Shown: piece by piece, positions 1-64,000 of the stretch | Layout: each line of letters begins with the position of its first letter | Numbering within the stretch: position 1 is the stretch's first letter | NCBI GenBank assembly: GCA_907163375.1 | Contig: CAJQUW010009202.1 | Coordinates: 2 to 64,001 of the forward strand | DNA length: 64,000 nucleotides | Direction of reading: 5' to 3' | From: Prostheceraeus crozeri | Lineage: Eukaryota > Platyhelminthes > Polycladida > Euryleptidae | Notes under the pieces: generated by a model | What the model was told of the DNA's origin: nothing | Databases searched by the model: none | Seen by the model: the letters and a program-made list of their open reading frames with translations, nothing else | Position numbers and translations under genes: made by a program

Positions 1-1346
1 ATTTTAAGAAAATAAGCGGTTTCTGCAGCCTAATTCAATTAGCTAATACAAAGTTGATTTTGTATTACCAACTCATGACCTGATTGATGATGACTGATCA
101 ACACTAAATGACGTATTATTCGCACGCAATGTTGCGTTGTAAATAACCGGATAACTGAGGCCAGTTATTCCCCCGTGAAAGTGTGTACCAACAGCCTAAA
201 CTATGCAGTGAGGTTATTTAGACGAGACAATTCGTCGAAATACGAATTATTTTGAACGGTTAAATTTTTGTATGACATCATGATTACTGCCAAATATTCT
301 GCAAAATATTTTTTAGCAATGATCGCTAGAAGCACCTACTTGTTAAAAGTGGATATCTGTTGAACAAGTTACCCATGATTTATTCACAGTAAGCTATCTT
401 GTACATATAGTATAGCTTGCCCTAATCGAATTCACCGGAAATTTCAGAGTTACGTATTTTGCACATCATTATCTGCTGAATCTGTCTCTTTAGCAATTAT
501 ACAGCTTTCAATTTTCAATAAAATCGGTATGTTTGAGAACATTTTTTTGGCATATCAGAAGATACAAATTGATGACCTTATATAATCTCTGTGAGTAGTC
601 ATATTCAAAAATTTCAAGCGGGCACTGATTACCTTGCTTCGTAGTTCGGGTGATGCTTTTTGACATCAGGTAAAATAGAACGAATCAGACACTGATGGTG
701 CGAAATCTATTTATCTGCTCAATGATGGGCACTACAACATGATGATTTATGTCAGTGATTATTAATGTAGGTCTATACATATGTATATGCACTTGTATCA
801 TAGGCTAGTGGGTATTAATGTAGGCCTACACATAGACAACGTAAATTTCCACAACACACCAAAAAAAAATTACAGACTTACATATCTAGTTGACCTCATC
901 ATACTTTAATGTACTATATCGATCGTCAAGTTAATCGTCCACCTATCATAGCGAATCTAACACCTACTTGTAATGACGTTGTTCGCTATTGCTTGTTATT
1001 TTATTTTTTTTATCTAAGCTTAAGCTTAATAATCAACTTATTATCAATTTAGAAAAGGTCTTCCTTCAACCAAAAAATATACTGTATGAACTGCAAGTTT
1101 ACAAAATAACCACCATACATCTTATTTTGTGTACAGTATACATTCATAGAATAAAGCATGCGTGTGTGCTAGGATGAAACAAAGATCTCTCATAAAGCAG
1201 AAAAATAGCAAGTGAAAAATATGAAGCCTTAAAATACTATTTTAAATTCTTCATTATAAGTGCCTACAAATCATCAAAATGTAAAGTTAACTCACTAATC
1301 TAAATGGATCGTTTCCTACAATCTGATGCAATACATAAGTTTCTTT
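1..1346. other. AT-rich sequence, no gene recognised
   Basis: I see no coding region here with similarity I recognise. The open frames are short and AT-rich. A phrase beginning attaatgtagg occurs twice about 50 bp apart (near 763 and 814), a minor local duplication. Nothing else stands out. Confidence 0.5.
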
Positions 1347-1894
1347 GGTACTTATGGGTTATCTCTCCCAAATTCATCTAGAATCTGCAAGAATCGTCAC
1401 CAAACTTCGAATACACGTACTTAAGCATATTTTCTACCTACATGCAAAATTCTATGCAGATCGGCAAGTACTTCTTGCATTAGAGACGATAACGTAAAGT
1501 GTATCGATGTAAACAGCTTGATCTAACTTCGTCTGTTCGACGCATCTTTGCTACTCGTGTATGCATTGTTCTCTCTACTTCTTCGTCTCATTCACTGCCA
1601 TTTGAAGGATGTTGTGCGGTCATCATCGCTTCACGAGTTGTAGAGAAATGACTTGGTTGACCTCAAGAGCCTTCTGCTCAGACGTTGAGGTCACTGACAA
1701 CTCAGATGAAGCTGCCGGCATCGCTGCACTTCAAGTCATCGCTTCTAATTCAAAAAGAACATATCCTATTTACCAAAATTTGGCATGTGGCTAGAGATAT
1801 TCTCACCTACGTGTGTTTAAAGTTTTGTGACGATTGATTCATTTCTACGGCTTTTGGACAAATTTGAAAACGTTGGGGATAACCCATAAGTACC
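1347..1894. mobile_element. MITE-like element with imperfect terminal inverted repeats
   Basis: The left end begins GGTACTTATGGGTTATC and the right end is its reverse complement, finishing GATAACCCATAAGTACC at 1894. The similarity continues inward: 1391-1420 (around aatcgtcaccaaactt) matches the reverse complement of 1808-1836 with a few substitutions. The terminal repeats are therefore roughly 75-90 bp and imperfect. The interior of about 390 bp has no recognisable transposase, so this fits a non-autonomous DNA transposon of about 548 bp. A target-site duplication is not clear: T-rich sequence lies on both sides. The superfamily cannot be assigned from the ends alone. Confidence 0.6.
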
Positions 1895-2446
1895 GTTTTT
1901 TATCTGTGTTCTGCATTTGTGACATGAGTCTCATTCGCCTGACGATGACTGTCTGTGCCGTTCGAAAGGTCTCGCCTAAATAGACATTTTTACCGAAATA
2001 TCACGGTTTTCGGCTTCCGTCAAATACAAAATAATCAATCAAGCCGATTATTTGTCGAAAAAATGGAAGTATTTATTTCTAATCCTGGCACTCGTTCAAT
2101 GAAGAATGCAAGTGTTAATTTCAGGTTAGATGGGAGTGAGACCGCAACTAGTCAACCAACTGAAGTAAGGTGATTGTACATGTAGTTAGCATCAGTTAGC
2201 AACAACAATATGTTTAGGATAAAATTATACACTGTTGAATGTAGGATTGGAAAATTATTACGCCGCCGCACTAGTTAAGTGTTTCTTAACAAAGGAGAAA
2301 CGTTGGTTTATTTCATATAGCTTTATAATATAAATTTCGTTGGAAGACCTTTTGTGAATTGATACAGCCTATAATATTCTAACCGATAAAATCAAATCTA
2401 CGTTTGCTTAATTCAGTGTCCGATGTCCCAAATGCTTTAACTTGCT
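1895..2446. other. Unique spacer; a weak exon candidate only
   Basis: An open frame from an ATG at 2063 ends at a good donor site (gtaagg at 2165) in phase 0. It encodes about 34 residues with no recognisable similarity. It could be an upstream exon of the zinc-finger gene that follows, but the phase does not join to the exon at 3577, so I do not annotate it as coding. Confidence 0.3.
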
Positions 2447-2766
2447 TCTGAATGTTCCGTGTTGCTTTCCATTTTTCTGTTGTGAATATAGTTTTATTTT
2501 TCAGCGATTTGCCGGAAGCCGAGGAACTATTGTGTTAATTGCTCAATATATTCAAATGCAATTAATACAAAGTATCTGCAGCTTAAGGCAGGATCATCAT
2601 TCATCATCTGAATGTTTCGTGTTGATTTCCTTTTTTCTGTTGTGAATATAGTTTTATTTTTCAGCGATTTGCCGGAAGCCGAGGAACTATTGTGTTAATT
2701 GCTCAATATATTCAAATGCAATTAATACATAGCATCTGCAGCTTAAGGCAGGATCATCATTCATCA
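2447..2766. repeat. Tandem duplication, two 160-bp copies
   Basis: 2447-2606 and 2607-2766 are the same 160-bp sequence with about five substitutions, abutting head to tail. Each copy contains a polypyrimidine tract and AG that would make a good splice acceptor (ttttatttttcag then CGATTTGCC), followed by an identical short open stretch. Identity near 97% implies a recent event. There are only two copies, so this is a local duplication and not an array. Confidence 0.85.
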
Positions 2767-3576
2767 TTTTTCCTTATTTTCATCAGACCTGTCACTAACT
2801 AAAAATCAATATTTTAGTGATCATTTTAGTCAATTGAAATCTAAAACTGATCAATGAATGTATGCACAACTGGTTATCAACAAGAAGATGAAGTATTTAT
2901 AGATTCCAGACAAAGATTACAATATGTTCAGTGGGCAAAAGTTGGCAAATGCATTAATATAGGAAAACAATCATATAACATCCACATCAATGTGTACATA
3001 ATGTGTAGATAAATGAGTGGTTTACGGTCGTACCTTAACAATCAATTAATTTCTATGCCAAATCAACTCTGACATTCTAACCATAGAAATGGAACTTCAT
3101 CTATGTTTTTGTCTTCCAACCGTCTACGGATAACTATGTGGTTTTTCGCTGATTCATAGCTTTGACATAGCTATTCAGTCCCCTCCATTCAATAATGCAA
3201 TGGTCTTCTGTTATCAATTGAGATATCAAATAAAACTGCTTATAAGAGCTGGCGAAAAAGTAATATCATAGATGTCCCCACAAATCATGCTTTGATTGCA
3301 TACTTCACTTATATACTTACTTTGATCGTATCTTTTGCTTTTCATGAACTATATGTAGATACATAACAAGATTGGGTTAGGCCCCTAATTCTGAAGTATC
3401 AATTTATATTCAGAATCGATTCGGAAATGAATGCATGTAAGTACTCTGTGTTCATGTTATTACACGAGTTTACACTTTGCGTGCATAATGCGCAGAAAAT
3501 TTCCCCGTATCATTTTTTCGGTTACTGTCATAAGTTTGTTTATTGCTTAGCATGAACCATACTTAATTATTTTCAG
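2767..3576. other. AT-rich spacer upstream of the zinc-finger gene
   Basis: No recognisable coding or repeat content. It ends in the sequence ttattttcag just before the first proposed exon, so the last part is either intron or 5' leader of the following gene. Confidence 0.4.
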
Positions 3577-3578
3577 AT

Positions 3579-5557
3579 ATGAATCCAACAATCCTCTCTA
3601 CCCGCGATGATGCGAAATTTGAAAAGGTCCAAGTTAAGAAGGATGAGAGTAAGGAACACTAATACTACATGACATCTGCTTATCATAAATTTATTTCACT
3701 CGTGTCCACGAGCGCTGATACAGTTTATAACAATATATTTGACGCTAAATTCAGGGATGCTGAGTTGTGCTAACTACTACGGAAAATCGAAAATATTCTT
3801 ACTGTCTACTGCAAGAAGATAAAGAGGACATATTGAACCTACGTAGACGATATGTGAATGTGTCGGTGGAGTTTCGAGTAATCTGTGGAACTAATCACTT
3901 CATGTGGTTTGAATGACATAATTGGGCATATTTTTTATTTCCTGTTCGTCGATTAGGGATTCTGTAGCCCCCGCACATTCTATTGCAAAGCCAACCAATA
4001 TTGAACTATCACAACTGACAATTTAAGTTGTTTATTGCGGTATGCATGACACTTCTAGGTCACATATGGGGCCTTCTTGCTACTATCCCGAATCCCGAAA
4101 TGCTATCTACATTTCCAGTATTTGTAGGCGCAGTATGTAATTTTTATGAATTTTGAGTTAAACGAACAGAAGCATTTGCTAATTATTTATCATTGTGTAT
4201 ATGTTTGAAACATTTTCAGATGCTATTTTGGTTGACGAGAGACGTCAGAGACGGACCCATATCCTCTGCAGCGTCTGTGGTGCGAAGTCCACCAGCAAAA
4301 ACTTCAGAAGACATCTTGCAATACATAATTTGTCCCCCGCCGAGGCTAGTAGCATCTGCGCATCCGTCTACGGCAAACGAGAGGAGGTTGTAAAGCAGCG
4401 TTGTACACAATGTTTTGCAATGGTAAACATATGGATATATGTATTTTATGTAGGGATGTCTTCAGGAAAGGAATTTCAATTTGCAAAAAATTTTCAGACT
4501 GTCACTTCAGCTCGTCGTCAGGTGAAACGAAGAATATTGCATTTAGAGATATATGAGTATCAAATATGAGGCATTCGTGATGCCATAGCTTGGCTTAAAT
4601 TAACTTATATGCTGTCAAGTTCCACATGTCTGTCGATGGATTGGTTTGAGGAGAAGCAAGCTACCATAAACTCACGCCCATATCTGTGCTCATAATGTTT
4701 AGTAGTTTTAACACTGCTCCAGTCAAATGCATGGTTATCCCCAATGCAATGAGTTTATATTTATGAGTACTTATCAATCCTTGTCACTGCTAGTTGATGT
4801 TCATGAAATCTTGACGCCAGTTATTTTCCAGTTTGTCCAATGTCTTTTTGTTGACAATTGGAGCAATCAATCTGATAAGACACTTTTGAGCGTAGAATTT
4901 GGAATTTTATTATTGAAGATATATGTATCTATCCTTAAGTTCATGAATGCTTTAATGACATGTATTGGCAAAATGTCAAAACATTTTATCACCTATATAA
5001 CTCATGTTTCTTTCCATTACAACCTTACTTTCAATAGGTGGATTGTCTGCGACAGCACATGAGGAAAGTTCATGGCGGCATTGACAAAGTGATGAAGGAT
5101 GATAAAGAGGAGAATGAGGTATGTCTTTCATTATGAACAAGCATTTTATTGTATGTAGATTTAAACATATTTGAGACATGAAGGAAGGAGAAGTCATTAT
5201 TGAAATTTCTGAAAAATTGCAATGAAATTCGTAATTAAAATATTGTAACATAAAGCTAAATATTGTATACATTTCATATCACATGACATCAATAGTTGTT
5301 TCTATACATTACAGGTCATCGATCCAATCAATTCAGACCGTGAAAGACGATTGAGGCAGAAGTACCCTTCAGTTATCCACAGCTCTGAGCTGATTCTAAG
5401 GAGGAAAGGACAGTATGAGGTGAAGAATAAAGAATGCCTGAACAGGACTTTGGCTTGCGTCAGCTACTTCCTCAAAAGTACTAACGGGAAGGATATTGCA
5501 AGGAATAACAGGACGGTACAGCATATAGACCAATTTGTGCGACGTCTATATAAAAGG
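3579..5557 (+). CDS. Spliced gene with C2H2-like zinc fingers (5' part)
   Basis: Four exons join in frame: 3577-3648 (ATG at 3579), 4220-4422, 5038-5118 and 5315-5557. All introns have GT/AG ends. The first is phase 1 and its split codon A|AT reads Asn; the others are phase 0. The product so far is about 142 + 57 residues. Residues about 40-60 contain a Cys-x2-Cys...His-x3-His finger (CSVCGAKS...RRHLAIH). A second finger is built across the intron at 4423: CTQC from one exon, and RQHMRKVH from the next. The last exon is charged (DRERRLRQKYPSV..., then KSTNGKDIARNNRTVQHID) and ends at a strong donor (gtaagc), so the gene continues downstream. Paired fingers of this layout occur in many unnamed invertebrate proteins. 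Nucleic-acid binding is an inference and no specific function is known. ATG 3579 follows an acceptor-like AG, so an earlier exon is possible. Confidence 0.6.
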
Positions 5558-5582
5558 GTAAGCTAAAATACATGTTGACATA

Positions 5583-6242
5583 CAGTAGGACCTCGATATA
5601 ACGTCTAGCTCGGGACACCAAAATTTTGTACGTTATAACGAGGTTTGCTAATTTCCGACTAAAATGGGATATTATCGTATTATAATCTCTATTAGATACC
5701 TATACTACGTACACGTTGCTGTTTAAGCACAAAACAATATTTAAGGCTCAAATATTTGAGTAGTATATGTATTTACATTTTTCTAAAAAAGTTATCTGAT
5801 TACTTGTAGTTCCCTGTCTGTAGATACTGTACATGTGTATTCTCTGATAGATATCGTACACTGCACATGTAAGTATTCTCTGATATACATCGTACACTGC
5901 ACATATTGCTATTGAAGATTGAAAACAGCAGTTCAAGTTCTACAACTCGTTTTTGGGAATTTATCTCAACAAAAACACAAGGAATATCCTGCAAGCTGCA
6001 AAGAGAAACAAAAGTTAATCTACACTGTAATTAGGGCCTATTAAAACAATCGCGAATGTCAGATTGAACTTTGCTTGACACAGTTTTGTGTTCGACATAA
6101 GTCACTATACATAGCGTACTGGTATGATAAATCTTAGAATTTCATGCGGAAGATTTTAGAAAATCATATGTACTCGTACTATCGAGGTTATACGCAATAA
6201 CGAGGTTGTATTATACGTTATAATGATGTTATAATACGTTAT
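5583..6242. mobile_element. pogo/Tigger-like terminal remnant
   Basis: The sequence TA-CAGTAGGACCTCGATATAACG at 5581-5603 looks like the terminal inverted repeat of pogo/Tigger-type Tc1/mariner elements (TA target, CAGTAG..CCTCG start). It has an internal mirror copy, CGTTATAACGAGG at 5631-5643, giving a 13-bp hairpin with one mismatch. Related motifs (aacgaggttgtattatacgtt and ataatacgttat) recur at 6181-6242, after which resemblance stops. The element appears degraded and its second end is not certain. Assignment rests on the end sequence only. Confidence 0.4.
5837..5907. repeat. Two-copy tandem repeat, 36-bp unit
   Basis: gtattctctgata..cgtacactgcacat occurs at 5837-5872 and again at 5873-5907 with a few substitutions. 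It lies within the pogo-like remnant and may be an internal duplication of it. Confidence 0.7.
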
Positions 6243-7505
6243 GCTTTGAACTTGAGAGATTACTCTTGTCACATCAGTCGTATTTTTTCATTCGCTCAAG
6301 AGATCCATTGTCCTCGTTGCCGCTGCTATCGTCAAAAATCCTTGCCTTAACGACGTCTGCTTCTACTAGACTCTTGATCCCTTTATTCACTTAGTTTTGC
6401 TTAAACATCCACATCAGAGTCTATACGTATGGGTTTCATGATTTCATTTGTGCAATGCTTCATGATTGACGGCATCTACCTTAACAACCACTAATTTCAT
6501 ACTTCTTGAGCAAGTCCAAACATTTGCTGCTGCCTCAGAAACTCATGTTGCTGAAATTCTGAGCAAATTGCGCGGCTTGTCTTGAGTGCCATGCCTTACT
6601 TACTCGAAAGCCTAGACCATATCGGTATGGACACGACAATGACCCCAAACGACGTTTACTTACGCAGAAATTTCAGACAGTATTGTCTGTGTATTTCATT
6701 GTCTACGTTTGATGTCCTTTGAGTAAGAGTAAATATATACCCATACAATGCTGTCTTGAATTCCTACAAAAGAGTATAACGTTAGGGGACCTTATGCCCG
6801 TGCAGACATGTCTTCGAGTAAGACATGGTACGTAAGACAAGCGGCGTAGCAACTTGTTCAATGTATGGGCTACATGTGAGACTAAGTTCAAATCGCTTAA
6901 ATCGTTGCTGCTTCCGGAATATTAGTCCATGATGAATTATAAATCATTCCCTCATTTCATTTTTCATGTATGTTTACAGTCAGGTTTGTATCTCGCCAAC
7001 ATTTTGATAAATGTAATACAGTGCATTCCATATACATGCGATCATGAAATAGCATATATTTTTTCTTTTAGCCGAAACTTTATTTGTCACTAAAATTATA
7101 CAGACTGGTCGACGTGGTTTCAGCACTCAGTGCTTTTGTCAATACCTAACCAAAACTATGTTTGCATCTTAATTATATCTTATCGTGTTATGATTCAATT
7201 CCCTGCGCTCATGATTAAATTCTTACTCTTCAACATCTTATTTGCTTGTTATTATGTCCTTGTATCTAATGTTTCTAATTAGTTTTCAGTCAATTTTGCC
7301 AAAATTCAGAGCTATAAGTGATTATGGTGAAGTGTTTGCTATATTGCTCATCATTTTCACGAAATATTTGAATTATTTGGCACAATCATCTGAATTGGCT
7401 ACAGCATCAGGAGTTCCAACACATTCCGGTAAGACAAGAATCGGGATTACGAATTGGAGAAATTGAGATATTTTTAAAGTGCACGTCTATGGGTTTACTT
7501 TGCAG
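6243..7505. other. Spacer with possible transposase debris
   Basis: On the minus strand near 6290-6370 an open stretch reads ...VEADVVKARIFDDSSGNEDNG..., an acidic tail of the sort seen at the end of pogo/Tigger transposases. With the pogo-like end just upstream this may be a fossil of the same element, but the resemblance is too weak to call. The rest holds only short open frames and the alternative exon 7290-7428. Confidence 0.25.
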
Positions 7506-7622
7506 ATGATGAAGCACTGCGCTCATGATTCAATTCCACCAACATCCAAATGCTTGCTGCAGAGGACAACTGTTTCCCGTAGAAGATTTTATGAGTTCGA
7601 AGTAGGCCAGCGGTATGACAAG
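7506..7622 (+). CDS. Candidate downstream exon of the zinc-finger gene
   Basis: A 117-bp open stretch (39 codons, phase 0 at both ends) lies between a good acceptor (gggtttactttgcag) and a good donor (gtaagg at 7623). Its phase matches the exon ending at 5557, so direct splicing would keep the frame. It begins MMKHCAHDS and ends GQRYDK, with no recognised domain. A competing exon at 7290-7428 (acceptor ttttcag, donor gtaaga) is phase 0 in and phase 1 out; joined to 7506 it would end the protein after eight codons. I cannot choose between the two models. No later exon is visible before the satellite begins at 8577. Confidence 0.3.
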
Positions 7623-8576
7623 GTAAGGGGACACTGAAATTCGAGTGAATTTAAGCCTACTGACACACTCGATATCATTCATCAAGTATGTTCCTGATTT
7701 TTCAGTGATAACAGACTCGTTTTATTCTTGCATTGTTGCTCATCGGTATGTATTCGCACGGTTAATTCAACTTCTACTTGATAAGGAAAATGCATGAACA
7801 GATTGTTTCCGGAAATGCTGTTCTTGTCTATTCATGGAGTTTTCAAGGAGCGCGACTTTGACGGTTTAAAAAGCTTGGAAATACTTATGAAGCAATACTA
7901 CATGAACACTAAATATTACAAATTTTTTGAATTTATTATTGTTGAAATGCTTCGCACATGTGTCAAAGTCGTGCTCATTCTTGATAACTCAATTAACAGG
8001 TAAAGACAGCATATTTCATAAATGGAATAACTGTTAATATGTTTTCATACTCATGCAGCAGTTAAATCTAGCCGGATACATCAAAGAGTAACAATGTAAG
8101 AATAGAACGAGTCTGATATCACTGCACTATTAGAACTACGCTTCCGATGAATGCCCTCAATCGAGTTAGAAATTTAATGTAATCACGCTTCTTCACTATC
8201 GATTGAGTGCGAAAAGTGAAAATCGCGTTTGATCGCAATACATTTCATACATTAAGTCGACCAATGTTTGCTAATGGGAGGCTACGGTGAGATTTGGTTG
8301 ACCAATATAAGCTATCGGCGGCAGCTAAAGGTTACGTTGGCTTAAAGAGGCAATAAAGTGGGATTAAATTGGCGTTTGTTGGCATAAGGATGGCTAGAGC
8401 GGCGCTTGGATGGCCATCGCGCGAAAATATGTTGGATTACGTTGGTTCAAGACCGGTTCTAGGTTGGATTGCCTTCATAGAACCGATGTAGGCCCGTTGT
8501 ATCATTTCCAACTTTTGACCATTGTAAATGGCCAACAAAGGTCCAACGTAGTACCAACGTATCTGTGTTACTTGGG
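7623..8576. other. Spacer and left shoulder of the satellite
   Basis: An open frame at 7794-8003 (69 codons) has no recognised similarity. From about 8320 to 8575 the sequence is richer in G+C and repeats words such as tacgttgg and its complement ccaacgta (8333, 8440, 8542, 8553). This suggests a degraded repeat immediately abutting the satellite. It is not homologous to the satellite monomer. Confidence 0.3.
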
Positions 8577-10870
8577 CGGGCCCTAAAAAGACCCTCGGAC
8601 CAGGCTCCAGAAAGGCCTCTCAACGTCCATCGGACCACCCTCATATCAACAGACATCTATGCACAATCGAACTAGGCAAAATATGAGGCCAAATACTCAA
8701 ATTGAAGGGACCAGGGCCTACAGATACTTACGGACCAGGCTCTAGAAGGGTCACTCAACGTCCATCGGACCACCCTCATATCAACAAACATCTATGCACA
8801 ATTAAATTCAGCAAAATATGAGACCAAATACCCAAATTGATGGGAGCGGGACCTATAGAGATCTACGGACCAGCACTAGAAGGGCCACTCAGCGTCCATC
8901 GGACCACCCTCATATCAACAGACATCTATGCAGAATTGAGTTCAGCAAATTATGAGACCAAATACCCAGACCAGGCTCTTGAAGGGCCACTCAACGTCCA
9001 TCGGACCACCCTCATATCAACAGACATATATGCACAATCGAACTAGGCAAAATATGAGGCCAAATACTCAAATTGAAGGGACCAGGGCCTACAGATACTT
9101 ACGGACCAGGCTCTAGAAGGGCCACTCAACGTCCATCGGACCACCCTCATATCAACAAACATCTATGCACAATCAAATTAGTCAGAATATGAGGCCAAAT
9201 ACTCAAATTGAAGGGACCGGGGCCTACAGATACTTACGGACCAGGCTCTAGAAGGGCCACTCAGCGTCCATCGGACCACCTTCATATCAACAGACATCTA
9301 TGCACAATTGAGTTCAGCAAAATATGAGACCAAATACCCAAATTGAAGGGACCGGAGCCTAGAGAGACCTACGGACCAGGCTCTTGAAGGGCCACTCAAC
9401 GTCCATCGGACCACCCTCATATCAACAGACATCTATGCACAATCGAACTAGGCAAAATATGAGGCCAAATAATCAAATTGAAGGGACCGGGGCCTACAGA
9501 TACTTACGGACCAGCACTTGAAGGGTCACTCAACGTTCATCGGACCACCCTCATATCAACAAACATCTATGCACAATCAAATCAGGCAAAATATGAGGCC
9601 AAATACTCAAATTGAAGGGACCGGGGCCTAGAGAGACCTACGGACCAGCACTAGAAGGGCCACTCAACGTCCATCGGACCACCCTCATATCAACAAACAT
9701 CTATGCACAATCAAATTAGTCAGAATATGAGGCCAAATACTCAAATTGAAGGGACCGGGGCCTACAGATACTTACGGACCAGGCTCTAGAAGGGTCACTC
9801 AACGTTCATCGGACCACCTTCATATCAACAAACATCTATGCACAATCTAATTAGTCAGAATATGAGGCCAAAATTCTCAAATTGAAGGGACCGGGGCCTA
9901 GAGAGACCTACGGACCAGGCTCTAGAAGGGCCACTCAACGTCCATCGGACCACCCTCATATCAACAGACATCTATGGACAATTGAATTCAGCAAAATATG
10001 AGACCAAATACCCAAATTAAAAGGAGCGGGGCCTAGAGAGACCTACGGACCAGCTCTTGAAGGGCCACTCAACGTCCATCGGACCACCCTCATATCAACA
10101 AACATCTATGCACAATCAAATTAGTCAGAATATGAGGCCAAATACTCAAATTGAAGGGACCGGGGCCTACAGATACTTACGGACCAGGCTCTAGAAGGGC
10201 CACTCAACGTACATCGGACCACCTTCATATCAACAAACATCTATGCACAATCAAATTAGTCAGAATATGAGGCCAAATACTCAAATTGAAGGGACCAGGG
10301 CCTACAGATACTTACGGACCAGGCTCTAGAAGGGCCAATTAACGTCCATCGGACCACCCTCATATCAACAGACATCTATGGACAATTGAATTCAGCAAAA
10401 TATGAGACCAAATACCCAAATTGAAGGGACCGGGGCCTAGAGAGACCTACGGACCAGCTCTTGAAGGGCCACTCAACGTTCATCGGACCACCCTCATATC
10501 AACAAACATCTATGCACAATCAAATTAGTCAGAATATGAGGCCAAATACTCAAATTGAAGGGACCGGGGCCTACAGATACTTACGGACCAGGCTCTAGAA
10601 GGGCCACTCAGCGTCGATCGGACCACCTTCATATCAACAAACATCTATGCACAATCAAATTAGTCAGAATATGAGGCCAAATACTCAAATTGAAGGGACC
10701 GGGGCCTACAGATACTTACGGACAAGGCTCTAGAAGGGCCACTCAGCGTCGATCGGACCACCTTCATATCAACAAACATCTATGCACAATCAAATTAGTC
10801 AGAATATGAGGCCAAATACTCAAATTGAAGGGACCGGGGCCTACAGATACTTACGGACCAGGCTCTAGAA

Positions 10871-13532
10871 GGACAAATCAACGTCCATCGACCACCTTCA
10901 TATCAGCAGACATCTATGCACAATTAAATTCAGCAAAATATGAGACCAAATACCCAAATTGAAGGGACCGGGGCCTAGAGGGACCTACGGACCAGGCACT
11001 AGAAGGGCCACTCAGCGTCCATCGGACCACCTTCATATCAACAGACATCTATGCACAATTGAGTTCAGCAAAATATGAGACCAAATACCCGAATTGTAGG
11101 GACCGGGGCCTAGAGAGACCTACGGACCAGGCTCTTGAAGGGCCACTCAACGTCCATCGGACCACCCTCATATCAACAGACATCTATGCACAATCGAACT
11201 AGGCAAAATATGAGGCCAAATAATCAAATTGAAGGGACCAGGGCCTACAGATACTTACGGACCAGCACTTGAAGGGTCACTCAACGTTCATCGGACCACC
11301 TTCATATCAACAAACATCTATGCACAATCTAATTAGTCAGAATATGAGGCCAAAATTCTCAAATTGAAGGGACCGGGGCCTAGAGAGACCTACGGACCAG
11401 GCTCTAGAAGGGCCACTCAACGTCCATCGGACCACCCTCATATCAACAAACATCTATGCACAATCAAATTAGTCAGAATATGAGGCCAAATACTCAAATT
11501 GAAGGGACCGGGGCCTACAGATACTTACGGACCAGGCTCTAGAAGGGCCACTCAACGTCCATCGGACCACCCTCATATCAACAAACATCTATGCACAATC
11601 AAATTAGTCAGAATATGAGGCCAAATACTCAAATTGAAGGGACCAGGGCCTACAGATACTTACGGACCAGGCTCTAGAAGGGCCACTCAACGTCCATCGG
11701 ACCACCCTCATATCAACAGACATCTATGGACAATTGAATTCAGCAAAATATGAGACCAAATACCCAAATTGAAGGGACCGGGGCCTAGAGAGACCTACGG
11801 ACCAGCTCTTGAAGGGCCACTCAACGTTCATCGGACCACCCTCATATCAACAAACATCTATGCACAATCAAATTAGTCAGAATATGAGGTCAAATACTCA
11901 AATTGAAGGGACCGGGGCCTACAGATACTTACGGACCAGGCTCTAGAAGGGCCACTCAGCGTCGATCGGACCACCTTCATATCAACAAACATCTATGCAC
12001 AATCAAATTAGTCAGAATATGAGGCCAAATACTCAAATTGAAGGACCGGGGCCTACAGATACTTACGGACCAGGCTCTAGAAGGGCCACTCAGCGTCGAT
12101 CGGACCACCTTCATATCAACAAACATCTATGCACAATCAAATTAGTCAGAATATGAGGCCAAATACTCAAATTGAAGGGACCGGGGCCTACAGATACTTA
12201 CGGACCAGGCTCTAGAAGGACAAATCAACGTCCATCGGACCACCTTCAAATCACAGACATCTATGCACAATTAAATTCAGCAAAATATGAGACCAAATAC
12301 CCAAATTGAAGGGACCGGGGCCTAGAGGGACCTACGGACCAGGCACTAGAAGGGCCACTCAGCGTCCATCGGACCACCTTCATATCAACAGACATCTATG
12401 CACAATTGAGTTCAGCAAAATATGAGACCAAATACCCAAATTGAAGGGACCGGGGCCTAGAGAGACCTACGGACCAGGCTCTTGAAGGGCCACTCAACGT
12501 CCATCGGACCACCCTCATATCAACAGACATCTATGCACAATCGAACTAGGCAAAATATGAGGCCAAATAATCAATTGAAGGACCGGGCCTACAGATACTT
12601 ACGGACCAGCACTTGAAGGGTCACTCAACGTTCATCGGACCACCTTAATTAGTCAGAATATGAGCCAAAAATCTCAATTGAAGGGACCGGGGCCTAGAGA
12701 GACATACGGACCAGGCTCTAGAAGGGCCACTCAACGTCCATCGGACCACCCTCATATCAACAAACATCTATGCACAATCAAATTAGTCAGAATATGAGGC
12801 CAAATACTCAAATTGAAGGGACCAGGGCCTACAGATACTTACGGACCAGGCTCTAGAAGGGCCACTCAACGTCCATCGGACCACCCTCATATCAACAAAC
12901 ATCTATGCACAATCAAATTAGTCAGAATATGAGGCCAAATACTCAAATTGAAGGGACCAGGGCCTACAGATACTTACGGACCAGGCTCTAGAAGGGCCAC
13001 TCAACGTCCATCGGACCACCCTCATATCAACAGACATCTATGGACAATTGAATTCAGCAAAATATGAGACCAAATACCCAAATTGAAGGGACCGGGGCCT
13101 AGAGAGACCTACGGACCAGCTCTTGAAGGGCCACTCAACGTTCATCGGACCACCCTCATATCAACAAACATCTATGCACAATCAAATTAGTCAGAATATG
13201 AGGTCAAATACTCAAATTGAAGGGACCGGGGCCTACAGATACTTACGGACCAGGCTCTAGAAGGGCCACTCAGCGTCGATCGGACCACCTTCATATCAAC
13301 AAACATCTATGCACAATCAAATTAGTCAGAATATGAGGCCAAATACTCAAATTGAAGGGACCGGGGCCTACAGATACTTACGGACCAGGCTCTAGAAGGG
13401 CCACTCAGCGTCGATCGGACCACCTTCATATCAACAAACATCTATGCACAATCAAATTAGTCAGAATATGAGGCCAAATACTCAAATTGAAGGGACCGGG
13501 GCCTACAGATACTTACGGACCAGGCTCTAGAA
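10871..13532 (+). repeat. Higher-order repeat: two consecutive 10-monomer units
   Basis: A distinctive monomer carrying ggacaaatcaacg starts at 10871, 12218 and 13533. Between the first two, the order of monomer classes is one D-type (taaattcag), one E (tgagttcag), one C (cgaactagg), one F (ctaattag with aaaattctc), two A (caaattag), one B (tgaattcag) and three A. The same order follows in 12218-13533. Lengths are 1,347 and 1,315 bp; the shorter carries a deletion near 12645. Confidence 0.8.
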
Positions 13533-16500
13533 GGACAAATCAACGTCCATCGGACCACCTTCATATCAGCAGACATCTATGCACAATTAAATTCAGCAAA
13601 ATATGAGACCAAATACCCAAATTGAAGGGACCGGGGCCTAGAGGGACCTACGGACCAGGCACTAGAAGGGCCACTCAGCGTCCATCGGACCACCTTCATA
13701 TCAACAGACATCTATGCACAATTGAGTTCAGCAAAATATGAGACCAAATACCCGAATTGTAGGGACCGGGGCCTAGAGAGACCTACGGACCAGCACTTGA
13801 AGGGTCACTCAACGTTCATCGGACCACCTTCATATCAACAGACATCTATGCACAATCGAACTAGGCAAAATATGAGGCCAAATAATCAAATTGAAGGGAC
13901 CGGGGCCTACAGATACTTACGGACCAGCACTTGAAGGGTCACTCAACGTTCATCGGACCACCTTCATATCAACAAACATCTATGCACAATCTAATTAGTC
14001 AGAATATGAGGCCAAAATTCTCAAATTGAAGGGACCGGGGCCTAGAGAGACCTACGGACCAGGCTCTAGAAGGGCCACTCAACGTCCATCAGACCACCCT
14101 CATATCAACAAACATCTATGCACAATCAAATTAGTCAGAATATGAGGCCAAATACTCAAATTGAAGGGACCGGGGCCTACAGATACTTACGGACCAGGCT
14201 CTAGAAGGGCCACTCAACGTCCATCGGACCACCCTCATATCAACAAACATCTATGCACAATCAAATTAGTCAGAATATGAGGCCAAATACTCAAATTGAA
14301 GGGACCAGGGCCTACAGATACTTACGGACCAGGCTCTAGAAGGGCCACTCAACGTCCATCGGACCACCCTCATATCAACAGACATCTATGGACAATTGAA
14401 TTCAGCAAAATATGAGACCAAATACCCAAATTAAAAGGAGCGGGGCCTAGAGAGACCTACGGACCAGCTCTTGAAGGGCCACTCAACGTTCATCGGACCA
14501 CACTCATATCAACAAACATCTATGCACAATCAAATTAGTCAGAATATGAGGCCAAATACTCAAATTGAAGGGACCGGGGCCTACAGATACTTACGGACCA
14601 GGCTCTAGAAGGGCCACTCAACGTACATCGGACCACCCTCACATCAACAAACATCTATGCACAATCAAATTAGTCAGAATATGAGGCCAAATACTCAAAT
14701 TGAAGGGACCGGGGCCTACAGATACTTACGGACCAGGTTCTAGAAGGACAAATCAACGTCCATCGGACCACCTTCATATCAGCAGACATCTATGCACAAT
14801 TAAATTCAGCAAAATATGAGACCAAATACCCAAATTGAAGGGACCGGGGCCTAGAGGGACCTACGGACCAGGCACTAGAAGGGCCACTCAGCGTCCATCG
14901 GACCACCTTCATATCAACAGACATCTATGCACAATTGAGTTCAGCAAAATATGAGACCAAATACCCAAATTGAAGGACCGGAGCCTAGAGAGACCTACGG
15001 ACCAGGCTCTTGAAGGGCCACTCAACGTCCATCGGACCACCCTCATATCAACAGACATCTATGCACAATCGAACTAGGCAAAATATGAGGCCAAATAATC
15101 AAATTGAAGGGACCGGGGCCTACAGATACTTACGGACCAGCACTTGAAGGGTCACTCAACGTTCATCGGACCACCTTCATATCAACAAACATCTATGCAC
15201 AATCAAATTAGTCAGAATATGAGGCCAAATACTCAAATTGAAGGGACCGGGGCCTACAGATACTTACGGACCAGGCTCTAGAAGGGCCACTCAACGTCCA
15301 TCGGACCACCCTCATATCAACAGACATCTATGCACAATCAAATTAGTCAGAATATGAGGCCAAATACTCAAATTGAAGGGACCGGGGCCTACAGATACTT
15401 ACGGACCAGGCTCTAGAAGGGCCAATTAACGTCCATCGGACCACCCTCATATCAACAGACATCTATGGACAATTGAATTCAGCAAAATATGAGACCAAAT
15501 ACCCAAATTGAAGGACCGGGGCCTAGAGAGACCTACGGACCAGTCTTGAAGGGCCACTCAACGTCCATCGGACCACCCTCATATCAACTAACATCTATGC
15601 ACAATCAAATTAGTCAGAATATGAGGCCAAATACTCAAATTGAAGGGACCGGGCCTACAGATACTTACGGACCAGGCTCTAGAAGGGCCACTCAACGTAC
15701 ATCGGACCACCCTCATATCAACAAACATCTATGCACAATCAAATTAGTCAGAATATGAGACCAAATACCCAAATTGAAGGGACCGGGGCCTAGAGAGACC
15801 TACGGACCAGGCTCTAGAAGGGCCACTCAACGTCCATCGGACCACCCTCATATCAACAAACATCTATGCACAATCAAATTAGTCAGAATATGAGGCCAAA
15901 TACTCAAATTGAAGGGACCGGGGCCTACAGATACTTACGGACCAGGCTCTAGAAGGGCCACTCAACGTTCATCGGACCACCCTCATATCAACAAACATCT
16001 ATGCACAATCAAATTAGTCAGAATATGAGGCCAAATACTCAAATTGAAGGGACCAGGGCCTACAGATACTTACGGACCAGGCTCTAGAAGGCCACTCAAC
16101 GTCCATCGGACCACCCTCATATCAACAGACATCTATGGACAATTGAATTCAGCAAAATATGAGACCAAATACCCAAATTGAAGGGACCGGGGCCTAGAGA
16201 GACCTACGGACCAGCTCTTGAAGGGCCACTCAACGTTCATCGGACCACCCTCATATCAACAAACATCTATGCACAATCAAATTAGTCAGAATATGAGGTC
16301 AAATACTCAAATTGAAGGGACCGGGGCCTACAGATACTTACGGACCAGGCTCTAGAAGGGCCACTCAGCGTCGATCGGACCACCTTCATATCAACAAACA
16401 TCTATGCACAATCAAATTAGTCAGAATATGAGGCCAAATACTCAAATTGAAGGGACCGGGGCCTACAGATACTTACGGACCAGGCTCTAGAAGGCCACTC

Positions 16501-18242
16501 AGCGTCGATCGGACCACCTTCATATCAACAAACATCTATGCACAATCAAATTAGTCAGAATATGAGGCCAAATACTCAAATTGAAGGGACCGGGGCCTAC
16601 AGATACTTACGGACCAGGCTCTAGAAGGACAAATCAACGTCCATCGGACCACCTTCATATCAGCAGACATCTATGCACAATTAAATTCAGCAAAATATGA
16701 GACCAAATACCCAAATTGAAGGGACCGGGGCCTAGAGGGACCTACGGACCAGGCACTAGAAGGGCCACTCAGCGTCCATCGGACCACCTTCATATCAACA
16801 GACATCTATGCACAATTGAGTTCAGCAAAATATGAGACCAAATACCCGAATTGTAGGGACCGGGGCCTAGAGAGACCTACGGACCAGGCTCTTGAAGGGC
16901 CACTCAACGTCCATCGGACCACCCTCATATCAACAGACATCTATGCACAATCGAACTAGGCAAAATATGAGGCCAAATAATCAAATTGAAGGGACCGGGG
17001 CCTACAGATACTTACGGACCAGCACTTGAAGGGTCACTCAACGTTCATCGGACCACCTTCATATCAACAAACATCTATGCACAATCTAATTAGTCAGAAT
17101 ATGTGGCCATAATTCTCTAATTGAAGGGACCGGGCCTAGAGAGACCTACGGACCAGGCTCTAGAAGGGCCACTCAACGTCCATCGGACCACCCTCATATC
17201 AACAAACATCTATGCACAATCAAATTAGTCAGAATATGAGGCCAAATACTCAAATTGAAGGGACCGGGGCCTACAGATACTTACGGACCAGGCTCTAGAA
17301 GGGCCACTCAACGTCCATCGGACCACCCTCATATCAACAAACATCTATGCACAATCAAATTAGTCAGAATATGAGGCCAAATACTCAAATTGAAGGGACC
17401 AGGGCCTACAGATACTTACGGACCAGGCTCTAGAAGGGCCACTCAACGTCCATCGGACCACCCTCATATCAACAGACATCTATGGACAATTGAATTCAGC
17501 AAAATATGAGACCAAATACCCAAATTAAAAGGAGCGGGCCTAGAGAGACCTACGGACCAGCTCTTGAAGGGCCACTCAACGTTCATCGGACCACACTCAT
17601 ATCAACAAACATCTATGCACAATCAAATTAGTCAGATTATGAGGCCAAATACTCAAATTGAAGGGACCGGGGCCTACAGATACTTACGGACCAGGCTCTA
17701 GATGGGCCACTCAACGTACATCGGACCACCCTCACATCAACAAACATCTATGCACAATCAAATTAGTCAGAATATGAGGCCAAATACTCAAATTGAAGGG
17801 ACCAGGGCCTACAGATACTTACGGACCAGGCTCTAGAAGGGCCAATTAACGTCCATCGGACCACCCTCATATCAACAGACATCTATGGACAATTGAATTC
17901 AGCAAAATATGAGACCAAATACCCAAATTGAAGGGACCGGGGCCTAGAGAGACCTACGGACCAGCTCTTGAAGGGCCACTCAACGTCCATCGGACCACCC
18001 TCATATCAACAGACATCTATGCACAATCGAACTAGGCAAAATATGAGGCCAAATACTCAAATTGAAGGGACCGGGGCCTACAGATACTTACGGACCAGGC
18101 TCTAGAAGGGACACTCAGCGTCGATCGGACCACCTTCATATCAACAAACATCTATGCACAATCAAATTAGTCAGAATATGAGGCCAAATACTCAAATTGA
18201 AGGGACCGGGGCCTACAGATACTTACGGACCAGGCTCTAGAA

Positions 18243-19045
18243 GGACAAATCAACGTCCATCGGACCACCTTCATATCAGCAGACATCTATGCACAATTAA
18301 ATTCAGCAAAATATGAGACCAAATACCCAAATTGAAGGGACCGGGGCCTAGAGGGACCTACGGACCAGGCACTAGAAGGGCCACTCAGCGTCCATCGGAC
18401 CACCTTCATATCAACAGACATCTATGCACAATTGAGTTCAGCAAAATATGAGACCAAATACCCAAATTGAAGGGACCGGGGTCTAGAGAGACCTACGGAC
18501 CAGGCTCTTGAAGGTCCACTCAACGTCCATCGGACCACCCTCATATCAACAGACATCTATGCACAATCGAACTAGGCAAAATATGAGGCCAAATAATCAA
18601 ATTGAAGGGACCGGGGCCTACAGATACTTACGGACCAGCACTTGAAGGGTCACTCAACGTTCATCGGACCACCTTCATATCAACAAACATCTATGCACAA
18701 TCAAATTAGTCAGAATATGAGGCCAAATACTCAAATTGAAGGGACCGGGGCCTACAGATACTTACGGACCAGGCTCTAGAAGGGCCACTCAACGTCCATC
18801 GGACCACCCTCATATCAACAAACATCTATGCACAATCAAATTAGTCAGAATATGAGGCCAAATACTCAAATTGAAGGGACAGGGCCTACAGATACTTACG
18901 GACCAGGCTCTAGAAGGGCCAATTAACGTCCATCGGACCACCCTCATATCAACAGACATCTATGGACAATTGAATTCAGCAAAATATGAGACCAAATACC
19001 CAAATTGAAGGGACCGGGGCCTAGAGAGACCTACGGACCAGGTCT
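18243..19045 (+). repeat. Left copy of a block duplicated at 5,246-bp spacing
   Basis: Two independent variants mark the block: the ggacaaatcaacg monomer at 18243 and a rare accaggtcttgaag variant at 19041. Both recur exactly 5,246 bp to the right, at 23489 and 24287. The block extends beyond these markers, but its ends cannot be set by eye. A further accaggtcttgaag occurs at 20384, about ten monomers after 19041. Confidence 0.65.
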
Positions 19046-22000
19046 TGAAGGGCCACTCAACGTCCATCGGACCACCCTCATATCAACAAACATCTATGCA
19101 CAATCAAATTAGTCAGAATATGAGGCCAAATACTCAAATTGAAGGGACCGGGGCCTACAGATACTTACGGACCAGGCTCTAGAAGGGCCACTCAACGTCC
19201 ATCGGACCACCCTCATATCAACAAACATCTATGCACAATCAAATTAGTCAGAATATGAGGCCAAATACTCAAATTGAAGGGACCGGGGCCTACAGATACT
19301 TACGGACCAGCACTTGAAGGTCACTAAACGTCCATCGGACCACCTTCATATCAACAAACATCTATGCACAATCAAATTAGTCAGAATATGAGGCCAAATA
19401 CTCAAATTGAAGGACCGGGCCTACAGATACTTACGGACCAGGCTCTAGAAGGGCCACTCAACGTCCATCGGACCACCTTCATATCAACAAACATCTATGC
19501 ACAATCTAATTAGTCAGAATATGAGGCCAAAATTCTCAAATTGAAGGGACCGGGGCCTAGAGAGACCTACGGACCAGGCTCTAGAAGGGCCACTCAACGT
19601 CCATCGGACCACCCTCATATCAACAAACATCTATGCACAATCAAATTAGTCAGAATATGAGGCCAAATACTCAAATTGAAGGGACCGGGGCCTAGAGAGA
19701 CCTACGGACCAGGCTCTAGAAGGGCCACTCAACGTCCATCGGACCACCCTCATATCAACAAACATCTATGCACAATCAAATTAGTCAGAATATGAGGCCA
19801 AATACTCAAATTGAAGGGACCAGGGCCTACAGATACTTACGGACCAGCTCTTGAAGGGCCACTCAACGTCCATCGGACCACCCTCATATCAACAGACATC
19901 TATGGACAATTGAATTCAGCAAAATATGAGACCAAATACCCAAATTAAAAGGAGCGGGGCCTAGAGAGACCTACGGACCAGCTCTTGAAGGGTCACTCAA
20001 CGTTCATCGGACCACCTTCATATCAACAAACATCTATGCACAATCAAATTAGTCAGAATATGAGGCCAAATACTCAAATTGAAGGGACCGGGCCTACAGA
20101 TAATTACGGACCAGGCTCTAGAAGGGCCACTCAACGTCCATCGGACCACCCTCATATCAACAAACATCTATGCACAATCAAATTAGTCAGAATATGAGGC
20201 CAAATACTCAAATTGAAGGGACCGGGGCCTACAGATACTTACGGACCAGGCTCTAGAAGGGCCAATTAACGTCCATCGGACCACCCTCATATCAACAGAC
20301 ATCTATGGACAATTGAATTCAGCAAAATATGAGACCAAATACCCAAATTGAAGGGACCGGGGCCTAGAGAGACCTACGGACCAGGTCTTGAAGGGCCACT
20401 CAACGTCCATCGGACCACCCTCATATCAACAAACATCTATGCACAATCAAATTAGTCAGAATATGAGGCCAAATACTCAAATTGAAGGGACCGGGGCCTA
20501 CAGATACTTACGGACCAGGCTCTAGAAGGGCCACTCAACGTCCATCGGACCACCCTCATATCAACAAACATCTATGCACAATCAAATTAGTCAGAATATG
20601 AGGCCAAATACTCAAATTGAAGGGACCGGGGCCTACAGATACTTACGGACCAGCACTTGAAGGGTCACTCAACGTCCATCGGACCACCTTCATATCAACA
20701 AACATCTATGCACAATCAAATTAGTCAGAATATGAGGCCAAATACTCAAATTGAAGGGACCGGGGCCTACAGATACTTACGGACCAGGCTCTAGAAGGGC
20801 CACTCAACGTCCATCGGACCACCTTCATATCAACAAACATCTATGCACAATCTAATTAGTCAGAATATGAGGCCAAAATTCTCAAATTGAAGGGACCGGG
20901 GCCTAGAGAGACCTACGGACCAGGCTCTAGAAGGGCCACTCAACGTCCATCGGACCACCCTCATATCAACAAACATCTATGCACAATCAAATTAGTCAGA
21001 ATATGAGGCCAAATACTCAAATTGAAGGGACCGGGGCCTAGAGAGACCTACGGACCAGGCTCTAGAAGGGCCACTCAACGTCCATCGGACCACCCTCATA
21101 TCAACAAACATCTATGCACAATCAAATTAGTCAGAATATGAGGCCAAATACTCAAATTGAAGGGACCAGGGCCTACAGATACTTACGGACCAGGCTCTAG
21201 AAGGGCCAATTAACGTCCATCGGACCACCCTCATATCAACAGACATCTATGGACAATTGAATTCAGCAAAATATGAGACCAAATACCCAAATTAAAGGAG
21301 CGGGGCCTAGAGAGACCTACGGACCAGCTCTTGAAGGGTCACTCAACGTTCATCGACCACCTTCATATCAACAAACATCTATGCACAATCAAATTAGTCA
21401 GAATATGAGGCCAAATACTCAAATTGAAGGGACCGGGGCCTACAGATAATTACGGACCAGGCTCTAGAAGGGCCACTCAACGTCCATCGGACCACCCTCA
21501 TATCAACAAACATCTATGCACAATCAAATTAGTCAGAATATGAGGCCAAATACTCAAATTGAAGGACCGGGCCTACAGATACTTACGGACCAGGCTCTAG
21601 AAGGGCCAATTAACGTCCATCGGACCACCCTCATATCAACAGACATCTATGGACAATTGAATTCAGCAAAATATGAGACCAAATACCCAAATTGAAGGGA
21701 CCGGGGCCTAGAGAGACCTACGGACCAGCTCTTGAAGGGCCACTCAACGTTCATCGGACCACCCTCATATCAACAAACATCTATGCACAATCAAATTAGT
21801 CAGAATATGAGGCCAAATACTCAAATTGAAGGGACCGGGGCCTACAGATACTTACGGACCAGGCTCTAGAAGGGCCACTCAGCGTCGATCGGACCACCTT
21901 CATATCAACAAACATCTATGCACAATCAAATTAGTCAGAATATGAGGCCAAATACTCAAATTGAATGGTCAGTGGCCTACAGATACTTACGGACCAGGCT

Positions 22001-23488
22001 CTAGAAGGGCCACTCAGCGTCGATCGGACCACCTTCATATCAACAAACATCTATGCACAATCAAATTAGTCAGAATATGAGGCCAAATACTCAAATTGAA
22101 GGGACCGGGGCCTACAGATACTTACGGACCAGGCTCTAGAAGGGCCACTCAACGTCCATCGGACCACCCTCATATCAACAGACATCTATGCACAATCGAA
22201 CTAGGCAAAATATGAGGCCAAATAATCAAATTGAAGGGACCGGGGCCTACAGATACTTACGGACCAGCACTTGAAGGGTCACTCAACGTTCATCGGACCA
22301 CCTTCATATCAACAAACATCTATGCACAATCTAATTAGTCAGAATATGAGGCCAAATTCTCAAATTGAAGGGACCGGGGCCTAGAGAGACCTACGGACCA
22401 GGCTCTAGAAGGGCCACTCAACGTCCATCGGACCACCCTCATATCAACAAACATCTATGCACAATCAAATTAGTCAGAATATGAGGCCAAATACTCAAAT
22501 TGAAGGGACCGGGGCCTACAGATACTTACGGACCAGGCTCTAGAAGGGCCACTCAACGTCCATCGGACCACCCTCATATCAACAAACATCTATGCACAAT
22601 CAAATTAGTCAGAATATGAGGCCAAATACTCAAATTGAAGGGACCAGGGCCTACAGATACTTACGGACCAGGCTCTAGAAGGGCCACTCAACGTCCATCG
22701 GACCACCCTCATATCAACAGACATCTATGGACAATTGAATTCAGCAAAATATGAGACCAAATACCCAAATTAAAAGGAGCGGGGCCTAGAGAGACCTACG
22801 GACCAGCTCTTGAAGGGCCACTCAACGTTCATCGGACCACACTCATATCAACAAACATCTATGCACAATCAAATTAGTCAGATTATGAGGCCAAATACTC
22901 AAATTGAAGGGACCGGGGCCTACAGATACTTACGGACCAGGCTCTAGAAGGGCCACTCAACGTACATCGGACCACCCTCACATCAACAAACATCTATGCA
23001 CAATCAAATTAGTCAGAATATGAGGCCAAATACTCAAATTGAAGGGACCAGGGCCTACAGATACTTACGGACCAGGCTCTAGAAGGGCCAATTAACGTCC
23101 ATCGGACCACCCTCATATCAACAGACATCTATGGACAATTGAATTCAGCAAAATATGAGACCAAATACCCAAATTGAAGGGACCGGGGCCTAGAGAGACC
23201 TACGGACCATGCTCTTGAAGGGCCACCCAACGTTCACGGACCACCCTCATATCAACAGACATCTATGCACAATCAAATTAGACAAAATATGAGGCCAAAT
23301 ACCCAATTTGAAGGGACCGGGGCCTACAGATACTTACGGACCAGGCTCTAGAAGGGCCACTCAGCGTCGATCGGACCACCTTCATATCAACAAACATCTA
23401 TGCACAATCAAATTAGTCAGAATATGAGGCCAAATACTCAAATTGAAGGGACCGGGGCCTACAGATACTTACGGACCAGGCTCTAGAA

Positions 23489-24291
23489 GGACAAATCAAC
23501 GTCCATCGGACCACCTTCATATCAGCAGACATCTATGCACAATTAAATTCAGCAAAATATGAGACCAAATACCCAAATTGAAGGGACCGGGGCCTAGAGG
23601 GACCTACGGACCAGGCACTAGAAGGGCCACTCAGCGTCCATCGGACCACCTTCATATCAACAGACATCTATGCACAATTGAGTTCAGCAAAATATGAGAC
23701 CAAATACCCAAATTGAAGGGACCGGGGCCTAGAGAGACCTACGGACCAGGCTCTTGAAGGGCCACTCAACGTCCATCGGACCACCCTCATATCAACAGAC
23801 ATCTATGCACAATCGAACTAGGCAAAATATGAGGCCAAATAATCAAATTGAAGGGACCGGGGCCTACAGATACTTACGGACCAGCACTTGAAGGGTCACT
23901 CAACGTTCATCGGACCACCTTCATATCAACAAACATCTATGCACAATCAAATTAGTCAGAATATGAGGCCAAATACTCAAATTGAAGGGACCGGGGCCTA
24001 CAGATACTTACGGACCAGGCTCTAGAAGGGCCACTCAACGTCCATCGGACCACCCTCATATCAACAAACATCTATGCACAATCAAATTAGTCAGAATATG
24101 AGGCCAAATACTCAAATAGAAGGACCGGGGCATACAGATACTTACGGACCAGGCTCTAGAAGGGCCAATTAACGTCCATCGGACCACCCTCATATCAACA
24201 GACATCTATGGACAATTGAATTCAGCAAAATATGAGACCAAATACCCAAATTGAAGGGACCGGGGCCTAGAGAGACCTACGGACCAGGTCT
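23489..24291 (+). repeat. Right copy of the 5,246-bp-spaced block
   Basis: This matches the block at 18243 in marker variants and in the order of monomer classes between them. The spacing is about 39 monomers, much longer than the 9-18 monomer units elsewhere, so it records a separate, larger amplification. Confidence 0.65.
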
Positions 24292-27200
24292 TGAAGGGCC
24301 ACTCAACGTCCATCGGACCACCCTCATATCAACAAACATCTATGCACAATCAAATTAGTCAGAATATGAGGCCAAATACTCAAATTGAAGGGACCGGGGC
24401 CTACAGATACTTACGGACCAGGCTCTAGAAGGGCCACTCAACGTCCATCGGACCACCCTCATATCAACAAACATCTATGCACAATCAAATTAGTCAGAAT
24501 ATGAGGCCAAATACTCAAATTGAAGGGACCGGGGCCTACAGATACTTACGGACCAGCACTTGAAGGGTCACTCAACGTTCATCGGACCACCTTCATATCA
24601 ACAAACATCTATGCACAATCAAATTAGTCAGAATATGAGGCCAAATACTCAAATTGAAGGGACCGGGGCCTACAGATACTTACGGACCAGGCTCTAGAAG
24701 GGCCACTCAACGTCCATCGGACCACCTTCATATCAACAAACATCTATGCACAATCTAATTAGTCAGAATATGAGGCCAAAATTCTCAAATTGAAGGGACC
24801 GGGGCCTAGAGAGACCTACGGACCAGGCTCTAGAAGGGCCACTCAACGTCCATCGGACCACCCTCATATCAACAAACATCTATGCACAATCAAATTAGTC
24901 AGAATATGAGGCCAAATACTCAAATTGAAGGGACCGGGGCCTAGAGAGACCTACGGACCAGGCTCTAGAAGGGCCAATTAACGTCCATCGGACCACCCTC
25001 ATATCAACAGACATCTATGGACAATTGAATTCAGCAAAATATGAGACCAAATACCCAAATTAAAAGGAGCGGGGCCTAGAGAGACCTACGGACCAGCTCT
25101 TGAAGGGTCACTCAACGTTCATCGGACCACCTTCATATCAACAAACATCTATGCACAATCAAATTAGTCAGAATATGAGGCCAAATACTCAAATTGAAGG
25201 GACCGGGGCCTACAGATAATTACGGACCAGGCTCTAGAAGGGCCACTCAACGTCCATCGGACCACCCTCATATCAACAAACATCTATGCACAATCAAATT
25301 AGTCAGAATATGAGGCCAAATACTCAAATTGAAGGGACCGGGGCCTACAGATACTTACGGACCAGGCTCTAGAAGGGCCAATTAACGTCCATCGGACCAC
25401 CCTCATATCAACAGACATCTATGGACAATTGAATTCAGCAAAATATGAGACCAAATACCCAAATTGAAGGGACCGGGGCCTAGAGAGACCTACGGACCAG
25501 CTCTTGAAGGGCCACTCAACGTTCATCGGACCACCCTCATATCAACAAACATCTATGCACAATCAAATTAGTCAGAATATGAGGCCAAATACTCAAATTG
25601 AAGGGACCGGGGCCTACAGATACTTACGGACCAGCACTAGAAGGGCCACTCAGCGTCGATCGGACCACCTTCATATCAACAAACATCTATGCACAATCAA
25701 ATTAGTCAGAATATGAGGCCAAATACTCAAATTGAAGGGACCGGGGCCTACAGATACTTACGGACCAGGCTCTAGAAGGGCCACTCAGCGTCGATCGGAC
25801 CACCTTCATATCAACAAACATCTATGCACAATCAAATTAGTCAGAATATGAGGCCAAATACTCAAATTGAAGGGACCGGGGCCTACAGATACTTACGGAC
25901 CAGGCTCTAGAAGGACAAATCAACGTCCATCGGACCACCTTCATATCAGCAGACATCTATGCACAATTAAATTCAGCAAAATATGAGACCAAATACCCAA
26001 ATTGAAGGGACCGGGGCCTACAGATACTTACGGACCAGGCTCTAGAAGGGCCACTCAACGTCCATCGGACCACCTTCATATCAACAGACATCTATGCACA
26101 ATCAAATTAGTCAGAATATGAAGCCAAATACTCAAATGGAAGGGACCGGGGCCTACAGAGTCTTACGGACCAGGCTCTAGAAGGGTCACTCAACGTTCAT
26201 CGGACCACCTTCATATCAACAGACATCTATGCACAATCGAACTAGGCAAAATATGAGGCCAAATAATCAAATTGAAGGGACCGGGGCCTACAGATACTTA
26301 CGGACCAGCACTTGAAGGGTCACTCAACGTTCATCGGACCACCTTCATATCAACAAACATCTATGCACAATCTAATTAGTCAGAATATGAGGCCAAAATT
26401 CTCAAATTGAAGGGACCGGGGCCTAGAGAGACCTACGGACCAGGCTCTAGAAGGGCCACTCAACGTCCATCGGACCACCCTCATATCAACAAACATCTAT
26501 GCACAATCAAATTAGTCAGAATATGAGGCCAAATACTCAAATTGAAGGGACCGGGGCCTACAGATACTTACGGACCAGGCTCTAGAAGGGCCACTCAACG
26601 TACATCGGACCACCCTCATATCAACAAACATCTATGCACAATCAAATTAGTCAGAATATGAGGCCAAATACTCAAATTGAAGGGACCAGGGCCTACAGAT
26701 ACTTACGGACCAGGCTCTAGAAGGGCCAATTAACGTCCATCGGACCACCCTCATATCAACAGACATCTATGGACAATTGAATTCAGCAAAATATGAGACC
26801 AAATACCCAAATTAAAAGGAGCGGGGCCTAGAGAGACCTACGGACCAGCTCTTGAAGGGCCACTCAACGTCCATCGGACCACCCTCATATCAACAAACAT
26901 CTATGCACAATCAAATTAGTCAGAATATGAGGCCAAATACTCAAATTGAAGGGACCGGGGCCTAGAGAGACCTACGGACCAGGCTCTAGAAGGGCCACTC
27001 AACGTCCATCGGACCACCCTCATATCAACAAACATCTATGCACAATCAAATTAGTCAGAATATGAGGCCAAATACTCAAATTGAAGGGACCAGGGCCTAC
27101 AGATACTTACGGACCAGGCTCTAGAAGGGCCAATTAACGTCCATCGGACCACCCTCATATCAACAGACATCTATGGACAATTGAATTCAGCAAAATATGA

Positions 27201-30200
27201 GACCAAATACCCAAATTAAAAGGAGCGGGCCTAGAGAGACCTACGGACCAGCTCTTGAAGGGTCACTCAACGTTCATCGGACCACCTTCATATCAACAAA
27301 CATCTATGCACAATCAAATTAGTCAGAATATGAGGCCAAATACTCAAATTGAAGGGACCGGGGCCTACAGATAATTACGGACCAGGCTCTAGAAGGGCCA
27401 CTCAACGTCCATCGGACCACCCTCATATCAACAAACATCTATGCACAATCAAATTAGTCAGAATATGAGGCCAAATACTCAAATTGAAGGGACCGGGGCC
27501 TACAGATACTTACGGACCAGGCTCTAGAAGGGCCAATTAACGTCCATCGGACCACCCTCATATCAACAGACATCTATGGACAATTGAATTCAGCAAAATA
27601 TGAGACCAAATACCCAAATTGAAGGGACCGGGGCCTACAGATACTTACGGACCAGGCTCTTGAAGGGCCACTCAACGTCCATCGGACCACCCTCATATCA
27701 ACAAACATCTATGCACAATCAAATTAGTCAGAATATGAGGCCAAATACCCAAATTGAAGGGAGCGGGGCCTAGAGAGACCTACGGACCAGCTCTAGAAGG
27801 GCCACTCAGCGTCGATCGGACCACCTTCATATCAACAAACATCTATGCACAATCAAATTAGTCAGAATATGAGGCCAAATACTCAAATTGAAGGGACCGG
27901 GGCCTACAGATACTTACGGACCAGGCTCTAGAAGGGCCACTCAGCGTCGATCGGACCACCTTCATATCAACAAACATCTATGCACAATCAAATTAGTCAG
28001 AATATGAGGCCAAATACTCAAATTGAAGGGACCGGGGCCTACAGATACTTACGGACCAGGCTCTAGAAGGACAAATCAACGTCCATCGGACCACCTTCAT
28101 ATCAGCAGACATCTATGCACAATTAAATTCAGCAAAATATGAGACCAAATACCCAAATTGAAGGGACCGGGGCCTAGAGGGACCTACGGACCAGGCACTA
28201 GAAGGGCCACTCAGCGTCCATCGGACCACCCTCATATCAACAAACATCTATGCACAATCAAATTAGTGAGAATATGAGGCCAAATACTCAAATTGAAGGG
28301 ACCGGGGCCTACAGATACTTACGGACAAGGCTCTAGAAGGGTCACTCAACGTTCATCGGACCACCTTCATATCAACAGACATCTATGCACAATCGAACTA
28401 GGCAAAATATGAGGCCAAATAATCAAATTGAAGGGACCGGGGCCTACAGATACTTACGGACCAGCACTTGAAGGGTCACTCAACGTTCATCGGACAACCT
28501 TCATATCAACAAACATCTATGCACAATCTAATTAGTCAGAATATGAGGCCAAAATTCTCAAATTGAAGGGACCGGGGCCTAGAGAGACCTACGGACCAGG
28601 CTCTAGAAGGGCCACTCAACGTCCATCGGACCACCCTCATATCAACAAACATCTATGCACAATCAAATTAGTCAGAATATGAGGCCAAATACTCAAATTG
28701 AAGGGACCGGGGCCTACAGATACTTACGGACCAGGCTCTAGAAGGGCCACTCAACGTACATCGGACCACCCTCATATCAACAAACATCTATGCACAATCA
28801 AATTAGTCAGAATATGAGGCCAAATACTCAAATTGAAGGGACCAGGGCCTACAGATACTTACGGACCAGGCTCTAGAAGGGCCAATTAACGTCCATCGGA
28901 CCACCCTCATATCAACAGACATCTATGGACAATTGAATTCAGCAAAATATGAGACCAAATACCCAAATTGAAGGGACCGGGGCCTAGAGAGACCTACGGA
29001 CCAGCTCTTGAAGGGCCACTCAACGTTCATCGGACCACCCTCATATCAACAAACATCTATGCACAATCAAATTAGTCAGAATATGAGGCCAAATACTCAA
29101 ATTGAAGGGACCGGGGCCTACAGATACTTACGGACCAGGCTCTAGAAGGGCCACTCAGCGTCGATCGGACCACCTTCATATCAACAAACATCTATGCACA
29201 ATCAAATTAGTCAGATCATGAGGCCAAAATTCTCAAATTGAAGGGACCGGGGCCTAGAGAGACCTACGGACCAGGCTCTAGAAGGGCCACTCAACGTCCA
29301 TCGGACCACCCTCATATCAACAAACATCTATGCACAATCAAATTAGTCAGAATATGAGGCCAAATACTCAAATTGAAGGGACCGGGGCCTACAGATACTT
29401 ACGGACCAGGCTCTAGAAGGACAAATCAACGTCCATCGGACCACCTTCATATCAGCAGACATCTATGCACAATTAAATTCAGCAAAATATGAGACCAAAT
29501 ACCCAAATTGAAGGGACCGGGGCCTAGAGGGACCTACGGACCAGGCACTAGAAGGGCCACTCAGCGTCCATCGGACCACCCTCATATCAACAAACATCTA
29601 TGCACAATCAAATTAGTGAGAATATGAGGCCAAATACTCAAATTGAAGGGACCGGGGCCTACAGATACTTACGGACAAGGCTCTAGAAGGGTCACTCAAC
29701 GTTCATCGGACCACCTTCATATCAACAGACATCTATGCACAATCGAATTCAGCAAAATATGAGGCCAAATACTTAAACTGAAGGGACCAGGGCCTACAGA
29801 TACTTACGGACCAGCACTAGAAGGGCCACTCAGCGTCGATCGGACCACGTTCATATCAACAAACATCTATGCACAATCAAATTAGTCAGAATATGAGACC
29901 AAATACCCAAATTGAAGGGACCGGGGCCTAGAGAGACCTACGGACCAGGCTCTTGAAGGGCCACTCAACGTCCATCGGACCACCCTCATATCAACAAACA
30001 TCTATGCACAATCAAATTAGTCAGAATATGAGGCCAAATACTCAAATTGAAGGGACCAGGGCCTACAGATACTTACGGACCAGCTCTTGAAGGGCCACTC
30101 AACGTCCATCGGACCACCCTCATATCAACAGACATCTATGCACAATCAAATTAGTCAGAATATGAGGCCAAATACTCAAATTGAAGGGACCCCTCATATC

Positions 30201-33200
30201 AACAAATATCTATGCACAATCAAATTAGTCAGAATATGAGGCCAAATACTCAAATTGAAGGGACCAGGGCCTACAGATACTTACGGACCAGGCTCTAGAA
30301 GGGCCAATTAACGTCCATCGGACCACCCTCATATCAACAGACATCTATGGACAATTGAATTCAGCAAAATATGAGACCAAATACCCAAATTAAAAGGAGC
30401 GGGGCCTAGAGAGACCTACGGACCAGCTCTTGAAGGGCCACTCAACGTCCATCGGACCACCCTCATATCAACAAACATCTATGCACAATCAAATTAGTCA
30501 GAATATGAGGCCAAATACTCAAATTGAAGGGACCGGGGCCTAGAGAGACCTACGGACCAGGCTCTAGAAGGGCCACTCAACGTCCATCGGACCACCCTCA
30601 TATCAACAAACATCTATGCACAATCAAATTAGTCAGAATATGAGGCCAAATACTCAAATTGAAGGGACCAGGGCCTACAGATACTTACGGACCAGGCTCT
30701 AGAAGGGCCAATTAACGTCCATCGGACCACCCTCATATCAACAGACATCTATGGACAATTGAATTCAGCAAAATATGAGACCAAATACCCAAATTAAAAG
30801 GAGCGGGGCCTAGAGAGACCTACGGACCAGCTCTTGAAGGGCCACTCAACGTTCATCGGACCACCTTCATATCAACAAACATCTATGCACAATCAAATTA
30901 GTCAGAATATGAGGCCAAATACTCAAATTGAAGGGACCGGGGCCTACAGATAATTACGGACCAGGCTCTAGAAGGGCCACTCAACGTCCATCGGACCACC
31001 CTCATATCAACAAACATCTATGCACAATCAAATTAGTCAGAATATGAGGCCAAATACTCAAATTGAAGGGACCGGGGCCTACAGATACTTACGGACCAGG
31101 CTCTAGAAGGGCCAATTAACGTCCATCGGACCACCCTCATATCAACAGACATCTATGGACAATTGAATTCAGCAAAATATGAGACCAAATACCCAAATTG
31201 AAGGGACCGGGCCTAGAGAGACCTACGGACCAGCTCTTGAAGGGCCACTCAACGTTCATCGGACCACCCTCATATCAACAAACATCTATGCACAATCAAA
31301 TTAGTCAGAATATGAGGCCAAATACTCAAATTGAAGGGACCGGGGCCTACAGATACTTACGGACCAGGCTCTAGAAGGACAAATCAACGTCCATCGGACC
31401 ACCTTCATATCAGCAGACATCTATGCACAATTAAATTCAGCAAAATATGAGACCAAATACCCAAATTGAAGGGACCGGGGCCTAGAGGGACCTACGGACC
31501 AGGCACTAGAAGGGCCACTCAGCGTCCATCGGACCACCCTCATATCAACAAACATCTATGCACAATCAAATTAGTGAGAATATGAGGCCAAATACTCAAA
31601 TTGAAGGGACCGGGGCCTACAGATACTTACGGACAAGGCTCTAGAAGGGTCACTCAACGTTCATCGGACCACCTTCATATCAACAGACATCTATGCACAA
31701 TCGAACTAGGCAAAATATGAGGCCAAATAATCAAATTGAAGGGACCGGGGCCTACAGATACTTACGGACCAGCACTTGAAGGGTCACTCAACGTTCATCG
31801 GACCACCTTCATATCAACAAACATCTATGCACAATCTAATTAGTCAGAATATGAGGCCAAAATTCTCAAATTGAAGGGACCGGGGCCTAGAGAGACCTAC
31901 GGACCAGGCTCTAGAAGGGCCACTCAACGTCCATCGGACCACCCTCATATCAACAAACATCTATGCACAATCAAATTAGTCAGAATATGAGGCCAAATAC
32001 TCAAATTGAAGGGACCGGGGCCTACAGATACTTACGGACCAGGCTCTAGAAGGGCCACTCAACGTACATCGGACCACCCTCATATCAACAAACATCTATG
32101 CACAATCAAATTAGTCAGAATATGAGGCCAAATACTCAAATTGAAGGGACCAGGGCCTACAGATACTTACGGACCAGGCTCTAGAAGGGCCAATTAACGT
32201 CCATCGGACCACCCTCATATCAACAGACATCTATGGACAATTGAATTCAGCAAAATATGAGACCAAATACCCAAATTAAAAGGAGCGGGGCCTAGAGAGA
32301 CCTACGGACCAGCTCTTGAAGGGCCACTCAACGTCCATCGGACCACCCTCACATCAACAAACATCTATGCACAATCAAATTAGTCAGAATATGAGGCCAA
32401 ATACTCAAATTGAAGGGACCGGGGCCTAGAGAGACCTACGGACCAGGCTCTAGAAGGGCCACTCAACGTCCATCGGACCACCCTCATATCAACAAACATC
32501 TATGCACAATCAAATTAGTCAGAATATGAGGCCAAATACTCAAATTGAAGGGACCAGGGCCTACAGATACTTACGGACCAGGCTCTAGAAGGGCCAATTA
32601 ACGTCCATCGGACCACCCTCATATCAACAGACATCTATGGACAATTGAATTCAGCAAAATATGAGACCAAATACCCAAATTGAAGGGAGCGGGGCCTAGA
32701 GAGACCTACGGACCAGCTCTTGAAGGGTCACTCAACGTTCATCGGACCACCTTCATATCAACAAACATCTATGCACAATCAAATTAGTCAGAATATGAGG
32801 CCAAATACTCAAATTGAAGGGACCGGGGCCTACAGATAATTACGGACCAGGCTCTAGAAGGGCCACTCAACGTCCATCGGACCACCCTCATATCAACAAA
32901 CATCTATGCACAATCAAATTAGTCAGAATATGAGGCCAAATACTCAAATTGAAGGGACCGGGGCCTACAGATACTTACGGACCAGGCTCTAGAAGGGCCA
33001 ATTAACGTCCATCGGACCACCCTCATATCAACAGACATCTATGGACAATTGAATTCAGCAAAATATGAGACCAAATACCCAAATTGAAGGGACCGGGGCC
33101 TAGAGAGACCTACGGACCAGCTCTTGAAGGGCCACTCAACGTTCATCGGACCACCCTCATATCAACAAACATCTATGCACAATCAAATTAGTCAGAATAT

Positions 33201-36200
33201 GAGGCCAAATACTCAAATTGAAGGGACCGGGGCCTACAGATACTTACGGACCAGGCTCTAGAAGGGCCACTCAGCGTCGATCGGACCACCTTCATATCAA
33301 CAAACATCTATGCACAATCAAATTAGTCAGAATATGAGGCCAAATACTCAAATTGAAGGGACCGGGGCCTACAGATACTTACGGACCAGGCTCTAGAAGG
33401 GCCACTCAGCGTCGATCGGACCACCTTCATATCAACAAACATCTATGCACAATCAAATTAGTCAGAATATGAGGCCAAATACTCAAATTGAAGGGACCGG
33501 GGCCTACAGATACTTACGGACCAGGCTCTAGAAGGGAAAGTCAAAGTACATCGGACCACCTTCATATCAGCAGACATCTATGCACAATTAAATTCAGCAA
33601 AATATGAGACCAAATACCCAAATTGAAGGGACCGGGGCCTAGAGTGACCTACGGACCAGGCTCTAGAAGGGCCACTCAGCGTCCATCGGACCACCCTCAT
33701 ATCAACAAACATCTATGCACAATCAAATTAGTGAGAATATGAGGCCAAATACTCAAATTGAAGGGACCGGGGCCTACAGATACTTACGGACAAGGCTCTA
33801 GAAGGGTCACTCAACGTTCATCGGACCACCTTCATATCAACAGACATCTATGCACAATCGAACTAGGCAAAATATGAGGCCAAATAATCAAATTGAAGGG
33901 ACCGGGGCCTACAGATACTTACGGACCAGCACTTGAAGGGTCACTCAACGTTCATCGGACCACCTTCATATCAACAAACATCTATGCACAATCTAATTAG
34001 TCAGAATATGAGGCCAAAATTCTCAAATTGAAGGGACCGGGGCCTAGAGAGACCTACGGACCAGGCTCTAGAAGGGCCACTCAACGTCCATCGGACCACC
34101 CTCATATCAACAAACATCTATGCACAATCAAATTAGTCAGAATATGAGGCCAAATACTCAAATTGAAGGGACCGGGGCCTACAGATACTTACGGACCAGG
34201 CTCTAGAAGGGCCACTCAACGTACATCGGACCACCCTCATATCAACAAACATCTATGCACAATCAAATTAGTCAGAATATGAGGCCAAATACTCAAATTG
34301 AAGGGACCAGGGCCTACAGATACTTACGGACCAGGCTCTAGAAGGGCCAATTAACGTCCATCGGACCACCCTCATATCAACAGACATCTATGGACAATTG
34401 AATTCAGCAAAATATGAGACCAAATACCCAAATTAAAAGGAGCGGGGCCTAGAGAGACCTACGGACCAGCTCTTGAAGGGCCACTCAACGTCCATCGGAC
34501 CACCCTCATATCAACAAACATCTATGCACAATCAAATTAGTCAGAATATGAGGCCAAATACTCAAATTGAAGGGACCGGGGCCTACAGATACTTACGGAC
34601 CAGGCTCTAGAAGGGCCACTCAACGTACATCGGACCACCCTCATATCAACAAACATCTATGCACAATCAAATTAGTCAGAATATGAGGCCAAATACTCAA
34701 ATTGAAGGGACCAGGGCCTACAGATACTTACGGACCAGGCTCTAGAAGGGCCAATTAACGTCCATCGGACCACCCTCATATCAACAGACATCTATGGACA
34801 ATTGAATTCAGCAAAATATGAGACCAAATACCCAAATTGAAGGGACCGGGGCCTAGAGAGACCTACGGACAAGCTCTTGAAGGGCCACTCAACGTTCATC
34901 GGACCACCCTCATATCAACAAACATCTATGCACAATCAAATTAGTCAGAATATGAGGCCAAATACTCAAATTGAAGGGACCGGGGCCTACAGATACTTAC
35001 GGACCAGGCTCTAGAAGGGCCACTCAGCGTCGATCGGACCACCTTCATATCAACAAACATCTATGCACAATCAAATTAGTCAGAATATGAGGCCAAATAC
35101 TCAAATTGAAGGGACCGGGGCCTACAGATACTTACGGACCAGGCTCTAGAAGGACAAATCAACGTCCATCGGACCACCCTCATATCAGCAGACATCTATG
35201 CACAATTAAATTCAGCAAAATATGAGACCAAATACCCAAATTGAAGGGACCGGGGCCTAGAGGGACCTACGGAGTAGCACTAGAAGGGCCACTCAACGTC
35301 CATCGGACCACCTTCATATCAACAGACATCTATGCACAATTGAGTTCAGCAAAATATGAGACCAAATACCCAAATTGAAGGGACCGGGGCCTAGAGAGAC
35401 CTACGGACCAGGCTCTTGAAGGGCCACTCAACGTCCATCGGACCACCCTCATATCAACAGACATCTATGCACAATCGAACTAGGCAAAATATGAGGCCAA
35501 ATAATCAAATTGAAGGGACCGGGGCCTACAGACACTTACGGACCCCACACTTGAAGGGTCACTCAACGTTCATCGGACCACCTTCATATCAACAAACATC
35601 TATGCACAATCAAATTAGTCAGAATATGAGGCCAAATACTCAAATTGAAGGGACCGGGGCCTACAGATACTTACGGACCAGGCTCTAGAAGGGCCACTCA
35701 ACGTCCATCGGACCACCCTCATCAACAAACATCTATGCACAATCAAATTAGTCAGAATATGAGGCCAAATACTCAAATTGAAGGGACCGGGGCCTACAGA
35801 TACTTACGGACCAGGCTCTAGAAGGGCCACTCAACGTCCATCGGACCACCCTCATATCAACAGACATCTATGGACAATTGAATTCAGCAAAATATGAGAC
35901 CAAATACCCAAATTGAAGGGAGCGGGGCCTAGAGAGACCTACGGACCAGCTCTTGAAGGGCCACTCAACGTCCATCGGACCACCCTCATATCAACAAACA
36001 TCTATGCACAATCAAATTAGTCAGAATATGAGGCCAAATACTCAAATTGAAGGGACCGGGGCCTACAGATACTTACGGACCAGCACTTGAAGGGTCACTC
36101 AACGTTCATCGGACCACCTTCATATCAACAAACATCTATGCACAATCAAATTAGTCAGAATATGAGGCCAAATACTCAAATTGAAGGGACCGGGGCCTAC

Positions 36201-36780
36201 AGATACTTACGGACCAGGCTCTAGAAGGGCCACTCAACGTCCATCGGACCACCCTCATATCAACAAACATCTATGCACAATCAAATTAGTCAGAATATGA
36301 GGCCAAATACTCAAATTGAAGGGACCGGGGCCTACAGATACTTACGGACCAGGCTCTAGAAGGGCCAATCAACGTCCATCGGACCACCCTCATATCAACA
36401 GACATCTATGGACAATTGAATTCAGCAAAATATGAGACCAAATACCCAAATTGAAGGGACCGGGGCCTAGAGAGACCTACGGACCAGCTCTTGAAGGGCC
36501 ACTCAACGTCCATCGGACCACCCTCATATCAACAGACATCTATGCACAATCAAATTATAGAAAATATGAGGCTAAATACCTAAATTGATGGGACCGGGGC
36601 CTACAGAGATCTACGGACCAGGCTCTAGAAGGGCCAATTAACGTCCATCCGACCACCCTCATATAATGAGACATCCATGCACAATTGAATTCAGCAAAAA
36701 TATGAGGCCAAATAACCATATTGAAGGGACCGGGGCCTACAGAGACCTATGGACCAGGCACTCGAAGGGCCACTCAACGT

Positions 36781-36869
36781 ATTAATTTATTTCATTGATG
36801 ATATCTATGTGCTCATGCAGTTCTTCCATTAACAACATCCCTATGCGATATCCATGATGTTTTCTAATA
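36781..36869. other. Right junction of the satellite
   Basis: The array stops abruptly after gggccactcaacgt, and unrelated AT-rich sequence begins. No short direct repeat or transposon end is evident at the junction. Confidence 0.5.
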
Positions 36870-37078
36870 TTGAGGCTGAGAGATGACTTTTTGAGGCTTA
36901 GAGATGACTTGCATGTGCATATTGAGGCTGGGAGACTATCTGCTACATTTGATTGAGGCTTAGAAACCCCCAAATGAGGCTGAGAAATGAGATAAATATA
37001 GAAAGTCGCCTCTATTGAGGCTTAGAGATGACTAATTGAGGCTTAGAGATGACATCGAGTGAGGCTGAGAGATAACAT
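36870..37078. repeat. Irregular minisatellite, TGAGGCTkAGAGATGAC motif
   Basis: About eight copies of a 16-17 bp motif (tgaggctgagagatgac or tgaggcttagagatgac) occur in 210 bp at uneven spacing, some degraded. It lies between the large satellite and the (TA)n run and is unrelated to the 135-bp monomer. Confidence 0.75.
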
Positions 37079-37080
37079 AA

Positions 37081-37146
<66 letters not shown>
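37081..37146. repeat. (TA)n microsatellite, about 66 bp
   Basis: Uninterrupted alternating TA for about 33 repeats, directly after the minisatellite. Confidence 0.95.
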
Positions 37147-37149
<3 letters not shown>

Positions 37150-39272
37150 GAGTGTCCGCGGCTTTACGATACCAAAATTCTAGATTTTCATTTTCCACTA
37201 AGAATGTCTTGCCATATAACAAGACTTTACTTTACACTTTGCATGTAGTTTAAATATGCATAAAACAAATGCGAAAATAATTACCGTCATTATCATTATT
37301 CATACATTTGAAAATGATAATTAATGGCAAATAATCAAGTCACTCACTGCTCCGTATGCGCAACCTGATGCTAACATCTGTGGGTACTAGAGCTTTGTTA
37401 ATCATGATTAGCAATTGCATGAGATCAGAAAAAATGAAAAAGCTCATAAGGGCATTTGAATTATTCTATTAAATTTGTAGAAGTACCACGAGTCAGAAGG
37501 ACGGAGTTCAGGGGGTTTGTCGAAGCTTTTTTCGAGGCTGTTCGGAAACAGAATGTTGATATCCATTAGGCCTAGTTTTTGCTTGGAATTGAGTCACTCA
37601 TCATCAACACGCTGGACTCTCATCAGTTGGAAACAAAATTCAGAAGACTCTATCAAAAGAACGACATGATCCACGTGTCACAATACAGTTAGAGCAACAG
37701 CAAGTCAAATTGCTAGAGCAGTGGCACCCGAAGCTCAGTCTGAGGATCTATACTATATTTATCTTGCTCATTCCTTCGAGGATGAAAAGGGATTAATAAA
37801 CTTGACAAAATTTAAATTAATACTTTTTTGCTTGGAAATTGAAGTTTTCAAGATGTTGAAATTCCTACTATTAGTCAATGCATTTCAACCGACTAAGCGT
37901 CGCCATCTTCAGGCCACAGAAGACAAAAGAAAAAAATGAAGAATTCAACGTGATCTTACATTTAAAAAAATGGATTTACAGAAATAGACATCTGCAGCGG
38001 TTGACGGAATACTGTAGTTATACGATCAGCATCTGAATGTTGCCATAAATAAATTGACATTGCCGGATTGGGATTTCCTTGGTTGAAGCAAATCAATGTA
38101 ACTTAACAATGTTTCGACATTTATTCAGAATACGAGTATGTATTCAATCGATATAGAAGCCATTTTACTCTTATATGTTGAATGTCTTTAATCTTCAAAA
38201 CATTCAACAATTCAACAGGATCCCATTTTCATAAAAGAAATGTGTCTTCAAGATAATGACTGCCTTGACAATGAAGTTCAATGAATGCGTCTTTCTAAAA
38301 TTACAACAGTTTTCATCTTTATATTTCTCAAACACGACTTGCGTGTCAGTATTATCTCCACAATGTTGACGCCGTCAATGAACTTCTCTTCGACTATTGA
38401 ATATATAACTTAATACATCGCGTTTTCGATATTTCAACATCCTGAAAATCCAAATTATTTCCTCCTTCACTAGTCAAACAACATCAATGATACTTGGTCA
38501 ACGACTCCACACAGTGACATATCCGGAGCGCCAGTCAAACTTGCACATGTTAAAAAGGACGATAGTTGGACGTTGAGATGAGAATAAATTGAAATGAAAT
38601 CAATCAGACGGAAAGTCGAAGTCTCTCTTAGTTTTGAAGACATGTTAATTTATAATTCATTAAACAACAGTAACGTGTAGATCATCTGATGACTCATTCC
38701 ACACAAACATCGACATCATATCATGATTTGAAGAAATTCGCAAAATTTTCTCAGAGGCTTTATGGGTTAAATTTGACAAGCTAAAGCTCCTGAACATCCA
38801 AGAAATTGGAATGTATGGATACAGTTAGTTCTTCATTTGATAATTTTCTTGACAGCATTGTGCTTTGACGTAGGTTAAGGTTGACGAGTCAAAACGTATT
38901 GACGGTTGATTAACAACACACTACTCTTGAGCTTCCGTTAGGATGTAATGATCAGCAGTCATCTACTTGTGTTCAAACTGTGAAAAACCTTTTATTAAAC
39001 ATCTACAAGCTTGCACTTTTCTGCTATGTATATATACCTTGTTAACTGTCATTAACGATAATTTTGGAACAATACGGTAGTCACAGTCTTCTTAAACAAA
39101 CTCTAGTAGATGTTTCAGTCGATTCTCTCGTTCCTTACATGAGAGGAGACATAGCGACTAGAATGATTCTAATGCGCAATTGAGGGAAATATGAAATGAT
39201 ACATTTTTTGCGTAAATAAAAACTGTAAAGGTATCACTCTCAGACTGCAATAACTCTTGCAACAAAATAATA
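37147..39272. other. AT-rich spacer with possible Penelope-like debris
   Basis: No intact gene. An open frame at 37721-37939 has no recognised similarity. A hammerhead-like core on the minus strand at 37883-37912 suggests an old Penelope-like terminal repeat. The region is otherwise unremarkable. Confidence 0.4.
37883..37912 (-). ncRNA. Hammerhead-ribozyme-like motif (fossil?)
   Basis: Read on the minus strand the sequence is CTGAAGA, a short hairpin (cgac..gtcg), then GAAA. This is the central arrangement of a hammerhead core (CUGANGA, stem II, GAAA). The same layout occurs in the Penelope-like element 1.5 kb downstream. Stems I and III were not demonstrated, so this may be a degraded copy or a chance match. 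Confidence 0.3.
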
Positions 39273-39340
39273 ATATTTTGTTCATAGGGAAGAGTCAAGA
39301 ATAATGTGATGTTATCTTATTTAATTTATGACGCTATCAA

Positions 39341-39370
39341 TTTCAATCACTACTCTGTGATCTCCTTCAG
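39341..39370 (-). ncRNA. Hammerhead-like core in the left terminal repeat
   Basis: Minus-strand CTGAAGG, a stem-loop, then GAAA; the counterpart of 41369-41398. The seventh core base is changed (A to G), which would be expected to damage a hammerhead. Confidence 0.4.
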
Positions 39371-39400
39371 GCAAAAAGGAATTTTAACATTGACTTATAA

Positions 39401-39445
39401 CAGGGATGTCTATGAAGCACCCTCTATGTTTTATAGACATCCCTG
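39401..39445. repeat. 45-bp hairpin inserted in the left terminal repeat
   Basis: CAGGGATGTCTAT at 39401-39413 is perfectly inverted at 39433-39445, with a 19-base loop. The hexamer cttata lies on both sides (39394-39399, 39446-39451), like a target duplication. The right arm of the host element lacks it. Confidence 0.6.
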
Positions 39446-39590
39446 CTTATACATTCAGAATGTTTTGTACAATGATATCATAAAAATATGATATGGAAGG
39501 GATGATATAGGAAATGGGGAATCGGAGATATGTATGAGGCAGGTAGAGCTGGGTTACATAGTACCAGTAGCATAGAAAACAATGACCTGA

Positions 39591-39947
39591 CTAAAAAGTT
39601 AATGGTACATAGGTAAATTTTGAATCATAGGTATCAGAAAAAGAGAAATCCTTGTAGCTGTTCAGTTCATGTTTGTTATTAATTGTTGGTTTAGATTTGT
39701 TGACATAAAAAGCTTCTCTTAGACGAAGATTGCTTGCATCGTGGTCATGTGCCAGAACTGATGTTATGATGTTGTTCGTTTGACAGTTGTTCAAATGATT
39801 TCTGATGGACGAGTCAGCAGTTGTCATATGCTCCTTGCAGCAAATATGGAAAAATCGCACAGTGATGCCGATGTAAAATTGGTGGCATTTAGAGCAAGAA
39901 AGCTGATAAACAATGATTTTCTTCTTCCACTTCTTAGAGTCAAGCAC
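39591..39947 (-). pseudogene. Penelope-like element: GIY-YIG endonuclease domain
   Basis: A 118-codon frame carries the N-terminal half of a GIY-YIG nuclease: IVYQLSCSKCHQFYIGIT, then a basic stretch and KEHM. The Cys-x2-Cys between the GIY-like (VYQ) and YIG elements is characteristic of the endonuclease of Penelope-like elements, where it nicks target DNA for reverse-transcriptase priming. The C-terminal part (LRLREAFYVNKSKPTINN) matches the family's conserved REA..I end. It lies downstream of the reverse transcriptase, as expected. It is separated from that frame by at least one frameshift, so it is not expressed as part of an intact polyprotein. The usual Arg after YIG-x-T is VRFFH here. 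Confidence 0.8.
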
Positions 39948-40283
39948 AGGGCAATTCGATAAGTTGCAGTGTTGATCTTGCTCGTTTTGAGTGCACTTCT
40001 TTGTGTTTTACTTTCACGAATATTTATTTTTTCTCGTCAAAAGACGCTTTTAATTTGGTTATCTAACTTGTCAGATATGTAAGGGAATGGAAAATGCATA
40101 AATTCATTGTCATTTTCCGCTTAGATTCTCTGTTATTCTTTGAAGAATATTTGATAATTTGTGTGGGGTATTCATTGCTGAGGAGAGTATTTTCGAATAC
40201 ATTTTCATGTTTTTTGTAGACTTGCAAACTGGAACACCGGTCGGCAATTCGCTGCTTTTCGTTTCTGATGAAGTGAGATTTTG
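39948..40283 (-). pseudogene. Penelope-like element: linker between RT and endonuclease
   Basis: In another frame the minus strand reads SHFIRNEKQRIADRCSS and then HENVFENTLLSNEYP, the thumb/linker segment typical of Penelope-like proteins between the two domains. The preceding frame stops at 40284, so the coding continues only through a frameshift. Confidence 0.65.
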
Positions 40284-41139
40284 TTATGGTTGGTAGAGTT
40301 GATCTATAATAGACAAAATATTCTTTCTAGCTGTCTTTCTGTAGAATTCAAATTGAGGGTTGCTAGAAGTGGCTGTGGTTACAGAAAAATCAAGCAAACT
40401 GAGAGTGTTCGTAGCGGCTGGGTGTTCGATCTCGAACTTGATGTTTGGATGTTGTGAATTCAAAGTTTGGAGTAACTGAATGGCTTGCTCTTCATTTGTT
40501 ACCACGGCAAAACAGTCATCGACATAGCATTTAAACAACGGAACTTCACTCATTGTTGATAATGCTAGTCTCTCAATGTTGTCAATGAATAGGATAGCAA
40601 GTATTCCAGATAAAGAATTTCCCATTAGAAGACCAGTTGTTTGACGATAAAATTTGCCTTGAAACTCGAAGACAGTATTGTCAAGAATAACCACCAGCAG
40701 ATGTTGTATTTGGTTGACCGCGAGTCCTTTAACATGTGCGATGTTGTTGTTATGTAGTTTTTGAATAGTTGCTGAGATGGCATCATTGATTGGAATCGAA
40801 GTATACATGGCTGATATATCATAACTGCATGGTTTCAGCGGTTGATCAGAGTTAGTATTCTTGATTGCTTCAATCAGCTCCATATTCGAAGAAAGATTTG
40901 TAGGAAGGAATTTAGAAGAGGGGTCAAAAGTTTTGGCAACAGCAAAGATACTCGTAGTTTGTACCGTTTATGTTTGAAACAATAAGTCTTATTTTGTGTT
41001 GTGGACCTTGTTTATGTGTCTTTATGAGATGATAGAATTGTGGCATAGTGGAATTATTCGCCACGCAGCTTCTCGTCGCAAATTCTGGAAATCGGTTCAC
41101 TCCGGCAATGTTTTTCCACACGCTATTTATTTTGTTCAT
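40284..41139 (-). pseudogene. Penelope-like element: reverse transcriptase domain
   Basis: The first frame (41139-40924) has the N-terminal fingers segment FYHLIKTHKQGPQHKIRLIVS. After a frameshift the second (40883-40284, 199 codons) carries motif A (SYDISAMYTSIP), motif B (TGLLMGNSLSG) and catalytic motif C (YVDD). The YTSIP and YVDD arrangement is that of Penelope-like reverse transcriptases, related to telomerase, and not of LINE or LTR enzymes. The frame begins directly after the right inverted repeat, so the N-terminal third of a normal protein is absent. The catalytic aspartates are present, but frameshifts and truncation make the copy non-functional. Confidence 0.85.
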
Positions 41140-41148
41140 GAGCGTAGC

Positions 41149-41466
41149 TTCAAAATTTGCTTATCTACCATTAACTTTTCAGTCAAGCCATTGTTTTCTA
41201 TAATGCTGGTATTATGCAAAACAGAACTGCCTACCTCATACATATCTCGATTCCCCATTTCCTATATCATCCCTTCCATATCATTTTTTTGTGATATCAT
41301 TGTACAAAACATTCTGAATCTTATTAATCTGTATATACTTATAAGTCAATATTAAAATTCCTTTTTGCCTGAAGATGATCACTGAGTAGTGATTGAAATT
41401 GATAGCGTCATACAATAAATAAGATAACATCACGTTATTCTTGACTCTTCCCTATCAACAAAATAT
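41149..41466 (-). repeat. Right inverted terminal repeat of the Penelope-like element
   Basis: Reverse complement of the left arm. It lacks the hairpin and instead has a short unique stretch (tatatacagattaata on the minus strand). It sits immediately 5' of the surviving reverse transcriptase frame. Confidence 0.85.
41369..41398 (+). ncRNA. Hammerhead-like core in the right terminal repeat
   Basis: CTGAAGA at 41369-41375, a 6-bp stem (atcact/agtgat) capped by gagt, then GAAA at 41395-41398. This fits a hammerhead core apart from one extra base before stem II. The left arm carries the same motif on the minus strand (39341-39370) with substitutions. Stem III and the cleavage site were not resolved, so activity is uncertain. 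Confidence 0.5.
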
Positions 41467-43496
41467 GCATTTTAGTCAAGGCATTTTCAAAAAATTATAA
41501 TAATTAAGCATTAAGTTGCCGATATTATTAATAGATGACTTCTGCCTTCACTTACGTTCCTTTTGTGTCGTCGATATGGTCTATTTAAGAAGGCCCGACT
41601 CTACTATGGAAATACATACACTAGAATATTATATTAGGCTTTGTTGTTAGGTTGCTGTTTTACCTTGATAAGATAAATGCTTACCAAAAAGTCTCAGCGA
41701 CAGGTCAATGCGGGTAAAAGTCGCAGAAAACCAAGATGACCGCAAGGATGGTAATACCTTATGATTAGGACAAAAAATTGAGCTGTATTCCTTACATGGT
41801 GCGCATGCATTGGAAAATGTGCTGCCAAAAATTGAATAGCTTGACTTATAGCGTGGATCAACTAGTTTACTTTTCGTCAGTAGGCATGTTTCGTGAAATT
41901 TCGGAAATGTAACTCATTCACACATTATCAAGTAGGATTTTCCAGCTATTTTAATGCAGAGGAGTGGTTAGGCCGTTGTACTGGGATCATGAGTAAATTT
42001 TAGTGACTCGGAACCATGTCGTCCTGCAAGGCTTACTATCATTACAAATTCTGCCATCGAATGATGAAAAAACTTTGCAAATTGATTTTGATATGCAATT
42101 TCAGGCGATGTCATTTTAATCTTCAGAGTAAATTGTAGCCATTTCAAATGTGTAATTGCATGCAATCTTTCAATCGATGAAATACATCGTGATACTCTGC
42201 ATTCTATTCAAATCTACAATTTTCATTTTCTCTTTTGTCGCAGAAAACTGCTATAATTGAGGCTTGTTTGTGATACCACTATCATTTAATGTTGGTTCAT
42301 ATACGCTGCGCCAGCGTCTAAAGCATCTAATAACATCGTTTGATCATCATCGTTCTGCCTACATCTGAGATGTGTAGACTGTAGAGTGCCATCTATGTGC
42401 GGTGCGCTAGACAAACACACCAGTAGTATTGGGGTGAAATATGCTAATTTCAATATCAAATGCTGCTGAGATGAAAAATGACGTGTAATGACAAGTTTAA
42501 GATACTCGTTAAATTGTGGACAACTGCCTCTGATGATTGTCAACGGCTACGAAAATACATAGCCAATTCCTCATTTCCAAGTCGCTGTTTTGATGCTCCC
42601 TTCAATCAATTACTGATAACATTGGTTGATCTGCAAATCAACAAACTGCGCCGTGATACACGGAGTAGAACTCATATCGCTATATTTTATAAAATTTCCG
42701 AAACATTTGATAACATCTACAGACAGCTAACAAAGACATGTCGCATTCAATGTGCGGAATGATGAAAGCACTAGATAATTTCAGAAGCATTAACGAGACG
42801 AATTACAATACACGTCGTGTGAGGTGAACCATGAAAATATGGTTGCAATTCGAGAATTCTAAAGCACAGTCTATTGAGTTCATATTAAATTGTTTGTTGA
42901 CTCAGAAACAAACTGACATAACTCGCTGGCTGAATTTCAGAGTTTGAGTGAGTACATGCTTTCATAAATTTCTTCTCTAGTTGCTGAAGAAACATTAATG
43001 TAGGGCCTAGCGGATTCATACTTCAATGGATAGTGCGACCTTGTGTCCTTTGAATAGCGGTGATGGTGATCGCACTTAACCCACTTAATTTACAAAGTAT
43101 AAAGCAACTGCAAATTCTTTCAATATAAGCAGGTAGACTATTCCTACGATGCTTTTAATTTATAGTAAAGCGTATTTGTTTTAATGGGGAGTCACGGGCA
43201 CACGACGGACTGACATGGTCCCATTGCCACCCTAGAGTCCAAACTATGGCTCTGTCAAAGATCAGTCATTTTTCAGGCAGTCCATCATGTGGTCTCCTAG
43301 GCACAGTGCTTAAGTACTTGAATAAGCGTTCGCGATCTTTTGGTCCAGATGTCATGCGCCAAAAGTGTCTTAATGTTCTTGCCTTAATGTCGGCGGTCAC
43401 AATTGTGACGTGTTATTTATTCATTGATTATTATTGCCTTGACAACTGATGTGTGGTGGTGAGGGTTTGATCCTGCCAACTGACAGAGTCGCGTAA
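41467..43496. other. AT-rich spacer, no gene recognised
   Basis: Open frames at 42286-42543 (minus) and 42478-42762 (plus) overlap one another and resemble nothing I know. They lack convincing splice or start context. No repeats of note. Confidence 0.4.
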
Positions 43497-43570
43497 GTGG
43501 CTCGTAGCTCAGATGGTTAGAGCACAGGTCTAGTTAACCTTGGTCGTAGGTTCGAATCCTACCAGCCGCA
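43497..43570 (+). tRNA. tRNA-like sequence, probably a pseudo-tRNA or SINE head
   Basis: The D arm (GCTC..GAGC), anticodon arm with 7-base loop (CTAGTTA; anticodon would be AGT, Thr-like) and T arm (GTAGG-TTCGAAT-CCTAC) fold well. The B box GGTTCGAATCC is a perfect match to the polymerase III consensus and the A box TAGCTCAGATGG is close. The acceptor stem pairs only if one C (in GTGGCTCG) bulges, and the base of the anticodon stem is mismatched, so a working tRNA is doubtful. A second fragment resembling a T arm (GGGTTTGATCC) lies 35 bp upstream. Together these fit the 5' head of a tRNA-derived SINE. Confidence 0.5.
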
Positions 43571-44639
43571 CATCTTTTGCATGGCAATTTGATCTATCGT
43601 TTATCTAATTTCATTGTTGTTAATTGGAAGTCGAAGGGAAGGACATCTGGACTACAAGCAACACAACATTCCAGGGAACTTTGACTATACCAACAATGTC
43701 CAAGCCCCCCAATATGGGGGAGCAGTGAGGTTGAAGACTGATTTTCAGTGATTTATCTATCAGTACTCCACCAAATCGCTCGATCAACATTTACTGTGTT
43801 TCCGCAAAAGATGATGACTTCTTCTGTCTCTTGAGTATATATCTTATTATCATATCTACATATTAAAATATTTGAATTAGACAATTCTACTATTTTGCCG
43901 CATCGCTGTGAGCGACCCGTAGGAACAAACGATGGATGTCAAATAAATACCAGTTTTCACATCATTTATGATTTTATAACTCATTATATTCAGAAGGATG
44001 CTAAGCAGCCTGTGTTCTAGAATCATGAATGAAAATAAGCAAAGTGAACACCGATACAATGAAAAAACGCCCGATAAAGTTTTGTTCAAATAATACCTGT
44101 AAATAAAATTTTGCATCTTATAGAATGATCAAATCACCTTGAATAAATGCACATCGCACAATAAATCACACTTTTTGAATTTCAGGGGTCCTAAAACTCA
44201 TGAATTCAATGAAAGAGATGAAGAATATCCAGGATATACAAACCAGTATATTTTACCACGAATTCTTCATAAATCCATAAAAAGAAAATAACAATGAAAT
44301 GTCTGTGGTGTAATGACGGTTTTTTTCAACAAATGCATGGAGCACAAACAGCAATAAAGCGTCTTTGATGAAAGATTGGTTTTACAAGAGAAAGAGACTA
44401 GGATTGAGTTTAATAAAAAGCAGTAGCAAACGACAAACAAATAACAAGTCTGAATCTTGTGGCACTTTCATTGACAAATTGCAATGATACGCTTCTTTTG
44501 GGTTTCTATTCGCAGTGAGCATTAAGGCTTGAAAATATTAAAGCATCAAAGTTCTTCAAGTGATTGTTCTGCACTTCTGTGCTATCAAAGCCGCGCGGAT
44601 CAGGTTATTTTTCACTTAGTTCTTGATGCTGAGCAACTT
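43571..44639. other. Spacer, possibly including a SINE body
   Basis: The 150-180 bp after the tRNA-like head could be the body of a SINE, but I see no family-specific core or A-rich tail. A G/C hairpin (ccccccaatatggggg) lies near 43705. The rest is AT-rich with no recognised genes. Confidence 0.3.
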
Positions 44640-45385
44640 CTCTTTCATGGCCTTTTCGGAAGCAGATTTTATGACCGTCTTTTCCTTTCTGATGGAGGCT
44701 TCCAAATTTTCTTCTTCATTCTGTCGAAGAACTACACGCAGTTGACCTGAAAATCTCTACTAATTTTTCCATTTCTATTTCCTTGGGTTCTGCTAACTTT
44801 TCGATTTCATCATCTTTTTCTTCTTCAATCTTAATTGCTTCAAAATACATCGTAAGTTGTCAGTGATAATTACGAATTCTGCCCGGCCGCTTATCGTTGT
44901 ATCTCGGATGATTTCATGGCAATAACCGTAGACTTTTCTGACTCTCTTAATATTACTTTTGTGGTACGGAAACCACGTTCGACGAAAGCTTCACTGTCAG
45001 ATAGAGAGCATGAAAAATAGCAGTCCAATATGTATATACTTTTGCACTTATCAAGAATTTCGTCGTTGGCAATACAGCGGCATTGTCTAAAGGATGTACT
45101 ATTTTGTACATCATGCTGTTATGATTTCTTTATCGTCGAACCCTGTTGCTATTTTCATGACAGTTTGAGCCATTTCAATCAATTCAGAACTGGAATTTGG
45201 TTCTGTTGAGATGAACGATAATTACGCTATCAGCTCAATCTTCAGTGGAAGGTGAGAAAGCAGATATGAAATACCACTTATGATGGCATCTCTCAACTCA
45301 CATTTCGTATCCTTCCGAACTTGCTTTAGTCCAATTTCCTTCACGTCATCATGAAGCTTACGAGCTCTTCTTGATAATGGCTACG
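44640..45385 (-). pseudogene. hAT-like transposase fossil
   Basis: On the minus strand, fragments in several frames read in the expected order: RRARKLHDDVKEIGLKQV (about 45380-45330), ELIEMAQTVMKIATGFDD (about 45190), then SLSDSEAFVERGFRTTK (about 45010-44955). A charged tail follows, KIEEEKDDEIEKLAEPKE (about 44840). The phrase with VERGF matches the C-terminal dimerisation region of hAT-type transposases and their domesticated relatives (usually S-x-x-x-VERGFS-x-N). Stops and frameshifts separate the pieces and the catalytic N-terminal part is not visible, so this is a dead fragment. The match is from memory of the motif, not a search. Confidence 0.45.
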
Positions 45386-45722
45386 GTGTAAATAGCCGAA
45401 ATATACGATAATATAGCAATAAAAAACTTGACTATCTTCCTAATTTATTTCCAATAATGTACAGCAGTCAAGCCATATTTCCTCAACAAAAATTAGAAAA
45501 AAAGCGGACATGAATGTCTTATTTTTTGAAGTGAATCCCAAAGATAATGATGTCCCTATACAGTTTCACGCATATACATAGAAGATACTTTCAATAGGCT
45601 GGATTTCTTCAGGAAGTGCGTTCCAGCTATCGAAAGTTCCTTGGGAGATAGAACTGACTCGCTTTGCGATTGCACGGTTGTATGCACAGTTTCAGACTGT
45701 GTCAACGAGTAATAGACGTATT

Positions 45723-46200
45723 TCAGATGAAAACAGAATTTGGATCACATGGTTTATGGTGATTCACAATTTTAAAGACTCCCGCGAGTTCCATTGTACG
45801 CCGACGACCCTTGAGGGATGGTAGGTTTAATTGCTTCAGTCGTTCTTCGTATGGAATAGAGGTCAAGCCATGAAAGTTGCGAGTCAAAGCTGTTGCACAC
45901 GTTCGATCAGTATAATGTATTTGGATAATGATGGATTCCAAACTGGGACGGTTTGGTATGGGTGAACTAGGGAAGCGTCAAGTTTTATAAGGACATTGGG
46001 GTGTCATGAGATGAAAGTCCGCAGAATGGCTCTGAGAGCATTGTTGGCCTTCCTGACACAAAGAATGAAATGTGAGAATTTGAAGTCCTTCGCGAGGTTG
46101 ATTCCAAGGTCTTTCACGCACTCAGACCACTGAATTGTCTCCATCCAACTTGCATTCAGAGATCCAAAAGAGACATTTGACCATTTCTACGGATTCAAAT
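45723..46200 (-). pseudogene. LINE fragment: C-terminal reverse transcriptase region
   Basis: Minus-strand frames read WSECVKDLGINLAKDFKF (about 46130), KANNALRAILRTF (about 46040), VWNPSLSKYIILIERVQQ (about 45940), then SIPYEERLKQLNLPSLKGRR and ELAGVFKIVNH (45860-45760). This is the order and wording of the C-terminal end of CR1/Jockey-type non-LTR retrotransposon polymerases (GV..D..L.W..H...K.....L..L.R; P.W.P........E..QR; L.Y..RL..L.L..L..RR...D....FK). Stops and at least one frameshift are present. The catalytic core is missing, so it is a truncated fossil. Confidence 0.7.
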
Positions 46201-46584
46201 GAAGTGCCGACCTTTCACCAACAAGATATTGCATAACCGAACGGAGAGCTCACTTTCAAGCGTGGATACACTATGAAAACTTCCCGATTGAAGAAATTAG
46301 CAATGGCGACCTTCTGAATGTACGCAACATAACAATTTTGTATACATAATATAGCAAAAAAAATCAGATAATGTAAGAACTGATTTCAGAGGAATGCAAA
46401 ATTGCACTAATTTCAACATAAAATTTTTTTGACGGCCTTTGCTATAGCCAGGCTGTCTATCCTACAGATCAGTCAATTTCTATGAATTGTTCGCTTTTTT
46501 CATTGACAGCTTCTTGATGAGTCAACCACAAAATTCACTAGCATGTGTTCAACGGTAGTGTTAGCGGAAGGAATAGTCACAGAG

Positions 46585-46806
46585 TCAAAGGCGACCCGAC
46601 ACATTGCTGAATTTTCCTGAATACTCAGCATTAATTGTATGCATCTCTATTGTCCTTGAATTGATGTCCAACCAAAACTGAACAACATCCTTTCTATGAT
46701 GCGACCTGACTACTTGAGAAACTGAAACATAAATGTGCGATTTCCACTTAAATTCAAGTTTACTGATATCAATATCTGACAATACCATGGCACGACCAAT
46801 CGACAA
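46585..46806 (-). CDS. Short open frame, unknown
   Basis: A 73-codon frame whose upstream minus-strand sequence stays open. It reads like ordinary protein (MSIGRAMVLSDIDISKLEF, then HIYVSVSQVVRSHHRK and VQFWLDINSRTIEMH) and not like AT-rich noise. I do not recognise a family. It could be an exon or part of another decayed element. No neighbouring exon was found. Confidence 0.2.
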   Translation of the reverse strand: MSIGRAMVLSDIDISKLEFKWKSHIYVSVSQVVRSHHRKDVVQFWLDINSRTIEMHTINAEYSGKFSNVSGRL

Positions 46807-47203
46807 AACTGCTTCAAAAAGATTTCTTCTTAATACTAAGGACGAATGAAGTCTAAATTGTCGGACATCGGTAGGATCGCTTTGATTTTGTTCATGACAT
46901 TAATTCTATCGCCAGATAAAACGCAGGAAATTACGCAGCACATTTACGCAGAAAGCTAAAATAATACGCACTACGTAATTCAGCCCTCGCAGCGATAATC
47001 GAGAAAAGAACATGACAGTAATGATGAAAAAGCATGAAAAAAGGATGATGCTCAAGTATGCGCCAAAACATTAGGTTTACCTAAAATTTAATTTTTTTGA
47101 TGATGGTGTGAATACTGTTTTACAACCACTTAGGTTTCAAGGTGGTTTGGAAGTCCGATAAAATCAAGCAACATGAACTAGGACGCTTCAGCGTCCCAAG
47201 CAT

Positions 47204-47557
47204 GTGCTTTCGGGATACCTGAAATTCAACGAAACTTGGAATACTTTTGTAATAATCAGAGCAAAATTTCGGCAACAAATGGATCAACTTTGTCAGCTAG
47301 ATCAACTGTTGAACATACTGATTGACGTTATTCAACTGATTTCCACCAACTCACAGATTACTTTCCCACAGGTAAAAGACCAATTCACCAAAGATATTAA
47401 TGTGATTTATTCGCGACGGGTCGAAGCACAACTTCGTCGTCGGGCACTGCTTGCAATTATGTTGGTAAAGCATTCCATGTCAGGTGAATTGAAAGCATTG
47501 GCACTCACGTTATCGATCTACATCACATCGGCAATATACACGACAGTCAAAACATAA
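47204..47557 (+). CDS. Hypothetical 117-residue open frame
   Basis: A single uninterrupted frame with ordinary amino-acid composition, Gln- and Leu-rich near residues 25-50 (RQQMDQLCQLDQLLNILIDV) and basic near residues 75-90. It could form helices. No motif or family is recognised, and no splice sites clearly frame it. It precedes the LINE by about 180 bp on the same strand and could be a remnant of that element's first ORF, but nothing in the sequence proves this. Confidence 0.25.
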   Translation: MLSGYLKFNETWNTFVIIRAKFRQQMDQLCQLDQLLNILIDVIQLISTNSQITFPQVKDQFTKDINVIYSRRVEAQLRRRALLAIMLVKHSMSGELKALALTLSIYITSAIYTTVKT

Positions 47558-47732
47558 AATCTATGAAAGAGTGACTGTACAGCTGCAATTGTCGAAGTAT
47601 AGAAACTTATTATCAAAAAACATGTGTAAATGATAACAGCAAAGGAAAAATAATTACGTGTCTAAATGAATGACACATGAGGAACACTAAATAAGGAACA
47701 AACTATAGTCAATAAACTCATCTTTCTATGCA

Positions 47733-48071
47733 ATGATAATAATCCATTGGACGACAATGTGCATCCTGTCTTGCAAACATTATCTGTACCTGTTACTTCT
47801 ATTCTCTCGAAAACAAGGATCGGTAAAAGTGGTACCAAACCCAGGCCAATTAAAATCTCCTTCAGCTCATATGAAGATAAAATGGTTTGTCTTAATAATG
47901 ACAGCAAATAGAAATCTTACATTGAAGCTCGCCACAGTAAGGTATACGTTCGACATGATAGAATTAAGTTGCAATTTTAGGCTGACAGACTACTTTCTGA
48001 AGAATTCAAAGCTAGAAAGAACAATGGAGAGGATTTTGTGCTTCGTGGCGTTAAAATCATACTCAAGTTGA
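47733..48071 (+). pseudogene. LINE ORF2 N-terminal segment with 2A-like motif
   Basis: The 112-codon frame has a hydrophobic stretch (YLYLLLLF) followed by SRKQGSVKVVPNPGQ at 47808-47849. Many APE-type LINEs of marine invertebrates carry a ribosome-skipping 2A-like motif (ending D-V/I-E-x-N-P-G-P) at this place in ORF2. Here the NPG is kept but the acidic positions and final Pro are changed, so if it is a 2A relic it is inactive. It is in the same frame as the endonuclease domain that follows, which supports the link. Confidence 0.4.
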
Positions 48072-48113
48072 GCTATCTAACCCAAGTTTTCTTTTTGTCG
48101 ACGTACAGAGAAG

Positions 48114-48737
48114 TCATTGCCATCACTGTGTTTGTTTAATGCCCGCTCATTGTTAAATAAAATTGATGAAATGCGCATATTTTTTAATTGTTCATCACCC
48201 GATTTCGTCTACATTATTGAATCATAGTTATATAGCTCAGTTTGCAATGATCTTATTTCTTTACTTGGGTACGAGATTTTCCGGTCCTACAGGACTTCTG
48301 AAAAAAAGGTGGTGGCATCTGCCGTTGGATCCGTAATTGCTATAATGCAACGGTGTTACTTCATGAAACTACGGATTTTGATTTTGAAATCCATATCTTG
48401 AGAATCATCCATTGACAATTTCTTTGCATTCTAATCACACTTCATTTCCCTCATAGTGGATCGTTTAGTGCTGATCATGAATTACCCTTGTGCAATATCA
48501 TTGTGGATATTATTGATGGTTTGCTACTCAAATGTCTAATTATGCTATCTTTATCACTGCAGATTTCAATCATGTGTCATCGTCACCACTTGAATGTGCT
48601 TTCATCTCGAAAATCAAATTAATGTTCCTACTAGATATGACAGTATCTATTTGATTCCCATTCCTGTGAACTTGGCTGACTTTTACAGGAAAGTTGTTAT
48701 TTTTCCACCCATTGGTATGAGTGAACACGATGTGGTA
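48114..48737 (+). pseudogene. LINE AP-endonuclease domain (broken)
   Basis: From 48114 the frame reads SLPSLCLFNARSLLNKIDEM, the conserved N-R/A-R-S-L-x-N-K start of LINE apurinic endonucleases. It continues SPDFVYIIES with an in-frame TAG (48225-48227) where the family has Trp. Then come DLISLLGYEIFRSYR and, through frameshifts, ITADFNHV (48553, the G-D-F-N motif with Gly changed) and GMSEHDVV (48714, the S-D-H motif). This enzyme nicks target DNA for target-primed reverse transcription. The stop and the altered residues make it inactive. Confidence 0.7.
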
Positions 48738-49332
48738 TTACTTAATCCCATTCTTGGTATGGAATAACAGTCAGAACAACGACGAAAAGTTATGAACTTC
48801 CGTGAATCTAATATTAAACTGGCATGCACATATACTTGCATTCGATTGATTAGACTTTGATGAAATCACTTGACTTAGATGCTTCCTGTGTATTTTTCTA
48901 TGATCACTGACGTAGAGCCATAGATCTGTTACATTTTGATATGGTAAAATCTTCAAACGTTGACAAACCATAGATTGCAGGTGTGATAAAGGTGAATATA
49001 AACAAAAGATGTGTTGCATATCTTAATCGTGATTGGCCAATGTTTATTCACTATCGAGAGAAAGTTAGGAGATTAATTTAAGTAATCGTCTGAAGTTGAA
49101 AAAACTATTTGGAAAGTTAAAAAGATTGTCATAAATAATGGTGATACCAAATCAAATTGGCTGCCGCAATGTAATACAGATAAGAGTATCGTTGAAATTA
49201 TGGCATTATTAATGATAATCTTAGTAAATAATTCGTTGAAGATCCACATGGTGAAGTTCAGTATCCATTCATCATAACTTTTGAATTTTCTGAAATGAGT
49301 CCAAAATTTGTTAGGAAACATTTCTACTAAAA

Positions 49333-50567
49333 GCAGTCCTGGATCAGATGGCATCTCCTCTGTTGTGTGGCCAAATTTGTGAAGTATCATTTCAATGCAT
49401 TAACTGTACTTTATAACATGTGCTTAACTAATGTCAATATTCCTCAACTGCGGAAAATTGCTGACGTAGTGCTAATCCCCAAAACCAAGCCTCCACAAAT
49501 TGATCAATTACGTCCCATATCACTATTGCCTATTCCCGAACGTATTTTTGAGACGGAGCTTTTGAGATTCGATGGTGATTGTCTATCAAGTAGAATCGAT
49601 GAGCAACAATATAGTTATCGCAAGGACAGCTCTACGACATGTGCCCTAATGTCAGCTGAGAATTTTATTTCGTCTGCCTTGCAAGAGAAGGAGGTCATAT
49701 GCTGCCACAGGCTATCAATTGATCTGTGTAAAGGATTTAAAAAAAGTTTCTTACAACTTATTAATAAACAAAATGATTGCCGACTGCATTAATCCGTTCG
49801 TCGTAAGTTTTATCTCTAACTATTTGAAATCTAGCAGCCATAGAATCAGATGGAAAAATCTTCATAGTGGTATTATTTCTGTTTTCAGTGGAGTCCCTCA
49901 GGGATCATCACTCGGACCCCTACCATTAGGATATTATGTCAGTGACCTTCATGTTGGGAACCAGTCGAATAGCTTACTTCTAAACTATGCTGATGACTTT
50001 GTGGTCATTACCAAAATTGCGAAGAACTGTGCTAAAAGTCCTATTCAATCTGAATTGATCAATATTCGTAATTGGACTTCTTCAAACAAAATGACTATCA
50101 AAATTGGTAAATGCAGCCATAAGTTTTCTAAACTTTCGAGAGCACATGACTTTTCTCACTTTGCTATAGCCGACATTCCTGTCAAATCAGAAGTGAAATT
50201 CTTGGCAGTGACGTTCGATGAATCTTTAAAATGGAGACAGCGTATATCTAATATAACAAAGAAGGCGTCGAGTAAATTGTCAGTAATTCGTCAGTTAAAG
50301 CCTTTCCTTGATACTCCGGAACTGATAACGATTTACAACAGCTGCACTCGCAGTGTCTTAGAATATGCTGCGCCTCTTTTTGTAAAGTTGCAAGCTCAAC
50401 AGCAAGATTCCATCGAGAGAATTCAAAGGAGAGCACACAAAATCATGTGCAGCGATTCTGATTGTAAGTGTTCCAATTTCATTCTACTAAATTATCGTCG
50501 TTTAATGTTAGGTATGCTTCTTTTCAGAATTTTAATCAAAGATGAGCATTCACTACTTGACACCTGA
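49333..50567 (+). pseudogene. LINE reverse transcriptase domain (frameshifted)
   Basis: The fingers read LRKIADVVLIPKTKPPQIDQ then LRPISLLPIPERIFE (49445-49550). Motif A reads LSIDLCKGF and runs into a run of seven A at 49739-49745, where the reading frame shifts; the other frame continues KVSYNLLINKMIADCINPF. Motif B is FSGVPQGSSLGPL and motif C YADD at 49986-49997, so the catalytic aspartates remain. The C-terminal part (LKWRQRISNITKKASSKLSV, then LEYAAPLFVKL, SIERIQRRAHKIM) is of CR1/Jockey type. After the TGA near 50565 another frame keeps YRLPIIRNTQRAKSF, the usual C-terminal end. One indel in a homopolymer is the main lesion of this part. Confidence 0.85.
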
Positions 50568-50675
50568 ACAAAATCAGTTTTTTAAAACTTATCGCCTTCC
50601 CATCATCAGGAATACTCAAAGAGCGAAATCTTTTGTTGTCAACATGATTCAACTGGCGAATGGCGGTTTTGAATG

Positions 50676-52513
50676 TGATATTTTTTTGCTTGTTTCTTTT
50701 GTTTAGGATGATGTCTTCTCGCTTCGGATTTTCACAGTGTAATTTTGTGGCCACACGATTTTCATTATTGTGGCATTCTATGAAAATATACCATCATTAT
50801 TATACTTCGACATTTGCAGCTGTACAGTAACTCTTTTATAGATTTTATGTCTTGATTGTCTTGCACATTGCAGTGTGATGTAGATCGATAACGTGAGTGT
50901 CTTTCTAGAGTCTTTCTCAACTCTAGGTATAAACGACAAATTCTTCTTTTTTCCGACACGAAGTGTTTATGATCAAGAATTTTTTAATTTAGTGCATCTA
51001 GTTGAAAATACAGATTGACAACTTAGATGTTCCAACGTGGAAGTTCGTTTAGGTCGAGCCTCAAAATTTCAGGATTGGTGCAACTGTCGGCGACCATCGA
51101 CCGACAAGTGGCACACTTCACCGATTTTGTGAAGGAATGAAGTCATCAGGTGGGCTTGAAAAAAACAGACAATCAATGATCGCCTTCGATCAATCATGCA
51201 ATCTTCGATCAAAACGGGAGAATTCTATGCAGTCAACGGTTCCGCAATTTCACGAAGTCGTTCTCCATTTTTTCAAGCTCGTGCTTATGGTTTATGATTA
51301 AGTGACGCAGTTTTGCCGATCTTTCATAAATATGAAATCAGCTGAGTCCAGACTTCAGTTCATGATATCAAAATATATACATATTATATACATCTCACTT
51401 CAGAAGTGTTCATAAAGGGCATCGATTTTATGTGTGTATGTCGAATCACGTTGATGTGCTGTATATTGCATGGGAATGGTTCATTGTACCATTTATGACA
51501 CGAACGGTGTGAAACCCATTACATTACAAGCGTTCTCGACTAAAGAAGCCTGATACATAATGATAGTTGTCCTGATTTCTTTTAGGAGCATGCATTTTCA
51601 TTATCCTTTCAGTATTGCCTGAAAAGCTGATTAGAGTTGATGATATTTCGTATCATCCTCCACTCCCGTTTTCTTCATTTTCGGATCAGCTGAATGCAAA
51701 GGACTCTTCAACTGCTTTGAAATTAGCAAATAACATTCTCTCCGTTTCTCGTAAGAGAAGTTGCACGTAACTATGACCCGAAATACCATTGCTCCCTTCG
51801 TCTACCAAGATCAAAGACAACACGATTTAAGTATTCCTTTATTTCATTCTGCTAGCGTCAGTGTGATAATATCTTATTGATCAGCTACGCAAATTTCGGC
51901 TTTTTGCATACTCACTGATTCTCCGAGTATGATGAGACAGTGAATAATTTATCTTATCGCATATAATTCCCAGCACTATATAAGTATTTAATCTGAAAGA
52001 TATATAGACCGACATCTGAAAGGTTTTTTCCAAGCGTAGCTTCAAGATATATGATACTGATATTATTGATTTAATGCGTGATGGCTTTAGCTGAGAAACA
52101 AATATTAAGCAACCATCACCATTTGACACATCAAAGGGAAAATCCAATTGAAATGTGACATTTGGGGTCTCTCGTAATTTTCTACGAAAAAGCTGATACT
52201 AATTCAATTTTTTTGTTGTTTTTTATTTATTTAGCAACATGCCAGTTCAGGGCATGTTTGAAAATTCTGCTCATTATAAGTAAACACTAAAAAATTTCAC
52301 TTGAAAACCTAAATTTTTACAATTTTGCTGTTCCACAGGAAAAGTTCATTATCTTAAAAGCCAAACTGTTAGCGTTATAAGGGTCAAAGTGGCTAAATGT
52401 GTGTTAATTTTTCTTAAGCATGACCGGAAGCGTATATAATGACAATTTTGAGCTACTTGATTTCTCTATACTACATGAAATATTTATAATACTACTTTCC
52501 ACAAAAAATCTAT
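50676..52513. other. Spacer between LINE and candidate transposon
   Basis: No gene or repeat recognised. A minus-strand open frame at 51881-52147 (88 codons) has no recognised similarity. The left limit of the candidate transposon may lie within the end of this stretch. Confidence 0.4.
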
Positions 52514-52705
52514 GTCATCTGACCGACGCTTCTAAAAAATGTATACAACAAATTTGAAGTCTTTTTTTCAGCGCGTTTGACACATAGTGAAGGCCCTTTT
52601 ACGAGCAATAGAGTTTGAGCTCAAATAATAACTATTGTACGAACAAGAGCCATTTTTAGGTTCAAAATATCTATTATTTGACCACAAAATGTCATCTGAC
52701 CGACG
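52514..52705 (+). repeat. Left direct copies of GTCATCTGACCGACG
   Basis: Perfect copies at 52514-52528 and 52691-52705. The similarity extends upstream (ccacaaaa...atgtcat) and one or two bases downstream, so the repeated unit is longer than 15 bp here. Spacing is 177 bp. Confidence 0.9.
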
Positions 52706-52859
52706 CTACTTCCAAGTTATTTTAGATATATTTACAAAAAGATTTAAGTAAAATTGATTTCGTCCCTGCATTTGATCAATGTCATTCTTTAACGTAAGAG
52801 CCAAGCACAAAAGCTAGAAAAATCATACTTTCCCAAAATGTGAGTTTTATGCACAACAT

Positions 52860-52900
52860 GTCATCTTACCGACGGTACCCGAAAACGTCGGTCAGATGAC
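52860..52900. repeat. Left hairpin of the 15-bp motif
   Basis: GTCATCTTACCGACG at 52860-52874 (one mismatch) faces CGTCGGTCAGATGAC at 52886-52900 across 11 bases, forming a 15-bp stem with one mismatch. The inverted copy is the only one of the seven in that orientation. Confidence 0.9.
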
Positions 52901-53563
52901 ATACATTTAATCATAACACCTCCAGAAACCTCCATCAAATTTTGGCGACGCATTCTTGATTAATACGTTAATATTTCGTTCTATATTCAAGCCTGGTATC
53001 TTGTCTTGCATATATTGACACTGTGCATCTTCGAATTCGCTCATATTTTCTATTTGCTATTATTAGATTCAAAATCATTACATTGTTTAACCCAATATTT
53101 ATTGACAATTTCAATGTGAAAAAATTGCGAGAATTAAATGATATATAATGCCCGGAATTCCAGGCATCACATAAAATAACGTTCAATTTCCATGAAAATG
53201 GAATATACATGTACTTATTCAACCTTTCGAGCAGAATGGCAGAGAGATTTCTCTTGAATCGCAATTTAGAATTTGAATGAAATGTAGAAAATTATTGCTC
53301 CATTGATATCATCGCAACTATAGATTTCTATGCTATAGATTCCTGTTCTGCCAACCTATTTTCAAGACAACAATTACGATTTGAAATTTCAAATTCAAAT
53401 TATCATTTCTATTCTCTTACTGCTTTGCTTGCATCTCTCATTACCGTCCGGTTGAAAGTTGCATCATGAGTCCTGTCGATATGAACAAGAAGCGAGCAAG
53501 TGTGAAATATCGAAAAAGTCATACATAAAGAAAGTCTCCACACAAAGTACACGTGACAAGAGG

Positions 53564-56500
53564 ATGCAACAGAGAAATTGGAGGCAACTGCAAAGGAAAC
53601 ATCGAAAGGGTAATGGTGATGAGTCAGCAAGTGTGTCAAGTAGTTCTTTCATCTCGACAACATCTTCCAGACGAGAAGCGGCAATGACAAGAGAGAAATC
53701 CAAAAGAAGAAGAGAAATCAAATCCCTCAGACGCGAGAACATCAAGATGAAAAGAAAGCTCTGGCGTCTTTCCAAGAAATTGGTGAAGCAAGAAGAAACG
53801 AGCATAGAGTCTCCAACAAAGTTGACAATGGATGCTATGAGTTCAAAGAAGAAGATGCGCAAATGCCTACTGGCGCATTTCAGCCTTGTGCAACATCTGT
53901 CTGCGAAGTCAAGAGACAAGAGGCGTCTTATTGAAATTGCCCGAAAAATCAGCAAGAAATATCGTGGTCTCCAAACGCACTTCCGACGAACAGCGAAGAT
54001 TGCCCAACGCTCCCTGTCCCGAAAAAAGAAAGAACTACGTAAACCAGAAATATCTAATGAGGAGATCGTTCGAAATTTCTACTGTAGAGACGATAACAGC
54101 AGAAATACAAGCGGAAAAAAGGAGACAATCACCCGAAAGAAAGTCAAAATGCAAAAGCGGTATCTGAACTTCACTCAGGAGGTACTTTACGAGAAGTTCG
54201 AAACTGAGTATCCCGGATTGATTGGGAGATCTACTTTCTACAACTATCGCCCGTTTTGGGTTCTTCGACCCCGCATCCATGACCGTGAAATGTGCTTATG
54301 TATTCGCTGCTGCAATGTGCAAGTAAGTCACAAAAATTCTTGTATCTTCTATATGTATATCCAATATGCCTATAAGCTGTAACCGATGTTATTCATTAGA
54401 TACATGCACGCTACTAGTATCTATAGGCCCCTAATAATAAATGATGTCTCTTTCAGACACTACACACATTACATTGTAGACATGTCCTACAACCCTACTA
54501 CATGCACTTGCCTAAGCAATAATAAATCTAAGCACGTTCGATGCTTCATTAACTGAAAGTTTGTAGTTTCTCCTAAGCAGCATAATTTTAGGTTGAAGTT
54601 TAAAAAAGCCGATGCTGTTGATCTTGAATATGTATTAACCCAAATTTTCGTCTGTACTCAGACCGCGTCAGGGGAAGAAGTGCGTAGTCTTCTCAATAGA
54701 TCAACAGCATCGGCTATTTTAAATTTTAAGCTTTCATTAACCTTTACATTTTTTGATGATGCATGTATTTGTATGTACAATACTTCACTGTGTATCTTAT
54801 ATTTTGCAATGTCACACACTGAGTTGGCCAACACACATGTGTGTATTGTAGTCTGCATGTTGTTCTGGCTTCGTATTAGTACGCACTTTTCCTATTTCAG
54901 TTGATGGCAGATACTTTATTTTTGAACAACATTATTTCAACAAGAGACTTATCATCTCTGCAGTCGCAAATTGTTTGTTCAATGGATGACTACAACTGTT
55001 GTACTTCGAATTGTGAAAGCTGCAAGAATGCAAGCGCTGTAGACTATTCCAAAGTGGGTCCAATATTTTTGAAATTCTACAAATGGGAAAGGATTGTTGA
55101 CGAGAACAATTATGCATCCAACAAATGTCAAATGGTAAGATGATTGATTTGATTCACAAAGTTCCCTAGTGCTAATTGACACTTTACCCTATAAATCCCC
55201 TACTTTTCTTGCTTATAAAATAGGCCTAACAAAATACATGTAGCAACATACTGGAATGAAAAACTTAAAATATAAACCGCTTTAAACGATATCTAACTTA
55301 ACGATGAAATGACCTGATAATAATCTGTTCAGATCTTTAACCCTTTAACAAAAAAACTGCAGTGAATTTCCATATAATATCATCATTTTTTGATGCATAC
55401 AATAGTACCTTACGCATATGCAAGTCTAAATTCGAATCGTCCATGATTTTCATTCACAGTGTAAATCATACCACGCATACTCCTTTTTTGACTTCTTCAT
55501 CCTTTGCCATTTTACATTGCAGTAAAGTACAAGGACATGCATTGTGCTGTAGCGTTTAGTAGCTCGAAAGGTTTCTTTTTATTAAAGCAACATCTGCTAG
55601 TCTGCTTGGATTCAATTTTTCATTTTGAGAATAAAGGTTATACAACGATTATGATACATGTTTAATTTATTTAGTGTATGTCATAAGTGTAGCAATACTG
55701 TTAATACTTTGTGACATATGTTTAATATTTACATGTAATTGCGGCTTGTATTCGCAATTATGAACTTATTTTATCAGCAGTATTTTTTCACAGAAACTCG
55801 AAAGTGCTGTCGGCCTGGTCAAACAATTTGAATCACTACTTCGTTCTCATGTAATGCATGTTTACCGCATTCGCCATCAATATAAGGAGATACAGCGCAC
55901 GAAACAAAATCTTTCCAATGACGAAATGCTCATTAACATCGACTTCTCAGAAAATTATTCGTGTAAAAGATTTCGAGAGATCCAGTCAGCGCATTTCGGG
56001 AACAGAAAACAGATAGTAATCCATCAAGGAATTTACTATCGAAATGGGGAACCTCCCCACAGTTTCGCAACGATATCAGAGGATAAGAGAAAGACCGCTG
56101 ATGCAATTGCAGCATACCAGAATTCCATCCTGTTGGACATCAAACCGAACAATGTCAAGAAGGTGAAATATTCGTAATATCTTTTTCCGTTTTCTGTATC
56201 CAATCATAAGTGAGAATCTTTTTTCTAGCTTATTGTAGTGTCGGATTCTCCTACGAGTCAGTATAGGAACAGGAGTATGCTCCACCTGATGACCCAAGTA
56301 TGCGCCTTACACGGTTTGGAAGAATACCAATGGCTTTACACATAAGCCGGGCACGGCAAAGGTCCAGCCGACGGGATCGGTGCGTTGGCCAAAAGATTGG
56401 CCGATGAACATGTAGTTCTTGGAGGACACAACCTAGAATCGGCGCAGGATTTCTACAGAATGATGAATTCGGCCAACACACAGATACAATGCAAGGTGGT

Positions 56501-57106
56501 AGGTATCAAAACCGAAAGAGTTGAAATAACAAACATGTATAATACTGTACTTGATATTCTCATATTTCAGTTCATTAACTATGACGATTCTATTTAAAAG
56601 AAACTTACGCACAATGGTGATGAATTATGCTAAAAATGCACATGTGCGGATGTATGCAAATGTATTCATTGAATTGTACACGAATCGATATGCGCAAATC
56701 TTCATGAGGGCCTAAATATGCACATGCACTGAGTAAGAATGCCTTGAACTTCAAAATAAATTGTACGAGCACCTAGATATTTGTTTTAGTACCGTGTCCA
56801 TCGGCAAAAACATCGTAGAATACCTAATCAGTTTCATAATATGGTGCCGATTGTGTTGTAAACTTGAATGTGCTTTCTTTATAAATGAATGCTTGTAATA
56901 ATGCATTGACTATTTTGTAGATAACAAAACGCGAAATTGACCAAATGGCGACCCTGCAAAAATCCCTAAAGCCGATGAAGGGCATCGGAAATTGCCATCA
57001 TGTACACTGGAAACTGGGAAATTGTGTAATCTATCGCGAGCTCGCCTGTCATTGCAAATTTGCCAGCCATTGCACTTGTTTCAACAAGCAGACTTGGGTA
57101 ATGTGA
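53564..57106 (+). CDS. Transposase-like protein, DDE/D-like, five exons, one nonsense codon
   Basis: Exons 53564-54322, 54901-55134, 55794-56162, 56229-56498 and 56921-57106 join with GT/AG introns, all phase 0, to 605 codons plus stop. The N-terminus is very basic with a coiled-coil segment (residues about 55-85, RRENIKMKRKLWRLSKK). Next come FYCRDDNSRNTSGKKE and RYLNFTQEVLYEKFE, then Cys motifs (MCLCIRCC; CCTSNCESC) that probably bind zinc. Exon 3 has INIDFSENYSCK, exon 4 VVSDSPTSQYRNR and GHGKGPADGIG; their aspartates are candidate catalytic residues. Exon 5 is Cys/His-rich. I recall this motif set from a large unnamed family in cnidarian, arthropod, mollusc and fish genomes. A TAA at 56343-56345 lies four residues before HGKG, so this copy is probably dead. 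The start is uncertain: ATG 53564 is the first in frame, but ATG 53467 opens a short basic frame that could be the true N-terminus after an indel. Confidence 0.65.
54593..54743. repeat. Inverted repeat within intron 1 (MITE-like)
   Basis: AGCCGATGCTGTTGATCT at 54607-54624 is perfectly inverted at 54698-54715. Weaker matching continues outward (ggttgaag..tttaaa against tttaaa..ctttcattaacc). A total of about 150 bp with a 73-bp interior suggests a tiny non-autonomous element within the intron. Confidence 0.6.
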
Positions 57107-57128
57107 CGATTTTTTAAAAGTAGTGATC

Positions 57129-57134
57129 AATAAA
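57129..57134 (+). terminator. Poly(A) signal AATAAA of the transposase-like gene
   Basis: AATAAA occurs 22 bases after the TGA at 57104-57106 and is followed by T-rich sequence. This supports exon 5 as the last exon. Confidence 0.55.
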
Positions 57135-57267
57135 ATATTATTTCAATAGTATTGTTTTTATTGTCTTATAACATGGAGCAAGGTTCAAGAAATCTAAAGC
57201 ATGCTTTTATATGTATTTCAAGCTCAATTTAGAATATTGTCTTCTTATGTCTCAAACACATGATATT

Positions 57268-57325
57268 GTCATCTGACCGACGTCTAATGTCATCTGACCG
57301 ACGCCAATTTGTCATCTGACCGACG
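57268..57325 (+). repeat. Right cluster: three phased copies of the 15-bp motif
   Basis: Perfect copies at 57268-57282, 57289-57303 and 57311-57325, with starts 21 and 22 bp apart, so successive copies face the same side of the helix. They begin about 160 bp after the stop codon of the transposase-like gene and about 130 bp after its poly(A) signal. Confidence 0.95.
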
Positions 57326-57531
57326 CACCAAATATTTTGGGGGCCCATATTTCAGATAGACAAAAGTTTTTGTGGGTCTCATATATATATATCTCAACTA
57401 GGCACACTTTAAACAGCAAAATAGGATAAAAACATTTGTAATTTCCGACAACAATATTTTTCTCACCTAATGTCACTTTTTGATTGGATTTTCCCCAAAA
57501 TCGCATCAAGCGATATTTTTTCCGATATTTT

Positions 57532-57553
57532 TATATATATATATATATATATA
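57532..57553. repeat. (TA)n microsatellite, 22 bp
   Basis: Eleven TA repeats. A shorter run lies at about 57382-57391. Confidence 0.9.
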
Positions 57554-58387
57554 GGCCATCCAAACATCGACTGTTGAAGGCGCTGGACGCTGAAGGCCTG
57601 TCTGCCATACTTTTAACTTAAACTGGATTATATTGACCTAAACTGAAAAGGGGAGTTTTAATTACTTTGTATAGCTTTCTCAAATATTTTTTCCACCCGC
57701 ACGAACTTTTAGTGCTTTATCAAAACTGAAAATATTCTATCTAATATTTAAGAGCCCTTCGAGTTTCACTGGTCAAGAGGCGAAATACCCTGGTAACATG
57801 ACATATTTCCCTTACCATCAAGATAGAAGCGAATATTTCAGATGAAACAATGGCAGATACATGTGCAACATCGAAGCGCTTGTACTGAGAGCAACATTCT
57901 AAATGGAAGAACCAATTTCTGGATCATTAGACAAGAAATCTTTAGCGATTTATGGGTTATTAATCAATAAGCTGTTCGAAGATCCAATATCTCACAGAAA
58001 AAGTGATCAAAATCAGAGAATGACGCATGCAAGTGTATACTTACTAACCCTTACTCCACGTTTGTTGTCTCTTCGCCCCCAGGTTTGAGGGTCGTACACT
58101 GGGGTTGTATCCGTGGAATGGATGAGCCTTCTTCAATCTGGTCGGTGGAGAAGTGGATTTGAGGATCCAGATGCAGGAGCTCCATATCTCTCTCCACGTT
58201 GTGCCACCTACTCTCTCACTCTCAATCCATCTCTCTCCCTCCCTCTGCCACTTCTAGACTTAGTGCTACCTTTTGCCACTTCCAGTCTGGCATCCGTTGC
58301 GATTGACCTAAAACCATCGCATGCGTTTTTGGCGTACGACTGATTCCAGGTCATGAACAAGTAAATGGAGAATACATCTCAGTTCAT
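57554..58387. other. Spacer; short open frame and pyrimidine-rich tract
   Basis: An open frame at 57903-58088 begins MEEPISGSLDKKSLAIYGLL but has no recognised similarity. 58180-58270 is rich in CTCTC words. No gene is called. Confidence 0.35.
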
Positions 58388-58693
58388 TCATAGAGCAGCA
58401 TGGCGTTCATTAAGTTTGTTGGAACACATCCATCGGATAATAGCGCTATAATTTTTCACCAGGCGAGAAAGGTCATCAACTCTTATGGGCCATGTCTCCG
58501 ACGCATGCAACACAACACTCCTCACACAGGCGTTGTACACCTGGCCCCTGCGTTTCAACGAGATGCGCTTGGTTGTAAGGACAGGCAATAGGTCGTGCAA
58601 ATTCTTCCGTGCGATTCGCACACGAGCTGCAGCTACCTCACAACAACCTCCGGAATTGCTTAGTATATCGCCTAGGTACAAGTCATCGACCAC
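58388..58693 (-). pseudogene. LINE fragment: C-terminal polymerase region
   Basis: A 101-codon minus-strand frame reads YLGDILSNSGG, then AARVRIARKNLHDLLPVLTT, SLKRRGQVYNACVRSVVLHA, SETWPIRVDDLSRL and AIIRWMC. This is the region after the thumb in non-LTR retrotransposon polymerases (YLG..L...GG; R..A...F..L.P.L; ..YN.C.R..LL...E.WP....L..L...D..M.RW.C). The frame is open, but the catalytic core is absent, so this is a 5'-truncated copy. It differs in wording from the LINE fragments at 45.7 and 59 kb and represents another family. Confidence 0.75.
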
Positions 58694-59064
58694 TTAAATG
58701 GAGCCTTCGCCTACTTAAATCCTTTTTTTGCATTATTTTCACCCCTAGCACAGTTACAAGCCATGAACGAAGTTATGGGTTACTCAATGAAAAAATAATA
58801 AATTGTGTTACATTAAACAAATAAAACAAAATAACAGATCTTCTAATATGAATGAGATGTCCTCATCAGAAATCTGTTCGCACGCGTCTTGAAAGTATCA
58901 AGATTGTATTGGTCAGGGAAAGATGATTCCAAAGCTGAGCCGTGCGGACAAAATAGCTTTTCGAGCGACTCACAGTGCATGTGCGTTCTATGCTCACATG
59001 ATAACATGTCAGTGCATTAGTTCTGCGTGTGCTTCTGGAGAAGATCTAAGGTTTGGGTACGTAC

Positions 59065-59880
59065 TCATTTACTGCATTGCAAGCTATTCACCCACTCGAT
59101 TCTTGACACGTTTCTCAACCCGTTCAAGGAGGCTAAGATGTGTTCGTGAGGCGCCGGCCAAGATGGCAACAATAGTCCATCAGAGGACGAATAGTGGACT
59201 TGTAAAGATAGCAGACAAGTCTGTGGAGAAAGATAGCTGTTGGCACGATAGAGACTACCAATGCGTTGATCTGCCTGCTTGCTAATGGAATGGATGCATG
59301 GCTTCCATGACAAGTCTGTAAATTCAAGGAAGGAGATGGAATCTAAGTTTGATCTCTGATCATATTATCTGACATCTTAATGCTATGATAATCATCATCT
59401 CCTTTAAGTCTTGAGTGCAGAATACTCTGAGTTTTTTGAAGGATTGAAGGAAGCAAGCCATTTGGCATCCCATTCAGAGACCCATCGTAAGTCTTCATTA
59501 AGAACGTTGCATAATTGCTGACGTTGCTGAGTGTTCTCAGCCAGTCGCTCATTGGAATTGAAATGTATCGTGTCATCTGCATACATCACCTATTTACTTT
59601 TTGACCACATCTTAACCAGCTTTGCCAGGTACTCTAGTAGGACAACTTGATTGGGACTGTGAGAGAGTAAAATCCTGGGCTGCCTGACCGGAGAGATCAG
59701 TGGTGCGTGAGTGACCAAGACAGTCAATACTGTGCTCGTTGTAGTCACCAAACACGGCAACTTCAGTGCTTGGGTAATCTTGTAGAAGAGAATCGATCTT
59801 CTCAGAAGGAACATAGAAAATATCTGCATTCGTTGATGGAGAGCGGTATAGGAAAAATAAAAGAGGAGTGGTTTACTGCA
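59065..59880 (-). pseudogene. Internally deleted LINE: endonuclease joined to RT motif C
   Basis: On the minus strand 59850-59650 encodes the end of an AP-endonuclease: LYRSPSTNADIF, EVAVFGDYNEHSIDCLGHSR, DLSGQAAQDFTLSQS. Within about 50 bp the sequence jumps to VMYADDTIHFNSNERLAE (59590-59540), reverse transcriptase motif C. The linker, fingers and motifs A and B (several hundred residues) are therefore missing. It continues LNEDLRWVSEWDAKWLASFN, and further on YLYKSTIRPLMDYCCHLG (about 59200), the usual C-terminal region. Frameshifts divide these pieces. The layout is Jockey/CR1-like, from a family distinct from the LINE at 48-50 kb. Confidence 0.75.
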
Positions 59881-61573
59881 ACGGCGCAATTAAGGAAGCC
59901 TAGAGAACGCTTCTGAATTCGGGGTTTGCATAGATCAAAATTGCATGCATTTACGGTGAATGCGAAGCATTCAACTTCTACATTCTTGCGAGCATCGACT
60001 AGTTCAGTGATTAATCTCACCAACAGATTGGAAAACAACGTTTTGTCGACAACCCGGTGATTTAACACCGATGCCGTCCACTACCCCAGAAAATAAGTGA
60101 TTAGCATTTATATTCAAACTAGTTTTAATTTTTCTAATTCGGACAGTCTAAGCTTTCCATGAGCGGTCACAAAGTACCTACTCAATTAGAGTATCATGAT
60201 CGCATGACCAATGAGACAGCATTCTCAAGGCAAGCGACAACGGCTCCTGATCGAGGTGGTCTTTCACAAAATGGTCCTGATACTCTGTTTAAATAGAACT
60301 GTCCCAAGAAAGCCTCAAAATTTGAATTGCAGAATCGTTTTCAGCAGCACCTGAAGCCTACACTAGAATAGAAATTTTAGCCGGAATATCAATAGCCTAC
60401 TTTCAAACTATCACAAACTATTGATTCTCAGGTTAAATTCAACAGGTTCTAGATGTTTCTCAGAATGATTCTGCTGATTAATAATATCTTTAGGCTTTAC
60501 CTAGTGTAGTTTTGGCAAGACCACTTAGAGACCATTTCGTACGAGGGCACTTTTACTTGACACTGTGACTTAAACTGTGCGGCATATGTCACTGCTAGAT
60601 TAATGAACGAATTCGATTCCAACAACTTCTATGATACTGACATTATCTTCAATTTCAAAACAAAAAACTAAGTATCTTTGTGTATAAATTTTCATAATGA
60701 AATTCATTTAAAAAATAATGTGAAATTGAAACAAAATGAATTTTGAAAGAAATAAAAAAATCAACTGTAAATCGACTTCAAGAATGAAATTCAACATCAG
60801 AGTCGAACTTTTGGGGAACATTTTGATCAATAGCCTGAAAATTATGTTTTGACATATAGCCGCGTAGAATTGCCCATTAAGCCCATGGCACCTTTCCACT
60901 CGCATTCGAGAACAGATCAATCAGTGGCAATCTTATCAGGCTTGGGTTTAGTGCAACGGCTCTTAAGAGCATAAGTCTACCAACCACAGCCCTAAATTCT
61001 ATATATTTTCTGTATCTGTTGTCATTTTCGTTTGTGACTATAATCTATATACATAATCTTAATTACAAATTCTTATCCTGTTGTTTCTAAGGGACAAGCA
61101 TGTCAATCTGAATTTTTAAGTTTTCTTAATACAATATGCACATCAAATTCATGCATGAAGCTTACTCCCCTATATTAGTGCTCCCCCATTTGTGAAATGG
61201 ACAGCCAAACTTTTCTGGAGCGTTGTGATACACTACAGACTTGGAATTTCAGATGCCATTCCTGCCGACTTCCGATAACACTTTCGGGTTTCGACTTCAT
61301 GCATGTGGTTATCTGCTCGCATTATATGCCTAAGTAGAAAAAAACAAAATGGGATGCGTCAAAATGTCATTGATTGTATTCAAACTTTTCCTTTGAAGGG
61401 ACGAATTTTATCATGAAGACATTTTAGCTTTTCTAGTTATGGATGAAAATAAATTTGAGGAAATTTTGAGGAAGCAAAATCGGATATGATGAGTTTTGAG
61501 AACCGCGGTCACCCTGTCAATCGTCAATACCGAACTGAATGTAAATATTAACATGACAAAAACAATGACATGA
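59881..61573. other. AT-rich spacer, no gene recognised
   Basis: The part next to 59880 may still belong to the LINE. Beyond about 60100 only short open frames of AT-rich composition are seen (for example 60708-60920, minus). Confidence 0.35.
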
Positions 61574-61737
61574 TTCAAAATAAAAACCACAATGTTTAGG
61601 AAAGAAAAAGTTGATCCCGAGCTTTCACTCGTCATACAGCGAGCATGGATATGATCTATGATTATGCTCGCTGCATGACGAGTGAAAGCTCGGGATCAAC
61701 TTTTTCTTTCCTAAACATTGTGGTTTTTTGTTTTGAA
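61574..61737. repeat. Long near-perfect inverted repeat, 73-bp arms
   Basis: 61574-61646 is the inverted copy of 61664-61737, with one internal substitution, one more change and a one-base indel near the outer end. The loop is 17 bases. The arms contain gtttaggaaagaaaaagttg and tgatcccgagctttcactcg. Outside the arms the sequences diverge at once. There is no coding similarity, and it could form a stable cruciform or hairpin. Confidence 0.95.
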
Positions 61738-62245
61738 TTCTGACGGCGAGTGTTATTACCTCTGAAACAATCAACAATGACATAATGTTCAACAAGAAAA
61801 ACACTTCTCGAACTCTCTTTACCATTTGTTGCATCTCAATGAAGCGATTAGGGGATGCGGTCATCAAATCTTCCTTGGTACCATCATTCATTGGAGATGT
61901 TGCTATTGACGTCTACTTACTTCGTCCTTATATTCATTGCTTCGCATGATGATGTATCACTGATTTGCGATTCAATAATACGAAGAATGCTACTGTACTG
62001 TGTTTCATTATTCTGAAAATTGATAACGAACCCCTATGAAAGGAAATTTGAAACAATTTCCCTCAAGCCATCAACATTGGGTCCGCTGCAAAACTCGCAA
62101 CTGAAAATATACCCTATCAGTTATCAGTTTCATACAAGTCTTAGTTAAAAGTGAAACATACCGTTACAATCACTTGAAAGGAGCCAGGGTACAGTTTATG
62201 TAGATGCTATTGCAATTATAATCTGAGAAATATCCTCATACTTAC
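61738..62245. other. Spacer between the inverted repeat and the UNC-50 exon
   Basis: Open minus-strand frames at 61625-61891 and a stretch bounded by splice-like sites (61921-62012) do not match UNC-50 and do not join it in phase. They are not annotated as coding. The next UNC-50 exon was not found here. Confidence 0.35.
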
Positions 62246-62521
62246 TGTATAACAAGGGTAATTGCAGTACGTGTAGAACAAAAATCAGCGGAACAAATGC
62301 ATTCAGATGCACATCAAAGGCATAGCCCCATTCAACATCTTCTCCGGCAGATCGATTTTTTCTTGGCCGCATAAATCGATTTACTGTGAGCCATGTTGCA
62401 GTAGCCACAATTAAGCCAATTCCAATACAGTCCACAAAGATTACCCATAAGGCAAAAAATATGAGCGGCAAAGCACCACATCGATGTATTTCAAAAAAGA
62501 GAGCAAAAATAAGCGATGTCA
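62246..62521 (-). CDS. UNC50: UNC-50 homologue, one internal exon
   Basis: A 276-bp minus-strand exon is bounded by a polypyrimidine acceptor (ttttttttcag) and a consensus donor (gtaagt at 62245). It enters mid-codon (two bases complete the first codon) and leaves in phase 1. It encodes 91 whole codons containing FFALWVIFVDCIGIGLIVAT, VEWGYAFDVHLNAF and PLIFVLHVLQLPLLY, matching the central transmembrane part of UNC-50 (WV..DC.G.GL.IAT and DVEWGYAFDVHLNAF are hallmarks). UNC-50 is a multipass Golgi membrane protein involved in trafficking of acetylcholine receptors. Two or three hydrophobic segments are visible. The exon is intact. Upstream exons should lie beyond 64000. The C-terminal exon (normally with GYSALPFL) was not found in the 2 kb downstream, so this is either a gene with a long following intron or an isolated exon copy. 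Confidence 0.85.
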
Positions 62522-63658
62522 CTGAAAAAAAACATCATTGAAAGCAATCATTATGCACAAAAACAAGTAGAATTTACCTAAGTATATGTCACAACGCTGA
62601 GACAAATTATCATTGCCACATCATTACCATTAGCATTAACTGCTATTAATCAAATTAAAATAATCTGGATAAAATAAATTGATAAGACACTGAATAAAAT
62701 AGTAAGTCGTGAAATAATATAACATAACTTAAGTCAATCATTGTCGGATACTATGTATAATATAGTACATTTCTAAAATTGGCGCGACTAACAATGCAGC
62801 CTAAATCAATTCCATTAAAGAATATTTCCTTGAATTATTAGCTTTCTGCAATTAATATGCTATTTCATGAACAAATTTCTTTGATTTTCTTTCATCAAAA
62901 CTACCAAGAGATATTTGACTACTCATTAGGCGAAATCACGAGCATTTGAAGAAACTTGCAGGTGCCGAAGAGCATATTAATCAGCTAATGCGTCGCCATG
63001 AAATTTCTTGCAGAACTCCCGTCACGGATGTTCTTTCTAAACCAAAGCTAATTATGGCTGACATGCGGCTGTGAAGAACGCATGTGCACCTAAGATGCCA
63101 TTTCGTTTAATTGCAAAATCATGAATGAGATACATACACTACCATCTTATAAGCTTGTAAGCTTTTTCACTATATTGGTCGTAATAAGCACCTTTCCATG
63201 TTGAATTCATTCATGAGATGTTTAGTAGAGGCTTGCTGAAAAACATCCGGCTTTAAATTGTTTTATCAATTTCGATGTTATAATTCACATGATGATTATT
63301 CTATGAAGAACAATTCAAACACAATATATTTCAATGATAGGGTAAAGTCGGGTAAAATCGACAGGTGAGCTACTATTCCAAAACGATGTGTCACAACTGC
63401 AGGAACTCATCCATGTGGGCAGCAAATTGTACTGATAAGGTAATAGAAGCTTGATGGAACGCTTCTGATTGCCTCATTCGGACCGATATCAAACCGTGAC
63501 ATGAGTCGTCGAATAAAGCATACTGCCCCGACAAGTTCAAACCAGTAAACTCTTTCACGCGCCACCTGATAGCTAAGTGTTTGGCTATGGACTATATAGG
63601 GGGTGCAGTTTCACTGAATACTGATGACTACGTCTAATTCTTTGATTATTTTTAGTTA
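62522..63658. other. Presumed UNC-50 intron, AT-rich
   Basis: No UNC-50 N-terminal coding (the FEFAAWQM region) was found on the minus strand here. No repeats of note are seen before the Tc1-like element. Confidence 0.4.
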
Positions 63659-63660
63659 TA

Positions 63661-64000
63661 CAGTCCGTTTCATAAATAGTTAGAAATTGATTAAAAAAGC
63701 AACACTTTATAGTAAACAGCAAGTTTTTACCTGTAATTGAATGAATTTGTTTCCTATATCATATTAAATATTTTCCTGCTATATGTTGGCCCAGTAAGGG
63801 CCTAGTCCTTAAACGGACTGATGGGCGCGTTTCCTAGTAGCCAGATTCGTCTTATATAAGTTCTATTACCTTTCGGATGCGATTAGGCATGCTGCCGATC
63901 AAATTTCTGATCATCTGTTGATCAATCTGATTCCACTCCTGCCTCACTAAAGATTCCAAGCGATTCAAACCATTGCTAGGAAGAAGTCGTCGACGAACTC
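63661..64000 (-). mobile_element. Tc1-like transposon, 3' end (runs off the window)
   Basis: A TA dinucleotide at 63659-63660 is followed by CAGTCCGTTTCATAAATAGT, which looks like a Tc1-type terminal inverted repeat (CAGT start at a TA target). It is followed 170 bp later by the C-terminus of a Tc1-type transposase on the minus strand. The other end lies outside the window. Confidence 0.75.
63852..63998 (-). CDS. Tc1-like transposase C-terminus (partial)
   Basis: The last 48 codons of the frame read LNRLESLVRQEWNQIDQQMI then RNLIGSMPNRIRKVIE, with the stop TAA at 63852-63854. The pattern EW..I....I..LI.SMP.R...VI is the conserved C-terminal end of Tc1-family DDE transposases, after the third catalytic acidic residue. 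The family's usual ending (..GG.T.Y) is replaced by ELI and a stop, so this copy may be truncated by a few residues. The N-terminal DNA-binding region and catalytic triad lie beyond 64000 and cannot be assessed. Confidence 0.75.
   Translation of the reverse strand, partial: VRRRLLPSNGLNRLESLVRQEWNQIDQQMIRNLIGSMPNRIRKVIELI

Follow-up and report, generated by a model that had tools for sequence, protein, structure and literature searches.

In a 64,000-nucleotide stretch of the Prostheceraeus crozeri genome (the window), a five-exon gene is bracketed by copies of a 15-bp motif, and the question raised by this locus is whether gene and motifs belong to a mobile element and, if so, to which kind. 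The analysis points to a DDD-class cut-and-paste transposon that most likely represents a new family within the Sola superfamily, with the 15-mers as subterminal transposase-binding sites, a reading which we hold with considerable confidence.

Motifs, gene and ends of the window element

The motif, GTCATCTGACCGACG, is present as six exact copies and one copy with a single mismatch. Scanning of the window at up to three mismatches gave exactly seven matches, all inside 52514-57325, against a mean of 0.78 and a largest value of 4 in 100 shuffles. Chance clustering is therefore ruled out, as the first-pass annotation had held when it reported seven near-perfect copies and none elsewhere in the window. 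Its counts of four motifs to the left of the gene and three to the right were also confirmed, with the addition that the fourth left copy is inverted.

52514..52528, plus strand: subterminal motif L1, exact
52691..52705, plus strand: subterminal motif L2, exact
52860..52874, plus strand: subterminal motif L3, one mismatch
52886..52900, minus strand: subterminal motif L4, exact, inverted
57268..57282, plus strand: subterminal motif R1, exact
57289..57303, plus strand: subterminal motif R2, exact
57311..57325, plus strand: subterminal motif R3, exact

The right-side motif starts lie 21 and 22 bp apart. The mismatch variant at L3 was identical in all 10 other loci of this family (family 1) having that part (L031-L040); L042 and L043 are without the segment, and L041, L044 and L045 are without a left end.

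Splice acceptors and donors fitted at the five exons of the window gene, and a sister copy, L032, was found to have an uninterrupted 656-aa frame across the same boundaries. The five-exon model proposed earlier was therefore retained, but the window gene itself is frameshifted by a 55-nt deletion in exon 1 relative to L032, between 53499 and 53500, and carries a premature TAA at 56343-56345 in exon 4. The window copy is broken, and at least one sister copy is unbroken.

53466..54322, plus strand: exon 1, encoding the basic, helical N-terminal part; frameshifted, with 55 nt fewer than in L032
54901..55134, plus strand: exon 2, Cys-rich, likely zinc-binding
55794..56162, plus strand: exon 3, predicted first catalytic Asp (codon 55941-55943, DFSENY)
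56229..56498, plus strand: exon 4, with the codons of the second Asp (56244-56246) and of the third (56370-56372, GHGKGPADG)
56921..57106, plus strand: exon 5, C-terminal Cys cluster and stop

The motifs had been suggested as the outer ends of the feature, whose bounds were set at 52514..57325. Both points required correction. Terminal inverted repeats (TIRs) lie outside the 15-mers, which rules these out as the element termini; they are subterminal, 378 bp (left) and 170 bp (right) inside the tips, and the element extends over 52136-57495.

52136..57495, plus strand: whole transposon copy, 5360 bp, a dead copy of a young family (TIRs, differing flanks, about 99% identity inside among most copies)
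52132..52135, no strand: left target-site duplication, CAAA
57496..57499, no strand: right target-site duplication, CAAA
52136..52165, plus strand: left TIR, GGGAAAATCCAATTGAAATGTGACATTTGG, 30 bp, beginning GGG
57466..57495, minus strand: right TIR, matching the left arm at 26 of 30 positions

The 26 of 30 matches between the arms compare with a maximum of 23 in 200 shuffles, and tips of the form GGG...CCC were found in the window copy and in most other copies.

Sister copies and diverged families in the genome

Further copies were found at other sites of the 2.05 Gb host genome, mostly about 99% identical and with differing flanks. Perfect 4-bp target duplications were observed in 7 of the 10 two-ended family-1 copies and one-mismatch duplications in the remaining 3. 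The duplications found in the analysis were CAAA, ATGT, ATAC, CTAT, ATAT, AAAT and CATA. The empty counterpart of one insertion carries a single ATAC. For the L033 insertion, repeat copies reached no further than some 17-19 nt across the junction, which is weak support, and the window insertion's own empty site was looked for and not found. The family-1 boundary was placed at the tips because flanks differ between copies beyond them and an empty site exists; matches beginning at query position 1 were excluded from this support, as the query itself started at the supposed end. The window element is a real, once active transposon, and the earlier suggestion of a DNA transposon comprising gene and motifs was borne out by the TIRs, the duplications, the multi-copy spread and the empty site.

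The genome search which had been proposed showed motif clusters flanking paralogues, with an exon-3 match within 6 kb, among the 150 matches scored, on 10 of the 16 listed contigs with tandem motif pairs. Of the other six (C1037, C1211, C1707, C2035, C4027 and C4138), three were examined: C1037 and C2035 hold family-2 right ends with transposase remains, and on C4138 the end of the contig truncates a family-1 copy. One locus 77% identical in exon 3 (L066) had no motif within its 7.5 kb; as the locus yielded no exon 1 and the exon-5 match was cut short, its ends were probably not captured. At L069/L070 the window motif is absent and a different motif occurs in a like layout. Single motifs were seen in L048 and L049.

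Two diverged families were examined, family 2 in two elements (5278 and 4677 bp, both with 4-bp target duplications) and family 3 in one (6099 bp). Their TIRs and motifs differ from those of family 1, and the motifs are placed at a similar depth from the ends. The right array starts 168-179 bp from the tip in all three families and keeps a 21-22-bp phase, with motif sequences that are unlike, and left sites lie about 380-410 bp (absent in family 3), 580-600 and 750-770 bp from the tip, together with an inverted set. The motif is nearly uniform within one element and differs between families; in one relative the site has expanded to form an array of 74 exact copies. The new part of this work is that the subterminal-site layout is conserved while the motif sequence changes.

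Predicted transposase core and probable superfamily placement

The DDE/D-like aspartates noted at first proved to be an invariant DDD set, with D439, D516 and D558 of the protein P0001 unchanged in 63 sequences. The predicted structure of a homologue has the RNase H-like fold which had been named as a check, and the three Asp sit where the DDD triad belongs. A DDD-type RNase H-like transposase core is thereby predicted, as is its catalytic role. The likeness to retroviral integrases and Mos1 is in fold only (7-14% identity in the structure comparisons), and the architecture is different.

At least 493 homologues were found. Among the 120 listed of these, the hosts named include insects, fish, a hagfish and a chiton, most carry a label such as uncharacterized, hypothetical or unnamed protein, and none of the names shown carries the annotation "Sola". 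Pfam searches gave no family match for the window protein (one sub-threshold hit, E 0.18) or for the 764-codon family-3 frame, which ends at donor-like sequence (one sub-threshold hit, E 0.0049); no BED domain was found in either, and no integrase model matched the window protein. A sequence search of solved structures with exons 4-5 returned one chance-like hit only (E 1.7). None of 161 pattern matches in viral contigs, or of 213 in genome contigs scanned for bacterial relatives, was confirmed by tblastn, and no phage relatives were found at the DNA level. A literature text search for pairs among HGKGA, HGKGP, SENYS and transposase, which does not reach sequences inside figures, found no paper.

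The Sola superfamily (Sola1, Sola2 and Sola3) was reportedly described by Bao and colleagues in 2009. In the available part of PMC10741241, Sola elements are described as having a DDD transposase, 4-bp duplications, variable tips, sizes mostly of 2-9 kb and TIRs of 11-1124 bp. The 30-bp TIR and 5360 bp of the window element fall inside these ranges, as do the family 2 and 3 lengths, the duplications here are of 4 bp and not bound to TTAA (family 1, family 2 and the empty site), and the transposase is of the DDD RNase H-like type on its invariant Asp and predicted fold. A choanoflagellate Sola1 of 3270 bp has a 32-bp inverted repeat, a 4-bp duplication and an intron-containing gene (PMC6875170, in part), and amoebozoan Sola2 elements have AT-rich duplications (ATAT, AAAT and ATTT; PMC3627910, in part), of which ATAT and AAAT were also found here. 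Because the DDD class, AT-rich 4-bp duplications, size and TIRs agree with the description, the element probably belongs to Sola, with Sola2 most likely the nearest group by target preference, and the earlier view of a protein with no established superfamily was not supported. No conserved subterminal-site array was seen in the available passages of the Sola texts found by literature searching on subterminal sites and Sola, and the portions available of PMC4455052, PMC12477816, PMC9033089 and PMC9783078 held no test of membership.

The closest mechanistic parallel in the many short subterminal repeats is with hAT elements (Hermes, Tol2, Buster1). Excerpts describe asymmetric subterminal repeats in Hermes bound by the N-terminal BED domain of the transposase, a requirement in several hAT elements for DNA far beyond the TIR (PMC10368747), and subterminal repeats in Buster1 (PMC4298943). 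In contrast to the BED finger of Hermes, none was found here by Pfam, and the sites are 15 bp and phased; hAT is ruled out by duplications of 4 bp instead of 8 (PMC10741241, in part). In Ginger, the duplications measure 4-6 bp, the integrase fold is of the retroviral type and the tips are TG...CA (same excerpt); it is ruled out by the GGG...CCC tips here and the lack of a matching integrase Pfam model. Kolobok (PMC9587614, in part) and piggyBac (PMC7351741, in part) make TTAA-specific 4-bp duplications and are ruled out, as none of the duplications found here is TTAA.

A transposon of the same kind could instead belong to another superfamily, either unnamed or Academ, which also has short AT-rich duplications (3-4 bp) and carries a Cys8 zinc finger; we consider this unlikely. 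It would accord with the lack of Pfam matches, with a likeness to Sola drawn from descriptions and not from a named Sola protein sequence, and with bivalve mean lengths of 5565 bp for Academ, as close as the 5445 bp of Sola1 (PMC10294476, in part), but the combination of DDD class and 4-bp duplications is that of the Sola description (PMC10741241), and the shared ATAT and AAAT are those of Sola2 (PMC3627910), as far as these excerpts go. It is likewise doubtful that the protein family founds an animal DNA transposon superfamily of its own, or else a major branch apart from the others, with a fixed end architecture as its defining trait. Its defining ends, a tentative proposal of the same low standing, would be GGG tips, AT-rich 4-bp targets, the left sites and the right array with its 21-22-bp phase; as site sequence drifts and geometry stays, transposase and sites would then coevolve.

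Putative role of the subterminal sites and significance

For the favored reading, a Sola-like transposon, we infer transposase binding to the 15-bp motifs, metal-dependent cleavage and cut-and-paste movement as opposed to copying. The spliced gene would encode the transposase, whose basic, helical N-terminal part probably reads DNA, whose Cys/His-rich region likely binds zinc and whose RNase H-like core, followed by the C-terminal Cys cluster, would cleave DNA with its three Asp at the 5'-GGG TIR tips. Insertion into AT-rich 4-bp targets would give the 4-bp duplications. The 15-mers would be bound as spaced direct sites plus inverted site(s) at the left end and as an array with a phase of about 21 bp, or two helical turns, at the right; from this asymmetric arrangement it would follow that the two ends can be told apart and that several protomers are loaded on each.

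That the 15-mers are instead passengers in the element, acting in a promoter, as sites for host factors or at the RNA level, appears quite improbable. The left cluster precedes the start codon by 566-952 bp, a possible promoter position, and the transposase-binding role is itself putative, but the right array lies beyond the 3' end of the gene, tip distance and phase are alike in three families with different motifs, and uniformity within an element with change between families is as expected for coevolution of site and protein. A host gene around which repeats happen to cluster, or a transposase that is domesticated and immobile, would suit the spliced five-exon structure and the mostly uncharacterized homologues (120 listed of 493) but is the remotest of the readings, being ruled out by copies at differing flanks, TIRs, duplications, the empty site and the pseudogene state of the window copy.

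A widespread but anonymous protein family, for which Pfam has no model, now has transposon ends, target duplications and, in one genome, a record of recent activity. The three families share their geometry and differ in their motifs, which makes them a natural experiment on the joint change of a transposase and its binding sites. Since an uninterrupted copy exists, binding and excision can be tested directly. If the element belongs to Sola, as is likely, this would be the first detailed end map for a little-studied superfamily, as we know of no earlier one.

Ends and coding capacity of the element

An inverted-repeat search placed the ends of the element outside the seven 15-bp motifs which the first-pass annotation had proposed as its termini. 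The terminal inverted repeat (TIR) arms are complementary at 26/30 positions, compared with a best arm match of 23 in 200 pairs of dinucleotide shuffles (two 1500-bp flanks); they start GGGAAAATCC, and CAAA adjoins the element on both sides. As inverted arms and CAAA mark the outer ends, the element is 5360 bp in length and the motifs are internal: on the left the outermost one begins 378 bp inside the tip, and on the right the outermost one ends 170 bp inside it. The motifs (GTCATCTGACCGACG) are themselves real. Seven matches at <=3 mismatches were found in the whole window, six exact and all inside 52514-57325, whereas 100 shuffles averaged 0.78 matches and never exceeded 4. Motif orientation is +, +, +, - on the left and +, +, + on the right, with right-set starts spaced 21 and 22 bp. 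Between the two sets lies the gene in five exons, as first described.

Features of the window element
52136-52165, left TIR arm
53466-54322, transposase exon 1
54901-55134, transposase exon 2
55794-56162, transposase exon 3
56229-56498, transposase exon 4
56921-57106, transposase exon 5
57466-57495, right TIR arm

Eleven copies of this family (family 1) were aligned, with pairwise identities of 98.2-99.4% except for locus L038 (95.2-97.1% to the others, possibly in part an alignment effect). The five exons of locus L032 give 656 aa with one terminal stop only, and L038 gives 654 aa, also with a single terminal stop; the other nine copies, the window's among them, are interrupted, frameshifted or shortened. 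The window copy is unable to make the full protein because exon 1 has lost 55 nt between 53499 and 53500 and a TAA is present at 56343-56345. Intron 1 carries a hairpin, formed by a 42-nt inverted repeat (54583-54624 / 54698-54739, 83% complementary), possibly a small nested insertion.

Elsewhere in the window, a reverse-transcriptase ORF (40287-40967, -; Pfam RVT_1) is followed by an ORF with no Pfam match (39594-40007, -), which looks GIY-YIG endonuclease-like by eye, as in Penelope-like elements. Two overlapping ORFs at 49331-50564 (+), the second matching RVT_1, are perhaps what is left of a LINE-type element, split over two frames. An exon-like ORF at 62199-62534 (-) matches UNC-50, an ordinary host gene.

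Copies and target sites in the host genome

In the assembly containing the window (2.05 Gb, 14165 contigs), the motif at <=1 mismatch gave 519 matches versus 138 for the reversed control, a two-neighbouring-motif pattern gave 181 versus 0, and the left end of the element gave 15, counting the window's own. Both ends were present in 10 of 16 family-1 loci (the window and L031-L045), the rest being cut or one-ended within the stretch covered. Flanks past the tips were unlike between copies, except for the same-site pairs L036/L039, L041/L044 and L042/L043, which are either haplotigs or duplicated assembly segments. Perfect 4-bp duplications bordered 7/10 two-ended copies (CAAA, ATGT, ATAC, CTAT and ATAT three times), and those of L032, L036 and L039 agreed in 3/4 bases. 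A further exception to the unlike flanks is the right side of L032, L037 and L045, which is (AT)n in each; the ATAT of L037 is the weakest of the seven, as its right tip has a mismatch and its flank is (AT)n.

For L040, the copy on contig C8122, both flanks fused with one ATAC served as the empty-site query. This sequence was found without the element on contig C1939 at 100% over 256 nt, and a 1001-bp stretch around the match aligned to the fused flanks at 98.8%, across the junction. Seventeen more repeat copies occur at 88-98%, and the C1939 sequence is either the other allele or a further copy of the same repeat. In the host genome, no empty site of the window copy was found, and a search for that of L033 returned a short overlap only. 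Multiple copies, differing flanks, 4-bp duplications and the L040 empty site bear out the mobility that had been suggested from the window, and confirm a once active transposon family.

Superfamily assignment

Sola elements are described as DDD transposons with 4-bp duplications, mostly 2-9 kb, in which the TIRs are 11-1124 bp long and the tips vary (PMC10741241). Further sources give ATAT, AAAT and ATTT duplications for amoebozoan Sola2 (PMC3627910), a 32-bp ITR and 4-bp duplication for choanoflagellate Sola1 (PMC6875170), and a mean of 5445 bp for curated bivalve Sola1 (PMC10294476). Every measured feature of the window element agrees. The suggestion of an unknown superfamily is not borne out, and the biology belongs to a familiar type. 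We regard the element as quite probably Sola-type, from the fit of its measured features to descriptions of a superfamily whose defining trait is homology to a named Sola transposase. Among the open-licence papers searched, none was found with the protein's peptide strings, paired or one with "transposase", and none reporting subterminal arrays in Sola. The homologous transposase P0008 has an OTU-like cysteine protease domain at its C-terminus.

Related families and end geometry

A second family (loci L046 and L067; 43-64% identity to the window protein, by segment) has the TIR GGGGAAATCCGCCA..., duplications ATAT and AAAT, and the motif GTCATCAGACCGACG in 8/10 and 8/11 matches. The third (L070+L069, one element looked at) has a 764-codon open frame spanning the transposase, with 38% identity to the window protein over 584 aa, tips GGGCAAATCCATTTTAAATG, motif CGTTATGATCTACG, and the duplication CATA if the tip is taken as GGG (left arm AGGG, right arm GGGG).

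Motif sites, distance from tip (bp)
Left, family 1 (L040): 379+, 401+, 578+, 747+, 773-
Left, family 2 (L067): 389+, 411+, 589+, 756+, 772-, 793-, 814-
Left, family 3: 601+, 768+, 783+, 795-, 816-, 837-
Right, family 1: 168, 190, 211
Right, family 2: 170, 191, 212
Right, family 3: nine sites, 179 to 348, spacing 21-22 bp

Site distances are alike in the three families, and the geometry is therefore largely kept while motif and TIR sequences change. Family 3 is without the outermost left pair, and the 401 site of L032 and L040 is missing from the window copy. Against this pattern runs L066 (77% identity in exon 3), a degraded locus; in the 7.5 kb covered, which stop short of its left part, neither a motif at <=3 mismatches nor a TIR of the searched kind was found. 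In L068, a family-2 relative (G000:C3129:9600-17600, in the host assembly), a tandem array at 791-2422 contains 74 exact copies of GTCATCAGACCGACG and 4 near ones, most of them spaced as 21-bp units; here a putative binding site appears to have turned into a minisatellite. An exon-3 search of the host genome gave 150 scored matches among 1155 candidates. Among the matches at 39-50% identity are equal-score groups and open frames as long as 766 aa; the genome may therefore have hosted several active families of the transposase.

In Hermes, asymmetric subterminal repeats are bound by N-terminal BED fingers, driving transpososome assembly (PMC10368747). By analogy, the 15-mers would be bound by the basic N-terminal part of the transposase, the 21-bp phase would set protomers on one DNA face, and the unlike left and right site sets would allow a left set to be paired with a right one by the enzyme. 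Its core, predicted from a homologue model to have an RNase H-like fold with DDD, would then cut at the GGG tips and join them to the target strands with a 4-bp stagger, in what we infer to be a cut-and-paste mode. The part worth following is the end geometry, conserved while the sites drift.
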